From an uncultured Eubacteriales bacterium (GTDB lineage Bacteria > Bacillota > Clostridia > Christensenellales > Borkfalkiaceae), in assembly GCA_949747905.1 (NCBI GenBank), contig CATKEF010000034.1:1-64000 (forward strand): a stretch of 64,000 nucleotides of DNA. Reading direction: 5' to 3'. The notes below the pieces were generated by a model. The model worked only from the letters and a program-made list of their open reading frames with translations, did no database searches and was not told the origin of the DNA. Positions within the stretch are counted from its first letter, which is position 1, and each line of letters starts with the position of its first letter. Position numbers and translations under genes: made by a program. Positions 1 to 64,000 of the stretch are shown here, in pieces.

Positions 1-1383
1 AGGCACTTTATATTCCATAAAGCTCAGGAAATGAGGGTCTATGAAATTGTCGCATTTAATTGCATTCAAACCTTCGTTTCTGAATAATTCGATATATTGC
101 GCCTGTTGTGATTCGTCGGAAACGTAATAAACGGTAGCAGGTTTCTTATCTTCCTTCTTTTCCGCGGAAGTTTCCTCTTCTGCAGGAATAAATTCGCTTA
201 TGCTGCTGAATTTATCGTCAAGATTTCTGTAAATAATTATATCTTTAACTTTATCGTAGAAATCAGATTCCTTAATGCAGCCGAATTTGATAAAATTCGA
301 AATATCTTCCCAACAGTTTTCGTATTTTTCTCTGTCGCTTTTATATAATTGATTCAGCTTGTCCGCGACTTTCTTTATAATATGCTTACTTATTTTTTTA
401 ACCTGACTGTCGTTCTGCAAAAAACTGCGCGATACGTTCAAAGGGATATCGGGACAATCAATTACACCGTTCAGCAACATTAAAAATTCGGGAATGACCT
501 CTTTTATATTATCGGCGATAAATACCTGATTACAATATAATTTTACTTTTCCGCGTTCAAGTTCGAGTTTATTTTTTACTTTGGGGAAATACAAAATGCC
601 TTTCAATTTGAAAGGATAATCCATATTCAGGTGAACCCAGAACATAGGCTCGTTATAGTCCATAAATGTATCGGTATAGAATTTTTTATAATCTTCGTCC
701 GTACATTCTTTAGGTTGTTTAAGATAAAGAGGTTCTTTTGAATTCAAAGGCTCGTCTTTTCCGTCGCCTTTGAAGTTGACAAATACGTCATAAGGCATAA
801 ACGAACAATATTTTCTCACCAAAGATTTAATATTGTTTTCGTCGAGAAATTCTTTTTCTTTGGGCTGAATATGCATTACGATTTTTGTTCCGCGTTCCGC
901 CTTATTGCAATTTTCGATTTCATACGTAGCATTCCCGTCGGAAACCCAGTGAACCGCTGCGGAATCTTTATATGATTTTGTAAAAATCTCCACACTGTCC
1001 GAAACCATATAGGCAGAATAGAATCCAAGTCCGAAATGACCGATTATTCCGTCACCGCCGGCTTTTTCGTATTTCTCCAAAAAATCGGAAGCTCCCGAAA
1101 AGGCAATCTGAGTTATATAGTTTTCAACTTCCTCCTCGGTCATGCCGATACCATTGTCCTCCACGGTAAGAGTTGCAGCCTTTTTATCCACTGTAATATT
1201 GACAAAAAAGTTTTTACCGTCGTCTTCTGCTTCGCCGAGTGAAATAAGTTTTCTGAATTTTGTTATTGCGTCTATGCCGTTTGCCACTATTTCCCTTAAA
1301 AAAATGTCTTTATCCGAATACAGCCATTTCTTTATAATGGGAAACATATTTTCGCTTGAAATTTTTATATTACCCTGCTTCAT
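1..1383 (-). CDS. htpG: HSP90-family chaperone HtpG (3' part beyond window)
   Basis: ATP-dependent cytosolic chaperone of the HSP90 family. The first 461 codons are visible; the C-terminal dimerisation domain lies beyond the left edge. The GHKL ATPase fold is clear: the helix FLREIVANGIDA carries the catalytic Glu (E31) and the Mg-binding Asn (N35), followed by DNGIGM near residue 76 and GHFGLGFYSAYM, then the middle domain. FLREIVANGIDA differs from the textbook FLRELISNASDA but keeps the functional residues. The ATG at 1383 is preceded by a good ribosome site (GGAGGC). It lies downstream of ispH::rpsA but a terminator separates the two, so it is probably transcribed alone. Confidence 0.93.
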   Translation of the reverse strand, partial: MKQGNIKISSENMFPIIKKWLYSDKDIFLREIVANGIDAITKFRKLISLGEAEDDGKNFFVNITVDKKAATLTVEDNGIGMTEEEVENYITQIAFSGASDFLEKYEKAGGDGIIGHFGLGFYSAYMVSDSVEIFTKSYKDSAAVHWVSDGNATYEIENCNKAERGTKIVMHIQPKEKEFLDENNIKSLVRKYCSFMPYDVFVNFKGDGKDEPLNSKEPLYLKQPKECTDEDYKKFYTDTFMDYNEPMFWVHLNMDYPFKLKGILYFPKVKNKLELERGKVKLYCNQVFIADNIKEVIPEFLMLLNGVIDCPDIPLNVSRSFLQNDSQVKKISKHIIKKVADKLNQLYKSDREKYENCWEDISNFIKFGCIKESDFYDKVKDIIIYRNLDDKFSSISEFIPAEEETSAEKKEDKKPATVYYVSDESQQAQYIELFRNEGLNAIKCDNFIDPHFLSFMEYKVP

Positions 1384-1413
1384 TATCTTTGCCTCCGTTT
1401 TATTGACATATAA

Positions 1414-1441
1414 ATTATAAACCGCAATCCGTGCATTGAAA
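1414..1441 (-). promoter_or_regulatory. Possible htpG promoter
   Basis: On the minus strand TATAAT (1419-1414) is preceded at 16 bp by a weak -35 TTTCAA (1441-1436). It lies between the ispH::rpsA terminator and htpG. The -35 match is poor, so this is tentative. Confidence 0.3.
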
Positions 1442-1460
1442 CCGTAAGAATCTTTTTATT

Positions 1461-1491
1461 ACAAAAAAAGCTCCGCTTTTAGCGGAGCTTT
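1461..1491 (-). terminator. Intrinsic terminator after ispH::rpsA
   Basis: Perfect 10-bp stem (1468-1477 with 1481-1490) with a 3-nt loop. On the minus strand it is followed by a run of seven U (1467-1461), directly after the ispH::rpsA stop codon at 1499. Confidence 0.92.
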
Positions 1492-1498
1492 AATAAAA

Positions 1499-3580
1499 TT
1501 ATTGTTTCTTGGCATTTGCAAGCAAATCACCGAGCGAAGTACCGGTAATACTTCCTTCACTCCAGGTAGAGAGCTCGTCTTCCTCTCTTCTGGGGGCACG
1601 GGTCTTACGAGGCGAACCTTCCTCGCTTTCCTCGGTATTGCGCTTTTTCTTTTCAACTTCGGGAAGCAACGCCTTAATGGAAAGATTCATCTTTCTCGCT
1701 TCGACGTCGATAGCTATGATTTTAGCATCGACTTCGTCGCCGACATTGAGACAAGTTGCGGGAGTTTCTATTCTCTCGTGGCTAATCTGAGATACATGAA
1801 CAAGTCCGTCGATACCTTTTTCAACTTCGACGAATGCGCCGAAAGGAACTATTCTGACGACTTTACCGTGAACCACGTCCCCTGCGTTGTATTTTCCTTC
1901 CGCAAGGTCCCAAGGCTGAGGCTGAAGTTGTTTATAACCTATTGAAACTTTTCTGTTTTCCTTATCGATTTTCAAAACAAGAAAATCGTATGTCTTGCCG
2001 ATTTCGAGTACGTCTGTTACCGCTTCGGCACCCGTCCAAGAAAGGTCGGAAATATGTGCGAGACAATCAAAACCGTTTACGGAAACAAAAGCACCGAAAC
2101 CTGTAGCGCGCTCAACCTTGCCGATTACAATATCGCCTACGGAAATACTTGCGAAAAATTCTTCCTCTCTTTCAAGTCTTGCGGCGTCTCTTGCCTGACG
2201 TTCCTCTTCGAGAATAACGCGCTGCGAAGCGATAATTTCCTTCTTGCCGCTTCTCTTTACTTCGAGGGCGCGCAGTCTCAATGTTTTACCGACGTATTTC
2301 GTCATATCTTTTACGAAACCGGGACGAATCTCTTTTGCGGGCACGAAGACCGAGAAAGTTCCCATCTGAGCTACCAGACCGCCTTTATTGGAGCCTGTAC
2401 AAACGACGGAAAACTCCTTGCCGCCTTCTATTTCGGCGCTCAGGACTTCTTCCTGCTGCAGAACCTTAATCATTTTCTGTGAAAGTTTAAGATTCGGCTT
2501 AAGCTCCACGACAAGCAAATCAATCGTTTCCCCGATTTTTTCGGCATAATCGGATGCCTTATATTCTTCGCAGTCCAACTCGTCCTTGCTCAGCGCTATT
2601 TCTTTTTTTGAGAAGGGCAAAAGAATTTGCAAGCCTTCGTCGTTTGCTTCCGAAATAGTAGCCTGAACGGTCTGACCTTTTCTGAACTTTGATTCGTTGT
2701 CGATTTTAGCAACCACATCATCCATTGTAGGATTAGTTGCCTTGACTTCTGTGTTTTCTGCCATCTTTAAGAGAACCTCCCGGGTTTGCTCGTCCGGTGT
2801 CGATGCACCCGAAACGATACCTGCACTTTTGAAATTATTTAGCCTGGAATAATCCAGGTCATCGGCATCGGAAAGTCTGAAAACATTGCCGCAGTGCTTT
2901 TTCGCAAGTTCGTACAACTTATTGGTATTACTGCTGTTCAGACCGCCGACTACCAAAATCGCATCGCAAGTCTTTGCAAGCTGTTCTACTTCCTTTTGCC
3001 GTTCTATAGTAGTATAACAAATAGTCTTAAAAACAGCAACTGTTTTTTCACAGACTTTTTTAATATTTTTTATAATTTTTTCAAATTTTTCAGCCGAAAA
3101 CGTGGTCTGACATACCACACACAGGTCTTTTTGCCTGAGTTTATCCGGAATTTCGTCACAATCGTTTAAAACTTCGGCGTTCGGACTGCACCACCCCAAT
3201 AGACCCGTCACCTCGGGATGTTCGGGCTCGCCCACGATAATCACATACTTTCCCAAAGAACACTGTTCTTTAACTATTTTTTGTGTTCTCCGAACAAAAC
3301 CGCATGTACAGTCAACGATTTTGATATTGCGTTTATTACATAACTCGTAATAATTTTCCGGCACTCCGTGCGAACGAAAAACAACCGTAGCACCGTCAGG
3401 GATATCTTCCAGGCGGTCGACAACCTTCAATCCCTTATCGTTAATGGCTTTAACCACAACGGCATTATGAATTATTTCACCCAAAATATAAGTATTTTCG
3501 GGAGCAAGACTCATCGCTGTATCCACAGCGGATTTGACGCCAACACAAAAACCACTGTTCTTTGCAAGAATTACTTTCAC
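1499..3580 (-). CDS. ispH: Fusion of IspH (HMBPP reductase) with ribosomal protein S1
   Basis: A 693-residue two-part protein. Residues 1 to about 285 are IspH, the [4Fe-4S] reductase that makes IPP and DMAPP in the last step of the MEP isoprenoid pathway. The cluster cysteines are seen in NSGFCVGV, DCTCGFVRR and KTICYTT. Residues from about 295 hold four S1 RNA-binding repeats, beginning near FRKGQTV, KEFSVVC, GDIVIGKVERATGFGAFV and GDVVHGKVVRIVPFGAFV, then a charged tail ending TSLGDLLANAKKQ. This IspH-S1 fusion is a known arrangement in Clostridia. The start is GTG at 3580, with an AGGA-type ribosome site overlapping the end of plsC. It is the last gene of the baiN-like / aroH::cmk / plsC operon. 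Confidence 0.95.
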   Translation of the reverse strand: MKVILAKNSGFCVGVKSAVDTAMSLAPENTYILGEIIHNAVVVKAINDKGLKVVDRLEDIPDGATVVFRSHGVPENYYELCNKRNIKIVDCTCGFVRRTQKIVKEQCSLGKYVIIVGEPEHPEVTGLLGWCSPNAEVLNDCDEIPDKLRQKDLCVVCQTTFSAEKFEKIIKNIKKVCEKTVAVFKTICYTTIERQKEVEQLAKTCDAILVVGGLNSSNTNKLYELAKKHCGNVFRLSDADDLDYSRLNNFKSAGIVSGASTPDEQTREVLLKMAENTEVKATNPTMDDVVAKIDNESKFRKGQTVQATISEANDEGLQILLPFSKKEIALSKDELDCEEYKASDYAEKIGETIDLLVVELKPNLKLSQKMIKVLQQEEVLSAEIEGGKEFSVVCTGSNKGGLVAQMGTFSVFVPAKEIRPGFVKDMTKYVGKTLRLRALEVKRSGKKEIIASQRVILEEERQARDAARLEREEEFFASISVGDIVIGKVERATGFGAFVSVNGFDCLAHISDLSWTGAEAVTDVLEIGKTYDFLVLKIDKENRKVSIGYKQLQPQPWDLAEGKYNAGDVVHGKVVRIVPFGAFVEVEKGIDGLVHVSQISHERIETPATCLNVGDEVDAKIIAIDVEARKMNLSIKALLPEVEKKKRNTEESEEGSPRKTRAPRREEDELSTWSEGSITGTSLGDLLANAKKQ

Positions 3581-3586
3581 TTTTAA

Positions 3587-4243
3587 TTATTTTTTCCTTT
3601 TATCGGTGACGGATTCGAGCTCTGCATATAATTCGTTAAACTTATTCAGCAAAATTCCGTCGCATTCCTCAATGTCTTCTGCCGTTACTTTTTTGTCGTA
3701 ATAATATGAAAATTCAAAAGGTTCGCCGTAAAAAACCTTTGCCTTTCTGAATGCCTTGATTTTCTTGATTTGCACAATCGGAATAATCGGGGTGTGCGTC
3801 TTTATAGACAACGCCGCCGCTCCGCTTTTAAATGGCAGAAATTTTGCCTCGGTTTTATTTCTCGTGCCTTCGGGGAAGACGACTATGTGCTCTCCGTTTT
3901 TCAAATATTTCATTGCGGTCATAAGCGCCCTTACGTCCGTACCGTCACGGGAAACCGGAATGCACTCGCATTTTGCCGTAAACCACTTGGAGACGCCCTT
4001 TTCGAACAGTTCTTTTTTTGCCATGAAATGTACCGGCTTATCGGTTGCCATCACGGGAAGAACGACGTCCATTATGCTTTTATGATTGCACACAAATATA
4101 TATGCGCGGTCGTTGAAACGTTCCTTATGTCCGTATTTTTTGTAGGGAAAAATCGGGTAAATCAAAAATTTATGCACCCGACGCATAAAAGCAAACCACT
4201 TTTCGAATTTATTCGGTTTTTTCTTTTCTTTTTTTTCTTTCAT
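3587..4243 (-). CDS. plsC: 1-acyl-sn-glycerol-3-phosphate acyltransferase
   Basis: Acyltransferase that makes phosphatidic acid from lysophosphatidic acid at the membrane. The HX4D catalytic motif is NHKSIMD (about residues 53-59) and the glycerol-phosphate motif is FPEGTRNK (about 125). At 218 residues it is normal for bacterial PlsC. There is a basic, lysine-rich start and a hydrophobic patch (FLIYPIFPY), suiting peripheral membrane attachment. Its ATG overlaps the aroH::cmk stop by one base, so the two are translationally coupled. The order cmk-plsC-ispH/rpsA is common in Clostridia. Confidence 0.93.
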   Translation of the reverse strand: MKEKKEKKKPNKFEKWFAFMRRVHKFLIYPIFPYKKYGHKERFNDRAYIFVCNHKSIMDVVLPVMATDKPVHFMAKKELFEKGVSKWFTAKCECIPVSRDGTDVRALMTAMKYLKNGEHIVVFPEGTRNKTEAKFLPFKSGAAALSIKTHTPIIPIVQIKKIKAFRKAKVFYGEPFEFSYYYDKKVTAEDIEECDGILLNKFNELYAELESVTDKRKK

Positions 4244-5250
4244 TAAATTTTTTCCTGAATTTTTCTTACTATAAACGCCGCGACTTCCTCTGCGTTCATA
4301 GCGGATGAATCAATAAATACCGCGTCGTCCGCCTGCCGAAGCGGCGCTATCTTACGCATTTTATCTTGTTCGTCACGCAGAATAATCTCTGTTTTCAGGC
4401 TTTCGAAATCGACTGTATGCCCTTTTTCTGTAAGTTCTTTAAATCGCCTTTGCGCCCTTACCTCGGCATCCGCCGTAAGAAAAAATTTGAATTCGGCATC
4501 GGGTAAAACATTAGTGCCAATATCTCTGCCGTCCAGAATACAGGATGTCTCTGCTGCTATTTTTCTTTGCAAACCCACCATTTTTTTACGTACGCAGTCG
4601 AGCGAAGAAACCGTTGACGCAGACATCGAAATTTGCGGTTTTCTGATTTCTTCCGAAACATCCTTTCCGTCGAGAAAAGTCCTTTGGCTGCCGTCAATAT
4701 ATTTTACCTCGATATTGATTTTATCAATAAGCGGTTTAACGGCAATCTCATTACCGCAATCAGCGTTTTCATACATACATTTCAGTGCGCAGGCACGATA
4801 CATAGCGCCAGTATCCAGACAAAGAATACCCAATGTTTCGGCTACGAGCTTCGATACCGTACTTTTACCCCCGCCGGCAGGACCGTCTAGCGCTATATTG
4901 ATAATTTTCGAATAGTCTCTGCGAAGAGATGCTGCCCCATGAAGATAAACGTGTTCGGGCTTACCGCATTTTTCGGTGAGAGCCAATACTCTTATACATT
5001 TTTCCAAGCCGCCGGACATATCCGGCTCTGCGGCTGAAAACAGCGAACAAAAAGAAAAACCCGCTTCTCTTGCCGCTTTTGCAGGATAATATGAACATAT
5101 ATCGTTCGTGTTGGAGAACAACAAAAAAACAATTTCATCGCGAGTAAGCGCATTTCTTTTTACAATTTCTTTCAACAACTCGCCCACGCGCGCTCTGACT
5201 TGCTCTATGCTGTCAAAATCGACGGTAGTAGCCCCTCTTATTGCTTTCAT
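4243..5250 (-). CDS. cmk: Fusion of AroH-type chorismate mutase with cytidylate kinase
   Basis: A 335-residue protein with two domains. Residues 1 to about 112 match the trimeric AroH chorismate mutase of Bacillus (chorismate to prephenate): IRGATTV, YYPAKAAREAGF, EPDMSGGLEKCIRV and HVYL. By eye the active-site residues are kept: R5, R61, E75, R87, Y102 and R110 correspond to B. subtilis R7, R63, E78, R90, Y108 and R116, while C75 of that enzyme is Ser here. From about residue 116 the chain is CMP kinase, with P-loop GPAGGGKS (123-130), LDTGAMYRA and DGRDIGTNV. One uninterrupted frame joins them, so both activities are plausible. No separate aroH stop or internal ribosome site is evident. Confidence 0.92.
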   Translation of the reverse strand: MKAIRGATTVDFDSIEQVRARVGELLKEIVKRNALTRDEIVFLLFSNTNDICSYYPAKAAREAGFSFCSLFSAAEPDMSGGLEKCIRVLALTEKCGKPEHVYLHGAASLRRDYSKIINIALDGPAGGGKSTVSKLVAETLGILCLDTGAMYRACALKCMYENADCGNEIAVKPLIDKINIEVKYIDGSQRTFLDGKDVSEEIRKPQISMSASTVSSLDCVRKKMVGLQRKIAAETSCILDGRDIGTNVLPDAEFKFFLTADAEVRAQRRFKELTEKGHTVDFESLKTEIILRDEQDKMRKIAPLRQADDAVFIDSSAMNAEEVAAFIVRKIQEKI

Positions 5251-5254
5251 TATA

Positions 5255-6481
5255 TTATTCCTTTATAGCGTTTCCGGCGGCAAAACCCGTAGAAAATGCT
5301 ATCTGTAAATTAAATCCGCCGGTAAATGCGTCCACATCAAGGACTTCTCCGGCAAAATACAGACCTTTGACAATCTTACTTTCCATTGTTTTCGGATTCA
5401 CTTCTTTTACGTCGACGCCGCCCGAAGTAATTACGGCTTCGGAAAAATCCCTCAACGATGCAACAAGCATATCAAAATTTTTGATGGTTGTCAACAGTCG
5501 CAATCTCTCGTTTCTGGTTACGGAATTGACCTTTTTTTCGCCGTCCAGGCAACTCCTTTTCAATATTTCATTAATCGTTGCCAAAGGCAAAAGTTCTCTC
5601 AAACAATTAAAAATACTCTTGTTTTTACCAACCTCGAAATCACGCAACAATCTCGAGTTAAGCTGCTCGGAAGTAAGCGCAGGTTTTAAATCAATAGTTA
5701 ATTTTACTGTCCCGGGTTCAAATCTGTTTATTATGCTTGATGCAGACAAAACAGTCGGACCCGAAATCCCGAAATGAGTAAAAAGCAGCTCACCGAAAAA
5801 ATCTCTTATTTTTTTACCGTTATGACAGACGCTGAGATTAACGTTTTTAAGAGAAAGTCCTTGTAGCGATTTAAAATAATCACCTTTTAAATTTATACCA
5901 CAAAGCCCCTGCTTTAAAGGAACGATTTTATGTCCGATTTCTTTTGCAAATTTATATCCGTCACCCGTAGAACCCGTAGACGGATAACTCAATCCGCCTG
6001 TACAAATTATGACGCAGTCAAACAAATACTCACCCTTATCTGTAATTATGCCTGACACAGTACTATTTAAAACTAAGATTTTTTTAACAGGCTCGTTATA
6101 TTTGAATGCCACGCCCGAAGAAATACAATATTTCAGCAAACATTTTGTGACATCGCTCGCTTTATCGGATACGGGAAAGTACCTTGCTCCGCGCTCAAGT
6201 TTTAAAGATAAACCGCCGTTTTCGAAAAATTCGACGCATTTGTCCGGAGGAAATGAATATATTGCGCTTGTGAGAAATCTGGAATTATTGACTACGTTAG
6301 TCAAAAATTCTTCGGGTGAACAATTGTGAGTGACATTACACCTGCCTTTACCCGTAATATAAATCTTCTTCCCGCATTTCTCGTTTTTCTCAAACAGGGT
6401 TACGTTATTTCCGTTCTGCGAAGCGGCATACGCCGCCATAAGCCCCGCAGCACCTCCGCCGATTATAGCTACATTCTTCAT
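5255..6481 (-). CDS. FAD-dependent oxidoreductase of the HI0933/YhiN (BaiN-like) family
   Basis: A 408-residue flavoprotein. It starts with a Rossmann dinucleotide site GGGAAGLMAA (residues 8-17), continues with FEKNEKCGKKIYITGKGRCN, typical of the HI0933 family, and ends with GLYFAGEVLDVDAFTGGFN, the second FAD-contacting motif. Members include BaiN (bile-acid dehydroxylation) and YhiN; most have no proven substrate, so no reaction is assigned. It is the first gene of the aroH::cmk-plsC-ispH operon and may be cotranscribed with oadA upstream, as only an imperfect hairpin (6492-6517) separates them. Confidence 0.88.
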   Translation of the reverse strand: MKNVAIIGGGAAGLMAAYAASQNGNNVTLFEKNEKCGKKIYITGKGRCNVTHNCSPEEFLTNVVNNSRFLTSAIYSFPPDKCVEFFENGGLSLKLERGARYFPVSDKASDVTKCLLKYCISSGVAFKYNEPVKKILVLNSTVSGIITDKGEYLFDCVIICTGGLSYPSTGSTGDGYKFAKEIGHKIVPLKQGLCGINLKGDYFKSLQGLSLKNVNLSVCHNGKKIRDFFGELLFTHFGISGPTVLSASSIINRFEPGTVKLTIDLKPALTSEQLNSRLLRDFEVGKNKSIFNCLRELLPLATINEILKRSCLDGEKKVNSVTRNERLRLLTTIKNFDMLVASLRDFSEAVITSGGVDVKEVNPKTMESKIVKGLYFAGEVLDVDAFTGGFNLQIAFSTGFAAGNAIKE

Positions 6482-6491
6482 AATAACCTTA

Positions 6492-6517
6492 CGGCGTGAA
6501 CAAAAAAGTTCACGCCG
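6492..6517 (-). other. 10-bp hairpin between oadA and the baiN-like gene
   Basis: Perfect inverted repeat: 6492-6501 pairs with 6508-6517 around a 6-nt homopolymer loop (U6 in the minus-strand transcript). No U tract follows on the minus strand; instead an AAGG ribosome site and the baiN-like ATG follow within 11 nt. It does not look like a normal terminator. It may be an RNA-processing, stability or translational element. Confidence 0.6.
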
Positions 6518-6538
6518 CCAATATAATCAACATATTTT

Positions 6539-7966
6539 TTATACCGGATATACTTTATTCGGGTTCGCAGCCATAACGCCGTCTACGCCGATATTTTTTG
6601 CTTTTCTCCAATTGAAGAAATTAGTTGATACTTCGGGGAAAAGAGCATAGGACAGAACGTCTTCCTCCTGCATATAAAAACCGTCGTTTTTCACTTTCTC
6701 TTTAAGCGACTCGAATTCATTCTGAATAAGGTCTGCAGGACGACAGGTTATTATTTCCTCTCCGTCTTTTTGACACATTTTGACGACATCGGAATTTTTA
6801 TCTCCGAGAACAGCGCCGTATTTACCGAGTATCATATCCTTGAATTGTGCGGTTATGGTTTTATATCTCCCCAAAAGCACATTCCAAACAGCCTGAGTTC
6901 CTACAATCTGACTTGATGGCGTTACGAGCGGAGGATAACCGCTGTCCTCACGCACTTTCGGCACTTCGGCAAGACATTCAAGAAGTTTTTCTTCTTTTCC
7001 CGCCTGTTTTAACTGATTCATAAGATTGGAAAGCATTCCTCCGGGAACCTGATACAACAGCGTGTTTATATCAACTCGTCTTACCTTCGGATTAAGGTAG
7101 CCGTCTTTTTCCAATCTCTCAGCAACTTTATTGAAGTGAGTTACCGCAGGCAACAATTTTTCTATGTCTATGCCTGTGTCATACTGAGTCCCCTTTAAAG
7201 TTGCAATTAAAGGCTCAGTTGCCGGGTTGGAAGTTCCGTTTCCGAGCGGCGACAGCGCACAATCGACAATATCAACGCCAGCCTGAATTGCCATAAGATA
7301 AATCATATCGCCGGTACCCGTCGTATTGTGCGTATGGAGATGCACTTTGGTTTCGGGGCGCAATTCGGCTTTAAGTTCCTTAACAAGTTCGTATGCAGTA
7401 AAGGGCAAAAGTAAATTCGCCATATCCTTAATACAAATATTGTCCGCACCCATGCTTTCAAACTGCTTGGCAAGTTTTACAAAGTATTCAGTTGTGTGTA
7501 CCGGACTGGTTGTGTATGAAATAGCACATTCGCATACGCATTTACCGTCAGCACCGTATTTTTTTATCGCATTGACTGATGCTTCAAGGTTTCTCGGGTC
7601 ATTCAATGCGTCGAAAAGCCTGATTACACCAATCCCGTTTTCAATCGATTTATCTACGAATTTTTCTACGACGTCGTCGGCATAATGACGATATCCGAGC
7701 AGATTTTGTCCGCGCAGCAGCATCTGAATCGGAGTTTTTTTAAGGTATTTTTTAAGTTTACGCAATCTGTCCCAAGGGTCTTCGTTCAAAAACCTCAAAC
7801 AGCTGTCAAAAGTGGCGCCACCCCATGCCTCCAACGAATAGTACCCTATTTCGTCCAGAAGAGGCAACATGGGTTCCATTTCTTCAAAACGCATACGCGT
7901 AGCGGCATGAGACTGATGCGCGTCACGCAATATAGTATCTGTTATCAAAACTTTCTTTTTTTCCAT
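6539..7966 (-). CDS. oadA: Oxaloacetate decarboxylase alpha / pyruvate carboxylase-type carboxyltransferase (5S-like)
   Basis: A 475-residue carboxyltransferase of the PYC/OadA family, which moves CO2 between oxaloacetate and biotin. TLRDAHQS-type DTILRDAHQSHAATRMR (about 10-26) starts the TIM barrel; LLRGQNLLGYRHY, the metal/biotin lysine region NICIKDMANLL and the zinc motif HLHTHNTTG follow. It has no fused biotin domain; biotin is carried by the separate small subunit at 9247. It is the last gene of the operon with mmdA-, mmdD-, mmdC- and mmdB-like genes. Alone with mmdB/C/D it would give an oxaloacetate decarboxylase sodium pump; with the 12S-like subunit it could also form a transcarboxylase. 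Confidence 0.9.
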   Translation of the reverse strand: MEKKKVLITDTILRDAHQSHAATRMRFEEMEPMLPLLDEIGYYSLEAWGGATFDSCLRFLNEDPWDRLRKLKKYLKKTPIQMLLRGQNLLGYRHYADDVVEKFVDKSIENGIGVIRLFDALNDPRNLEASVNAIKKYGADGKCVCECAISYTTSPVHTTEYFVKLAKQFESMGADNICIKDMANLLLPFTAYELVKELKAELRPETKVHLHTHNTTGTGDMIYLMAIQAGVDIVDCALSPLGNGTSNPATEPLIATLKGTQYDTGIDIEKLLPAVTHFNKVAERLEKDGYLNPKVRRVDINTLLYQVPGGMLSNLMNQLKQAGKEEKLLECLAEVPKVREDSGYPPLVTPSSQIVGTQAVWNVLLGRYKTITAQFKDMILGKYGAVLGDKNSDVVKMCQKDGEEIITCRPADLIQNEFESLKEKVKNDGFYMQEEDVLSYALFPEVSTNFFNWRKAKNIGVDGVMAANPNKVYPV

Positions 7967-7979
7967 AAAACAACCTCGA

Positions 7980-9233
7980 TTATGCGATTACCGAACTTAC
8001 CACACCGGCTACCGCCGTTCCGTCCACGTATCCTCCGAAACATGCCAACAAAATTCCCGCAGCTATTGCCGAACCGATTACGCCTGCAACATTGGGACCC
8101 ATAGCATGCATTAAAAGATGATTTTGCGGGTCATACTCTCGTCCTACATCCTCAGAAATTCTCGCCGCCATAGGAACCGCCGAAACCCCCGCAGAACCGA
8201 TTAACGGATTAATCTGACCTTTTGTAACTTTGCACATAACCTTTGCGACGAGCAAGCCGCCAATGGTTCCTATCATAAACGCCACAAGTCCGAGACCTAT
8301 AATCATAAGCGTGTCTACGCTAAGGAAAATTTCTCCCTTTGCCTTACTTCCTACGGCAATTCCGAGGAAAATCGTTATAGTATTCATAAGACCGTTCTGC
8401 GCCTGAGACGAAAGTCTGTCAACAACGCCCGACTCTTTGAAAAGATTTCCCAACATCAGCATACCCAGTAGTGCGATTGAATCGGGAAGAATTATACCGA
8501 CCACCAACGTTACAATTATGGGAAAAAGAATTTTTTCGAGTTTGCTTACCTGCCTGAGCGGCTTCATTCGTATCTGACGCTCTTTTTTTGTCGTCAAAAG
8601 CCTCATGAGCGGTTTCTGTATAATAGGAATCAAAGCCATATACGAATATGCCGCAATCGCTATTGTAGGTATATAATCGGAAGCAAGTTTGGAAGTTACA
8701 AGTATAGCCGTGGGGCCGTCGGCTCCGCCTATTATGGCAATGGCTGCCGCGGCGGCGACCGAAAAACCAAGCCAGGTCGCAAGAATAAACGCAACGAATA
8801 TTCCGAATTGCGCGCCTGCGCCGATGAGCATACTTTTGGGATTGGCAATCAAAGGACCGAAATCGGTCATCGCTCCTATTCCGAGGAATATCAGCGGCGG
8901 ATAGATAACTTTATCGACGCCGAAATACAAGTACCACAACAACCCTCTGTTCTGTACGTCGTCATAAGCAGTTGAAATAATTTCACCCGCCTCATTTGTC
9001 GGATACTTGCCCCAAAGAACGCTTTCGGCACCCGGAATATTTATCAAAAACATACCGAACGCTATGGGCAAAAGGAGCATAGGTTCGAATTTCTTGACTA
9101 CGGCAAGATACATCAAAATAAACGAAATCAATAACATTACATAGTTTTGCCAGTTCCCCTGCACAAAACCCATAGATTCGTATAACTTAGTAAATATCCC
9201 GCCAAAGTCTACCGCAAGTAAACTTTGCTGCAT
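7980..9233 (-). CDS. oadB: Sodium-translocating decarboxylase, beta subunit
   Basis: A 417-residue polytopic inner-membrane protein of the OadB/MmdB/GcdB family. It decarboxylates carboxybiotin and couples this to Na+ export. The conserved sodium-site segment GGADGPTAI is present near residue 170, as are repeated transmembrane helices and the C-terminal SAGVSAVPMAAR and MHAMGPNVAGVIGSA motifs. It is encoded 13 bp before oadA and after the biotin carrier, the usual order for these pumps. Confidence 0.94.
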   Translation of the reverse strand: MQQSLLAVDFGGIFTKLYESMGFVQGNWQNYVMLLISFILMYLAVVKKFEPMLLLPIAFGMFLINIPGAESVLWGKYPTNEAGEIISTAYDDVQNRGLLWYLYFGVDKVIYPPLIFLGIGAMTDFGPLIANPKSMLIGAGAQFGIFVAFILATWLGFSVAAAAAIAIIGGADGPTAILVTSKLASDYIPTIAIAAYSYMALIPIIQKPLMRLLTTKKERQIRMKPLRQVSKLEKILFPIIVTLVVGIILPDSIALLGMLMLGNLFKESGVVDRLSSQAQNGLMNTITIFLGIAVGSKAKGEIFLSVDTLMIIGLGLVAFMIGTIGGLLVAKVMCKVTKGQINPLIGSAGVSAVPMAARISEDVGREYDPQNHLLMHAMGPNVAGVIGSAIAAGILLACFGGYVDGTAVAGVVSSVIA

Positions 9234-9246
9234 AAATCTCTACCTC

Positions 9247-9600
9247 TTAACCGATTACCGCAAGAAGCGCGTTCGTCTCGACGTTTGCGCCCTTAGCTAC
9301 GCTGATCGTAACTTTTCCGTCACAAGGCGCAGTTATTTCATTATCCATTTTCATCGCTTCGAGAACTATAATCGGTTGGTCTTTTTTAACGGAAGCGCCG
9401 TCGGATACGAGAATATTTTTTATAAGTCCGGGAAACGGCGACAATACTTTTTCACCGTCGGCAGGCGCGACAACTTTGGGTGCCGCCGCCTTAACTTCCG
9501 TCTTTACAGGCGCGATTTTTACTTCGCCGACACTTTCGCCGACCTCCTCGACTCCTACGGAATAAGTTTTTCCGTCTATTGTTACCATAAAGTTACGCAT
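9247..9600 (-). CDS. mmdC: Biotin carrier subunit of the decarboxylase (MmdC/1.3S-like)
   Basis: A 117-residue biotinyl carrier. An N-terminal strand region (MRNFMVTIDGKTYSVGVEE) leads through an Ala/Pro/Val-rich flexible linker (about 30-50) into a biotinyl domain with the attachment site EAMKMDNEI, where Lys in MKM is biotinylated. It shuttles carboxybiotin from the carboxyltransferases to the membrane beta subunit. Its size matches MmdC and the 1.3S subunit of propionibacterial transcarboxylase. Confidence 0.93.
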   Translation of the reverse strand: MRNFMVTIDGKTYSVGVEEVGESVGEVKIAPVKTEVKAAAPKVVAPADGEKVLSPFPGLIKNILVSDGASVKKDQPIIVLEAMKMDNEITAPCDGKVTISVAKGANVETNALLAVIG

Positions 9601-9611
9601 ATATTTTCTCC

Positions 9612-9983
9612 TTATATTTTCCTGATTCTTTTGACTATAAATTCACATTGCGGCTTTTCGGCATCGTAATAAGCCATAATCGCCGCCATAATCGCCGCTT
9701 TTACTTCATCCGGAATTTCATCCGACTGAACTACGGCGTTATCCTGCGCACCGCTTTCCGCATTATCTTTTGCCTTATTTTTCTTCCCCGCCGTCAGAAA
9801 CGATAAATTATCGGTTTTACGCATTATAAGTCCTACAAGCCAGATAATTCCGATAATAAGAACTATACCGAGGAAGACTATCATAAACCCAATTAAAGCG
9901 TAAATGCAAGCCTCGCCGAAGCGATTGTCGAAATAATAATTCCCGTCGGGGTTGGCAACAATAGACAACAAATTATTTAACAT
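9612..9983 (-). CDS. OadG/MmdD-type small membrane subunit of the decarboxylase
   Basis: A 123-residue protein with one strong transmembrane helix (about residues 29-52, IYALIGFMIVFLGIVLIIGI), then a charged cytoplasmic linker rich in Asp, Ala and Lys, and a C-terminal segment with VKAAIMAAIMAYY, typical of OadG/MmdD subunits that dock the carboxyltransferase on the beta subunit. Position between the carboxyltransferase and biotin carrier genes supports the call. Sequence conservation in this family is low, so the assignment rests on topology, size and context. Confidence 0.8.
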   Translation of the reverse strand: MLNNLLSIVANPDGNYYFDNRFGEACIYALIGFMIVFLGIVLIIGIIWLVGLIMRKTDNLSFLTAGKKNKAKDNAESGAQDNAVVQSDEIPDEVKAAIMAAIMAYYDAEKPQCEFIVKRIRKI

Positions 9984-9990
9984 TCCTTCC

Positions 9991-11367
9991 TCACTTTATA
10001 AGCATTTGCAAAGACGCCGTAAGATATTGTTTTGCGAATGCGGGCTGAATAATATTGTCGATGTACCCGCCTTTTGCCGCATTTACAGGGTCAGAATTTT
10101 CTTCGGAATATTTTTTCTCGAGTTTTGCTTTATCTGCTTTTTTACTAGCTTCAAACTCTATTTCCGCTCCGCGCACGCCGTCGAACAACGCGATTTCCGC
10201 AGTCGCAAAAGCATAAGAGTAATCGTATCCCATAGATTTTGCCGCAAATACCGTATACCCGAGCCCGATAGCCTTGCCGTAAACAACGGAAATTTTTGCC
10301 GTATCGATACAGTCGAGTATAGAAACGTATTCACCGAGTTCTTTGATGACCAGACTGTTATTTGTCTGTAAATCACATTTGATACCCAAAGTATTCACAA
10401 ATGTTACGTAAGGCAGATTATAGCAACATGCAAATTCGGCAAAATCCTTTATCTTTCTGACATTGCAAGCGTCAAGCTCGACACCGTTATCGCCGTCGAA
10501 GACAACCGCCGCAACGGCTATTCCGCCCACTCTTGCAAGCAGACATTTTGCTTCGGGAGCAAAATTTGCACCCAATTCGATAACGCTGCCTTTGTCGAAA
10601 ACCTGTATAATAGCTTTACCGTCTGCCTTTTTATCGAGAGAAGACAAGCTCTCGTTGAGTTCCTCTCCGTCAACTACGGGCAAAGACAAAAGCTCGTTTA
10701 TTTCCGTAACCGTTTTTCTGATTTCGGAAAATTCTTTTACGCCGAACGTCACAAGACCGGTCTTATCAATGCCTTTAACGCCGCCAACGTCATATTTTGA
10801 CAAATTTTTTCCGCCATTAGCAGATATAACAAGCGGGCTGTTCGTAGCCAACACGCTCTTTTTTTCGATAAAGAAATTAAAATCGCAAATTCCCGCAAGC
10901 AACGAAATCTGACCGTACACGTCTCCGTTGACGACAAGGTACTGCGGAATACTCCCTTTAAGTTGCGACGCTTTTAAAATCAGTTTAGCCAGTCCTTCTA
11001 GGACGTTAATTCCCTCGCCAATCTGCACGCCGCAAGAAGAAAGCAAATATATTACGGGCGTAGATGTTTTTTCCGCCTGCTCGAGACATTTGTCTATTTT
11101 GTTGCAGTTTGCAAGACTTACGCCGCCCGAGAGAACCGCCGCGTTTTGCGCGACAACATAAAAAGGATAGTCGCAGATTGTCGCAAATCCGGTAACCACA
11201 CCCTCGCCTTCGGCGTCTTCGCCGTAAAACTCGTTTCTCGAAAAACTGAAAGCGGAAAGTTCTACGAAACTATTTTCGTCAACAAGTTCAGAAATATCTC
11301 TTCTGATTTCCTTTCCTGCATCCAAAATCTGTTTTCTGCGTTTTTGCAATAAGCTCAATCGTTCCAT
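9991..11367 (-). CDS. Divergent acyl-CoA carboxyltransferase-type subunit (MmdA/12S-like)
   Basis: A 458-residue member of the acyl-CoA carboxyltransferase (crotonase-fold) family, shorter than the usual 500-520 residues. The N-terminal RKQILDAGKEIR, central YVGG-like VVAQNAAVLSGGVS, and C-terminal TAEIALFDGVRGA and NAAKGGYIDNIIQP are recognisable. The oxyanion-hole segments look eroded: SSCGVQIGEG (110-119) replaces DSGGARIQEG, GDVYGQIS (148-155) replaces GPCAGGAVY, and GKAIGLGY (364-371) replaces RKAYGGAY. It is the first gene of the sodium-pump operon, so it likely contacts the same biotin carrier. Its acyl substrate, or whether it is catalytic at all, cannot be told. A good ribosome site (AGGAGA) precedes the ATG. 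Confidence 0.78.
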   Translation of the reverse strand: MERLSLLQKRRKQILDAGKEIRRDISELVDENSFVELSAFSFSRNEFYGEDAEGEGVVTGFATICDYPFYVVAQNAAVLSGGVSLANCNKIDKCLEQAEKTSTPVIYLLSSCGVQIGEGINVLEGLAKLILKASQLKGSIPQYLVVNGDVYGQISLLAGICDFNFFIEKKSVLATNSPLVISANGGKNLSKYDVGGVKGIDKTGLVTFGVKEFSEIRKTVTEINELLSLPVVDGEELNESLSSLDKKADGKAIIQVFDKGSVIELGANFAPEAKCLLARVGGIAVAAVVFDGDNGVELDACNVRKIKDFAEFACCYNLPYVTFVNTLGIKCDLQTNNSLVIKELGEYVSILDCIDTAKISVVYGKAIGLGYTVFAAKSMGYDYSYAFATAEIALFDGVRGAEIEFEASKKADKAKLEKKYSEENSDPVNAAKGGYIDNIIQPAFAKQYLTASLQMLIK

Positions 11368-11401
11368 TTATATCTCCTGAATGCCAAATTCGCACAAATA
11401 C

Positions 11402-11430
11402 ATTTTATCAGAAAATCCGACAAATGAAAA
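11402..11430 (-). promoter_or_regulatory. Probable promoter of the sodium-pump operon
   Basis: On the minus strand a -35 like TTTTCA (11430-11425), a 17-bp spacer and TAAAAT (11407-11402) lie about 35 bp before the carboxyltransferase start, in the only gap ahead of the operon. Confidence 0.5.
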
Positions 11431-11481
11431 GTAATTTGATAAAATAATATCTAAAAATTTTTGATGTTTGAAATAAACAAA

Positions 11482-11502
11482 AAAGGCGACTCAATCGCCT
11501 TT
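11482..11502 (-). terminator. Terminator overlapping the end of the VTT-domain gene
   Basis: An 8-bp stem (11482-11489 with 11495-11502) with a 5-nt loop; U residues follow on the minus strand. The TGA stop codon of the gene (11493-11491) lies inside the loop, and the last codons form one stem arm. Confidence 0.85.
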
Positions 11503-12399
11503 CTTTTTCAATTTGAATTTACTTTTGATAAACCCGTCGATTTGATCCGAGTACTTGCACACAATCCAGAACGAAGCGACAACCATAGCCGCAAGAACCG
11601 CCCAAATCATTAATCCCCACCACGTGGTGAACGGTATAAGTTCAAAAGAATACGCCGTCGAAAAAACCGAGATTGCCCGCGTCACGGTTATCATTACAAT
11701 ATAATAACCCCAGGTCATGGACGAAAGTCCCGCGACGAAACACAAAATATCGTCCGGAAACATAGGCAACAAAAACATCAGAGAAAGAATGAGATAATCT
11801 TTTCCCTTAAGTTTCAAAAGCCATTTATCCAAAGTTTCTTTGCCAACTATCCAGCAAACCGCTTTATAGCCTATAATTCGCCCGACGGTAAATGCAACTA
11901 TCGAGCCAGAAACAATTCCCGAAAAAGCGTACAACGCGCATTTCAGCGGACCGAACATCGCCACCCCTACGCCAACCGCAACGGAGCCGGGTACAGGCAA
12001 AAGCACAACCTGCAAAAAACAGAAAAAAGTAAACAGCAGCGCCGCAAGATTGCCCGCCTGACCGATGTATTCTCTAAGCGCGTCCACACTGTTTATCTTA
12101 CTTATAAGACCTGTTGCGCACAATGCAAAAAATACGATTGTACATATGTCCAGAAATACAAGTCCGCAAACGGTAAGACGGTACAAAGACTGTTTTCCGA
12201 ATATATAAAACAAGATTCCCGCTATCATAATGACGCTTACCGTAACTGCCGATATGCCTATAAGAAGATTGAAATGTATCTCGAAAAAACTTATGTTCTT
12301 ATAAAAAAAGCCGTATGCGGTAAACAGAAAAGCAACGGCGCTCAATAGAACGACCGTCAAAACGTTTACACAATGTTTCAGAAATTCGGTATGTTTCAT
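11491..12399 (-). CDS. TVP38/TMEM64 (VTT-domain) membrane protein
   Basis: A 302-residue membrane protein. Three hydrophobic helices occupy roughly residues 10-100. The VTT domain follows, marked by LLPVPGSVAVGVGVAMFGPLKCALYA, the GxxxG-rich IVSGSIVAFTVGR, and FLLPMFPDDILCFVAGLSSM, where the FPDD acidic motif is typical of this DedA-related family. The tail is very basic (KSKFKLKKKGD). Family members are linked to lipid scrambling or undecaprenyl/phospholipid transport, but no substrate is assigned. It is transcribed alone with its own terminator. Confidence 0.85.
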   Translation of the reverse strand: MKHTEFLKHCVNVLTVVLLSAVAFLFTAYGFFYKNISFFEIHFNLLIGISAVTVSVIMIAGILFYIFGKQSLYRLTVCGLVFLDICTIVFFALCATGLISKINSVDALREYIGQAGNLAALLFTFFCFLQVVLLPVPGSVAVGVGVAMFGPLKCALYAFSGIVSGSIVAFTVGRIIGYKAVCWIVGKETLDKWLLKLKGKDYLILSLMFLLPMFPDDILCFVAGLSSMTWGYYIVMITVTRAISVFSTAYSFELIPFTTWWGLMIWAVLAAMVVASFWIVCKYSDQIDGFIKSKFKLKKKGD

Positions 12400-12438
12400 T
12401 TACATTATTAATATATACGTTTCGACGGTTTTTTATAA

Positions 12439-12879
12439 TCAGACCTTAAAATTTTTAACAGCATCGGTCGCCAGCTTGTCGCAAATATTATTATATTCGT
12501 TGTCCGCGTGACCTTTGACCTTTATGAAATCTACTTTGTGAATACGTGTAAGAGCAAGCAGTTCACCCCACAATTCGGCGTTCAGAACGGGCTTGTTATC
12601 AGCTTTTTTATATCCGTTCTTCTCCCAGCCGTATATCCAACCGTTGTTAAACGCGTTCACGGTATAAGCAGAATCGCTGTAAACCTGAACTTCGCAAGGC
12701 TCTTTCAGACATTTAAGCCCTTCAATAACCGCGGTTATCTCCATTCTGTTGTTGGTTGTGGACGGTTCGGCGCCGGAAATACGTTTTTCGGCTTTGCCGA
12801 ACATCAAAACCGCACCCCAGCCCCCGACCCCGGGGTTTCCCGAACACGCGCCGTCCGTATATAATTTTACTTTTTTCAT
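12439..12879 (-). CDS. rnhA: Ribonuclease HI
   Basis: A 146-residue RNase H that cleaves the RNA of RNA-DNA hybrids. The catalytic carboxylates are visible in YTDGACSGNPG (Asp), NRMEITAVIEGL (Glu), VYSDSAY (Asp) and GHADNEYNNICDKLA (the fourth, Asp/Glu region), plus WGWEK-like GWEKNGYKKADNKPV. A longer in-frame opening upstream is possible but would extend far into proC. The ATG at 12879 forms an ATGA overlap with the proC stop, which fixes the start and implies coupling. Confidence 0.94.
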   Translation of the reverse strand: MKKVKLYTDGACSGNPGVGGWGAVLMFGKAEKRISGAEPSTTNNRMEITAVIEGLKCLKEPCEVQVYSDSAYTVNAFNNGWIYGWEKNGYKKADNKPVLNAELWGELLALTRIHKVDFIKVKGHADNEYNNICDKLATDAVKNFKV

Positions 12880-13688
12880 TTCGACGACAACTCTTTTGCT
12901 CGGTTTATGCAAGCGTCGACCGCATCGCTTATTGTTTTTCTGAAATTGCCTTGTTCGAGAACTTTTACAGCCTCTACAGTGGTTCCACCCTTGCTGCAAA
13001 CACTCATAATCAATTCTTCTACCGACTGTTCTTCCCGCATAACCATCTCGGCACTGCCAAGAACAGTCTGAACGGCAAGTATTTTTGCTTCATCCTTTGT
13101 AAGTCCCTGTCTGACACCCGCGTCAATCAGACTGTCAATAAACATAAACGCATAAGCGGGACCGCTACCGCTTATTCCTGTAACTGCATCCATTTTACTT
13201 TCTTCCAAACTGACTACCGTACCGAGACACGAAAAAACATTGCTGATAAAATCGGTATCATCAGTCGATTTGTTAAAATCGGTCATATCAATTCCAATTG
13301 CCCCGCTGCCTATAGAACAGGGAAGATTGGGCATACAACGCGCAACTTTTATAACTCCCACACCCAAAGCATTTTTTACGGTGTTCTTTTTTACTCCCGC
13401 CATTATGGAAATTACTTTTTCGGGGCGGTAGCCTTCAAGACTCTTTATCACATCGCCGAAGTGCTGAGGTTTTACCGCAAACATGAGAAATTCGCTGTTT
13501 TCCGCAACATACCTGTTGTCGCAAACCGTACGCACGCCAAGATAATTTACTTTTTCGAAATCTTCTTCCGAAGACGAACTTACTATTATTTTTTTCTCGC
13601 GTAAAAAATCGGACAACACAACGCCTTTAAGTATCGAGGATGCCATAAAACCGCACCCGATTACACCGAGTTTAAATTGTTTTTTCAT
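12876..13688 (-). CDS. proC: Pyrroline-5-carboxylate reductase
   Basis: A 270-residue enzyme that reduces P5C to proline with NAD(P)H. The Rossmann motif GVIGCGFMASSI (about 8-19) begins the chain, and the family signature is GSGPAYAFMFIDSLIDAGVR near 165-185. Length is typical. A GGAG ribosome site precedes the ATG. It is coupled to rnhA downstream by a 4-bp overlap and diverges from the tRNA-Trp gene. Confidence 0.95.
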   Translation of the reverse strand: MKKQFKLGVIGCGFMASSILKGVVLSDFLREKKIIVSSSSEEDFEKVNYLGVRTVCDNRYVAENSEFLMFAVKPQHFGDVIKSLEGYRPEKVISIMAGVKKNTVKNALGVGVIKVARCMPNLPCSIGSGAIGIDMTDFNKSTDDTDFISNVFSCLGTVVSLEESKMDAVTGISGSGPAYAFMFIDSLIDAGVRQGLTKDEAKILAVQTVLGSAEMVMREEQSVEELIMSVCSKGGTTVEAVKVLEQGNFRKTISDAVDACINRAKELSSK

Positions 13689-13709
13689 AAATTAATCTCC
13701 GAAAAACAG

Positions 13710-13738
13710 TTGACTAAAATAAACCGATAATATATAAT
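13710..13738 (+). promoter_or_regulatory. Promoter of the tRNA-Trp gene
   Basis: TTGACT (13710-13715), a 17-bp spacer and TATAAT (13733-13738). The predicted start is about 15 bp before the mature tRNA end. Confidence 0.85.
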
Positions 13739-13759
13739 TTATCTTGCTTGAAGCACTTT

Positions 13760-13834
13760 AGGAGAGTAGCTCAACGGTAGAGTCGCGGTCTCCAAAACCG
13801 TCGGTTGCATGTTCGAATCGTGTCTCTCCTGCCA
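13760..13834 (+). tRNA. tRNA-Trp (anticodon CCA)
   Basis: A cloverleaf can be drawn by hand: acceptor 13760-13766 pairs with 13824-13830; discriminator G at 13831; the CCA end is encoded (13832-13834); the anticodon loop CTCCAAA has CCA at 13792-13794 with stem GCGGT/ACCGT (one G-U pair); the T loop is TTCGAAT. It is a single gene with its own promoter and terminator. Confidence 0.95.
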
Positions 13835-13863
13835 AGCCCGTTCTTACCGGAACGGGCTTTTTT
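13835..13863 (+). terminator. Terminator of the tRNA-Trp gene
   Basis: AAGCCCGTTC pairs with GAACGGGCTT just after the encoded CCA, followed by a run of T on the plus strand. Confidence 0.92.
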
Positions 13864-13884
13864 ATATATCAATATTTTTTTGAT

Positions 13885-15321
13885 TTATATCTTCACGTCG
13901 CCTTTCCGTCCCAGATACTTCTTGTTTTCTCCAAGTATGGGACCGATTTCGTTTTCTAAAAATTCCACAGTCTGAGACGGCGCTCTGCCGATAAACCTTT
14001 TCGCATCGATTATATCTTCCAGCTTATTATGCACTGCCGCAAACGTTTTGTCCGCCTTAATCAATTCTATCAGGTTATTTTCCCGACCGTTTTCTTTGAC
14101 GTTTTTTCCCGCTTCCATTGACAAAACACGAATTCTTTCGTGAAGTTCCTGGCGGTTCCCCCCTGCCTTTACGCATTCCATCATAATATTTTCGGTTGCC
14201 ATGAACGGAAGTTCGGCGGCGATGTGTTTTTCTATAACTTTTTCATAAACAACAAGATTTTCCGATACGTTCATGTAAATGTTCAAAATTCCGTCAAGCG
14301 CAAGGAAAGCCTGTGCATTCACGATTCGCCTGTTCGCCGAATCGTCCAAAGTTCTTTCAAACCACTGCGTTCCTGCCGTAATCGCACTGTTGACAGGCAA
14401 AGAAATTACAAACCGCGCCAAAGAACCTATTCTTTCGCTGCGCATAGGATTGCGTTTATATGCCATTGCCGAAGAACCAATCTGCGTTTTTTCGAAAGGC
14501 TCCTCAATCTCTTTCATATTCTGCAAAATGCGTATATCGTTGGAAAATTTATATGCGCTCTGCGCAATCTGAGACAGTATGCAAAGAACATTATAATCGA
14601 ATTTACGAGGATAAGTCTGACCGGTAACTCCGTAAACTTTATCGTAACCGAGCTTTTTCACCACTTTTCTTTCAAGTTCTTTTACTTTTTTCTCGTCACC
14701 GCCGAAAAGCTCCATAAAACTCGCCTGCGTACCCGTCGTCCCTTTTACTCCGCGCAATCTGAACTGACTTTGAAGATTCACAAGATTTTCGTAGTCCATA
14801 CTCAAATCCTGCAACCATAGGGTCGCCCTTTTGCCTACGGTAGTAAGCTGTGCGGGTTGTAAATGGGTAAAGCCGAGCGTCGGAACGTCCTTATATTTCA
14901 ACGCAAACGCCGCGAGTTTATCCATAACGTTGACGAGCTTGATTTTTATTATCTCGAGCGCGTCAAACAAAATCATCAGCTCAGAGTTGCAATCGACATA
15001 ACAACTCGTAGCGCCCAAATGTATTATCGGCATCGCCGATTTTGCTTGGTCGCCGAATGCGTGCACGTGCGCCATTACGTCATGCCGTACCTGTCTCTCG
15101 TATTTTTCCGCCGTTTCGAAATTAATATCGTCGGCATACTTTTTCATTTCGTCAATCTGTTCTCTTGTGATATTCAAGCCGAGTTCCATTTCGGATTCAG
15201 CAAGCGCAATCCAGAGTTTTCTCCATAATCCGAAACGCTTCTTATCGGAAAAATTGCTTGCCATCTCTTTGCTTGCATATCTGGTAATCAATGGGTTCTG
15301 ATAAACATTATTGTCCGTCAT
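13885..15321 (-). CDS. purB: Adenylosuccinate lyase
   Basis: A 478-residue homotetrameric enzyme that releases fumarate from SAICAR and from adenylosuccinate in purine synthesis. The fumarase/aspartase signature is GSSAMAYKRNPMRSER near residue 285, with the catalytic His region TSCYVDCN / HLGATS and the lyase motif GFTHLQPAQ. A TTG codon 12 bases upstream could extend the protein by four residues, but it falls within the GGAGA ribosome site of the ATG at 15321, so the ATG is preferred. It is the last gene of comEB-ppiB-purB. Confidence 0.94.
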   Translation of the reverse strand: MTDNNVYQNPLITRYASKEMASNFSDKKRFGLWRKLWIALAESEMELGLNITREQIDEMKKYADDINFETAEKYERQVRHDVMAHVHAFGDQAKSAMPIIHLGATSCYVDCNSELMILFDALEIIKIKLVNVMDKLAAFALKYKDVPTLGFTHLQPAQLTTVGKRATLWLQDLSMDYENLVNLQSQFRLRGVKGTTGTQASFMELFGGDEKKVKELERKVVKKLGYDKVYGVTGQTYPRKFDYNVLCILSQIAQSAYKFSNDIRILQNMKEIEEPFEKTQIGSSAMAYKRNPMRSERIGSLARFVISLPVNSAITAGTQWFERTLDDSANRRIVNAQAFLALDGILNIYMNVSENLVVYEKVIEKHIAAELPFMATENIMMECVKAGGNRQELHERIRVLSMEAGKNVKENGRENNLIELIKADKTFAAVHNKLEDIIDAKRFIGRAPSQTVEFLENEIGPILGENKKYLGRKGDVKI

Positions 15322-15333
15322 AATTTTCTCCAA

Positions 15334-15855
15334 TCAGTATTTCAAAGGCGCGGGATAATTTTCACCGTAAGTTTCGACGGTAACCGTTTCCATTACCTGG
15401 GGAACAGCGGGTTTATCGCTCCAGTCCGTCTTTACCGAAGCAATTTTATCTACAACCTCCATTCCCTCAATCACTTTGCCGAATGCGGCATACTGGCCGT
15501 CAAGGTGCGAAGAGTTTTCATGCATAATGAAAAACTGCGAACCGGCAGAGTCCGGCGCCATCGCCCGAGCCATAGAGATAACCCCGCGTTTGTGCTTCAA
15601 ATCGTTATTCTTGAAGCCGTTTAAAGCAAACTCGCCTTTAATAGAGTATCCCGGTCCGCCCGTACCGTTACCGGTCGGGTCTCCGCCCTGTATCATAAAT
15701 CCGGAAATAATTCTATGAAACGTAAGTCCGTCATAAAAACCGCTCCCGACAAGAGAAATAAAATTATTAACGGTATTGGGCGCTTTTTCCGGCTCAAGTT
15801 CTATTTTAATTACTCCACCGCCGCGCATTTCAATTGTAACAACAGGTTTTTTCAT
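15334..15855 (-). CDS. Cyclophilin-type peptidyl-prolyl isomerase
   Basis: A 173-residue cytosolic cyclophilin that speeds cis-trans isomerisation at proline. Conserved segments are FHRIISGFMIQGGDPTGNGTGGPGYSI, MARAMAPDSAGSQFFI and FGKVIEGMEVVDKIA. No signal peptide is seen. It lies between comEB and purB, with short gaps (11 and 12 bp) that indicate one transcript. Confidence 0.94.
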   Translation of the reverse strand: MKKPVVTIEMRGGGVIKIELEPEKAPNTVNNFISLVGSGFYDGLTFHRIISGFMIQGGDPTGNGTGGPGYSIKGEFALNGFKNNDLKHKRGVISMARAMAPDSAGSQFFIMHENSSHLDGQYAAFGKVIEGMEVVDKIASVKTDWSDKPAVPQVMETVTVETYGENYPAPLKY

Positions 15856-15866
15856 AATATTACTCC

Positions 15867-16319
15867 TTATAAATTTTCGTATTTATCCAATCTTACTCCC
15901 GCCTCTTCGAAAAGTTCGAGAGAAAATTTATCCGGATAACCGTCTTTGTAAACCACTCGCGCAATTCCCGAGTTTATAATTATTTTAGCGCAGATAACGC
16001 ACGGTTGATGGGTACAGTAAAGCGTACACCCTTCCACGCTGCACCCGACGCGCGCCGCCTGAATTATGGCGTTCTGCTCAGCATGCACGGCATAGCACAA
16101 TTCGTGCATCGTACCGCTTGCGATATTGCGTTCGTTTCTCATGCATGAACGCTTATCCACACAACTTTTTATTCCCTGCGGAGCACCGTTGTATCCCGTG
16201 GCAATCACACGCTTATCTCGAACGATTACAGCGCCCACATGCCGGTCCTCTTTAAAGCAACTTGACCATGAACCGACAAGTTCGGTCAGTTTCATAAATC
16301 TTTTATCCCATTTATCCAT
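15867..16319 (-). CDS. dCMP deaminase / ComEB-type deaminase
   Basis: A 150-residue zinc deaminase. The zinc ligands and general acid are in HAEQNAI (about residue 73) and CTHQPCVICAKI (about 100). Such proteins convert dCMP to dUMP for thymidylate synthesis; in Bacillus the homologue is called ComEB. The N-terminal SSCFKEDRHVGAVIV segment with CMRNE is also typical. It is first in the comEB-ppiB-purB operon and diverges from groES. Confidence 0.9.
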   Translation of the reverse strand: MDKWDKRFMKLTELVGSWSSCFKEDRHVGAVIVRDKRVIATGYNGAPQGIKSCVDKRSCMRNERNIASGTMHELCYAVHAEQNAIIQAARVGCSVEGCTLYCTHQPCVICAKIIINSGIARVVYKDGYPDKFSLELFEEAGVRLDKYENL

Positions 16320-16358
16320 AAATCACCACAATTTATCCACTGATAATCTTTGATTATT

Positions 16359-16387
16359 ATCCTACCATATTTTTTAATAAATTGCAA
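16359..16387 (-). promoter_or_regulatory. Promoter of comEB-ppiB-purB
   Basis: On the minus strand TTGCAA (16387-16382), a 17-bp spacer and TAGGAT (16364-16359), about 40 bp before the comEB start. Confidence 0.65.
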
Positions 16388-16475
16388 TTTTTTCCGTTCT
16401 TATGTTTAAGTTTATTTTGCCGAGTTTATAAAATATTTGTACCAAAAATGAATTTTAATATCGGAGGAAACAGCA

Positions 16476-16760
16476 ATGACAATCAAACCTTTATTCGATA
16501 AAGTAGTCGTTGAAGGTCTTAAAGCCGAAGAAAAGACGAAAAGCGGGCTTTATCTCACCGCGGCAGCTCAGGAAAAGCCCTCAACCTGCGTGGTTGTAGC
16601 CGTAGGTCCCGGAGGAATAATTGACGGCAAAGAAGTTAAAATGCAGGTCAAAGTCGGAGACAAAGTTCTGCTTACCAAATACAGCGGAACGGAAGTTAAA
16701 GTCGACGATAAAGAATACACGATTATCCGCCAGAGCGACATCCTGGCTGTAGTTGAATAA
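16476..16760 (+). CDS. groES: Co-chaperonin GroES
   Basis: A 94-residue lid of the GroEL chamber. It starts TIKPLFDKVVVEG, and GKEVKMQVKVGDKVLLTKYSGTEVKVDDKEYTII matches the family along its length. The start is set by a GGAGGA ribosome site. It precedes groEL by 19 bp. No CIRCE inverted repeat (the HrcA operator) is visible in the 155-bp upstream region; the best -10-like element is TATAAA at 16427-16432 with no good -35. Confidence 0.97.
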   Translation: MTIKPLFDKVVVEGLKAEEKTKSGLYLTAAAQEKPSTCVVVAVGPGGIIDGKEVKMQVKVGDKVLLTKYSGTEVKVDDKEYTIIRQSDILAVVE

Positions 16761-16764
16761 TTAA

Positions 16765-18408
<1,644 letters not shown>

Positions 18409-18424
18409 TAATTAAATCTCAACC

Positions 18425-18458
18425 AAAAAAAGCGCAGCTCATTGCTGCGCTTTTATTT
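18425..18458. terminator. Bidirectional terminator between groEL and the GNAT gene
   Basis: An 11-bp stem (18428-18438 with 18444-18454) and 5-nt loop. T-rich sequence follows on the plus strand and a long A run precedes it, so it can end groEL and the opposing miaB-mutS operon. The GNAT stop codon (18441-18439) lies in the loop. Confidence 0.92.
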
Positions 18459-18948
18459 TTGAGTATATTTTCATATCCTCCACGATTCCGTTTTTAACCG
18501 CGTTTGCCCGCAAAGTTCCCTCGCAAAGAAAGCCGGCTTTTTCCAGAACTCTGCATGAAGCCGAGTTTCTTGCAAACGGTTCTGCGAAAATACGAATAAT
18601 ATCCGAGTTTGCAAACACATAATCGCAAATGCTCTCCACCGCCGCAGTGGCTATTCCCTTATTCCAGTAAGGCTGTCCTATGTAATATCCGAGTTCTGCC
18701 GTATGCGAATGTATATTTTCCTTGCGAAAAACCCCTATGCTTCCTGCCAATTCACCGTCGTAAACGACCGCAAAGGCAAAAACCGAATTTTTATCAGAAG
18801 CAAGTACGGAATTTATATATTCTTCAGCGTCTTTTTCACCGTAAGGAAAGGGCAACCCGTCGCGAAGATTATTCAAAATATTCCGGTTATTTAAAATCGT
18901 AGCCAATTTCGCCGAATCTTCCATGCGCCACGCGCGTATTTCAACCAT
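18439..18948 (-). CDS. GNAT acetyltransferase (RimJ/RimL-like)
   Basis: A 169-residue N-acetyltransferase that uses acetyl-CoA. The fold is shown by EIRAWRMEDSAKLATILNNRNILNNLRDGLPFPY (as in RimJ/RimL), LGYYIGQPYWNKGIATAAVESICDYVF (acetyl-CoA site region) and NSASCRVLEKAGFLCEGTLR. RimJ/RimL members acetylate protein N termini, but others act on antibiotics or small amines, so the target is unknown. It is the last gene of the miaB-mutS-mutL-miaA operon, 3 bp after the PLP lyase gene. Confidence 0.86.
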   Translation of the reverse strand: MVEIRAWRMEDSAKLATILNNRNILNNLRDGLPFPYGEKDAEEYINSVLASDKNSVFAFAVVYDGELAGSIGVFRKENIHSHTAELGYYIGQPYWNKGIATAAVESICDYVFANSDIIRIFAEPFARNSASCRVLEKAGFLCEGTLRANAVKNGIVEDMKIYSKIKAQQ

Positions 18949-18951
18949 TTA

Positions 18952-20172
18952 CTATCCCCTCAGCTTTTTAAGAATTTTTTCCAGGGCGTATTTTCCGTGT
19001 TCGTAGGTCAAGCCGCCTTGAAAATAGGCGATATAAGGAGAAGTTACCGGACCGTCGGCAGATAGCTCTATGGAAGCTCCCGAAACAAATGTGCCCGCCG
19101 CCATTATAATCTTATCGTCGTATCCCGGCATATCCCAAGGCTCGCAGGTAACAAAACCGTCTACGGGGGATGCATACTGAACTTCCTTAATAAAATCAAG
19201 CATAGCTTTTTCATCATCGAAACGAATAGCGCGCGTTATATCCGAAGGAATCTTATCAATCGAAGGATAATTAGTAAAACCGAGTTTGTCCATGGCGAGA
19301 CCAATCAGAAGCGATGTTTTCATCGACTGCAAAACGGTATGCGGCGCCATAAACAGCCCTTGGTAAAAATACCTGTAACCTTCGGCATAGGAACCGACTT
19401 CAAGACCTATGGAAGGAGCTGTGAGTCTTTTTCCTATCAAATCGATATATTCCGATTTACCGCAAATGTATCCGCCCGTCGGAGCAAGTCCTCCGCCGGC
19501 ATTTTTTATCAGCGAACCGACAATTATATCCGCTCCGTGCTGCGTAGGTTCGGTTTTTTCAACAAACTCCCCATAACAATTGTCAACGAAAATGCATCCC
19601 TTAAACCCGCATTTCCTGACAAAATCGCAGACACGCCCGATTTCTTCGCAAGAAAACGCGTCACGCAATTCATAACCGCGCGAACGTTGTATATAAACGA
19701 TTTTCGGACGTAAGTTTTCAATAAATTCCTCTATTCTCTTAAAATCGAATTTACCGTCATCGAGCGCACAATATTGAAAATTTATACCGAAATCTTTCAA
19801 AGAGCCGTTATTTTCACCGAAAATAACTCCACGCAAAGTGTCATAAGGCATTCCGCTTATACAAAAAAGCGTATCACCCGGACGCAAAAGCCCGAAAAGC
19901 GCGACAGACAGCGCATGCGTTCCCGATAAAAGGTGCGGAGAAACAATACCTTCTTCCGCGCCGAAACATTTCGCATACAGTTTTCCGAGCGTATCCCTAC
20001 CTTCGTCGCCGTATCCGTATCCGGTGGAACCGCCAAAATGCCTTACCGCTACACGATATTCCGAGAACGCATTCAGCACTTTAACCTGATTGAAATATGC
20101 GGTTTCCTCGATTATTTTAAATTTTCCCGCAAGCTCGCGCTCGCAACTTTCAATAAATTCTCTGTTTTTCAT
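18952..20172 (-). CDS. PLP-dependent lyase, methionine gamma-lyase / aluminium-resistance (YnbB) family
   Basis: A PLP enzyme of about 406 residues. The PLP lysine is in GSLIKNAGGGLAPTGGY (about residue 235), with FVDNCYGEFVE binding the cofactor pyridine and LSGTHALSVALFGLLRPGD the phosphate. The family (COG4100) is annotated from a link to aluminium resistance; a sulfur amino-acid lyase activity is predicted but not proven. The family often follows miaA in Clostridia. The ATG at 20172 (MKNREFIESCE) is chosen because a longer start would add a non-conserved leader inside miaA; it still overlaps miaA by 23 bp. The ribosome site is weak. Confidence 0.85.
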   Translation of the reverse strand: MKNREFIESCERELAGKFKIIEETAYFNQVKVLNAFSEYRVAVRHFGGSTGYGYGDEGRDTLGKLYAKCFGAEEGIVSPHLLSGTHALSVALFGLLRPGDTLFCISGMPYDTLRGVIFGENNGSLKDFGINFQYCALDDGKFDFKRIEEFIENLRPKIVYIQRSRGYELRDAFSCEEIGRVCDFVRKCGFKGCIFVDNCYGEFVEKTEPTQHGADIIVGSLIKNAGGGLAPTGGYICGKSEYIDLIGKRLTAPSIGLEVGSYAEGYRYFYQGLFMAPHTVLQSMKTSLLIGLAMDKLGFTNYPSIDKIPSDITRAIRFDDEKAMLDFIKEVQYASPVDGFVTCEPWDMPGYDDKIIMAAGTFVSGASIELSADGPVTSPYIAYFQGGLTYEHGKYALEKILKKLRG

Positions 20173-21073
20173 AAAAAATATCGCAAATAGCCTCCGCAGT
20201 GGCATCTTGAGGCTCAAGCCAAATTATTTCAGGCAGCTTCTTAAAAAAAGTTATCTGTCTTTTTGCATAATGCCGCGTATTTTTCTTTATTATGTCTCGC
20301 ATAGTACTCTCGTTATTACCATTATTCAAACATTCAAGCACTTCTTTATATCCTATTGCCTGCATACACTGACAATCGCCGTTAACACCTGAAGCGACCA
20401 ACTTTCGCACTTCGTCGACAAGTCCGTTTTCGAACATTTCATCGACGCGTGCATTTATTCTGTCGTATAATTCTTCTCTGGAATAATTTACAGCAACCGC
20501 AACGTAATCGTGCAGACGGTCAAAACCGTCATTCTGTTCCGATTTGCGCCTTCCCGTAAGTTCGAATATCTCAATAGCACGCATTACCCGTTTAACATCG
20601 TTTTCGTGCAATTTTTCAGCGCTTTTCGGGTCAACTTCCATAAGTTTTTTATACAGAGCAGCACTTCCGTGACCAACAAGAAAATCTTCCAGCTTTTTGC
20701 GAACGGATAAATCACAACCGATTCCGCCGTAATTCATTCTGAATAGCAAAGAATTGATATAAAAACCCGTACCTCCGCAGATTACGGGAACTTTGCCCTC
20801 AGAAAGCAGCCCGTTCAAAATCGGCGCCGCCATATCGCGATAATCTCCGACACTGAAGTTGCCTTGAGGCTCGGAAACGTCTATCATATGATGAACGATT
20901 CCTCGCATTTCTTCCGTAGTCGGCTTTGCCGTACCTATATTCAACCCCTTATAGACGAGTTGGGAATCGGCGGAAACGATTTCGCCTTTGAGTTTTATTG
21001 CGCAATCGACAGCCAACGCGGTTTTTCCTGTTGCCGTAGCGCCGCATATTACGAGAACTTTATCCAAAATCAC
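20150..21073 (-). CDS. miaA: tRNA dimethylallyltransferase
   Basis: A 307-residue enzyme that adds dimethylallyl to A37 of tRNAs reading UNN codons. The P-loop is GATATGKTALA (about 11-21), followed by DSQLVYKGLNIGTAKPT, and GGTGFYINSLLF. It supplies the substrate of MiaB, encoded at the head of the same operon. The start is GTG, sharing GTGA with the mutL stop. Confidence 0.96.
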   Translation of the reverse strand: MILDKVLVICGATATGKTALAVDCAIKLKGEIVSADSQLVYKGLNIGTAKPTTEEMRGIVHHMIDVSEPQGNFSVGDYRDMAAPILNGLLSEGKVPVICGGTGFYINSLLFRMNYGGIGCDLSVRKKLEDFLVGHGSAALYKKLMEVDPKSAEKLHENDVKRVMRAIEIFELTGRRKSEQNDGFDRLHDYVAVAVNYSREELYDRINARVDEMFENGLVDEVRKLVASGVNGDCQCMQAIGYKEVLECLNNGNNESTMRDIIKKNTRHYAKRQITFFKKLPEIIWLEPQDATAEAICDIFYEKQRIY

Positions 21074-23025
21074 ACTATCCTTTTGAACATTTTCTCGATT
21101 TCACGCCTTGAAAGCGTTACACAGACAGGTCTTCCGTGCGGACATTTCAGTCCGGAGTTTCCGTCGAGCATTTCGAATAAAGCTGAAATTTCCTGCTCGG
21201 AAAGCGCCATTCCGCCTTTGATTGCATGTTTACAAGCAGTCATAGCAATTTTATCTTTCAGCAATTCCTCCAGCTTAATATCTTTTAGCCCGTCCAAATC
21301 GGACAAAATTTCGTCGAAAAATTCTTTTATATTTATATTTTGTAAATCAACTGGCACTTCGTCCACCCTGAAAGAATCGATGCCGAATTCCGAAATACCG
21401 AACCCCATTGAACGCAGCAACCTGAGTTTATCGCTCATGAACCGAGTTTCTTCGGGATTCGTCTCAAATATATAGGGACACAAAAGCATCTGCCCCGGCA
21501 CCTGTCTTTGGGCGAGTTTCTCCATGAGGGAATCGTAAATCAGTCTTTCATGTGCTGCGTGCTGGTCTATTAAATAAACAATATCGCCGGATTCGTAAAT
21601 GAGATAAGTGTTGAATAATCTGCCCTTATATTCACCCGACCGCAAATCGAATTTCTGTTGACGCGCAATTTCGGAAGGCATTTCACGTATTGGATGAGCT
21701 GCGTTTTTAAAAAAGTCGGGATAAACGGTATCATCCGAAACGCTCATATAGCTTTTTTCGATTTTAGGCATAAACTCATGCAAAGGCAAATCGCTCGAAG
21801 GGTCAAAATAATCTTTTTTCGCCTGTTCGGGCTCGTCGGACCGAACATTCCGCTCATCGCCAATCCGTTTCGGAGTTTCATTTTCGGCATCGGCATTCAA
21901 GTCGTATAACAACGTATCCGAATAAATATCTTTGTTTTTCGAAATATTTTTGGAACTGAGACCAAGAAATAAACCGCCGTCGCATTTTCTGTTATTTGTT
22001 TCAGAAGGTTTTTCGTCGGTAATTACATATTGAGCAGCTTTAGCCGTTCCGTCAAGAACAGAAGATACAATCTTATAAACAACCCCGAAAATAAATTTAT
22101 TGTCAACAAATCTTACATCGGCTTTATTCGGATGAACGTTGACGTCTACAATGTCGGTCGGCACATCGATATTAAGAACGTAAAAAGGAAACTGTCTTTT
22201 CATCATATAGCTTGCATAGGCGTTATTAATCGCAGTCGCTATCGTATTATTGACAATATACCTCCCGTTAAGAAACACGCTCTGATAACTTTTGTTCGCC
22301 TTGAAAAAATTCTGATTACCAATATAACCGTACAACCTGATTCCGTCGCGCTCCGCGTCGATTTTAATACATTCAGAAAGTATTTTTGCGCCGTAAACTT
22401 GCGCCATCGCCTCGTCCGAACCTCCGCCGAACGATTGCAACACACATTTTCCGTCTGCAAAGTATTTGAACGATACGGCAGGATTGCCGAGAATATAGCG
22501 AGTCACAAAACCGGTAATATCCGTTTCCTCTTTTTTATCCGATTTCAAAAATTTGGCGCGAACCGGAGTATTATAAAATAAATCGCGCACGGAAACCGTC
22601 GTTCCCTTCTCCAATGCCGCGGGAATCACGTCTCCTATCTTACCATCCTCGCAAACAATCTTATATGCAGGGTTGCCTGCCGTAACCGATACGATTTCCG
22701 TCCCGGAAATTGCCGAAATGCTTGCCAGCGCCTCACCCCTAAAACCGAGCGTCGTTATACTGTCCAAATCTTCGGCACATGAAATTTTACTTGTCGCATG
22801 CGGCAAAAACGCCGCCCGCATATCGTCGCGGTCTATTCCCGAACCGTTGTCGACAACTTTAATAAGCTGCTTGCCGCCTTTTTCGATATATATTTCTATT
22901 TCGCTTGCCTTTGCGTCCAGACTGTTTTCAATCAGCTCTTTGACTGCGGAATACGGTCTGTCAACAACCTCGCCGGCTGCTATTCTGTTGTAGACCTGTT
23001 TTGTAAGGATATTAATTTTTTTCAT
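21070..23025 (-). CDS. mutL: DNA mismatch repair protein MutL
   Basis: A 651-residue GHKL ATPase that couples MutS to strand incision. N-terminal ATPase motifs are IAAGEVVDRPYSAVKELIENSLDA, DNGSGI and LGFRGEALASI. The C-terminal endonuclease site is DQHAAHERLIYD, close to the DQHA(X)2E(X)4E consensus with Asp for the last Glu; ACKHAIKGG and CPHGRPV complete the metal site. It therefore looks like an endonuclease-competent MutL, as in organisms without MutH. The linker (about 330-450) is charged and poorly conserved. It overlaps mutS by 14 bp. Confidence 0.96.
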   Translation of the reverse strand: MKKINILTKQVYNRIAAGEVVDRPYSAVKELIENSLDAKASEIEIYIEKGGKQLIKVVDNGSGIDRDDMRAAFLPHATSKISCAEDLDSITTLGFRGEALASISAISGTEIVSVTAGNPAYKIVCEDGKIGDVIPAALEKGTTVSVRDLFYNTPVRAKFLKSDKKEETDITGFVTRYILGNPAVSFKYFADGKCVLQSFGGGSDEAMAQVYGAKILSECIKIDAERDGIRLYGYIGNQNFFKANKSYQSVFLNGRYIVNNTIATAINNAYASYMMKRQFPFYVLNIDVPTDIVDVNVHPNKADVRFVDNKFIFGVVYKIVSSVLDGTAKAAQYVITDEKPSETNNRKCDGGLFLGLSSKNISKNKDIYSDTLLYDLNADAENETPKRIGDERNVRSDEPEQAKKDYFDPSSDLPLHEFMPKIEKSYMSVSDDTVYPDFFKNAAHPIREMPSEIARQQKFDLRSGEYKGRLFNTYLIYESGDIVYLIDQHAAHERLIYDSLMEKLAQRQVPGQMLLCPYIFETNPEETRFMSDKLRLLRSMGFGISEFGIDSFRVDEVPVDLQNINIKEFFDEILSDLDGLKDIKLEELLKDKIAMTACKHAIKGGMALSEQEISALFEMLDGNSGLKCPHGRPVCVTLSRREIEKMFKRIV

Positions 23026-25594
23026 TCTTCACCTTTTCGACAAGGTCACTCACCAAAAGAAAAGCCTGCATTGGCGAGAGATTGTTCAAATCGACGTCGG
23101 CAAGAATTCTTTCCGCTTCGGAACGGTTATCCGTTGTATTCTCTTCGCCTGATTCAATGTGAGATTTTTCGCCATTTTCAACAAGTCTGAGAATTTCTTT
23201 CGCCCTGTCAGTAACTCTCGCAGGAATTCCCGCAAGCGAAGCAACCTCTATTCCGAAACTGCGGTTTGCACCGCCGCGCATTATTTTACGCAAAAAGACC
23301 ACGCTACCGTTCAATTCCCGTACGGCAACCTTATAGTTTTTTATTCCGTCAAGTTTTGTTTCCAATTCCGTCAGTTCGTGATAATGAGTGGCAAACATCG
23401 TTTTTGCACCTATAGAACCGGTCAGATATTCGATTACAGCCCAAGCAATGCTCAAACCGTCGTATGTAGAAGTCCCCCTGCCCACTTCGTCCAGAATAAG
23501 CAGACTGTTTTTTGTCGCATTCTGAATTATCGTGGCAACCTCAATCATTTCAACCATAAATGTGCTCTGGTCCGAAATCAGATTATCGCTCGCCCCGACC
23601 CTCGTAAATATTCTGTCGACAAGAGGTATGCTCGCAGATTTTGCAGGAACAAAGCATCCAAGATGAGCCATAAGAACTATTACCGCAGTCTGCCTCATGT
23701 ATGTACTCTTACCCGCCATATTCGGACCGGTGATAATCATCGTCCTGTTTTCCCCCTCGTCAAGCAAGGTGTCGTTGGAAATAAACTGAGATTTGGAAAT
23801 AGCTTCCACAACCGGATGTCGTCCCTCTTTTATAATAAGCGGCTTATCGGAGGAAGTAATTTCAGGACGAACGTATTTATTCGTTTTAGCAATCTCCGCA
23901 AACGAGACAAGCACGTCCAAAAGCGCAACGGCAACCGAAATAGCCTTGAATTTGTCAAGGTTTTCGGCGAGGATGCTTTTCAGATTTTCATAAAGCTGAA
24001 CTTCGAGTTTAAGTGCAAGCTCTTCGCTCGAAAGAATTTTTTCTTCGAGTTGTTTTAACTCGTCGGTCGTAAATCTCTCCGAATTGGCGAGAGTCTGACG
24101 ACGCTGATAACTTATAGGAACTTTATCGAGCGACGACTTTGTTATTTCTATATAATAACCGAACACCCTGTTGTAATTGATTCGCAGATTTTTTATGCCG
24201 GTAGCCTCGCGTTCGCGGGTCTCGATTTCATAAATAAGTTTGCTGCCGTTCTTTTTTATGTTTCTGAGTTCATTCAGTTCGGCGTTATACGAATCTTTTA
24301 AATAGCCGCCGTCTTTCATTGTGGGCGGAGGGTTTTCGACTATTGCGCTTTCAATCAGATTGACTAAATTACCGAGGTCATAGAGCCCCGCCGCGATGTC
24401 TTTGATAATTTTGGAACAGAATCCCGATAAATTAAATTTCAAATTTGGTATAACGGAAAGCGAACGGGCCAAAGCGTTGCAATCTTTCGGCAATACGGTG
24501 TTATTGCTTATTTTTCCCGCTATTCTTTCAACATCCTTAACTTCTTTCAGAAGCTCCGAAACGGCAAGACGCACAACGGTTGCGTCAAATAATTCGCCGA
24601 CACCGTCCAGCCTGTAATTTATATCCGAAACGTTACAGAGCGGATTCAATACCACCGAGTTCAGATACCTTGCGCCCATAGGCGTTCTCGTCTTATCCAA
24701 AAGCCATAAAAGCGTTCCGTAACCTTTATTCTCGCTCATATTTTTTACAAGCTCAAGGTTTTTAACGGCAGTCGTATCCAACTGCATAAATTTTTCGTTT
24801 ACAATATATTTTACGTTATCGATAATTCGGAGCGCATGCATCTGAGTTTCTTTAAGATACTCCAAAAGCGCGCCGGTTGCAGAAATAGCGTAGTCTTTTC
24901 CCGAAATCGGAAAAGCCGATAATGTATTTACATTGAATTGTTCCAAAAGCCGTCTTTCCGCTGCCGCATACCCGAAAGACCATTCCGGCAAATTTGAAAA
25001 CGGAGGAAGAACTCCCCGCCTCACTTCCGGACAATCCTTTACCGCAAACAGCATCGAATCGTTACAGATTATCTCTTTTACGTCGAGTTTGGACATCTGC
25101 ATAAAACATTTTTTTATCGACTGGTCGCCGTAATATTCGGTAGCCGACAGTTCCCCGGTAGTTATATCCGCCCATGCCAAAGCAACGCATTCTTCAGTTT
25201 TATAAACACAACAAATGAAATTGTTTTCTTTTTCATTAAGATTATCCGCGTTCAGCGTTCCGGGTGTTACAACCCGCACAACGTCGCGCTTGACTATTCC
25301 TTTTGCGGCAGACGCGCTTTCAAGCTGCTCGCAAATCGCAACTTTTTCGCCTAGTCCGACCAATTTTGTTATGTACTGTTCAACGGCGTGATACGGAACT
25401 CCGCACATCGGCGCGCGTGTTTCAAGCCCGCAATCTCTGCCCGTCAGCGTCAAATCAAGCATTTCCGAAGCCTTGACGGCGTCATCGAAAAACATTTCGT
25501 AAAAATCACCGAGCCTGTACAGTATTATGCAGTCTTTATATCTGTCTTTCACAGACAGATAATGTTGCATCATCAAAGAAAGCCCTTTAGCCAT
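23012..25594 (-). CDS. mutS: DNA mismatch recognition protein MutS
   Basis: An 860-residue mismatch-binding ATPase. The mismatch-wedge motif is YRLGDFYEMFFDDA (about 25-38); the Walker A is GPNMAGKSTYMRQ (about 615), followed by DEVGRGTSTYDGLSIAWA and FATHYHELTELE. Domains are in standard order with a short C-terminal tail (SPMQAFLLVSDL) that forms tetramers or binds MutL. The 5' end overlaps miaB by 8 bp and the 3' end overlaps mutL. Confidence 0.97.
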   Translation of the reverse strand: MAKGLSLMMQHYLSVKDRYKDCIILYRLGDFYEMFFDDAVKASEMLDLTLTGRDCGLETRAPMCGVPYHAVEQYITKLVGLGEKVAICEQLESASAAKGIVKRDVVRVVTPGTLNADNLNEKENNFICCVYKTEECVALAWADITTGELSATEYYGDQSIKKCFMQMSKLDVKEIICNDSMLFAVKDCPEVRRGVLPPFSNLPEWSFGYAAAERRLLEQFNVNTLSAFPISGKDYAISATGALLEYLKETQMHALRIIDNVKYIVNEKFMQLDTTAVKNLELVKNMSENKGYGTLLWLLDKTRTPMGARYLNSVVLNPLCNVSDINYRLDGVGELFDATVVRLAVSELLKEVKDVERIAGKISNNTVLPKDCNALARSLSVIPNLKFNLSGFCSKIIKDIAAGLYDLGNLVNLIESAIVENPPPTMKDGGYLKDSYNAELNELRNIKKNGSKLIYEIETREREATGIKNLRINYNRVFGYYIEITKSSLDKVPISYQRRQTLANSERFTTDELKQLEEKILSSEELALKLEVQLYENLKSILAENLDKFKAISVAVALLDVLVSFAEIAKTNKYVRPEITSSDKPLIIKEGRHPVVEAISKSQFISNDTLLDEGENRTMIITGPNMAGKSTYMRQTAVIVLMAHLGCFVPAKSASIPLVDRIFTRVGASDNLISDQSTFMVEMIEVATIIQNATKNSLLILDEVGRGTSTYDGLSIAWAVIEYLTGSIGAKTMFATHYHELTELETKLDGIKNYKVAVRELNGSVVFLRKIMRGGANRSFGIEVASLAGIPARVTDRAKEILRLVENGEKSHIESGEENTTDNRSEAERILADVDLNNLSPMQAFLLVSDLVEKVKNEKN

Positions 25595-26906
25595 TTATCA
25601 CCTCACCGAAGAGAGACACGCCGTTTGCCAAGCCTATTTTAACGTTAACGAATTCCCCGAACATATCCGCGGTGCCCGAAAAATAAGCCATTTTCCCGGA
25701 CTCGTCTCTGCCGAAATACAGTTTTCTCTTTTCGTCATATCCCTCGCACAATATCTCAACGATTTTACCGACGTATTCAGACGACTGTCCGCGCGTCTGC
25801 GCATTGACGATTTCGATAAGTCTCATTATTCTGTCCTTGGAGACCTCTTCGGGTATTTGTCCCTCCATTTTCGAAGCCACCGTGCCGTCGCGCCTGGAAT
25901 AAACGAAAGTAAACGCCGAAGAGTATTCCGCGGTTTTTACGAGTTCGCACGTTTGTAAGAAATCTTCCTCTGTTTCGCCGGGGAATCCCACAATTATATC
26001 GGTTGTAACAGCGCAGTCGGGAATATATTTTCTGAGCGTACCGATTTTATCCATATATTCGGAAACGGTATATTTTCTGTTCATCGCTTTAAGAATCTTG
26101 TCGGAACCGCTCTGAACAGGCAAATGCACGAGATTGCAAATTTTCCGTTCTTCCCCAATAACTTTTGCAAGTTCTTCGGAAAAATCTTTGGGATGGCTTG
26201 TCATAAATCTTATTCGGAATTTCCCGTCTATTGCCGCAATCTTTTTTAAAAGTTCGGGGAAAGAAATATCGTCGGTACCATTAGCGTAAGAATTCACGTT
26301 CTGCCCGAGCAGTGTAATCTCTTTATACCCAAGTGACACAAGATATTTCGCTTCTTTAATTATATCTTCCGAACGTCTGCTGCGCTCCCTGCCGCGAACG
26401 TAAGGCACAATGCAGTACGTACAGAAATTATTGCATCCGTAAGTTATATTCAACCAGGCGTTCGGGTAGCTTGTCCTTAAAGGCTCTATCCCTTCACACA
26501 CCGCTCCGCAATCTTCCTCGATTTCTATAACAGCTTTTTTACGGGTTTGCTTTTTTAATATATAATCTTTCAGCTTGCCGAGATTGTGCGTCCCGAAAAT
26601 TATATCAACGTACGGGAATTTTGAATGCAACACGTCGGCTTTACCTATTTGCTGTGTCAGACATCCGCCGACTGCAATAATCATATCTTTTTTACGTGCT
26701 TTGAGCTTTTTGAGCATACCGATATTGCCGAAGGCATGATTTTCCGCGTTTTCGCGTATACAGCATGTGTTAAAAACCACGATATCGGCGTCTTCGGCGT
26801 TTTCGCAACTCTCGTATCCGAGCCCGGAAAGAATTCCCGCAATTTTCTCAGATTCGTGCACATTCATCTGACAACCGTATGTAGTTATGTGATAATACTT
26901 AGACAT
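25587..26906 (-). CDS. miaB: tRNA-2-methylthio-N6-dimethylallyladenosine synthase
   Basis: A radical-SAM methylthiotransferase of about 439 residues acting on i6A37 of tRNA after MiaA. The UPF0004 domain has cysteines in TYGCQMN, FNTCCIREN and VGGCLTQ, the radical SAM motif is CNNFCTYC (about 155), and a TRAM domain ends the chain. The ATG at 26906 is chosen because the conserved YGCQMN lies just after it. A TTG 36 bases upstream would add a poorly conserved leader, and it coincides with the -35 of the promoter found here. The transcript may be leaderless. Confidence 0.94.
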   Translation of the reverse strand: MSKYYHITTYGCQMNVHESEKIAGILSGLGYESCENAEDADIVVFNTCCIRENAENHAFGNIGMLKKLKARKKDMIIAVGGCLTQQIGKADVLHSKFPYVDIIFGTHNLGKLKDYILKKQTRKKAVIEIEEDCGAVCEGIEPLRTSYPNAWLNITYGCNNFCTYCIVPYVRGRERSRRSEDIIKEAKYLVSLGYKEITLLGQNVNSYANGTDDISFPELLKKIAAIDGKFRIRFMTSHPKDFSEELAKVIGEERKICNLVHLPVQSGSDKILKAMNRKYTVSEYMDKIGTLRKYIPDCAVTTDIIVGFPGETEEDFLQTCELVKTAEYSSAFTFVYSRRDGTVASKMEGQIPEEVSKDRIMRLIEIVNAQTRGQSSEYVGKIVEILCEGYDEKRKLYFGRDESGKMAYFSGTADMFGEFVNVKIGLANGVSLFGEVING

Positions 26907-26913
26907 ATAAACA

Positions 26914-26942
26914 ATTATACAATTTTTACGATTTTTTTTCAA
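26914..26942 (-). promoter_or_regulatory. Promoter of the miaB-mutS-mutL-miaA operon
   Basis: On the minus strand TTGAAA (26942-26937), a 17-bp spacer and TATAAT (26919-26914). The expected transcription start falls on or next to the A of the miaB ATG (26906), leaving no room for a ribosome site. Confidence 0.75.
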
Positions 26943-26984
26943 ATGTTTTGCAACAATAATTTAATTTTATAAATACTATTTATA

Positions 26985-29207
26985 ATGACTAAATTTTTAA
27001 AGATATCGCTGATAATTTTTTTAAGCATGCTCACCGTGTTTTGCGCGCTGTTTTTTACTTATTTAATAATTACAAAGGATGCTCATCTCGACGTAAATAA
27101 ACTGGTTAATCCCGACCAAAGCATCATTATCTATGACGACGAAGGAAATAAAATAATAGACGCTTCTGTACAGAATAAGCATAAAAGCGTAAAAATCGAG
27201 GAGCTTTCCAACCACACGATAAACGCTTTCATAGCTTCGGAAGACAGAAATTTTTATTCTCACAATGGTTTGAACTACAAAAGAATGTTCAAAGCGCTCT
27301 ATAAAAATATTATTTCGGGCTCGTTCAAAGAAGGCGCCTCCACAATAAGTCAGCAGCTAATCAAAAATACACATCTGTCCAACGACAAAACCATAACGAG
27401 AAAACTGAAAGAAATAAAACTTACAAAAAAACTTGAAAAACGGTACGCTAAAGACGAAATTCTGGAAATGTACCTTAACACTATTTATTTCGGTCACCAC
27501 TGCTACGGACTTCAAAGCGCTTCCGAGTTTTATTTCGATAAGAAAGCGGAAGAACTGTCCTTAACCGAAAGCGCAACTTTAGTCGGATTACTGACCTCTC
27601 CGAACAACTTCTCTCCCTTTAAAAATCCCGAAAAAAGCCTTAAACGGAGAAATACCGTCTTAAACGCGATGCACGAATGCGGATATATTGATGAAAAAAC
27701 ACTCGAAACATCAAAAAACAAACCGCTGGAAGCAGTGCCCAACGGTAGCGGCGACAAAAATTCAGATTATCTGAGTGCCGTTTTCGACGAAATCGAAGAA
27801 ACGAATATCGATTTTTACGCGCTCACCGACGGCTGCAAAATTATGACGTATCTGGACACAGATTTGCAAAATTATATCGAGAGCATGAATTTCAACTGCG
27901 ACAACGCAGTAATCGTGACAACTGCGGCGGGCGGAGTTTCGGCATTCAAGTCAACCATCCAAGGAGCAAGAAGGCAACCCGGCTCCACCATCAAACCTTT
28001 AGCCGTCTACGCTCCGGCAATCGAAGAAAAGTTAATAAATACTTACACCTGGATTCTTGACGAGAAAACCGATTTCGGGGGCTATAAACCCGAAAACCAC
28101 GACAAAAAAGAACACGGATACGTAACAGTCACCGAAAGCGTAAAAAACAGTTACAATATTCCGGCAGTAAAAACATTGAACACTCTTACAATACCGAAAT
28201 CGGAAAAATACCTGACAAAAATGAATATAAAATTAGACGACGAGGAAAAAAACCTTTCTCTTGCGCTCGGCGGCATGAAATACGGTCTGAGCCTCAAAGA
28301 ATTATCCGACCGATACGGAATTTTCAGAAACTGCGGTAACTATTCGCCGACGCGATTCATTAAAGAGATTGTCTCTAAAGACGGAAAAACTCTTTACAGA
28401 CGCGAAAACGTCTATGGAAGAGTATTTTCCGAAGGAACCGCCTCGCTTATCAACGGTATGCTGATTGAAACGGCAAAAACGGGCACTGCAAAGAAACTTT
28501 CAGGGCTCGGATACGACGTAGCGGCAAAAACAGGCACGTGCGGGAATTCATCCGGCAATACAGATGCCTATGCAATGTGTTATACTTCGGAACACAATAT
28601 CGGAGTATGGTTGGGAGACAAAAACAATAAACGCCTTAAAATCACCGGCGGCGGAGACGGGTGCGAAGCCGCTAAAAGCATATTAAAGAAACTGTATGAC
28701 GGCAGAAAGCCCGCAAATCTCGACACTGTAAGCGGCACGAGCAGCATAGAAATAGATGCCGAAGATTATTATTCAAACAGAAAAGCCGTTATAGCGGACA
28801 ATCTTTCCCCAACACTCAACAAATTGCAATGCAGAACCCTGAAAGGAAATGAACCGAAAGAAATTTCAACCAAATTTTCATCCCCATCGATATGCGACCC
28901 TAAAATCTTTATAAAAAATGAGACCGTTAACATAGAACTATGTCAAACAAAGTACTATTCATATGTGGTAAAAAGAGCATCCGGGTCACAAATTTCAGTT
29001 ATATATGATGGAAAATGGAAAAAAATAATCAGCGATATACCGCCTGAAGGCGAATATATCTATTCTGTTACACCCTATTTTTTAAACGGCGAAAATAAAA
29101 TTTACGGAAAGGAAATCACCCTTCCCGCAATAAGTTTAACAAAAAACGGAAATTCTCCGCAAATAAAAATACCCGACCTTGTAAACAAGGACTGGTACAA
29201 CTTATAA
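26985..29207 (+). CDS. Class A penicillin-binding protein (PBP1a family)
   Basis: A 740-residue bifunctional peptidoglycan synthase. A short cytoplasmic start and one transmembrane anchor (about 5-28) precede the GT51 transglycosylase: EDRNFYSHNGLNYKR, EGASTISQQLIKN, KLEKRYAKDEILEMYLNTIYFG. The transpeptidase has SXXK in GSTIKPLAVYAP, SXN in SYN and KTGT near residue 517. The last 100 residues form a beta-rich extension of unknown role. No ribosome site is seen before the ATG. It diverges from miaB and converges on thiI. Confidence 0.93.
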   Translation: MTKFLKISLIIFLSMLTVFCALFFTYLIITKDAHLDVNKLVNPDQSIIIYDDEGNKIIDASVQNKHKSVKIEELSNHTINAFIASEDRNFYSHNGLNYKRMFKALYKNIISGSFKEGASTISQQLIKNTHLSNDKTITRKLKEIKLTKKLEKRYAKDEILEMYLNTIYFGHHCYGLQSASEFYFDKKAEELSLTESATLVGLLTSPNNFSPFKNPEKSLKRRNTVLNAMHECGYIDEKTLETSKNKPLEAVPNGSGDKNSDYLSAVFDEIEETNIDFYALTDGCKIMTYLDTDLQNYIESMNFNCDNAVIVTTAAGGVSAFKSTIQGARRQPGSTIKPLAVYAPAIEEKLINTYTWILDEKTDFGGYKPENHDKKEHGYVTVTESVKNSYNIPAVKTLNTLTIPKSEKYLTKMNIKLDDEEKNLSLALGGMKYGLSLKELSDRYGIFRNCGNYSPTRFIKEIVSKDGKTLYRRENVYGRVFSEGTASLINGMLIETAKTGTAKKLSGLGYDVAAKTGTCGNSSGNTDAYAMCYTSEHNIGVWLGDKNNKRLKITGGGDGCEAAKSILKKLYDGRKPANLDTVSGTSSIEIDAEDYYSNRKAVIADNLSPTLNKLQCRTLKGNEPKEISTKFSSPSICDPKIFIKNETVNIELCQTKYYSYVVKRASGSQISVIYDGKWKKIISDIPPEGEYIYSVTPYFLNGENKIYGKEITLPAISLTKNGNSPQIKIPDLVNKDWYNL

Positions 29208-29232
29208 TAAGAGCGCCGAGAGGCGCTCTTAT
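29207..29232. terminator. Shared hairpin between the PBP gene and thiI
   Basis: A perfect 11-bp stem (29207-29217 with 29222-29232) and 4-nt loop fill the whole convergent intergenic space. The last base of each gene's TAA stop is the first base pair. U tails are short on both strands, so efficiency is uncertain. Confidence 0.75.
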
Positions 29233-30386
29233 TATAATGAAACAATCTCCAAAGTCGACAAACTCTCGCTTATCAGTGTCTGTACGTCAAGTTTTGCCTC
29301 TTCTTCGAGAATACTTTTCATAGTCGGTTTAATAACGGGATGTCTCGGTAAAAACACGGTACAGCAATCTTCATAAGGCTGAATCGATATCTCAAAAGCC
29401 CCCATACTTCTGCTACGTTCTATTATTTCTTCTTTATCGAATCCGCATAAAGGGCGAAGCACGGGTAAAGAATTTACTACGCTGTTAGAAGAAGTTATTC
29501 CCTCAATAGTCTGACTGGCAACCTGTCCGAGACTTTCTCCCGTAATCAGACATTGCGCACCGCATCTTTCGGCAATTTTTTCCGCAATTGCAAACATAAA
29601 TCGCCTAAGAAGCGTTACCATATATTCGCCATTACATTTTTTATGAATTTCTTCCTGTATCCGCGTAACGGAAACTATATGCAATTTCGTCCCGCATGAA
29701 AATCCGGACAACACTTTTGCGAGAGATATAACCTTATCCCGCGCCTGAAGATTCGTATACGGATAGCTGTGAAAATGAATGCAATCTACCGACATGCCGC
29801 GCTTTGCGAGCATATGTCCGGCAACCGGACTGTCAATGCCGCCGGATATAAGCAAAAGCCCTTTTCCGGAAGTCCCAACAGGCATCCCTCCGGCGCCTTT
29901 TATAAACTCATTGAAAACCAACGTCGTACCGTTCTCTCGTACGTCTAAATTTATTTCGAACTGCGGAGAATGTACGTCAACCGACAGATTATTGTTATAA
30001 GCAAGCAATCTTCCACCGATTTGAGCGCTAATCTGCATAGAATTCAAATAAAATGTCTTATCTGCTCTATGCGTTACCACTTTAAAAGTTCCCGTTTTAT
30101 TGCAAACGTCTTTAGCCGCGACGAATATCGATTCCATATCCGAGTTTACTTTCAAAGCAACGCTCATAGAATGAATACCGAAAACTTTTTTCAGTCTCGA
30201 TAATATGTCGTCGATGCACTCTACATCGAAATTTTCAATCAGATAGCGCCCGCTCTGTCTTCTGATTTCGTGTTTTAACCCTTTCAGGGTTTTTTCCATA
30301 TTTATTCCGAAAACACGTTCGAAATATCCTCTGTTTTTACCTTTAAGATGTATTTCTGAGTATCTTACTATTATAACTTTTTCCAT
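29232..30386 (-). CDS. thiI: tRNA 4-thiouridine synthase ThiI
   Basis: A 384-residue enzyme that adenylates U8 of tRNA and inserts sulfur. The ferredoxin-like/THUMP domain comes first, starting VRYSEIHLKGKNRGYFE, and the PP-loop ATP site is LLISGGIDSPVAGHM (about 180-194). There is no C-terminal rhodanese domain, as in most Firmicutes, so sulfur must come directly from a cysteine desulfurase. That enzyme is encoded just upstream with a 1-bp gap, which strongly supports the pairing. Confidence 0.96.
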   Translation of the reverse strand: MEKVIIVRYSEIHLKGKNRGYFERVFGINMEKTLKGLKHEIRRQSGRYLIENFDVECIDDILSRLKKVFGIHSMSVALKVNSDMESIFVAAKDVCNKTGTFKVVTHRADKTFYLNSMQISAQIGGRLLAYNNNLSVDVHSPQFEINLDVRENGTTLVFNEFIKGAGGMPVGTSGKGLLLISGGIDSPVAGHMLAKRGMSVDCIHFHSYPYTNLQARDKVISLAKVLSGFSCGTKLHIVSVTRIQEEIHKKCNGEYMVTLLRRFMFAIAEKIAERCGAQCLITGESLGQVASQTIEGITSSNSVVNSLPVLRPLCGFDKEEIIERSRSMGAFEISIQPYEDCCTVFLPRHPVIKPTMKSILEEEAKLDVQTLISESLSTLEIVSL

Positions 30387-30387
30387 A

Positions 30388-31515
30388 TTATGCCATCATA
30401 TTTTTTCTGTTCCCGACTATCTCATTCAGCATCTCTGCCGCCGCGAGAACGTCCGACTGCTCCGTTTCGGGAGACAAGCTCAATCTCAGAACGCCGCCCG
30501 CCGCATTCTCGCTCAAGCCGCAGGCAAGTATCACCCTGGAATATCGCTTCTTTTCATTGGACGAGCAAGCAGAACCCGTTCCGATTATCAAGCCCCTGTC
30601 ATCCGCCTCATGAAGAATAGTTTCCCCGCGCACGCCTTCTGCGTATACCGAAAGAATATACGGAGAACTGTTTGCGCCGGAAATCTTCGTGAAAAGAGAT
30701 TTGTTCAGATTTTTTATCAATAAGTTGCGGTTAAACAGAACTTTTTCGTAATTGTCCGAAATATTATTGTAGCGTTTAATCGAAGCATATTCGAACAATT
30801 TTATTCCGAATACATTTTCCGTACCGCTTCTCAATCCACTCTCCTGCCCGCCGCCGTAAATATACGGTTTCAGAATCAGGTTCTTACGCTTTATTAATGC
30901 GCCGCACCCTTTCATTCCGCCGATTTTATGAGCGCTCACCGAGTACAAGTCGATGTCCCTTGTAAGTCTGAAAGGTATTTTCCCGAACGCCTGAACACCG
31001 TCCGAATGAAACAAGGTAAATTTATTTTTCGATTTTACAGATGCGGCAAGTTTCGCAACATCGTTGACCGCTCCCGTTTCATTGTTTACATGTATAACCG
31101 ATACCAAAGATGTTTTATCGTCAATCAGTTTCAACAAATTCTCTTCGTTTACGCTACCGTCCGAATTCAATGCCGCGAATCGCACTTCCGTTCCGCGTTG
31201 CCTCAATTCGTTTACAGCCGAAAATACAGCCGAATGCTCCCCGAACGTTGTAACGATATTGCCGCGCCGTCCGCCGCAAAATATCGCCTGATTATCGGCT
31301 TCCGTTCCGCAGGACGTGAAAATCAGGTCGAAATGTTGAGGAGATGCCAACAAAGAAACTATATTTTCGCGCGCGGAACTCAACTCTTTGCTAATTCTAT
31401 ATCCGTCACGATATAGAGCGGACGGATTATAAAATTCTTCGTTCAAATATTTTTCGGCTGCTTTCAGACACTCAGTATCAGGTTTTGTTGTCGCCGCATT
31501 ATCAAGATAAATCAT
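30388..31515 (-). CDS. Cysteine desulfurase (IscS/NifS family), likely sulfur donor for ThiI
   Basis: A 375-residue PLP enzyme releasing sulfur from cysteine as a persulfide. The PLP lysine is in SVSAHKIGGMKGCGAL (about residue 200), the pyridine aspartate region is HSDGVQAFGKI, and the active cysteine loop is GTGSACSSNEKKRYS (about 325). It is adjacent to thiI (1-bp gap) and to the carB::dapF fusion (no gap). Such NifS-type paralogues paired with thiI are dedicated to tRNA thiolation in Firmicutes; this dedication is inferred from context. Confidence 0.93.
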   Translation of the reverse strand: MIYLDNAATTKPDTECLKAAEKYLNEEFYNPSALYRDGYRISKELSSARENIVSLLASPQHFDLIFTSCGTEADNQAIFCGGRRGNIVTTFGEHSAVFSAVNELRQRGTEVRFAALNSDGSVNEENLLKLIDDKTSLVSVIHVNNETGAVNDVAKLAASVKSKNKFTLFHSDGVQAFGKIPFRLTRDIDLYSVSAHKIGGMKGCGALIKRKNLILKPYIYGGGQESGLRSGTENVFGIKLFEYASIKRYNNISDNYEKVLFNRNLLIKNLNKSLFTKISGANSSPYILSVYAEGVRGETILHEADDRGLIIGTGSACSSNEKKRYSRVILACGLSENAAGGVLRLSLSPETEQSDVLAAAEMLNEIVGNRKNMMA

Positions 31516-34500
31516 TTATATTTCTATTGAACCCTCAAAAGAAAGTTTGACGGTACCGTCCACTTCGACGTTAGCGCCGCGCTCGTATTTCACAAACAGG
31601 TCCCCGCCTTTCAATTTTACCGTAACGTTCTCATCGTATCTGCAATCGCCTTTTCTTATTGCCGCTACAGCGGCAGCAGCCGCTGCAGTGCCGCAAGAGA
31701 ATGTTTCGCCGTTTCTCGGCACCCAAACGCGAGCCTTGATAGTAAGATTGTTTACAACTCTTACGCAAGCGACGTTAGCGTCGGGATAAATCTCCGCGAC
31801 CGCCTGCCCGAGCAATTCCAAGTCTATGCGATCTATATTATCCGTAAAGATTATGCAGTGTGAATTACCTACGTTTACACAATTTATGACGTAAGTTACC
31901 CCGTTAATGGTGACGCTTCCCGCATTAGCCGCAACTTTCGGCTTTCCGAGTTTTACAGAAACCGAACTCGCTTTGCCGTTAAAGGAATTGACCGTAAGCA
32001 ATTTAACTGTTCCGCAGCTTTCCACGGTAAGTTCGTCCGAATTGACAAATCCTTTATCGAACAGATATTTCGCCGCGCAGCGTATAGGATTCGCGGCAAG
32101 TCCGCCGTCGCTTCCGTCACTGTTGAATACCCTGACTTTTGCGTCCGCGACATCCGAATTTTCAAGAACGACTATTCCGTCAGCGCCGATAGCATAGTGT
32201 CTGTCCGAAAAATTGATTGCAAGCGATTCGGGACAGGTAATTTCCCCTTTCATATTATCGAAGAATATAAAATCGTTGCCGCAGCTATGCATTTTACAGA
32301 AATTAAGCCTGAGTTTTTCCGTTCGCAGATTATTTATATCCACAAGCTCGGTATTGAATTCATTATACCTTCCCGCAATTACGTCCGCAAGCGCATTGGT
32401 CGTATCGAGAGATGTCAGAACCGTTATACCTTTCAATATAGCATGATGATGCAAACTGATGTAGTTGGAGATTGATTCCATATCGGTTTTTCCGGTGTAT
32501 ACTATATAATCAACCTTGCCGTCGTCCATCAGTTTAATTATTTCTTCGTTGGAAGACAGTCTAGCAACATCTGTACACTCGAGCCCCAGACTTCTTATAA
32601 CTTTTGCAGTCCCCTTTGTCGCGTAAAGCGTAAGCCCGAGGTCGGCAAACTTTTTAACGATATTGACTATCTCGAACTTATCCTGGTCGTTTATTGTAAA
32701 GTATATCCCCGAAGGTCGCTTCTTGGTAGGATGCCGCATATTGAAACCCGCAGAAATAAGCCCCTTGAAAAGCGCCTCTTCAATAGTTTTTCCTATACCC
32801 AGAACTTCACCTGTCGATTTCATCTCGGGGCCGAGCTGAGAATTGACATCATTGAGTTTCTCGAAGGAAAACACGGGAACTTTAACCGCAACGTACGGAG
32901 AATTGGGATAAAGTCCCGTACCGTACCCGAGCGTCTTCAACTTCTCACCCGTCAAAATTCTCGTTGCAAGGTCTACCATGGGCACACCCGTTACTTTGGA
33001 AATATACGGAATGGTTCTCGATGCCCTCGGATTTACTTCTATAACATACAGTTCATTATGATAAATCAGGTATTGAATATTTATAAGTCCCTTTGTTTTA
33101 AGCGAAATTGCAAGTTTTTCCGATATATCGACAACTTTTTTGAGCATTGCATCGCTGAGATTGTAAGGCGGATAAACCGCTATCGAGTCTCCGCTATGCA
33201 CTCCTGCGCGCTCTATATGCTGCATAATCCCGGGTATCAACACATCTTCGCCGTCGGAAATAGCGTCCACTTCGAGCTCTGTTCCCATAAGATATTTATC
33301 GCATAATACAGGATTCTCTATCTTCTGAGCAAGTATTACATCCATATAACGCTCGATGTCGTTCTGAGTAAACGCAATAGTCATATTTTGTCCGCCTATG
33401 ACATACGACGGACGAAGCAATACGGGATAGCCGAGTTTTTCAGCAGCCGACACCGCTTCTTTTTTGCTCATTACAGTAAGTCCCTTGGGGCGCGCGATTC
33501 CGAATTTCTCCAAAAGTTCGTCAAACCGTTCTCTGTCCTCGGCAAGGTCAACACTGTCGGCAGGAGTTCCGAGAATTCTCACCCCGCATTTATCAAGATA
33601 TCCGCACAGTTTTATTGCCGTCTGACCTCCGAAAGTTATCACAACGCCATACGGCTTTTCGATATCAATTACGTTCTGAACATCTTCCGGAGTAAGCGCC
33701 TCGAAATACAACCTGTCCGCCGTATCAAAATCGGTGGAAACGGTCTCGGGGTTATTATTAATGATTATGACTTCATAGCCGAGCCGTTTAAGCGCCCACA
33801 CACAATGAACGGACGAATAGTCGAATTCTATACCCTGTCCTATTCGTATCGGTCCGGAACCTATAACTATAATTCTCTTCTTTTCGCTCTTTGCAACAAA
33901 AGGTTTTGCCTCGTCGTGTTTAAGCTCGTCGTATGTAGAATAAAAATACGGAGTCAGCGCGGAAAATTCGGCGCCGCAGGTATCAACCATTTTGAAAACA
34001 GCGTTTCTGTGCGTCGGCAATTTATTTCCCGAGAGCTTGACAAGTTCCGCATCGGGATACCCGAGTTTTTTGCCGCGGAGATACTGTTCCTCCGAAATTT
34101 TCTTTCCACCGATTTCTTTTTCGTAATCGGCAAGGTTTTTGAGTTTATTCAAAAACCATTCGTCTATTTTCGTAATCGAGTATATTTCGTCAATTGAAAA
34201 ACCGCGTTTAACCGCCTGATAAACAACAAAAAGTCTTTCGTCCGTTAACTCGTGCAGTTTTTCGTGAATTTGTTTATCGGACAATTCCGCCATTTTCGGC
34301 ATATTAAGCGTTCCGACAGAAATTTCCGCACCGCGGACGGCTTTCATAATAGCCATTTCGAAACTCGTGCCGATAGCCATAACTTCCCCGGTCGCCTTCA
34401 TTCTCGTACCGAGATTTCTTTTGGCATACAAAAATTTATCGAACGGCCACTTTGGCAGTTTTACTACAACGTAATCGAGCGTCGGTTCGAAACATGAATA

Positions 34501-35526
34501 AGTTTTTCCCGTTACGTCGTTTTTGATTTCATCCAAGGTATATCCGAGCGCTATTTTTGTCGCCACCTTTGCAATCGGGTACCCCGTCGCTTTTGAAGCA
34601 AGCGCCGATGAACGGGAAACTCTGGGATTGACCTCAATGACCGAGTATTCGAACGAATCGGGATTGAGAGCAAACTGACAGTTACAGCCGCCCTCGATTT
34701 TCAATTCGCTTATTATTTGCAAAGACGCCGTTCTGAGCATCTGATATTCTTTGTCCGAAAGGGTTACGGCAGGAGCAATTACTATAGAATCACCCGTATG
34801 AATTCCGACAGGGTCGAAATTTTCCATTGAACATACTGTAAGAACATTACCGGCACCGTCGCGAAGAACCTCAAACTCGATTTCTTTCCAACCGCCTATA
34901 TACTTTTCGATAAGCACCTGAGTTATCGGCGACAACATAAGACCGTTATGCGAAATCAGGCGCAGCTCTTCTTCGTTTTCCGCAACGCCGCCGCCAGCGC
35001 CGCCAAGCGTATATGCCGGACGTACAATAACAGGATAACCTATTTTCCCGGCTATTGAAACGCATTCTTCAACCGTATAAGCAATATCCGACGGAACGAC
35101 GGGCTGATTGATTTTTTGCATCGTCTCTTTGAACAATTCCCTGTCCTCCGCCCTGTCGATGGAATCGAGGTTGACGCCTATAAGTTTTACGCCGTATTCA
35201 TCAAGAAATCCCGATTTTGCCAAACAGCAACCGAGAGTAAGTCCCGTCTGCCCTCCGAGCGAAGCAAGGAGACTGTCGGGGCGCTCTTTAATTATAATTC
35301 TTTTTAATGTATCCTCGGTAAGAGGTTCAAGATATATTTCGTCGGCAAGCGCCTTATCGGTCATTATAGTTGCAGGATTTGAATTACAAAGAACAACGTT
35401 AATTCCGGCATCTTTAAGCACGCGACACGCCTGCGCTCCGGCATAGTCGAATTCCGCTGCCTGTCCGATAATTATGGGTCCGGAACCTATAACGAGTACC
35501 TTTTTTATATCTTCTCTCTTAGGCAT
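31516..35526 (-). CDS. carB: Carbamoyl-phosphate synthase large subunit fused to a degenerate DapF domain
   Basis: A 1336-residue open frame. Residues 1 to about 1070 are complete CarB: two ATP-grasp halves (GSGPIIIGQAAEFDYAG and GSGPIRIGQGIEFDYSS each begin a half) and an MGS-like allosteric domain (ATKGTAKVIRSLG). It makes carbamoyl phosphate from glutamine-derived ammonia, bicarbonate and 2 ATP. Residues about 1071-1336 are a diaminopimelate epimerase fold: MHSCGNDF, GADGIVVL, GNSHCIIF and ETFSCGT. In this part the first catalytic Cys (MCGNG) is Ala1144 in LAANPIRC, and the WERGxGET motif reads WVPRNGET, so Glu and Arg of the substrate site are changed; the second Cys (1278) remains. No stop or frameshift separates the parts. 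CarB activity is near certain; epimerase activity is doubtful. Confidence 0.93.
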   Translation of the reverse strand: MPKREDIKKVLVIGSGPIIIGQAAEFDYAGAQACRVLKDAGINVVLCNSNPATIMTDKALADEIYLEPLTEDTLKRIIIKERPDSLLASLGGQTGLTLGCCLAKSGFLDEYGVKLIGVNLDSIDRAEDRELFKETMQKINQPVVPSDIAYTVEECVSIAGKIGYPVIVRPAYTLGGAGGGVAENEEELRLISHNGLMLSPITQVLIEKYIGGWKEIEFEVLRDGAGNVLTVCSMENFDPVGIHTGDSIVIAPAVTLSDKEYQMLRTASLQIISELKIEGGCNCQFALNPDSFEYSVIEVNPRVSRSSALASKATGYPIAKVATKIALGYTLDEIKNDVTGKTYSCFEPTLDYVVVKLPKWPFDKFLYAKRNLGTRMKATGEVMAIGTSFEMAIMKAVRGAEISVGTLNMPKMAELSDKQIHEKLHELTDERLFVVYQAVKRGFSIDEIYSITKIDEWFLNKLKNLADYEKEIGGKKISEEQYLRGKKLGYPDAELVKLSGNKLPTHRNAVFKMVDTCGAEFSALTPYFYSTYDELKHDEAKPFVAKSEKKRIIVIGSGPIRIGQGIEFDYSSVHCVWALKRLGYEVIIINNNPETVSTDFDTADRLYFEALTPEDVQNVIDIEKPYGVVITFGGQTAIKLCGYLDKCGVRILGTPADSVDLAEDRERFDELLEKFGIARPKGLTVMSKKEAVSAAEKLGYPVLLRPSYVIGGQNMTIAFTQNDIERYMDVILAQKIENPVLCDKYLMGTELEVDAISDGEDVLIPGIMQHIERAGVHSGDSIAVYPPYNLSDAMLKKVVDISEKLAISLKTKGLINIQYLIYHNELYVIEVNPRASRTIPYISKVTGVPMVDLATRILTGEKLKTLGYGTGLYPNSPYVAVKVPVFSFEKLNDVNSQLGPEMKSTGEVLGIGKTIEEALFKGLISAGFNMRHPTKKRPSGIYFTINDQDKFEIVNIVKKFADLGLTLYATKGTAKVIRSLGLECTDVARLSSNEEIIKLMDDGKVDYIVYTGKTDMESISNYISLHHHAILKGITVLTSLDTTNALADVIAGRYNEFNTELVDINNLRTEKLRLNFCKMHSCGNDFIFFDNMKGEITCPESLAINFSDRHYAIGADGIVVLENSDVADAKVRVFNSDGSDGGLAANPIRCAAKYLFDKGFVNSDELTVESCGTVKLLTVNSFNGKASSVSVKLGKPKVAANAGSVTINGVTYVINCVNVGNSHCIIFTDNIDRIDLELLGQAVAEIYPDANVACVRVVNNLTIKARVWVPRNGETFSCGTAAAAAAVAAIRKGDCRYDENVTVKLKGGDLFVKYERGANVEVDGTVKLSFEGSIEI

Positions 35527-36592
35527 TGAACTTTCCCCCTTTGATTATTCCGATAAATCTGTCGAACAGGAACGAAGTATCCTGCGGTCCGCCGCACGCT
35601 TCGGGATGAAACTGAACGGTAAAAGTGTTAAGAAACGGATAGTCGAACCCTTCACACGTACCGTCATTGGCATTTATATAACTCAGCGAACCAAACTTAA
35701 CGCTCGAAGACACAACTTCGTATCCGTGATTCTGGCTTGAAATATATACTCTGCCGGAATTCAGATTTTTAACGGGCTGATTTGCGCCTCTATGTCCGTA
35801 TTTCATTTTCTTCGTAATTCCGTTCATAGCCAGAGCGAAAAGCTGATGCCCGAGACATATTCCGAAAGTCGGATATTTACCCGCCAACTTCTTTATATTT
35901 TCGATTATTTCAACGTTTTCGGCAGGGTCGCCGGGACCGTTTGTAAGCATCAGTCCGTCGGGATTTAAAGAAGAAATCTGTTCGGCGGTATAAAATGCAG
36001 GAACTTTGATGCAATAACAACCGCGTTTTACAAGTTCGCGAACGATGTTGTCTTTTGCGCCGAAATCCCATACAACGACTTTCAGTCCGTTTTCATCGCC
36101 GTAAAATTCAGGCTCGGAACACGTTACGCTGCGTACAGCGTTCTTCACCGAATAGCCGTTCAATTCATCCGTGTTTTTTATGGGCTTATCCGTTATACCG
36201 GCATTCATAACGCCCGCTTCACGCACGATTTTCGTCAGTTCACGAGTATCTATTCCGTAAAGCCCCACTATCCCGTTATCTTTGAGGTAACCGTCCAATG
36301 TTCCCCCGCACCTGAAATTGGAGGGTGCGTCGCATTTTTCTCTGACAATATAAGCCGAAACCCAAGGCTTTTTACTCTCTTCGTCGGCAGCAATCATGCC
36401 GTAATTACCGATTAAAGGAAAAGTCTGTGTGACTATCTGTCCGAAATAACTGGGGTCCGTCAGTGTCTCGATGTATCCCGTCATGCCCGTAGTAAACACC
36501 AACTCGCCCGAAATTTCGCCCTCGGCACCGAAACGGTAGCCTTCAAACTGTTTACCGTTCTGCAAAGTTAAATAAGCTCTGCCGTCTTTCAT
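35519..36592 (-). CDS. carA: Carbamoyl-phosphate synthase small subunit (glutaminase)
   Basis: A 357-residue class I glutamine amidotransferase that feeds ammonia to CarB. The N-terminal domain has LENGKQFEG-like LQNGKQFEGYRFG and TGMTGYIETLTDPSYFGQ; the catalytic Cys is in GICLGHQLFA (about residue 245) and the His/Glu pair in FHPEACGGPQD. It overlaps carB by 8 bp. A strong promoter and a 37-codon leader peptide with an attenuator-like hairpin lie upstream. The ribosome site is AAGGACGG. Confidence 0.97.
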   Translation of the reverse strand: MKDGRAYLTLQNGKQFEGYRFGAEGEISGELVFTTGMTGYIETLTDPSYFGQIVTQTFPLIGNYGMIAADEESKKPWVSAYIVREKCDAPSNFRCGGTLDGYLKDNGIVGLYGIDTRELTKIVREAGVMNAGITDKPIKNTDELNGYSVKNAVRSVTCSEPEFYGDENGLKVVVWDFGAKDNIVRELVKRGCYCIKVPAFYTAEQISSLNPDGLMLTNGPGDPAENVEIIENIKKLAGKYPTFGICLGHQLFALAMNGITKKMKYGHRGANQPVKNLNSGRVYISSQNHGYEVVSSSVKFGSLSYINANDGTCEGFDYPFLNTFTVQFHPEACGGPQDTSFLFDRFIGIIKGGKFNA

Positions 36593-36630
36593 TGTTTATC
36601 CGTCCTTAAAATAATCTGAAATAAAAGAAA

Positions 36631-36655
36631 GACTGATTTAAAAAATAAATCAGTC
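36631..36655 (-). terminator. Attenuator-like terminator hairpin in the carAB leader
   Basis: A perfect 10-bp stem (36631-36640 with 36646-36655) with a 5-nt loop, followed on the minus strand by TTTCTTTTAT. The leader-peptide stop codon (36652-36650) lies within the upstream arm, so a ribosome at the stop would block the hairpin. The stem is A/U-rich (4 G-C pairs). It ends 38 bases before carA. Confidence 0.7.
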
Positions 36656-36763
36656 AACAAAAGATAATTTTTGAAAAATATCAGTTTCGGCGGTAGAAAA
36701 CAAGCCGCCGTGAAGAAGAAAAAATTCACTTTCTATATAACCTGATAAATTAATCATTTGCAT
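36650..36763 (-). CDS. Leader peptide of the carAB operon (37 residues)
   Basis: A short frame from ATG at 36763 to TGA at 36650, with a purine-rich ribosome site (GAGGAAGGGA, 36782-36773). It reads MQMINLSGYIESEF, then FLLHGGLFST and ends LSFVD. It has no arginine codon and holds U-rich codon runs (TTT TTT CTT CTT; TTT TCT). The stop is inside the terminator hairpin. It is inferred to act through its translation rather than as a stable peptide, like PyrL of E. coli pyrBI. In-frame ATG codons are at 36763 and 36757; the first has better spacing. Confidence 0.65.
   Translation of the reverse strand: MQMINLSGYIESEFFLLHGGLFSTAETDIFQKLSFVD
36688..36710 (-). promoter_or_regulatory. GC-rich hairpin (possible pause site) in the carAB leader
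   Basis: A 6-bp G/C stem (36688-36693 with 36705-36710) and 11-nt U-rich loop inside the leader-peptide frame, followed by a U-rich tract before the terminator hairpin. The placement fits an RNA polymerase pause element of the pyrBI type. Confidence 0.5.
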
Positions 36764-36793
36764 TTGAATAAGTCCCTTCCTCAAACCTTATAG

Positions 36794-36822
36794 ATTATAT
36801 AATAACCTTTCAGACAAGTCAA
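36794..36822 (-). promoter_or_regulatory. Promoter of the carA-carB::dapF-iscS-thiI operon
   Basis: On the minus strand TTGACT (36822-36817), a 17-bp spacer and TATAAT (36799-36794). The transcript would start near 36787 and carry a leader of about 195 nt. Confidence 0.88.
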
Positions 36823-36839
36823 GCAAATAAACCTATAAT

Positions 36840-37478
36840 TCAATAAAGCGTCATAAGAAAATCGTAATTTGAAAGCTCTTTTTTTAAAATTTTCCAATTC
36901 GGCAGAAAAGCAGATACCGTCTCCCGGAACGCCGCCGAATGATTAAAATGCTTTAAGTGACATAACTCGTGAATAATTATGTAATCCTGCAAATGTTCGG
37001 GAATCATGCTTAATCTGAAATCAAACGCAATATTGCCTTTGATATCGCAGCAACCCCAACGCCTTCTGAAACTCTTTACGGAAACGCCGACCGGTTTTAA
37101 ACCCGTAAAATTCGACAGTCTATCTACTTTTGCTTTAATTTCATCCGAAAAATATGCCTTAAATAATCCGGGAATATCCGATAAGCGTTTTACAAGTACA
37201 TAGTCTTCTGTTACTTTGATTTTATCCGAATATTTTAAAGGAACTTTTTTGCCGCATATAAAAATGAATTCATATTCCATAATGTCAGCATTTTTACAAA
37301 GATTTTCGGAATTCTTTTTAAAATGTTTTTCAATCCAATCTTGTTTGTAATTCAAAAATTTCTGTATCTGAAATGCAGTAGCCGTGCGTGGGCAACGGAC
37401 GCGGATAACATTATTAGCCGCAACGCCGACAGAAAAAGTTTCACGATTGGTGCGCACGACTTCGTAATCAAATTCCAT
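36840..37478 (-). CDS. YgjP-type metal-dependent hydrolase (DUF45)
   Basis: A 212-residue protein of the YgjP/DUF45 family with a zincin-like site HELCHLKHFNHS near residue 170 (HExxH plus a further His). RRWGCCDIKGNIAFDFRLSMIPEHLQDYIIIHELCHL is the typical family core. Members are predicted metalloproteases, and some are described as nucleotide pyrophosphohydrolases; no substrate is claimed. It overlaps the acyl-ACP thioesterase gene upstream by 11 bp. Confidence 0.88.
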   Translation of the reverse strand: MEFDYEVVRTNRETFSVGVAANNVIRVRCPRTATAFQIQKFLNYKQDWIEKHFKKNSENLCKNADIMEYEFIFICGKKVPLKYSDKIKVTEDYVLVKRLSDIPGLFKAYFSDEIKAKVDRLSNFTGLKPVGVSVKSFRRRWGCCDIKGNIAFDFRLSMIPEHLQDYIIIHELCHLKHFNHSAAFRETVSAFLPNWKILKKELSNYDFLMTLY

Positions 37479-38199
37479 TCAATTCAACCCTGAACTGTAC
37501 ACGAAGTTCGCCGTCTACTCTGCCCTCGACAATATATACATCCCCGGAACACACCCTGAATAATTCGAGCTTCTCACCTATTTTACACTGTTTAACGTAT
37601 GTGACCTGTATTCTTTTGAAAAATTTACCTTTAATTTCTCCGACATTGAAAGTATCGAGAAGAAAATCCGCATATTTGGTATTGTTCACATGAAAATAAT
37701 GGTCATAATCGGAGAGATATATTTTTCTTACCGCATCGGGTTCATGACTGTCAACCAAAGGTATTTTCCAATTATTGAAAATCACCGAACGCTCGGTATT
37801 ATAATTCGTAAAATCGCTGTCGGAAAAGAATGCCGACGTCGGAAGAACCGCAAAAGTTTTTAAATCAACCATACACCAACGAGAAGTGCATACTCCGACT
37901 TTCTCATTACCGCAGTATAATTCGAAATCTCTGAAAAATATACCGAATTTCGGTTTCAGCGGCCACGTCGCTATGCGCAGATTCTCCCCGAGTTTCACGG
38001 GACGAAACAGCTCAGTATACCAGTTCAGAATTACAAAACCGATATTCTTCGGAGCAATTTCAACATAGCCGAATCCCAATTCATCCGCGGAATCGCAAGC
38101 CGATTCTTCCATATATGAAAGTAATGCCGAGTATTTAAGATTGTCGAAAGCATCGGTATCGGTATACTTAATTTTATATTCTTTGATATTTCTGTACAT
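37468..38199 (-). CDS. Acyl-ACP thioesterase
   Basis: A 243-residue double hot-dog thioesterase that frees fatty acids from acyl-ACP. Typical segments are YTDTDAFDNLKYSALLSYMEESA, LNWYTELFRPVKLGENLRIATWP and the second repeat YLSDYDHYFHVNNTKYADF, where the Asn/His-type catalytic residues lie (NNTKYADF). The start is taken at the ATG at 38199, which has an AGGTGA ribosome site; an upstream start would add nine unconserved residues. Confidence 0.88.
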   Translation of the reverse strand: MYRNIKEYKIKYTDTDAFDNLKYSALLSYMEESACDSADELGFGYVEIAPKNIGFVILNWYTELFRPVKLGENLRIATWPLKPKFGIFFRDFELYCGNEKVGVCTSRWCMVDLKTFAVLPTSAFFSDSDFTNYNTERSVIFNNWKIPLVDSHEPDAVRKIYLSDYDHYFHVNNTKYADFLLDTFNVGEIKGKFFKRIQVTYVKQCKIGEKLELFRVCSGDVYIVEGRVDGELRVQFRVELNGI

Positions 38200-38216
38200 A
38201 AATTCACCTGTCATTG

Positions 38217-38246
38217 ATTTTAGCACATTTCAAATTAAAAAGTCCA
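38217..38246 (-). promoter_or_regulatory. Possible promoter of the thioesterase/YgjP operon
   Basis: On the minus strand TGGACT (38246-38241), an 18-bp spacer and TAAAAT (38222-38217), a short distance before the ribosome site. Confidence 0.4.
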
Positions 38247-38305
38247 TATTTTAACAAAAAATTCCTCAATTATGTGTGGCATAGTACTTTTTATTTAACA
38301 AAATA

Positions 38306-38334
38306 TTGACATAATTTGGATAAAGTGATATAAT
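38306..38334 (+). promoter_or_regulatory. Consensus promoter of the padR-like gene
   Basis: TTGACA (38306-38311), a 17-bp spacer and TATAAT (38329-38334): a perfect match to the housekeeping consensus, ending about 28 bp before the TTG start. Confidence 0.9.
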
Positions 38335-38362
38335 AAAGCCATAAATTACGGAGGAAATACCT

Positions 38363-39703
38363 TTGGACGAAGAAAACAGAAACGAAGAACAAAAAGAAGA
38401 GTCTGCAAACGGAATAAGCGCCGACCTTATCCGCGGTCATATTAACACTATAATCCTGCGCACATTATATGAACGCGATAAATACGGCTACGAAATAATA
38501 GAGGAAATTAACGAGAAGAGCCACGGACAGTATACGCTTAAACAACCGACACTTTACAGCGCCTTGAAGCGCCTTGAAAGTCAAGGTTACATCAACGCTT
38601 ACTGGAAGACGGACGAAGTATCTCAAGGCGGAAGAAGAAAATATTACACTCTGACCGAAAGCGGCAAAGAAATTACCGAAAAAAATCAGGCAGAATGGGA
38701 ATATTCGAGAACTGTAATCGACAATCTTATTTCCGATAAGAACTTCGATTTCACCCAACCCCCTCCCACACCCGTTGATTTCAAAATACTGAAAAGCACG
38801 ACGTCGCGCGTTCCCATAATAAAACACGAGGTCAGCGAAACTTCAGAAAATCAATTACAGTCGTCCGAAGAAAAAAAGGATGCGATTACGGATATTACGA
38901 CGGAGACCAAACAAAACCCCGAAGAAAAATCAGAAAACAATATAATTGCTCAACCCGAAACCTCTTCTGCGGACAGAGAACGGATACACAATAATTATCT
39001 TAAACTGATTTCCGAGCCCGTAACAAATACATCGGAACCCGCGAAAACAGCATATTCGGACAACCTTGATACCGATAAACTTATTTATAATAATAAGCCC
39101 GAACCCGAACGTGACTATAAAAACCTTGTCAACAGTTTATTCGACAGAACCATAGCACAACATACCGCAACAGTCCGAGAAGAAAAACGAGAAATTCGGT
39201 CACAGGAAAGAATATCGGTCAGATATGAAGAAGCCGCAGAAAAAGCCAGACAGGACGGACTCACGGTAAACACAGCGGATGCCCCCGCGCAGTCACGCAA
39301 CAAGAAATATAACCGCGGCAACGCAATGTTCAAATCGTCATTGATTATTGCAGTAATAATGCTTCTGGAATTCGTTATTGCTCTTGTTTTCCGCAACGAG
39401 CTCGGAATAGGTATTGCTTACCCGATAGTAATTCTTGCGCTTGGATGCGCCCAGGCTATGATTTTCGGAGTTTTATGTTTTACAGATTTAGGTAAATCGA
39501 TACGTAAACCAGCCACTTTAAATTATATATGGTCTGCAATAATTATTACCATAATATTAATTCTTATAATTCTTGTTACGTCTTTCCTGCTCGGAATCAA
39601 TTTCCTTGATGCAGGCGATGTTTTTGCAAAGTTTGTATTTCCCTCTCTTATATCTCTGAACATCCCGCTTTTCGCAGTTCTGTTCGCAATCTTCAGCAAG
39701 TAA
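38363..39703 (+). CDS. Membrane-tethered PadR-family transcription regulator
   Basis: A 446-residue protein with three parts. Residues about 22-110 are a PadR winged helix (LIRGHINTIILRTLYERDKYGYEIIEEI, QPTLYSALKRLESQGYINAYW, GGRRKYYTLTESGKE). Residues about 115-320 are a charged, Glu/Lys/Asn-rich linker without clear homology. Residues 325-446 hold four hydrophobic helices. Most PadR proteins are soluble, so membrane tethering is unusual. The start is TTG at 38363, supported by a GGAGG ribosome site eight bases upstream. It is monocistronic, with a consensus promoter and its own terminator. No target is deduced; a membrane-derived signal is only an inference. Confidence 0.82.
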   Translation: MDEENRNEEQKEESANGISADLIRGHINTIILRTLYERDKYGYEIIEEINEKSHGQYTLKQPTLYSALKRLESQGYINAYWKTDEVSQGGRRKYYTLTESGKEITEKNQAEWEYSRTVIDNLISDKNFDFTQPPPTPVDFKILKSTTSRVPIIKHEVSETSENQLQSSEEKKDAITDITTETKQNPEEKSENNIIAQPETSSADRERIHNNYLKLISEPVTNTSEPAKTAYSDNLDTDKLIYNNKPEPERDYKNLVNSLFDRTIAQHTATVREEKREIRSQERISVRYEEAAEKARQDGLTVNTADAPAQSRNKKYNRGNAMFKSSLIIAVIMLLEFVIALVFRNELGIGIAYPIVILALGCAQAMIFGVLCFTDLGKSIRKPATLNYIWSAIIITIILILIILVTSFLLGINFLDAGDVFAKFVFPSLISLNIPLFAVLFAIFSK

Positions 39704-39708
39704 AAATC

Positions 39709-39738
39709 AAAGCCGTTGCTTTCAAGCAACGGCTTTTT
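39709..39738. terminator. Bidirectional terminator between the padR-like gene and rny
   Basis: A 12-13-bp stem (39709-39721 with 39724-39736, tightened loop) with T runs on the plus strand and A-rich sequence on the other side, between two convergent genes. Confidence 0.88.
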
Positions 39739-39748
39739 ATTATTTATT

Positions 39749-41362
39749 TTATTTAGCAAATTCGCTAGCTCGGAATTCTCTTATAACATTTACTTTTATC
39801 TGACCGGGATATTCAAGCTCGCTTTCGATTTTCTTCGCAATATCTTTTGCAAGGAATAATGTCTGCGCATCGTCAATCTGGTCAGGCTTGACAATTACGC
39901 GAACCTCTCTTCCCGCCTGAATTGCATAGCATTTGTCAACGCCGTTGAAATCGCTTGCAATCGCTTCGAGTTTTTCCAGTCTCTTAACGTAATTAGTTCC
40001 TGTTTCGCGTCTTGCGCCCGGTCTTGCGCCCGAAATAGCGTCCGCCGCAGCAACGAGTACAGCTTCAACGGTTTTCGGCTCCACGTCGCCGTGGTGCGCC
40101 GCTATCGCGTTTATCACATTATTACTTTCTCTGTATTTTTTTGCAAGGTCTGCACCCAGCTGAATATGAGTTCCTTCCTGTTCATGGTCTACGGCTTTGC
40201 CTATGTCATGCAACAGACCCGCACGTTTGGCAAGATTTACATCCAGCCCGAGTTCCTGAGCCATAAGTCCTGCAAGCTGCGCCACCTCTATAGAATGTTT
40301 ATATACGTTCTGACCGTAACTTGTCCTGTATTTCAATCTGCCGAGCAGCTTTATGAGCTCGGGATGAATACCGAAAATTCCCACATCGAACATAGCGGCT
40401 TCGCCAGCCTGTTTGATTTCCCGGTCCATTTCTTTTCTGACCTTTTCTACGGTCTCCTCTATTCTTGCGGGATGTATTCTTCCGTCCGTTATGAGTTTTT
40501 CAAGCGAAAGTCTCGCAATTTCACGCCTTACAGGGTCAAAACCGGAAAGAATTACAACTTCTGGAGTATCGTCGATTATAAGCTCGATACCCGTAGCGTT
40601 TTCAATCGCGCGGATATTTCTTCCCTCTCTGCCTATAAGCCTTGCCTTCATATCGTCGCTCGGAAGAGGCACGACTGACACCGTAATTTCGGACGCATGG
40701 TCCGCAGCGCAACGCTGAACGGCAAGAGCAATAATCTTTTTCGCAGCGTTATTCGCCTCGTCCTTTGCCGTCTGTTCTATATTTCTGACCTGTAAAGCCA
40801 CATCATGGCGAGTTTCGTCAAGAATTTCATTGGAAAGCAATTTCTTTGCTTCGTCTTTGGTGAGCTGCGCAACTTTCTCCAGCTCTTCAACCATCAGCTC
40901 GTGCTGATGATTTACTTTTTCCTGAGTCTTTTTAACTTCGTTTTCTTTGTTTAAAAGTTCGCGTTTCTGCTGTTCCAAAGAGTTTGACTGTTTTGAAAGC
41001 TGCTCCTCTCGCTTATCGAGATTCTCTTCTTTTTGCACAAGTCGCTGCTCTTGTCTCTGCAGTTCGCTTTTCTTCTCCCTGCATTCTTTTTCAAATTCGT
41101 TTCTTAGTTGCAGTTCCTGTTCCTTTGCCGCAAGTATTGCTTCTTTCTTTATGGTTTTACATTCAAGAGAAACCTCGTCAATCATCTTCTTGGTTCTCGT
41201 CTGAACGGTACCTAATTTATTGTCTATGCTTTTTTCCTTAAGTATTCCGCCAAGGAAAAACAAGCCGACAGCAACAATAACGGCTACGGAAAACAACACT
41301 ATAAAAGTAATCGTCAAACCGTCCGCCGCAAGAAACAGGCTGCCAAATGCTGATAAATTCAT
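39749..41362 (-). CDS. rny: Ribonuclease Y
   Basis: A 537-residue membrane-anchored endoribonuclease that starts mRNA decay. It has an N-terminal transmembrane helix (about 17-38), a long Glu/Lys/Gln-rich coiled coil (about 45-210), a KH domain ([19 protein letters not shown]), and an HD domain with [12 protein letters not shown] and AIAAHHGD. Length and domain order are standard. A strong ribosome site (GGAGG) and promoter precede it. In many Clostridia rny follows recA; here nadE and a terminator intervene. Confidence 0.97.
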
Positions 41363-41460
41363 TTAAGCCTCCTGATAAAAATGTTTAATATATCGTTCCT
41401 CCCTCGCCTTTGTTCTCTTCTGAACACATAAAACGCGGGAGCAGGTTATATCTACTATAT

Positions 41461-41489
41461 ATTGTACACCCTGACAAGTGAAATGTCAA
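41461..41489 (-). promoter_or_regulatory. Promoter of rny
   Basis: On the minus strand TTGACA (41489-41484), a 17-bp spacer and TACAAT (41466-41461), giving a leader of about 90 nt before the rny ATG. Confidence 0.85.
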
Positions 41490-41528
41490 TTTAATAGAAT
41501 AAATTGTTTTCACAATATACGGAATTAT

Positions 41529-41556
41529 AGAAAAGAACTGCCGCGAAGCAGTTCTT
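41529..41556 (-). terminator. Terminator after nadE
   Basis: A 9-bp stem (41533-41541 with 41548-41556) and 6-nt loop five bases past the nadE stop; the U tail is short (TTTTC), so it may be leaky. Confidence 0.7.
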
Positions 41557-41560
41557 GAAA

Positions 41561-43474
41561 TTACAGATTATCAAGTTTTTTAAGCCATAAATCAGAGGTC
41601 GCGTCCGAAGGCATACGCCAATCTCCGCGCGGCGACAGCGATACCGAGCCGACCTTTACTCCGTCCGGCATACACGAGCGTTTGAATTGCTGAGCAAAAA
41701 ATCTTTTATAAAAGTTTTTAAGCCATTTTAAAATCGTTTTTTCGTCAAATTCCTCTTTAAACGCTTCCTTGGCAAGATAAAAAACTTTCTCGGGCTCAAA
41801 CGCATGACGAACAATATAATACAGGAAAAAATCGTGCAGGATATACGGTCCGACAATATCCTCAGTTTTCTGAGTAATTTCACCGTCTGTGGAAGGCGGC
41901 AAAAGTTCCGGACTGATTTCGGTGTTCAGAATATCTTCGAGCACTCTTCCGCATTTTCCTCCGATACGCTCAGCCTCATAAGCAATGAGATGCCTGACAA
42001 GCGTTTTCGGAACGGATGAATTAACTCCGTACATAGACATGTGGTCGCCGTTATAAGTCGCCCATCCGAGAGCAAGCTCGCTCAAATCACCCGTTCCGAT
42101 AACCAATCCGTTGTAATCGTTAGCCAAATCCATCAACACAAGCGTTCTCATACGTGCCTGTGCGTTTTCATACGTAACGTTTCTGTCGTCTTCACTATGA
42201 CCGATATCCTTGAAATGGCGTAAAACGCTGTTGTTTACGGGAATAACCTTTGCAGTCGCGCCAACAGAATCTATCAGTTTCAAAGAATTATTCTTTGTGC
42301 GTGAAGTAGTTCCGAAACACGGCATTGTAACGGCGACAATATCACTTAACGGCTTGCCGAGAGCTTTAAACGCACGAGCAGTTACTATCAACGCAAGCGC
42401 CGAATCGAGCCCTCCCGAAATACCGACTACCGCCGTTTTCACTCCCGTGTGCTTTAATCTTTTTTCAAGACCTGTCTGCTGTATTTTCAATATAAGTTCG
42501 CTTCGCTCATCGAGTCCGTTTTCGGGCACGAACGGAGTTTTTGAAAATTTTCTCGTAAATACGAAATTCTCCTCCGTAGTTTTAAAAGCTATACCGAAAT
42601 ATTCGACGTCATAGGAATAATAGCCGCTCGCCTTTCTCCTACGCTCGCCCGCAAGCATCTCCACATCGATTTCGCCATACAAAAGACCTTTATCGAACAG
42701 CTTGCTTTCGGCGAGAATCTTACCGTTTTCTCCTATAATATTATGTCCCGCAAAAGTCATGTCGGTCGAGCTTTCACCGTCGCCTGAATCACAGTAAACA
42801 TATCCGCAAATTAATTTTGCCGATTGAACCTTAACCAAATCTCTTCTGAATCCGGCCTTTCCGACGGTCTCGTCGCTGCACGAAAGGTTGACAATTATAT
42901 TTGCTCCGGCTTGGGTATGTTTTATCGACGGCGATAACGGCGCCCACATATCTTCGCAAATCTCCGCCGCAACCGTAAATTCGGGAAAATTTTCAGCCCT
43001 GAAAATACAGCTCTTGCCAAAATACACTTCACCAAAACCGCAAAGACTAATCACATTAAAACGGTCACCTGTCGGAGCGGGCGCAAAATACCGTTTTTCG
43101 TAAAATTCACAATAGTCGGGCAAATAAGTTTTAGGTATAACCGCAAGAATATTGCCGTCGTTAATCGCAACCGCGCAATTATACAATTTACCATCGACAG
43201 CTACGGGCGCTCCTACAAATACGAGAGCTTTCAAACATTCAGTTGCAGCAACAATTTTCCCCAAGCCGTCTTCGCAGGCTTTAATAAGCGCAGACTGACC
43301 AAACAAGTCGCCGCACGTATAGCCGCAGATGCAGAGCTCGGGGAATACGGTCAAAAGACTGCCGTTCTCCGCGCTTTTCTTTACGGCTTCGATAATTTTA
43401 TCAGTGTTGTATTCAACGTCGGCTACCCTCATATCGGGGGTAGCCGCGCAAACTTTAACAAAACCGTATTGCAT
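41561..43474 (-). CDS. nadE: Glutamine-dependent NAD+ synthase
   Basis: A 637-residue two-domain enzyme that amidates NaAD to NAD+. The N-terminal nitrilase-type glutaminase (about 1-290) has its Glu-Lys-Cys triad in FPELCICGYTCGDL, PKTYLP and AAEICEDMW. The C-terminal ATP pyrophosphatase has GISGGLDSALAL (about 350) and GTGDLSELALGWATYNGDHMSMYGVN. It follows recA with no gap (stop of recA at 43475, start at 43474), so it belongs to the recA transcript. Confidence 0.96.
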   Translation of the reverse strand: MQYGFVKVCAATPDMRVADVEYNTDKIIEAVKKSAENGSLLTVFPELCICGYTCGDLFGQSALIKACEDGLGKIVAATECLKALVFVGAPVAVDGKLYNCAVAINDGNILAVIPKTYLPDYCEFYEKRYFAPAPTGDRFNVISLCGFGEVYFGKSCIFRAENFPEFTVAAEICEDMWAPLSPSIKHTQAGANIIVNLSCSDETVGKAGFRRDLVKVQSAKLICGYVYCDSGDGESSTDMTFAGHNIIGENGKILAESKLFDKGLLYGEIDVEMLAGERRRKASGYYSYDVEYFGIAFKTTEENFVFTRKFSKTPFVPENGLDERSELILKIQQTGLEKRLKHTGVKTAVVGISGGLDSALALIVTARAFKALGKPLSDIVAVTMPCFGTTSRTKNNSLKLIDSVGATAKVIPVNNSVLRHFKDIGHSEDDRNVTYENAQARMRTLVLMDLANDYNGLVIGTGDLSELALGWATYNGDHMSMYGVNSSVPKTLVRHLIAYEAERIGGKCGRVLEDILNTEISPELLPPSTDGEITQKTEDIVGPYILHDFFLYYIVRHAFEPEKVFYLAKEAFKEEFDEKTILKWLKNFYKRFFAQQFKRSCMPDGVKVGSVSLSPRGDWRMPSDATSDLWLKKLDNL

Positions 43475-44482
43475 TTAGTCCTTCTTTTCAAGCGACACCT
43501 TATGCGCTTCTCTGATTTTCTTTTCAACTTCCGCTTTGACTTCGGGGTTGTTTTTGAGATATTCTCTCAGCTTTTCTCTGCCCTGAGCTATCTTTTCGTC
43601 GTTATAACTGAACCAGGAACCGCTCTTGGCAAACACTCCGTATTCCACTCCGAGGTCGATAAGACAGCCTTCCTGGGATATGCCTTCACCGAAAATAATG
43701 TCGAATTCGGCTACTCTGAAAGGAGGAGCAACCTTATTCTTTACCACTTTGCACTTTACTCTGTTTCCGATTATGCCGCCGTCACCTTTGAGCGAATCGG
43801 CTTTTCTTATATCGAGACGTATAGTGGCAAAATACTTCAACGCCTTACCGCCGGGAGTTGTTTCGGGGTTACCGAACATAACGCCGACCTTCTCACGCAA
43901 CTGGTTAATGAAGATTACGCAAGTTTTGGAACGGTTTGTGATAGCAGTCAGTTTTCTCAAAGCCTGAGACATAAGTCTCGCAAGCAAACCGACGTGAGAA
44001 TCCCCCATATCCCCTTCTATTTCGGCTTTCGGCGTAAGAGCTGCAACAGAGTCGATAACAATCACATCCACCGCGCTCGAACGCACAAGTGATTCGCAGA
44101 TGTCTAGCGCCTGTTCTCCGGTATCGGGCTGAGAGAGATACAGCTCGTTCGTATCAACGCCGAGAGCATGCGCATATTGCGCGTCAAGAGCATGCTCCGC
44201 GTCTATAAACGCGGCGACGCCGCCCAGTCTCTGCGTTTCGGCTATAATATGAAGCGCTACGGTGGTTTTACCGGAAGACTCGGGACCGTAAACCTCGAGA
44301 ATTCTGCCACGTGGAACGCCGCCTATTCCGAGCGCCAAATCGAGAGACAAACAACCCGTAGGTATCGCCTCGATATCGGTTCCGACGCCAGTATCTCCGA
44401 GCTTCATTATCGCGCCCTTCCCGTACTGCTTTTCAATCATTGCAATGGTTGAGTTAAGTGCCTTTAATTTTTCTTCGTTCAT
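43475..44482 (-). CDS. recA: Recombinase RecA
   Basis: A 335-residue strand-exchange ATPase. The Walker A is [12 protein letters not shown] (about 66-77), Walker B is [12 protein letters not shown], and [32 protein letters not shown] spans the DNA-binding loop L2. It is somewhat short at the C terminus, with fewer acidic residues than E. coli RecA. It follows cinA by 15 bp. No LexA box was identified nearby. Confidence 0.98.
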
Positions 44483-44497
44483 ATGTTACTCCTACGA

Positions 44498-45589
44498 TTA
44501 TTTTATAGTTTTAAACGCCAGAAAAAGCGCCAAATTTATTGCCGTTTCCGTTATCTCCTCACGCGAACCGCCGAGATTGTATTTATAAACGGAAACACCT
44601 TCTGCCGTGGCGATGCCTATATAGAATAAACCTACGGGTTTATTCGTATTGTCCGATTTTGGTCCGGCTATTCCGGTCGTAGAAACCGCAACGTCGCAAT
44701 CACCGCCCGAAATCAAACCTTCCGCCATCTCTGCCGCAGTTTTATCGGAAACCGCCCCGTAGTGCTTTAGCGTAAGCTCGTCCACACCGAGCCTTAAAGC
44801 CTTTGACTTGTTCGAATAGGTATTCAGTCCTTCGAAAAACACTTCGCTGGCACCGGGAATTTCAACAAGCCTTTTACCGACCCCGCCGCCGGTAAACGAT
44901 TCGGCAACGGCGATTTTCATTCTTCGCAATTTCAGCAATTGAATCAGTCTTGCGGCAAGCGGGACATCTTCGATAGCATACGCGTACTCGTTCAGTTCAC
45001 TCAAAATTACACGGAACGCTTTGTCGAACGTGGATTTCGGTATTTCATCTTTGTAAACTATTTCGACTTTGCAATCTCCGAAATGCGAATTAACGTTGAA
45101 TTCCAAATCTCCGCAAACATTTTTCGCTTTTTCAAAAGCCGAATTCATCTTCTCGTAGGGCGCGCAAACAGTTCTCAGGCATACGCTTCCGAAACTTCTG
45201 CCGAGCTTTTTGTTGATTGCCGAACAAATATCTTCGCAAAGCAATTTATTTTCCGCATCGATAAACGTGATAAACACATCACCGACGTCGCTTTTTAAAA
45301 CATTCAATTCATTGAATTCGGCGCCGTATAGTTCCGAAATATAGCTTTTCAGAGTCGTCCCCATTACTTCGGGGCAGACAATAACCGTATTTACGTATTT
45401 TGATTTGCATTCGCGCAGAGTCTCGGTTATCTCGGTGGAATCTTCGAAATTTATATAAGAAACCTTATCGAAATATATTCCCGAATTTGCGAATTTATCG
45501 AGAAGCACGGACGTTACTTCGAATTTATTTATTTTTTTATTTCTTAAAACAAGAAATAAATTTTTATTTCGGTTACTTTGCGACGTCAT
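44498..45589 (-). CDS. cinA: CinA-family protein with degenerate N-terminal domain and intact amidase domain
   Basis: A 363-residue protein. Residues from about 205 match the CinA C-terminal (PncC) nicotinamide-nucleotide amidase: AVAESFTGGGVGKRLVEIPGASEVF, TYSNKSKALRLGV, VSTTGIAGP and NKPVGLFYIGIA. The first 130 residues occupy the place of the COG1058 (MoaB-like) domain but lack its GGTGPTxDD-type motif (NTVIVCPEVMGTTLK is seen). The middle resembles the linker domain. It is shorter than usual CinA (about 410). It sits in the conserved pgsA-cinA-recA order. Confidence 0.87.
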   Translation of the reverse strand: MTSQSNRNKNLFLVLRNKKINKFEVTSVLLDKFANSGIYFDKVSYINFEDSTEITETLRECKSKYVNTVIVCPEVMGTTLKSYISELYGAEFNELNVLKSDVGDVFITFIDAENKLLCEDICSAINKKLGRSFGSVCLRTVCAPYEKMNSAFEKAKNVCGDLEFNVNSHFGDCKVEIVYKDEIPKSTFDKAFRVILSELNEYAYAIEDVPLAARLIQLLKLRRMKIAVAESFTGGGVGKRLVEIPGASEVFFEGLNTYSNKSKALRLGVDELTLKHYGAVSDKTAAEMAEGLISGGDCDVAVSTTGIAGPKSDNTNKPVGLFYIGIATAEGVSVYKYNLGGSREEITETAINLALFLAFKTIK

Positions 45590-46239
45590 TTTTTAAGAAC
45601 TTCCGAATTCTTGGCAATGTAATTAATACCCGAAACAACGGTAAGAATAACGGACAAAGCAAAGAACGCCAGTCCCGTGTAATTTACGATATCGCCTGCT
45701 ATATGGTCGGTAAGCTCTTTAACGCCCTCGCCGATAAGCAACACCACAATAGCGATATCTTGCGTAACGGTTTTATATTTGCCGAAAATATCTGCGGCAA
45801 TCACAGTACCCGAACTTGCGGCAACCATTCTGAAACCGCTTACTATTATTTCTCTCGCGAGTATCACGGCGACCCCGCAACCCGCAACGATTAATGTCCA
45901 CTCCCCGAGTCCGTCCGTAAATACAGACGGCACGGTCAGAAATACCACCAACGCCGACAACACAAGAACTTTGTCAGCAATAGGGTCAAGAAATTTCCCA
46001 AGGTTGGTTACAAGATTGTATTTTCTTGCAATTTTTCCGTCAAACAAATCGGTAAGACTTGCTATACCGAATATTGCAAGGGCAACAAAATAATGCGCCG
46101 TAAAATCGAGATAAAAGAAGAGCAGAAATACGGGTATCATAACCATACGACTTATTGTGAGTTTATTGGGCAAATTCATAACACCCTTACCCGCCGCGAT
46201 TTTATACGCCCTGCTGTTTCTGTCGAAATCTTCATTCAT
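45586..46239 (-). CDS. pgsA: CDP-diacylglycerol-glycerol-3-phosphate 3-phosphatidyltransferase
   Basis: A 217-residue membrane enzyme that makes phosphatidylglycerol phosphate. The CDP-alcohol signature is DGKIARKYNLVTNLGKFLDPIADK (D-G-x2-A-R-x8-G-x3-D-x3-D) near residues 66-89, and hydrophobic helices follow. The ATG at 46239 shares ATGA with the rimO stop. An internal ATG 60 bases on (MNLPNKLTISR) is where homology begins and is an alternative start. Confidence 0.95.
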   Translation of the reverse strand: MNEDFDRNSRAYKIAAGKGVMNLPNKLTISRMVMIPVFLLFFYLDFTAHYFVALAIFGIASLTDLFDGKIARKYNLVTNLGKFLDPIADKVLVLSALVVFLTVPSVFTDGLGEWTLIVAGCGVAVILAREIIVSGFRMVAASSGTVIAADIFGKYKTVTQDIAIVVLLIGEGVKELTDHIAGDIVNYTGLAFFALSVILTVVSGINYIAKNSEVLKK

Positions 46240-47570
46240 AATTCATAATCTCCGCAACGACCGTACAAATCATAACTGTCGTAATTCTCTATCAAAACAT
46301 CGTAATATTCGCCCTGTTTGGCGGAATGTGCATTAAAATAAACTTTGCCGTCTATTTCCGGCGCCTGAAAATACGCCCTGCCGACAAAACAATTTCTGTC
46401 GTAATCTATTCCGTCACACAGAACACGCAATATTTTTCCCTTAAATTTAGCGAGTTTTTCGGCTGAAATTCGAGACTGAATTTTATACAGCTCGGAAACG
46501 CGTCCTTTTTTAACGCCCGACGGTATCTGCCCCTTCAATTTTGCCGCAGCGGTATCGGGCTCTTTTGAATAGCCGAAAAATCCACAATTATCAAGACTCA
46601 CAATACTCAGAAAATCGCATAGACCTTGAAACTCATACTCCGTCTCGCACGGGAAACCCGCAATAAAAGTCGAACGTAAAGCTATTCCCGGAATATTTTT
46701 CCTCAGTTTTTCGATTAAAGAAATATAATCTTCCCGCGTTCCTTTTCTGTTCATTAATCTGAGAATACGGTTTTCACTGTGCTGAAGAGGAATATCGAGA
46801 TATTTTAATATTTTTGAATTGTCCCGTATTTCTTCGATTATTTCGTCGTCAATCATATCGGGATAACAGTACAAAAGTCTGATGCTTCCGATATTATCAA
46901 GCGCGGATAGTTGTTTTAAAAGATTTTTCAGCTCCTTTCTGCCGTATAAATCGGTGCCATAGCGCGTTACGTCCTGCGCAACAAGAATCAGCTCCGAGAT
47001 TTCTCCGAGCTTTTCTGCCTCCTCGACAAGACTCTCAACGGAGTAACTTTCGTATTTTCCGCGAATTTTAGGAATAAGACAGTATGTGCATTTGTTATTG
47101 CACCCGTCCGCTATTTTCAGATATGCATAGTGCGAAGGAGTCGTGACAACCCTGTCGGTCTTTACCTGTCCGCACCCAGCACCTACGGCATTGACTTGCT
47201 CGCCACGATAAGCCGCTTCAAGCGAATCGAAAAACGAGTCGTAGTCTTTTGTGCCGAGAAACACGTCGACCTCCGGCAACTGTTCGTACAATTCGCTTAT
47301 AAACTTTTGCGGCAAACAGCCCGTAACAACGAGCTTTTCAAGGTTAGCGTTTTTTTGTGCGGCACAATCGAGAATGGTTTCTATCGCCTCGCTTCTCGCC
47401 GAATTCAAAAAGGCACAAGTATTCACCACAAGAATCCGAGCGACTGAAATATCGTCGGTCAGTTCACATCCTCTCTCTTTAATTATTGACAAAAGTTTCT
47501 CGGAATCTACCCTGTTTTTATCGCAGCCGAGCGAAATGACCCCGAATTTTTTCTTTGTAAAATCAATCAT
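46236..47570 (-). CDS. rimO: Ribosomal protein S12 methylthiotransferase
   Basis: A radical-SAM enzyme of about 444 residues that methylthiolates Asp of ribosomal protein S12. Cluster cysteines lie in GVISLGCDKNRVDSE, VNTCAFLNSA and TGCLPQ; the radical SAM motif is CNNKCTYCLIPKIRG (about 150). LDIPLQHSENRILRLMNRKGTRE and a TRAM end are typical. It is distinguished from MiaB by the LGCDKNxVD motif. The ATG at 47570 overlaps ftsK by 8 bp; a GTG 12 bases upstream is an alternative. Confidence 0.94.
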   Translation of the reverse strand: MIDFTKKKFGVISLGCDKNRVDSEKLLSIIKERGCELTDDISVARILVVNTCAFLNSARSEAIETILDCAAQKNANLEKLVVTGCLPQKFISELYEQLPEVDVFLGTKDYDSFFDSLEAAYRGEQVNAVGAGCGQVKTDRVVTTPSHYAYLKIADGCNNKCTYCLIPKIRGKYESYSVESLVEEAEKLGEISELILVAQDVTRYGTDLYGRKELKNLLKQLSALDNIGSIRLLYCYPDMIDDEIIEEIRDNSKILKYLDIPLQHSENRILRLMNRKGTREDYISLIEKLRKNIPGIALRSTFIAGFPCETEYEFQGLCDFLSIVSLDNCGFFGYSKEPDTAAAKLKGQIPSGVKKGRVSELYKIQSRISAEKLAKFKGKILRVLCDGIDYDRNCFVGRAYFQAPEIDGKVYFNAHSAKQGEYYDVLIENYDSYDLYGRCGDYEL

Positions 47571-50500
47571 CAACGTCGTCACCGTAAATATTTACGAATT
47601 CTTCTTTGGTAAGTAAAACTTTTCTCGGTTTCGACCCTTCGGACTGGGTTACATAGTTCATGTTTTCCATCCAATCTATTATTTTACATGCCTTTATGTA
47701 TCCCACGGGGAAACGGCGCTGTATCATGGATACGGAAGCCTGATTGGACGTAACGCAATATTTCAGCGCTTTTATAAATGTATCGTCGATTTTGGTTTCC
47801 ACTCCGTCGCCGTCCAGACCTCCGCCGACAACGCCCTGAGGCTCCTCCTCTTCTACTTTGTTAATAAAATCGGATACGCTCTGGTCAAAGTACGTTTCAT
47901 TGTTTTCCTTTATATAATCGGTAACTCTCTGTACTTCGGGAGTATCGATAAAGCAGCCTTTAATACGCACAAGGTCTGGCTTATCGACGGAACGGAAATA
48001 CATATCGCCTTCGCCGAGCAATTTTTCTGCGCCGCCTATATCGAAAATAGTACGCGAATCGTCGAACGAATTCACCTTGAAACCTATTCGCGTGGGAAGG
48101 TTGGACTTGATAAGACCGGTAATACAGTCAACAGACGGACGTTGGGTTGCAAGAATCAGATGTATTCCGCAGGCGCGCGATTTCTGAGCAAGTTTTATTA
48201 TTCTGCCTTCTATATCCTTTTTTGCCTGCAACATCAAATCACCGAATTCATCCAGAATAATGACGATTTTAGGCAACTTATCGGCAGGGTCGGATATGTT
48301 CATATTATATTCGTCGAGATTTTTAGTCGCTTTTCCCGACTCAGTCATTTCCTTGAACAACGAATAACGCCGCTTCATCTCATCAATAGCCCAATTAAGA
48401 GCTTTTACGGCTTTATCTACCTCCGAAATAATTTCATTTACCATCAGGTGAGGAAGTTTATCGTACATAATAAACTCAACCTCTTTAGGGTCGACGAGAA
48501 TCAGCCTCAAATCTTCCGGACCGTATTTATACAGCAAACTGATTAAAAGCGTACTCAGACAGATACTCTTACCGCTGCCCGTAGTACCCGCAACGAGAAG
48601 GTGCGGCATCTTGGTAATATCGGGGCAAACCGCCTCTCCCTCCACGTTTTTACCGAGCGCAAACGTAAGCGAGGAAGGTTTGCAATTTATAAACTTCGGA
48701 CTTGCAAGCATACCTTTAAGCCCGACCGTGGTACGCCTCGAATTAGGCACGTCTATAGACAGCGCGCCTTTTGCATAGTTAAGATAAGCGGTAACGTTCT
48801 CTTTTTTCAACGCCATTGCAATTGCATCACGATAATTCAAAGAACGTTTGATATTAGTTTTATCTTCGATAATTACGTCGTAACGGGTTATCGCAGGTCC
48901 TATTGTCACATTTTCTATACTGCTGGATATCTTGAAGTTCTCCAAAGTCTCGACTATTATCCGCTTGCTGTCTTCAATCTCACCTGTATTGACGTTTGCA
49001 TTCTCGGGATAATCTTTAAGCAAATCAAGCGTAGGACGAACGTATTTCTTCCAGACGTGTTTGGGCTTTTCAGGTTCCTGAACAGGTTTTTCCACGGGAG
49101 GCGGAACAACGCGAGACGGCTGTCTCTGTACACTTTCGACAACAGGCGGCGTAATGCTTTCGTGGTTGACATCTTTGAAACCGACTTTTCTCTGCGATTC
49201 CTCAGACTGCGACCTTAATGAATTTATACCGAGAACGTCGTCCTCGTCTCCATCGTCAAAAAGCTCCGAATTGCTTCGCAACGAGCGCTCCGAGCGCCTC
49301 TCTCCGCGCAAGGACGAACCGAGCATATCTGATATATCTTCTTTTATCACGCTTTCCTCGGGTTCGGGCGAAGGTTGCCTTATATAACCGTCATAAGGTC
49401 TCGGCGGTTCGGGTTGACGGGTATCTTCCACAGGGTCGTTTTCGAAAATAGATTTCTGATAAATTTCCTGTTCCTTTTTCTTTTCGTTAAAGCTGTAATC
49501 GTCGGCGACGTCGTTTTCGCCCTCGCTGTAATAAGTCTGTTCGTAATCATGCTCGGGTTCCTCATGATAATAGTTCGACTGTTCGCGAACAGACTGCGCA
49601 TAATCGCGTTCGCCCGCGCCGTAACCGTTCAGATTTTCCACGGGCTTTTCGCCGTAAACATAATTCGACGGCGATGAAACGGCGGGTCTGTTCAGAACTT
49701 CATCCTGATATGTTTCGGAATAACTGTTTTGCGGTTTATCCGTAGGCTTTGATTTAGATGAAAAACTGCTGAGATAATCAGCTTCGCTCGCAAGCGGAGC
49801 CACCGGTCTATTAAAATACGAATTTTCATTGAAAATCATATTTCTGCGGTAACTTTCGGCGGCGAACTCTCCTTTTTCGAACAATATTTTTCTACCCAGA
49901 TTCTTCTGCGAATATTTATCGTCGTCATAGTTCTGCCCGGTAACGGGTTCCCTGTAAACGGGCGCCTGTTCGGTATAGACGGCATTTGTCTGCGCCGTCT
50001 CCGGAAACGATACGCCTACCGATTGATTTTCAACGGCAATCGGCTGCATATTCTGAACTTTTTCGGAAACAGAGCGCCCCGATTTACGTAAGCCGCCTTT
50101 AAATACTACATAAATCAGCGCGCCGCCAAAAACCGAAAGAACGCTGAAAATAATATATGCGCCCGTAAACGTAGTGAATTTCGCCACGGGATAAACAAGC
50201 AAAGCGGAAATTAGCCCGCCGAACGTATAACCCGACCAACCGTTCACCGCGCCCGTATAACACTCGGAAATATAACTGCCGTAGCTTTCAATATTAAGAT
50301 TTCTGCTTGTCGCCGCGTGAAAAAGAAAAAATAACATTACCGCCGTGAAAGCAATAGTAAATACCTTTTTAAGCGGAATTTTCATTTTCTTTTCGAATGT
50401 GAGCCATTCGCCGAGATATGCGATAAGGAAAACGACGAGCCACGAACCGTACCCGAATGTTCCGTACATAAATGTACATATCGCCGCGCCTATTCCCGCA

Positions 50501-50628
50501 AAAATCGCATCAAAGGAAACGAGCATCACAAAGACAATTGCGGAAAACAGAAGCAAAGTCATGCCTATCGTTTCTTTGGTAAGTATATATGAAATTTTAC
50601 CGTTTTTGTTATTTTTATTTTCGTCCAC
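47563..50628 (-). CDS. ftsK: DNA translocase FtsK/SpoIIIE
   Basis: A 1021-residue septal DNA pump. Four or five membrane helices are in the first 170 residues, then a long acidic, Tyr/Ser/Glu-rich linker (about 190-545), then the RecA-like motor with Walker A GTTGSGKSICLS (about 670) and ILVDPKEVEF, IVIILDEFGDLM, and the winged-helix gamma domain that reads KOPS/SRS at the end (SNQASVSMIQRRFPVGYIKA). The start is GTG at 50628, with a GGAG site. It heads ftsK-rimO-pgsA-cinA-recA-nadE. Confidence 0.96.
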   Translation of the reverse strand: MDENKNNKNGKISYILTKETIGMTLLLFSAIVFVMLVSFDAIFAGIGAAICTFMYGTFGYGSWLVVFLIAYLGEWLTFEKKMKIPLKKVFTIAFTAVMLFFLFHAATSRNLNIESYGSYISECYTGAVNGWSGYTFGGLISALLVYPVAKFTTFTGAYIIFSVLSVFGGALIYVVFKGGLRKSGRSVSEKVQNMQPIAVENQSVGVSFPETAQTNAVYTEQAPVYREPVTGQNYDDDKYSQKNLGRKILFEKGEFAAESYRRNMIFNENSYFNRPVAPLASEADYLSSFSSKSKPTDKPQNSYSETYQDEVLNRPAVSSPSNYVYGEKPVENLNGYGAGERDYAQSVREQSNYYHEEPEHDYEQTYYSEGENDVADDYSFNEKKKEQEIYQKSIFENDPVEDTRQPEPPRPYDGYIRQPSPEPEESVIKEDISDMLGSSLRGERRSERSLRSNSELFDDGDEDDVLGINSLRSQSEESQRKVGFKDVNHESITPPVVESVQRQPSRVVPPPVEKPVQEPEKPKHVWKKYVRPTLDLLKDYPENANVNTGEIEDSKRIIVETLENFKISSSIENVTIGPAITRYDVIIEDKTNIKRSLNYRDAIAMALKKENVTAYLNYAKGALSIDVPNSRRTTVGLKGMLASPKFINCKPSSLTFALGKNVEGEAVCPDITKMPHLLVAGTTGSGKSICLSTLLISLLYKYGPEDLRLILVDPKEVEFIMYDKLPHLMVNEIISEVDKAVKALNWAIDEMKRRYSLFKEMTESGKATKNLDEYNMNISDPADKLPKIVIILDEFGDLMLQAKKDIEGRIIKLAQKSRACGIHLILATQRPSVDCITGLIKSNLPTRIGFKVNSFDDSRTIFDIGGAEKLLGEGDMYFRSVDKPDLVRIKGCFIDTPEVQRVTDYIKENNETYFDQSVSDFINKVEEEEPQGVVGGGLDGDGVETKIDDTFIKALKYCVTSNQASVSMIQRRFPVGYIKACKIIDWMENMNYVTQSEGSKPRKVLLTKEEFVNIYGDDVDD

Positions 50629-50632
50629 TATT

Positions 50633-50686
50633 TTACTCCGTCACAATGTAACGCTCACGGCGCACTCCGAATCGAAAGTTTATCAT
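50633..50686 (-). other. Possible short upstream ORF before ftsK
   Basis: An ATG at 50686, within a few bases of the predicted transcription start, opens 17 codons ending TAA at 50633, five bases before the ftsK GTG and inside its ribosome site. No ribosome site precedes it. It could be chance. Confidence 0.2.
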
Positions 50687-50691
50687 TTTAT

Positions 50692-50720
50692 ATTATAACA
50701 TAGCGATGCAAAAAAAACAA
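50692..50720 (-). promoter_or_regulatory. Promoter of the ftsK-recA-nadE operon
   Basis: On the minus strand TTGTTT (50720-50715), a 17-bp spacer and TATAAT (50697-50692), about 64 bp before ftsK. Confidence 0.6.
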
Positions 50721-50740
50721 CGGTTTTATATATAAATATA

Positions 50741-50766
50741 TAAAAAGAGCGTACCGAAGTACGCTC
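50741..50766 (-). terminator. Terminator after ilvC
   Basis: An 8-bp stem (50747-50754 with 50759-50766) with a UUCG-type loop in the transcript, followed by five U residues on the minus strand. Confidence 0.92.
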
Positions 50767-50785
50767 CCGAATATCCTTGCAGTAA

Positions 50786-51847
<1,062 letters not shown>

Positions 51848-51854
51848 TTAAATA

Positions 51855-51884
51855 ATTATACAATCAATGCCACTCAAATGTCAA
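51855..51884 (-). promoter_or_regulatory. Promoter of ilvC
   Basis: On the minus strand TTGACA (51884-51879), an 18-bp spacer and TATAAT (51860-51855), about 40 bp before the ATG. No leader long enough for a T-box is present. Confidence 0.82.
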
Positions 51885-51930
51885 ATGTTTTGAATAAATT
51901 AAAAATTTTTTAGTAAATTTCAAGATATAC

Positions 51931-51968
51931 GCAAAAGCGCTTTTATATCACGATAAAAGCGCTTTTGC
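51931..51968 (-). terminator. Terminator overlapping the end of murC
   Basis: A 16-bp stem (51931-51946 with 51953-51968) and 6-nt loop. The murC TGA stop (51950-51948) lies inside the loop. The stem itself carries U runs; A/T-rich sequence follows. Confidence 0.82.
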
Positions 51969-53264
51969 TATTTCATAAATATCTCCCGCACCGAGAAACA
52001 AAATCGCATCACCCTCCCCGGCACAAGACAAAAACTCGCGTATATCTTCGGGACAATCGCCGTACCTCGCGTTCTCAACATTTTGATATAATGTCAGCGC
52101 GCTTCCTGAATCGTCAAAGTACTCCCGCGCCGCGAAAGTTTTATATATGAGCAGATTCTCAATCGTAAGCAACACCGAAACAAACTGCGAAAAAAGATTT
52201 TTTGTGCGCGAATACGTGTGCGGCTGAAACACTACATACAATTTTTTCCCCGCTATATTTCCAGCGGTTTTCAGCGTGGCCTCGATTTCATCGGGGTGGT
52301 GCGCATAGTCGGCTATACATTTAGCACCGTTGAAATCACCAATTTCCTCAAAACGTCTTTCGACACCTGAAAACCGTTCTATCCCTCTTTTTATATCCGA
52401 AAACTCCAAACCCGCAGCGCAGGCGGCGGAAACGGCGGCAAGAGCATTCCAGATATTATGCAAACCGAAGACATTTAATTTGATTTCTCCAAGGATTTTG
52501 CCGTTACGACAAATCTCGAAACTGTATTTTCCTCCGTTGCAAGTTATATTTCGGGCATAAAAATCAGCTTTGTCATCTGTACCGAATTTTATCCCCCCTA
52601 CGGCAAATTCGCCCGAGCGCGATATACATTCTTCTGCGCCGCTCATAAAATCGATATAAGCCGCCCTGAGATTTTCCGCACTTCCGTAACACTCGAGATG
52701 GTCCGCCCCGTAATTGAGAACAACTGCTATATCGGGCTTTAAATACAGAAAATTCTTTTTAAATTCGCACGCCTCGGTTATAAAATAGTCATTGCCTCCG
52801 AAATACGCATTTTTGAAAGTCAAGTCCCGCCCGCCTATATGCGCGGCAAACGGTTTTCCCGAAGCAAAAAATATGTGCGTGAGCATAGAAGCACAAGTTG
52901 TTTTGCCGTGGCAACCAGAAACCGCAATGACTTTTTTGAATTTTCTTGAAATCAGGTATAGAAATTCGCCTCTTGAGACAATAATCTTTTTAAGGCTTTC
53001 AGCCTCTTTGAGTTGAACGTCGTTTTGCAAAATCGCGTCGGTATAAACTATAACGTCGTATTTATCAATACTGCCGCGTTTTTCACCAAACTCCACCGCG
53101 GCGCCCATTGCTTCGAGCTCCCTCGTATAGACGCTCTGCACCCTGTCACTGCCGCCGACGCGTTTACCGACAGACAGCATAAATTTTGCAAGCGCACTCA
53201 TACTTACGCCACCTATACCAATGAAATAAAAACTGCCGAAATTTTCCGGAATATCGTTTTGCAT
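51948..53264 (-). CDS. murC: UDP-N-acetylmuramate-L-alanine ligase
   Basis: A 438-residue ligase that adds the first amino acid of the peptidoglycan stem. The Rossmann start is FIGIGGVSMSALAKF, the ATP loop is GCHGKTTCASML (about 115-126; the usual THGKTT with Cys for Thr), and NYGADHLECYG and ADYAHHPDEIEATL follow. It is separate from the other mur genes, on the far side of spoVG and ftsZ, and is monocistronic. Its last codons form part of the terminator. Confidence 0.95.
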   Translation of the reverse strand: MQNDIPENFGSFYFIGIGGVSMSALAKFMLSVGKRVGGSDRVQSVYTRELEAMGAAVEFGEKRGSIDKYDVIVYTDAILQNDVQLKEAESLKKIIVSRGEFLYLISRKFKKVIAVSGCHGKTTCASMLTHIFFASGKPFAAHIGGRDLTFKNAYFGGNDYFITEACEFKKNFLYLKPDIAVVLNYGADHLECYGSAENLRAAYIDFMSGAEECISRSGEFAVGGIKFGTDDKADFYARNITCNGGKYSFEICRNGKILGEIKLNVFGLHNIWNALAAVSAACAAGLEFSDIKRGIERFSGVERRFEEIGDFNGAKCIADYAHHPDEIEATLKTAGNIAGKKLYVVFQPHTYSRTKNLFSQFVSVLLTIENLLIYKTFAAREYFDDSGSALTLYQNVENARYGDCPEDIREFLSCAGEGDAILFLGAGDIYEIAKALLS

Positions 53265-53348
53265 ATTAAATTTTATTAAAAAATATTTACTTTTAGCACG
53301 AATTTTAAAGAATTTTATTATTTTAACAAAAAATTTTATATATAAGTG

Positions 53349-53377
53349 TTGAAATTCTTTTTCTTTTATTGTAAAAT
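53349..53377 (+). promoter_or_regulatory. Promoter of spoVG
   Basis: TTGAAA (53349-53354), a 17-bp spacer and TAAAAT (53372-53377). It looks like a housekeeping promoter; no clear SigH element was recognised. Confidence 0.65.
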
Positions 53378-53412
53378 GAATTCAATGAAAGTATAATCTG
53401 GCAGGTGAAGTT

Positions 53413-53676
53413 ATGAAAATCTCAGATGTACGAATCAGGTTAGTTAACAAGGAGGACAATAAACTCAAGGCTGTCGCCTCGATTACCATCGAGAACTGTT
53501 TTGTGGTTCACGATATCAAAATTATCGAATCGAACGACGGCGCGTTTATTGCGATGCCCAGCAGAAAAACTAATGACGGCGAATATAAGGATATTGCACA
53601 TCCGCTGAACACCGAGACCCGAGAATTATTAAAACAAGCAATCCTTACGGCTTACTACGATGAACTTAACAAATAA
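53413..53676 (+). CDS. spoVG: Septation/RNA-binding regulator SpoVG
   Basis: An 87-residue protein starting [26 protein letters not shown], with [10 protein letters not shown] and [22 protein letters not shown], which is near-textbook SpoVG. It is a small nucleic-acid-binding regulator of septation, sporulation and virulence genes in Firmicutes. The start is set by an AGGTGA site. It diverges from murC and converges on ftsZ. Its presence does not prove sporulation. Confidence 0.96.
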
Positions 53677-53718
53677 GTCATTTAATTCTGACAGTTAAAT
53701 TAAACTGAATTTGTAGGA

Positions 53719-53753
53719 CGAAAAACCGCACGCATTGAGCGTGCGGTTTTTCG
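53719..53753. terminator. Bidirectional terminator between spoVG and ftsZ
   Basis: A 13-bp or longer stem (53721-53733 with 53739-53751) with a 5-nt loop and A5/T5 arms, so it works in both directions between convergent genes. Confidence 0.93.
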
Positions 53754-53769
53754 TAATATTATTTTAAAA

Positions 53770-55056
53770 TCAGTCGTCTCCGCGCTTACGCCCCAAATCT
53801 CTGAGTCGTTGAACGAATTTCGGAACGGTCTTCTCGACCGGACGCTCTATAGGAGGCTCGACAACATCGCTACGCACCTGAGGCATTACCGGCTGAATAG
53901 GCTGTACAGGAGGTACAGGCGGCAATTCACGAATCGGGTCCATGCGAGTAGGTTGCAACGGCTGCTGCGGAACGGACTTATAATATGGTTCGTTGACTGA
54001 CATCCTTCTTATTCCGCCGCCGGCGTAACTCCCGGAATCGTAAAGCATTCCGCTGTTATATGCTCTTTGCTGCTCTTCTTCACGTTTATTATCGAAACCG
54101 GGAAATCCAGTAGCTATAACGGTAATTTCAACTTCGTCCTGCACATTGGGGTCTATTCTCGCCCCGAATATTATGTTCGCCGAAGCATCAACGACGCTCT
54201 TAACAAGCTCGGCAGCATCCGCAACCTCGTCAAAAGTCAAATCCTGACCACCGACGACGTTCAAAATAACGCCGCGCGCACCTTCAATCGTCGTTTCCAA
54301 CAGCGGACTGTTTACCGCGACTCTGACAGCCTCGATTATTCTGTTGTCGCCCTTTGCGACACCGACGCCCAGGTGAGCAATGCCCTTGTCTTTAAGTATA
54401 GTCTTGACGTCCGCGAAGTCGAGATTTATTAAAGCCGGATTGACGATAAGCTCGGAAAGACCTTTAATGCCCTGTTTAAGAATTTCATCCGCAATTTTAA
54501 GCGCTTCCGTCATCGGCGTATTCTTCGCAACAACGGTTCTTATCTTGTCATTGGGGATTACTATAAGAGTATCCACGTATTTTTTGAGATTGTCGAGACC
54601 CTTGACCGTATTTTCCATACGTTTCTTACCTTCGAAACTGAAAGGCTCGGTAACAACTGCAACGGTAAGAATTTTCATATCCCTTGCAATCTTAGCTATA
54701 ACCGGCGCAGCTCCCGTGCCAGTTCCGCCGCCCATGCCGGCGGTAATAAACAAAAGGTCCGTACCTTTAACCGCGTCGGTAAGCAACTCTTTACTCTCTT
54801 CCGCAGCCGCTCTGCCCACGTCGGGGTCCGCACCGGCACCTAGACCTTTTGTAAGTCCGACGCCAATCTGAATTTTGTTTTCACAGGGAGAAAGCGCAAG
54901 AATCTGGCTGTCCGTGTTGACCACGTAATACTCTGCACTCGTAATTCTCGCTTCCAACATTCTGTTGACCGCGTTGTTGCCCGCGCCGCCCACGCCTATT
55001 ACCTTTATTTTAGCTTTGCCCGTCAAAGTCGGGCGTTCGACCATATCGTTAAACAT
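53770..55056 (-). CDS. ftsZ: Cell division GTPase FtsZ
   Basis: A 428-residue tubulin homologue that forms the Z ring. The GTP loop is GMGGGTGTGAAPVIA (about 105-119), with GVGGAGNNAVNRM near the start and the synergy loop NLDFADVKTIL. The linker (about 325-410) is Pro/Gln/Arg-rich, and the C-terminal peptide is VPKFVQRLRDLGRKRGDD, the site for FtsA, SepF or similar partners. It is cotranscribed with ftsA from a promoter at 56248. Confidence 0.98.
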   Translation of the reverse strand: MFNDMVERPTLTGKAKIKVIGVGGAGNNAVNRMLEARITSAEYYVVNTDSQILALSPCENKIQIGVGLTKGLGAGADPDVGRAAAEESKELLTDAVKGTDLLFITAGMGGGTGTGAAPVIAKIARDMKILTVAVVTEPFSFEGKKRMENTVKGLDNLKKYVDTLIVIPNDKIRTVVAKNTPMTEALKIADEILKQGIKGLSELIVNPALINLDFADVKTILKDKGIAHLGVGVAKGDNRIIEAVRVAVNSPLLETTIEGARGVILNVVGGQDLTFDEVADAAELVKSVVDASANIIFGARIDPNVQDEVEITVIATGFPGFDNKREEEQQRAYNSGMLYDSGSYAGGGIRRMSVNEPYYKSVPQQPLQPTRMDPIRELPPVPPVQPIQPVMPQVRSDVVEPPIERPVEKTVPKFVQRLRDLGRKRGDD

Positions 55057-55087
55057 TATAACCTCCGTTTAATGTGTTTCGGTAGTT

Positions 55088-56212
55088 TTATCTATTTTTT
55101 TCATCGTTAAGCGCCATATCAATAAGACTGAACAAGGAGCCGAACCGCGGTTTATCGTAATACGGAATTTTCGGTGCAACAGCCTCAACCGCCTTGACAA
55201 GCCTGCCGGAAATATGTTCGACTGCCCCACGAATTGTTTTAACACCTTCACCGGTGACCAAAAGCGGTTTGCCTTCTATGCTTTTTCCCGAATAATTCTG
55301 CCTGCACTCTTCCAACGTTTCGCATATACCGTCCAGAGCCTCGCGTATTTTATCCCGCAATTCGACGGTAGGGAAAGAATAAACTTTTCCTTCATATACG
55401 CACTCTTCTTTTGCCGACAGCCGCTCCTTCGCGTTCAGATTGACAGTTTTCAGAAACTCCGACGCAACTTCGTAAGGCATATCGAACTCACTCATAAGAT
55501 ACATTGCAATGTGTCCGACACCTACCGAAAACGCTTCGCTGTACAAAAGTCCGTTACCGCGAACAACGCTGTACGTCGAAGAAATATCCCCGAAATCGAA
55601 TAAGACGGCGCAATCGTCACGAATTTCCGGCTCAACGAGATACATCGCCTCCGCATAAGGAGCGGGAAGCAAATTCACCGTCGCGATTTCCCCGAAACGC
55701 TTAAACGCATCCATAAGACAGCCGATAAAAGCGTTATCGCATCTGAAAAAACAAAAACTGCCCTGCAAACCGTCGCTCACGCAACCGACGGGATTTACGG
55801 TTTTACGCTTGTCCGATAATGTGTAATAAAGACATGAACTGCGAATAAACCGCCATTTGCCGTCGCTTGCGGGCATTGCCGCAGCCGCAAGTTCCTCCAT
55901 ATCGTAAGAAGTAATTTTTTTTAAATTGTGAAAACTCAGAGTTCTGTCTACGTTTACAAGCGAAAGAAATTCTCCCGGAACGCCCACATAAAACGATTTG
56001 ATTCCACCGAGCGAAGTAAGCGTTTTCCCCACGACGTCGCATACGGCGGAAGAAAAACTGCCGACATCCAGAAATTCGCCCTCCGCAAAACCGTCGTAAC
56101 ATGCGGTATATTTACTTTTGATAATAAACGTATTGTTTACACCCTTTTCGGCGACAACCGCCGTCATTTCACGGGAGCGAACGTCAAGAACCGCAACGTA
56201 TTTTCCACGCAT
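55088..56212 (-). CDS. ftsA: Divergent FtsA-like cell division protein
   Basis: A 374-residue actin-fold protein. Its place between divIB and ftsZ and the segments FYVGVPGEFLSLVNV, CVSDGLQGS and EAFSVGVGHIAMYLMSEF support FtsA. It is short (normal is 410-440). The phosphate loops look eroded: LDVRSREMTAVV (9-20) replaces LDIGTSKV, and FDFGDISSTYSV (205-216) replaces IDIGGGTTD. The chain ends soon after RFGSLFSLIDMALN, with no clear amphipathic membrane helix. It may still tether FtsZ by another means, or another protein may do so. The call is moderately sure by context, weaker by sequence. Confidence 0.75.
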   Translation of the reverse strand: MRGKYVAVLDVRSREMTAVVAEKGVNNTFIIKSKYTACYDGFAEGEFLDVGSFSSAVCDVVGKTLTSLGGIKSFYVGVPGEFLSLVNVDRTLSFHNLKKITSYDMEELAAAAMPASDGKWRFIRSSCLYYTLSDKRKTVNPVGCVSDGLQGSFCFFRCDNAFIGCLMDAFKRFGEIATVNLLPAPYAEAMYLVEPEIRDDCAVLFDFGDISSTYSVVRGNGLLYSEAFSVGVGHIAMYLMSEFDMPYEVASEFLKTVNLNAKERLSAKEECVYEGKVYSFPTVELRDKIREALDGICETLEECRQNYSGKSIEGKPLLVTGEGVKTIRGAVEHISGRLVKAVEAVAPKIPYYDKPRFGSLFSLIDMALNDEKNR

Positions 56213-56247
56213 TCCGCTATTTTTCCTTCCGTCTGTTTATATATAAA

Positions 56248-56277
56248 ATTATATAATAGTGATTATATAAAAGTCAA
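56248..56277 (-). promoter_or_regulatory. Promoter of ftsA-ftsZ
   Basis: On the minus strand TTGACT (56277-56272), an 18-bp spacer and TATAAT (56253-56248), just after the divIB terminator. Confidence 0.8.
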
Positions 56278-56287
56278 ACGATTAAAC

Positions 56288-56317
56288 AAAAAAAGCGGTG
56301 CCTCGGCACCGCTTTTT
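56288..56317 (-). terminator. Terminator after divIB
   Basis: An 11-bp stem (56291-56301 with 56306-56316) and 4-nt loop, followed by U residues on the minus strand; it separates the mur/divIB transcript from ftsA-ftsZ. Confidence 0.93.
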
Positions 56318-56325
56318 TTGCATTT

Positions 56326-57090
56326 TTATCCGTTTTTATCGTAAGTTGCCGCAACCGAACCGTCGGCAATTGTATAGCCGTAAATTTTACCGCTGAGTTT
56401 CTGTTCGCCCGACAATCCGTCGTACAGCGTGTAAACTGCGGAAATCTTTTCTTTCGTCATATTTTTATAGTTCTGCAATTCTATTTCAACGCCGCACCGA
56501 AGTCTGAAAATTATACGGTCTTTGCCCGATAATGCGGACGAACCGGAAAGGGCTACACTTTCGACAACGGAACGCAGAGACATAAACTTTGTTCCGAAAG
56601 CCGCGCTTACGTTTGCAAGCGCCTCTATATCCTCGTCGCATTCTACTCCTTCCAGAAGCACATCGGGCGCATTATCGTGTCCGTTCAGATAATTTTCCGA
56701 CGATTTCATATATTTTCCATTCTCGTCGTAAATTCCGTACTCTTCTCCGCGCCTGACCGCAAACGTCTCTTTTCTCTCTCTGATTGTGACGTTTAAAGTG
56801 CAAGGATATATTTTTTCGATTTTGTCCAGCGAATACGTACCGTTATCGACCGCATCGCGGATTTTTTCTTCGCCAACCGAAAATAAAAGACCGCCTCCGC
56901 AATGAGAAATTATATTTTCCTTTATCTCTGAAATTTTAACGGCTGCAAGTTCATCGTATTCATCGTAAACATAACTAAGCAAAGTTACGTTAACGTTTTT
57001 AACCGAGAACATAACGCCGAAGCCAATCGCAACCGCCACCACGAACACAACGGCTATCAATACATAAACTATTTTTCTTAAGTGTTGCAT
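56326..57090 (-). CDS. divIB: Cell division protein DivIB/FtsQ
   Basis: A 254-residue bitopic membrane protein. A short cytoplasmic start and one helix (about 9-29, VYVLIAVVFVVAVAIGFGVMF) are followed by a POTRA domain (VNVTLLSYVYDEYDELAAVKI... IEKIYPCTLNVTIRERKETFAV) and a beta domain. It stabilises the divisome with FtsL and DivIC, which are not in this window. It follows murA by 5 bp and is the last gene before the terminator. Confidence 0.88.
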   Translation of the reverse strand: MQHLRKIVYVLIAVVFVVAVAIGFGVMFSVKNVNVTLLSYVYDEYDELAAVKISEIKENIISHCGGGLLFSVGEEKIRDAVDNGTYSLDKIEKIYPCTLNVTIRERKETFAVRRGEEYGIYDENGKYMKSSENYLNGHDNAPDVLLEGVECDEDIEALANVSAAFGTKFMSLRSVVESVALSGSSALSGKDRIIFRLRCGVEIELQNYKNMTKEKISAVYTLYDGLSGEQKLSGKIYGYTIADGSVAATYDKNG

Positions 57091-57095
57091 AAGTC

Positions 57096-58352
57096 CTATA
57101 CGGACACTCTTACGATATCGCCTCCGAGCCCGCGCAATTTGTATTCGAAAGAGCCGTATCCCCTGTCAATATGGGAAATGTCCAGTATTTCACTTCTGCC
57201 GTCTGCGGCAAGCGCCGCAAGAACCAAAGCCGCGCCACCGCGCAAATCATGCGCGACAACGGTTGCGCCCTTGAATTTTTCAACTCCGCGCACAAAGGCG
57301 TTCCTGTTTATCACGGTTACGTCCGCGCCCATCTTTCTGAGCTCGGGAACGTATTTGAAACGCGTTTCGAAAAGGTTTTCCGTAACTATGGACTGTCCGC
57401 GGCAAATACAGCAAAGAGCCGTAATCTGCGCCTGCAAGTCCGTAGGAAATCCCGGATAAGGCTGAGTTTCTATGCTTTTGACGGAAGTTAATCTTCTATG
57501 ACTTTCCAATTCTATTTTATCATCATTTATCCGTATTTTGCAACCGTTTTCCCGCAATTTATGTAAAAGCGAACTTATATTTTCCGCATTTGCCTGTCTT
57601 AGTTCCACTTCCCCGCCGCACATTGCCGCGGCTATAAGAAAAGTGCCAGCCTCGATACGGTCCGGTATGGGAATATAGTCGCAGCCGCCGAGCTGTTTAA
57701 CCCCTCTGACCACAATCGTTCCGCTGCCGGCACCTTTTACGTTTGCCCCTATTTTGTTGAGAAAACGTTGCAAATCCTCAATCTCGGGTTCGCGCGCCGC
57801 GTTTTTAATTATGGTCACACCTTCCGCTTTGACAGCGGCAAGCATTATATTTTCGGTTGCACCCACGCTCGGACAATCAAGCATTATTTCGTCCCCGCGC
57901 AAGCTGTCGCACCGACATATTATGTATCCGTTTTCCTCGGTAATCTCGACCCCGAGTTTTTTTAAACCCGTGAGATGCAGGTCGACGGGACGCAGCCCTA
58001 TATCGCACCCTCCGGGATAAGCTATTTTAGCGGTACGAAACCGTGAAATGACAGAACCGAGCAAAAAAACCGACGACCGCAATTCATGCGCGAGTTCGCT
58101 CGGAATTTCGAAACAGTCCGCAGTGGAACTATCTATTATCAAATCGTTGCCCGAAAAAACCGCCTTGCAACCCAAACGAGTAAGAATTTTTACCATATTC
58201 TTCACGTCCGTGATGCCGGGCACGTTCCGCAACGTCACTTCGCCGTCCGTCAGAACCGTAGCGGCAAGCAGCGGAAGGACGGAATTTTTCGCCGCCTGCA
58301 CCGTAACGCTGCCGTACAGTTTGCTTCCTCCGTTTATTACGTATTTATCCAT
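57096..58352 (-). CDS. murA: UDP-N-acetylglucosamine 1-carboxyvinyltransferase
   Basis: A 418-residue enzyme for the first committed step of peptidoglycan synthesis (PEP transfer to UDP-GlcNAc). The N-terminal NGGSKLYGSVTVQAAKNSVLPLLAAT holds the KN substrate site; the catalytic Cys, target of fosfomycin, is retained in YPGGCDIGLRPVDLHL (about 110-125). IEAGTFLIAAA and HIDRGYGSFEYKLRGLG are also typical. The ATG at 58352 with a GGAG site is chosen; a longer frame would extend upstream without homology and overlap ftsW. It sits where murG and murB are found in other Firmicutes. Confidence 0.96.
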   Translation of the reverse strand: MDKYVINGGSKLYGSVTVQAAKNSVLPLLAATVLTDGEVTLRNVPGITDVKNMVKILTRLGCKAVFSGNDLIIDSSTADCFEIPSELAHELRSSVFLLGSVISRFRTAKIAYPGGCDIGLRPVDLHLTGLKKLGVEITEENGYIICRCDSLRGDEIMLDCPSVGATENIMLAAVKAEGVTIIKNAAREPEIEDLQRFLNKIGANVKGAGSGTIVVRGVKQLGGCDYIPIPDRIEAGTFLIAAAMCGGEVELRQANAENISSLLHKLRENGCKIRINDDKIELESHRRLTSVKSIETQPYPGFPTDLQAQITALCCICRGQSIVTENLFETRFKYVPELRKMGADVTVINRNAFVRGVEKFKGATVVAHDLRGGAALVLAALAADGRSEILDISHIDRGYGSFEYKLRGLGGDIVRVSV

Positions 58353-58407
58353 ATTAACTCCGAGTAGTAAAATATACTCTATTATATGGCGGACGAAGCC
58401 GGTCTTG

Positions 58408-59541
58408 TTAATCGGAGCGGGACACGTTATAAAGTACACCCATAGAAGCCATAGTTATTATAAGCGATGTATTGCCGCTGCTAATCAGAGGCAAAGGCAA
58501 TCCCGTAGGAGGTATTGCACCGCTCACGACCAAGGCGTTTATCATCACTTGAATTCCGTATACAAGAGTAAATCCCGCCGAAAGCAGAAAACCGAAACGG
58601 TTGTTGCAATTCTTCGCTATTCTGAATCCCCTGTAAACAATGAACGCAGACACGAAAAAAAACAGCGCCAACCCCAGAAACCCCAGCTCTTCCCCCATAA
58701 TCGCAAGAATAAAATCGCTCTCGGCAAAAGGCAGGAACCTGTATTTTTGTGTGGAATTAAACAACCCTTTACCAAAAAACCCGCCGTTTCCGAGCGCATA
58801 AAGAGATTGAATAAGCTGATACCCTTCGTCTTTCGGCGACGCCCATGGGTCAATAAAGGCGCTCAATCTTTGTAAACGATAAGGTTCTAAAATTATGAGC
58901 AGAGGCACAGCCACGACAAACGGTATAAGAATAAACGCGAATGTTTTCAGATTTGTTCCGCTGAGAAAAATTACCGCAAGCATCAAAAGCCCAACGCACA
59001 TGGTTATAGACATATTGGGCTCTATAATTATAAGAACGCAAAACATCATTCCCACGCCGAGTACGGGCAACACCCCTTTGACTGTCTTGACCTTCTCGTA
59101 ATTTTTAGAGAAATAAGCGGCGGCAAACAATACAAAAGCATATTTGGCAATTTCGGAAGGCTGAATAGTCACCCCGCCGAAGCCAATCCAACGAGTAGCT
59201 CCGTAATTGGTTATACCAATCCCCGGTACAAATACCAAAGCAAGCAGTATTACTGCTACAATTACCCCGGGGATTTTCAGTTTAGACAGTTTACGGTACG
59301 GCAAAAAACACACTCCCGCCATAGCGGCAGTTCCGAGCACTACGCCGAGAATCTGTTTTTTGACAAAATACCAACTATCGCCGTATTGCACCTGAGCCGT
59401 ATAAGAGCTGGCGGAATAAATCATAAGGCAGCCGAAACACGCCATTAAAAATACGCAAACTAAAAGCGGGACGTCTCCCGCTTTAGTAATTTTTTTCGCA
59501 CCGTTACCGGTATCTTTCCGCTTACTTAACGGCAGTTTCAT
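58408..59541 (-). CDS. ftsW: Septal peptidoglycan polymerase FtsW/SpoVE
   Basis: A 377-residue SEDS-family membrane glycosyltransferase with about ten helices. Motifs include GVTIQPSEIAKYAFVLF, WASPKDEGYQLIQSLYALGNGGFFGKGLF, ESDFILAIMGEELGFLGLALFF and PTGLPLPLISSGNTS. It pairs with the class B PBP encoded at the right edge. Position between murD and murA in the division cluster favours FtsW/SpoVE over RodA. It overlaps murD by 20 bp. Confidence 0.93.
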   Translation of the reverse strand: MKLPLSKRKDTGNGAKKITKAGDVPLLVCVFLMACFGCLMIYSASSYTAQVQYGDSWYFVKKQILGVVLGTAAMAGVCFLPYRKLSKLKIPGVIVAVILLALVFVPGIGITNYGATRWIGFGGVTIQPSEIAKYAFVLFAAAYFSKNYEKVKTVKGVLPVLGVGMMFCVLIIIEPNMSITMCVGLLMLAVIFLSGTNLKTFAFILIPFVVAVPLLIILEPYRLQRLSAFIDPWASPKDEGYQLIQSLYALGNGGFFGKGLFNSTQKYRFLPFAESDFILAIMGEELGFLGLALFFFVSAFIVYRGFRIAKNCNNRFGFLLSAGFTLVYGIQVMINALVVSGAIPPTGLPLPLISSGNTSLIITMASMGVLYNVSRSD

Positions 59542-60880
59542 TTATCTTTTCCACCAATTTCCTGAACGCCTCGCCGCGCTCCTCGTAATTTGCAAAGCTG
59601 TCGAAACTCGCGCTTGCCGGACTGAGCAGAACGCACTGTCCCTCCTTAACGACATATTCTGCGAGAAAGACTGCCGTTTCGAATTCGGAACATAATGAAA
59701 AACCCGAGAAGCCCGCCTTAAGCGCAGCATTGAGCAATTTAAACCTGTTTTCCCCGTAAATAACGGCGTGAATTACGTTTGTCGAAACAAGACCTTCGAA
59801 CAGCGGAGCATAATCGTCCCCCTTGTCCTTTCCGCCGAGAAGAATTACGGTTGGAGCTGTCATACTCTGAGCGGCTTTTATCGTAGCGTCGACGTTTGTT
59901 CCCTTGCTGTCGTTTATATATGTAACCCCGTTTACTTCCCTTATCTTTTCAACGCGATGACTTACGCCTTTAAACGCGCAAAGCGCGCGGGAAGCCTTTA
60001 CTTTGTCTATCCCCAGTATACCCGCTACGGCAACTGCCGCCAATGCATTATAAACGTTATGTACTCCGCCGACGGTCATTTCGCTTATATCAAAATATTT
60101 TTCACCTTTGAAATATATACTTCCGTCGCTGAAATATGCTCCGTCCACTTGCGACTGAACGGAAAAATAAATGACTTTTGCCTTTGTATTTTTCGCAAAG
60201 CCCCTTACAACGGGGTCGTCGTAGTTCAGTATAGCATATTCGCTTTCCCTGAGATTACGGAGAATTTTCGATTTAAGAAAAACATAGTTTTCCATGTTGT
60301 AATGGCGATTCATGTGGTCTTCGGTAATATTCGTGACGACGGCAATGTGCGGACGGAGACTTGAAAGAGTTTCAAGTTGGAAAGATGAAATTTCGATAAC
60401 GGCAAAATCATTAAAAGAAAGCTCTTCTACTTCCTTTACGAGAGGATTTCCGCAATTACCGCAAGCAACGCTATGTTCTCCCGCAGAATTCAGCATCTCG
60501 TTAATCATAGTAACGGTAGTAGTCTTTCCGTTTGTTCCCGTTACAGCAACCGAAGCAGCGCGAAGAAACAGCGCTCCGAGCTCCTCTTCCCCTATAATTG
60601 TTTTCCCCTGGCGCCTGAATGTCACAGGCAGATGCGCGTCTATGGGAATTCCAGGACTCAACACGAGAATATCGCACTTATTCGCGGCGACATCGCAACC
60701 GTCCGCAGTAACTATATGCGCACCGATTGAAGCGAGTTCGGACATAACCGCCGAAATATTCTCGCTGACAACATCGTCGTAAATATAGACTTCGGCACCT
60801 CTTTCAAGCAAAAAGCGGGCGCTGCTTTCACCCGAAACAGACATACCCGCAACAAAAAACTTCTGACCTCTGAAAAACAT
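59522..60880 (-). CDS. murD: UDP-N-acetylmuramoyl-L-alanine-D-glutamate ligase
   Basis: A 452-residue Mur ligase that adds D-Glu. It begins GQKFFVAGMSVSGESSARFL, the ATP loop is VTGTNGKTTTVTM (about 113-125), followed by ISSFQLETLSSLRPHIAVVTNITEDHMNRHY and the C-terminal INDSKGTNVDATIKA and LLGGKDKG. It lies 6 bp after mraY and overlaps ftsW. Confidence 0.97.
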   Translation of the reverse strand: MFFRGQKFFVAGMSVSGESSARFLLERGAEVYIYDDVVSENISAVMSELASIGAHIVTADGCDVAANKCDILVLSPGIPIDAHLPVTFRRQGKTIIGEEELGALFLRAASVAVTGTNGKTTTVTMINEMLNSAGEHSVACGNCGNPLVKEVEELSFNDFAVIEISSFQLETLSSLRPHIAVVTNITEDHMNRHYNMENYVFLKSKILRNLRESEYAILNYDDPVVRGFAKNTKAKVIYFSVQSQVDGAYFSDGSIYFKGEKYFDISEMTVGGVHNVYNALAAVAVAGILGIDKVKASRALCAFKGVSHRVEKIREVNGVTYINDSKGTNVDATIKAAQSMTAPTVILLGGKDKGDDYAPLFEGLVSTNVIHAVIYGENRFKLLNAALKAGFSGFSLCSEFETAVFLAEYVVKEGQCVLLSPASASFDSFANYEERGEAFRKLVEKINETAVK

Positions 60881-60886
60881 TTTACC

Positions 60887-61831
60887 TCACACAAAAATCA
60901 AACAAAATATTCCGACTAAGGCGGTGAGCGCAAAATATGCATAAGATATTTTACATTCGGTGTATCCCTTCATCTGAAAATGATGATGTATGGGAGCCAT
61001 CAAAAACACTCTCTTCCTTGTACGTTTATAATATATGACTTGTACAATAACGGATATTCCCGAAATTACGAACATAATTCCGATTATCGGAATATACAAA
61101 GTATTTCCCGAAAAAACAGAAAGACAAGAAACAAGTCCGCCCAGAGCAAGCGACCCAGTATCCCCCATAAAAATAACGGCTTTATTTGTATTGAAAAACA
61201 GAAAAGCCCCCAAGGCGCCCAATGCGACAAAACACATTTCGGCGCAGTTTGCATTTTGCATAAACAGCATAAGTCCGAGCACAAACAGATATCCGCAGCC
61301 TGTCCCACCAGCGAGGCCGTCGAGCCCATCCGTAAGATTAACACAATTCACGGTTGCCGTAAAAACAAATATGACGAGCGGAATTATACCCCAACTTATA
61401 TCCGCAGAATACCCACCGCCGAAAGGAATAAACAATTTCGTTATGCCGTTAAGATAACAGTATACTCCCGCAACAGTTGCGATAGCTACCTGAAAAAGAA
61501 TTTTCTGATACGGTTTGAGCCCTTCGTTTTCCTTATGATAAATTTTCAGAAAATCATCGAGAAAGCCTACCACCGTAAAACCTGCCGTAACCGCAAAGGT
61601 AAGATTTGCCTCGCCGTTCCCGAAACCACAAACGCATAAACCGACTATTATGAACGCCGCAATAAAGGCAAGACCGCCCATTGTAGGCGTCCCGCCCTTG
61701 TCTTTATGCTCTTTCACATAACCTAAGATGTACTGTCCCGCTTTCATTCGCCGCAAAAGCGGCAACAACAGCAGGAGCAATAAAAACGACGCCGCAAAAG
61801 CGCAAAGCGTACCAATAAAAACAGTTTTCAT
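60887..61831 (-). CDS. mraY: Phospho-N-acetylmuramoyl-pentapeptide-transferase
   Basis: A 314-residue polytopic membrane enzyme making lipid I from UDP-MurNAc-pentapeptide and undecaprenyl phosphate. Key segments are KDKGGTPTMGGLAFI, the aspartate pair in VGFLDDFLKIYHKENEGL, NLTDGLDGLAGG (catalytic Asp), FMGDTGSLALGG and MAPIHHHFQMKG. Ten helices are expected. It is directly after murE with no gap. Confidence 0.97.
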   Translation of the reverse strand: MKTVFIGTLCAFAASFLLLLLLLPLLRRMKAGQYILGYVKEHKDKGGTPTMGGLAFIAAFIIVGLCVCGFGNGEANLTFAVTAGFTVVGFLDDFLKIYHKENEGLKPYQKILFQVAIATVAGVYCYLNGITKLFIPFGGGYSADISWGIIPLVIFVFTATVNCVNLTDGLDGLAGGTGCGYLFVLGLMLFMQNANCAEMCFVALGALGAFLFFNTNKAVIFMGDTGSLALGGLVSCLSVFSGNTLYIPIIGIMFVISGISVIVQVIYYKRTRKRVFLMAPIHHHFQMKGYTECKISYAYFALTALVGIFCLIFV

Positions 61832-63274
61832 TTAATCGCCGATTATTTTTTTTATTACTGTATTGTCGTTATAACTATGTTTTATACCGGCAATCTCCTG
61901 ATAATGCTCACCGCCTTTACCGGCGACGAGGAGAACGTCGTTATTTTCAAGGAGTCTTATTGCGTATTCGGTTGCAATTTCGCGTTCCGTTACCGTTACA
62001 TACTGTTTTCCGTATGGTTTAACGCCGACTTCGATTTCGCTTATAATATCGAATGGGTCCTCAAACCGCGGATTATCAGAAGTGATTATGCAAAAATCAG
62101 CCCACTTTGCCGCAACCGCCCCCATAACGGGGCGTTTTGTTCTGTCTCTGTTGCCTCCGCAACCGAAAAGACAATAAAGTCTGCCTTTGCAAAGTTTTTT
62201 CAAAGATTTAAGCGATTTTTCCAACCCGTCCGGCGTATGCGCAAAATCGACGAAAATTTCCGCCCCGTTATATCTGGCTACTCTTTCGAGTCTGCCTTCC
62301 ACCGTTTTCAGTGATTTCAAGCCCTTTGCGATAACCGATGTTTTGACGCCGAGCAGATTTGCACATGCGGCAGCCGCAAGAGCATTGTACACATTGTGTT
62401 CCGCAGGTATGCCAAGCTCGATTTCGTATAATTCGTCAAATAAATTCAAAACGAAAGTACTTCCGTTAAGACTTTCGCGAACATCCACCGCAAACACATC
62501 CGCAGGATTTTTCAGCCCGTAACTTACCGCATTTTCCGTAAGCGACAAAAGTTCTATACCGAGATTATCGTCGGAATTAATCACCGCACGACGGCATCTT
62601 CCCGGTAAAAACAATAACTTTTTGCATTCGGCATAATCTCTCATATTTCCGAAGAAATCGAGATGGTCCTGCGTGCAGTTGGTAAAAATGCCCGCCTCGA
62701 ATTCAAGCCCGACGATTTTCCCGAAATGGAGCGCATGCGCCGAAACTTCCATAAACACATATTCGACGCCCGCCGACACCATATCGGCAAATACCGAATG
62801 AAGAAAAACGGGGTCGGGCGTCGTAAGTTCGGGAGCAATGAATTTATCGCAGTAATTTATTCCCAAAGTTCCGATTATGGCGGTTTTTCTGCCATACGCG
62901 TGAAAAATCGAAGCCAACATGTATGTTGTGGTCGTCTTACCGTTTGTCCCCGTAACGGCAATCAATTTCAAATTTCTGTCCGAAAAACCGTAAAACGCCC
63001 GCGCCGCAAGCGCAACCTGGCTTCTGCCGTCCTTTACGATAATTTGCGGTATGGGCACACCTAGTTTTCGTTCGCATACGACCGCAGCCGCACCGTCTTT
63101 GACTACATCCTCGGCAAACTTATGCGAATCGGCGTTACCGCCTTCGTAACAAAAAAACAAATCGCCTTTTTTTATTCGTCGACTGTCCGTACACAGTCCG
63201 CCAATTTCCACATCGGTAGCCCCGACCACCTGTTCGTAGTTCATATTTTCAAGCAATTCGGAAAGCAACATCAT
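61832..63274 (-). CDS. murE: UDP-MurNAc-tripeptide synthetase, meso-diaminopimelate type
   Basis: A 480-residue ligase adding the third stem residue. The ATP loop is VTGTNGKTTTTYML (about 108-121); NCTQDHLDFFGNM and VDFAHTPDGLEKSL follow. The specificity motif SDNPRFEDP (DNPR from residue 400) is that of meso-DAP ligases rather than lysine ligases, so the wall should contain meso-DAP. That requires an active DapF or equivalent somewhere in the genome. It shares ATGA with the PBP stop upstream. Confidence 0.96.
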   Translation of the reverse strand: MMLLSELLENMNYEQVVGATDVEIGGLCTDSRRIKKGDLFFCYEGGNADSHKFAEDVVKDGAAAVVCERKLGVPIPQIIVKDGRSQVALAARAFYGFSDRNLKLIAVTGTNGKTTTTYMLASIFHAYGRKTAIIGTLGINYCDKFIAPELTTPDPVFLHSVFADMVSAGVEYVFMEVSAHALHFGKIVGLEFEAGIFTNCTQDHLDFFGNMRDYAECKKLLFLPGRCRRAVINSDDNLGIELLSLTENAVSYGLKNPADVFAVDVRESLNGSTFVLNLFDELYEIELGIPAEHNVYNALAAAACANLLGVKTSVIAKGLKSLKTVEGRLERVARYNGAEIFVDFAHTPDGLEKSLKSLKKLCKGRLYCLFGCGGNRDRTKRPVMGAVAAKWADFCIITSDNPRFEDPFDIISEIEVGVKPYGKQYVTVTEREIATEYAIRLLENNDVLLVAGKGGEHYQEIAGIKHSYNDNTVIKKIIGD

Positions 63275-64000
63275 TCATACCGTTCAATATTTTTTATTTT
63301 TATTATATTTTCGAAAATCTCTTTCGCGACCGGAGCCGCTACCGTACTTCCGTAATAGACTCCCTGCGGCTCGTCAACTATGATAAGCGCAAGATACTGA
63401 GGGTCGGTTGCGGGGAAAAAGCCCGTAAATGAGGAAACGTATTTTCCCTGCGCGACGTGACCGTCCTCGTATTTCTGCGCCGTTCCCGTCTTGCCCCCAA
63501 CCTTATAACCTTCAATATATGCGTGTTTACCGCTTCCCTCGCTGACAACGCCTTCAAGCATCTCTCTTAACAGAGCCGACGCTTTTTCGCTTATCGGTTT
63601 GTTCCTGAAAACAGTTTTGTTTTCGGAAACAGTTTTGCCGTCGGCAGATACTATACTTTTCAAAAGACGGGGAACATAATAATTGCCGCCGTTTACCGCG
63701 GAAGCTACCGCACAAGCAAGCTGTATACCTGTAACAGCAACCGTCTGCCCGAAACCGATACGCGCAAGGTCACAATCGCGGACAGCAGTCTGAGGCACGA
63801 GCATTCCGAGCGCTTCGCCCGTAAAATCCAGTCCCGTAACATTCCCGAACCCGAACGCCTGCAAATATTTATAGAACGTTTCGGTACCTAACGACAGAGC
63901 GATATCCGTAAAACAAGGGTTACAGCTGTTATTGAGCGCGTTTGCGAGCGTCTGATTCGAGTGCTTTCCGTTGGAATGATCTGACCAGCACTTGATTTTA
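63271..64000 (-). CDS. Class B penicillin-binding protein FtsI/SpoVD (3' part)
   Basis: The last 242 codons of a septal transpeptidase; the start lies beyond the right edge. SXN is in NNSCNPCF and KTGT in GGKTGTAQKYEDG; FYKYLQAFGFGNVTGLDFTGEA and GFGQTVAVTGIQLA match the SpoVD/FtsI family. There is no C-terminal PASTA domain (the chain ends IENIIKIKN-like, NIERYE). It heads the visible part of the cluster and works with FtsW. SpoVD and FtsI cannot be told apart here. Confidence 0.92.
   Translation of the reverse strand, partial: KIKCWSDHSNGKHSNQTLANALNNSCNPCFTDIALSLGTETFYKYLQAFGFGNVTGLDFTGEALGMLVPQTAVRDCDLARIGFGQTVAVTGIQLACAVASAVNGGNYYVPRLLKSIVSADGKTVSENKTVFRNKPISEKASALLREMLEGVVSEGSGKHAYIEGYKVGGKTGTAQKYEDGHVAQGKYVSSFTGFFPATDPQYLALIIVDEPQGVYYGSTVAAPVAKEIFENIIKIKNIERYE

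Follow-up and report, generated by a model that had tools for sequence, protein, structure and literature searches.

We propose that a single open reading frame at positions 4243 to 5250 of the window (the whole 64,000-nucleotide stretch of DNA that was analysed) very probably encodes a bifunctional housekeeping enzyme, a chorismate mutase joined to a CMP kinase, which came about by fusion of operon neighbours. The frame lies on the minus strand, starts with ATG and spans 335 amino acids plus a stop, and the plus strand there is full of stops; the original prediction had given the correct coordinates, and the strand was determined here. It had also described an AroH domain (residues 1–112) and a complete CMP kinase in one frame, which profile matches bore out. 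PF07736 (CM_1) matched residues 1–112 (E value 1.1 × 10−31), covering model positions 1–115 of 116, and PF02224 matched residues 119–332 (E value 7.9 × 10−70), while TIGR01796 (AroH) and the Cmk equivalog model TIGR00017 gave 93.1 and 225.2 bits, above their cut-offs of 82 and 135.55 bits. Together with Foldseek and, for the mutase, the active-site residues, these matches place an AroH-type (class I) chorismate mutase domain at 4915–5250 and a CMP kinase domain (residues 118–335) at 4246–4899, both on the minus strand.

The AlphaFold single-chain model of the fusion had a mean pLDDT of 95.4 and a pTM of 0.81, with both folds confident. Foldseek matched solved structures of AroH enzymes at the front (7r4b, 1com, and 1xho; E value about 1 × 10−11) and of Cmk enzymes at the rear (2cmk and 2h92; E value about 1 × 10−23), and no structure of AroH joined to Cmk was among the matches listed. 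At the junction (residues 113–117; 4900–4914, minus strand), the last AroH helix ends and the first Cmk strand follows with hardly a gap: the model has the helix at residues 104–114, then three residues, then the strand at 118–122. A scan for internal starts found no ATG, GTG, or TTG in frame at this junction, and we therefore rejected a separate kinase translated from an internal start. The junctions of other fusions held either no start codon or mostly GTG or TTG codons without a clear ribosome-binding site. Since the AroH of Bacillus subtilis is a homotrimer (PMC4865297) and the AroH domain is intact here, the fusion would likely form a trimer through its AroH part, so that the trimer suggested in the original prediction is a reasonable expectation.

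The gene sits in a compact cluster on the minus strand. Upstream is an HI0933-family flavoprotein (5255–6481; TIGR00275, 443.6 bits), whose gene ends 4 nucleotides before the fusion's ATG and contains within that end a ribosome-binding-site-like AAAGGA, read directly from the sequence (5259–5264, 8 nucleotides before the ATG). Downstream, the ATG of a PlsC-like acyltransferase (3587–4243; PF01553, E value 3.7 × 10−26) overlaps the fusion's stop (TAATG), followed by an IspH-ribosomal protein S1 fusion (1499–3580; 612 bits with PRK00087, whose cut-off is 624), a fusion type that is already known. The order HI0933, aroH (if present), cmk, plsC, ispH::rpsA was kept at nearly every locus. In most relatives with aroH, aroH and cmk were separate yet adjacent, and the cluster was otherwise unchanged. 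At seven loci from other families of the order (L170:5019–6458, L171–L174, L176, and L177), cmk was fused to the downstream plsC instead. At three further loci (L167 at 4848–6006, L168, and L169), and in genomes G019, G106, and G148 and their congeners, aroH was followed directly by plsC and cmk was missing; these genomes had no PF02224 or PF13189 kinase above cut-off, prephenate dehydratase (PDT) was not found in G019, G106, or G148, and prephenate dehydrogenase (PDH) was not found in G019 or G106.

The window comes from an uncultured gut relative of Clostridia, by way of a metagenome-assembled genome of 1.6 Mb that is 97% complete and fragmented into 87 contigs, which lends some weight to the concern, raised with the original prediction, that a sequencing or assembly error had joined two separate genes. 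Within its own genome the fusion matched nothing but itself. In an order-level survey of 200 genomes, though, a one-frame AroH-Cmk fusion was present in 12 of the 13 genomes sampled from its own family, which lies near Candidatus Borkfalkia, the window's included, and the fused proteins of the 11 others were 55–62% identical to that of the window; named relatives at 59–60% identity include Ca. B. avistercoris and Ca. B. stercoripullorum. These independent assemblies keep one open frame through the junction, and in the window the junction offers a separate kinase no codon at which to start, so an artefact can be ruled out for practical purposes and is vanishingly improbable. The survey yielded four more fusions in two other families of the order. 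In samples from the wider class and phylum, those AroH frames that had room for a fusion partner were retrieved, and AroH-Cmk was confirmed in families f108, f81, f44, f73, f105, f42, f92, f63, and f149. Beyond its own family, the fusion occurs in about ten families, mostly Clostridia, and the search of Clostridia suggested with the original prediction has shown that the window case is not a one-off. AroH had been described as normally separate, which is true of most relatives, yet Cmk fusions recur across Clostridia. Some candidates were discarded: a full-length match in genome G046 is really two genes with a stop between them, and the spanning matches at L012, L014, and L016 are separate adjacent genes.

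That an ancestral neighbour gene had been fused, as first proposed, is strongly supported by the relatives whose aroH and cmk stand side by side as two genes of the same cluster. The two neighbours, which run in one direction, would have become a single gene once the stop of the first and the start of the second were lost. An example may be seen within one genus, where the fused G018 lacks 9 nucleotides that in the separate G046 hold the aroH stop and the cmk start; a before-and-after junction is available inside a single genus. Separate aroH and cmk were the commoner state in the phylum sample. We built a tree of the joined AroH and Cmk domains (73 rows; a quick, unrooted tree with several open forks), in which the gene pair must have switched between the fused and the separate state 12 times or more, a count that takes in fusions and splits alike, such that some changes could be splits. 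A single clade for all fused rows was rejected (AU p value 0.0002). The fusion most likely arose several times in Clostridia by the joining of operon neighbours. The one own-family genome without the fusion (G042, from another genus) has no AroH and no CMP kinase match, carries an AroQ-PDT-type gene, and has apparently lost the fusion gene.

Both halves retain the residues expected of working enzymes. The AroH residues singled out at the outset (R5, R61, E75, R87, Y102, and R110) are all present and align with R7, R63, E78, R90, Y108, and R116 of B. subtilis AroH, the last of which we take to be an active-site residue. Positions R63, R90, Y108, L115, and R116 were invariant in fused (37/37) and separate (36/36) relatives, and R7 was present in 36 of the 37 fused rows, the remaining row having a gap. 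The active-site roles of the B. subtilis residues other than R116 have been described (PMC5458464, PMC10782440). At the position of B. subtilis C75 the window protein has Ser, which is about as common there as Cys. In the kinase, the P-loop DGPAGGGKST (residues 122–131; 4858–4887, minus strand) contains D122, G123, P124, G126, G128, K129, and S130, each at least 97% conserved across the Cmk alignment, and all near-invariant positions of the Cmk family, those of the P-loop and the nucleotide-binding site included, are present. Pairwise dN/dS within fused groups was 0.04–0.21 where measurable, well below 1 in both halves, though these values are rough as many synonymous distances were saturated. 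In eight other AroH domains (L201, L202, L203, L205, L211, L212, L216, and L217), Ala, Gln, or Ser takes the place of Glu78, and this occurred only where position 75 is Asp (8/8); in these domains the catalytic carboxylate of the mutase has putatively been swapped in nature. The AroH at L224 has Asp75 together with Glu78.

The fusion also appears to be the sole source of both activities in its genome. Following up the suggestion to look for another chorismate mutase, we found one AroH (the fusion) and no AroQ mutase, and likewise one PF02224 kinase (the fusion) and no PF13189 match except the fusion gene itself, although with the genome 97% complete a missing piece could account for this sole status. 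Chorismate synthase, PDT, and PDH were all present. Across the order, AroH and AroQ occurred together in none of the 36 AroH genomes, against about 25 expected if independent, a comparison for which the nominal p value is too small as the genomes are related. PDT was not found in two own-family members (G158 and G170), nor PDH in several; family members may differ in how far they need prephenate. One might suppose that the AroH part is catalytically dead and serves as a mere trimer-forming scaffold for CMP kinase, since AroH is trimeric in solved structures and trimerisation of the kinase would follow. We consider this very unlikely and rejected a dead AroH domain, because the domain keeps its catalytic residues and no second mutase was found in a genome that also has chorismate synthase, PDT, and PDH. 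Taken together, the conserved sites, sole-copy status, pathway genes, and low dN/dS support two enzymes on one chain that are both predicted to work: the N-terminal AroH domain would convert chorismate to prephenate, and the C-terminal domain would phosphorylate CMP and dCMP.

If the AroH part makes the chain a trimer, three kinases would be held near the mutase active sites. A rival reading is cross-talk, in which the binding of substrate or nucleotide in one domain alters the other and links aromatic amino acid and pyrimidine pools. The linkers of fused proteins are mostly 1–7 residues, so the kinase must adjoin the AroH end that bears the active-site residues Y108, L115, and R116, and the pTM of the model may suggest a preferred placement of the domains. 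Short linkers would be expected regardless, because separate AroHs mostly end 1–8 residues past the core (their genes stop 1–8 codons beyond the conserved LRPDL) and separate Cmks start near their first strand, with cmk usually beginning within about 120 nucleotides of the aroH end or overlapping aroH. Moreover, two fused proteins manage with longer linkers, of 13 and 33 residues, the Cmk-PlsC and IspH-S1 fusions of the same cluster share no theme with this one, and a study of an AroQ mutase fusion (CM-CDT) found no catalytic benefit from it (PMC10520331). We therefore regard cross-talk as unlikely. A scenario with the kinase placed above the active sites of the mutase in a trimer, with nucleotide state (CMP/ATP) tuning flux to Phe and Tyr, and with the repeated independent fusions selected for this link seems quite unlikely. 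Nothing found points to cross-regulation, nor to the originally suggested co-regulation in any sense that goes further than equal expression. The bifunctional enzyme from operon neighbours remains our preferred reading, and its likely benefit would be equal, coupled production of both enzymes only, or none.

We compared the fusion with known systems. The front half shares its fold and catalytic residues with B. subtilis AroH, the Clostridium thermocellum structure 1xho, and the members of TIGR01796 and PF07736, and many separate Clostridial AroHs share the same gene cluster; the window protein differs in adding a C-terminal CMP kinase and in the Ser at the Cys75 position. The rear half matches bacterial Cmk (TIGR00017, PF02224) over its full length, keeps the P-loop and nucleotide-binding residues, and is about 40% identical to solved Cmks, but it has no start codon of its own and has AroH in front. 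Cmk is likewise joined to a housekeeping enzyme in PanC-Cmk (PRK13477), AroA-Cmk (PRK11860), and Cmk-Der (PRK09518), with a different partner in each; the window protein scored far under the cut-offs of these models (229 bits against 524, 181 against 943, and 166 against 953, respectively), with the Cmk half alone matching. AroQ mutases also occur within two-enzyme proteins (PheA, TyrA, and the CM-CDT of PMC10520331), though the AroQ fold is unrelated and the partners are aromatic-pathway enzymes, whereas the partner here is a nucleotide kinase. We found no paper on an AroH-Cmk fusion among open-licence papers and no model for the pair in the sources searched, although it may be annotated elsewhere; as far as searched, the architecture is not already widely annotated with a known function. 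This suggests that, while Cmk fusions as such are already known, the AroH-Cmk pairing may be new.

Neighbouring genes of this tightly conserved cluster have repeatedly ended up as one multi-domain protein (AroH-Cmk, Cmk-PlsC, and IspH-S1), which calls for caution in fusion-based predictions of functional links, as unrelated enzymes can become joined. The fused and separate pairs are a natural set for testing effects of fusion on activity or oligomeric state. AroH was also found joined to other partners, with two cases of AroH-aminotransferase, one of AroH-DAHP synthase, and two of class II dehydroquinase-AroH (L208:4747–6318, L213:2095–3606, L215:4547–5755, L209:4030–4884, and L210:4706–5584). 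At L214:326–1897, a CMP kinase lies at the C-terminal end of a 523-amino acid frame that has no Pfam match over roughly its first 290 residues; this is possibly just an open frame extending upstream of cmk.
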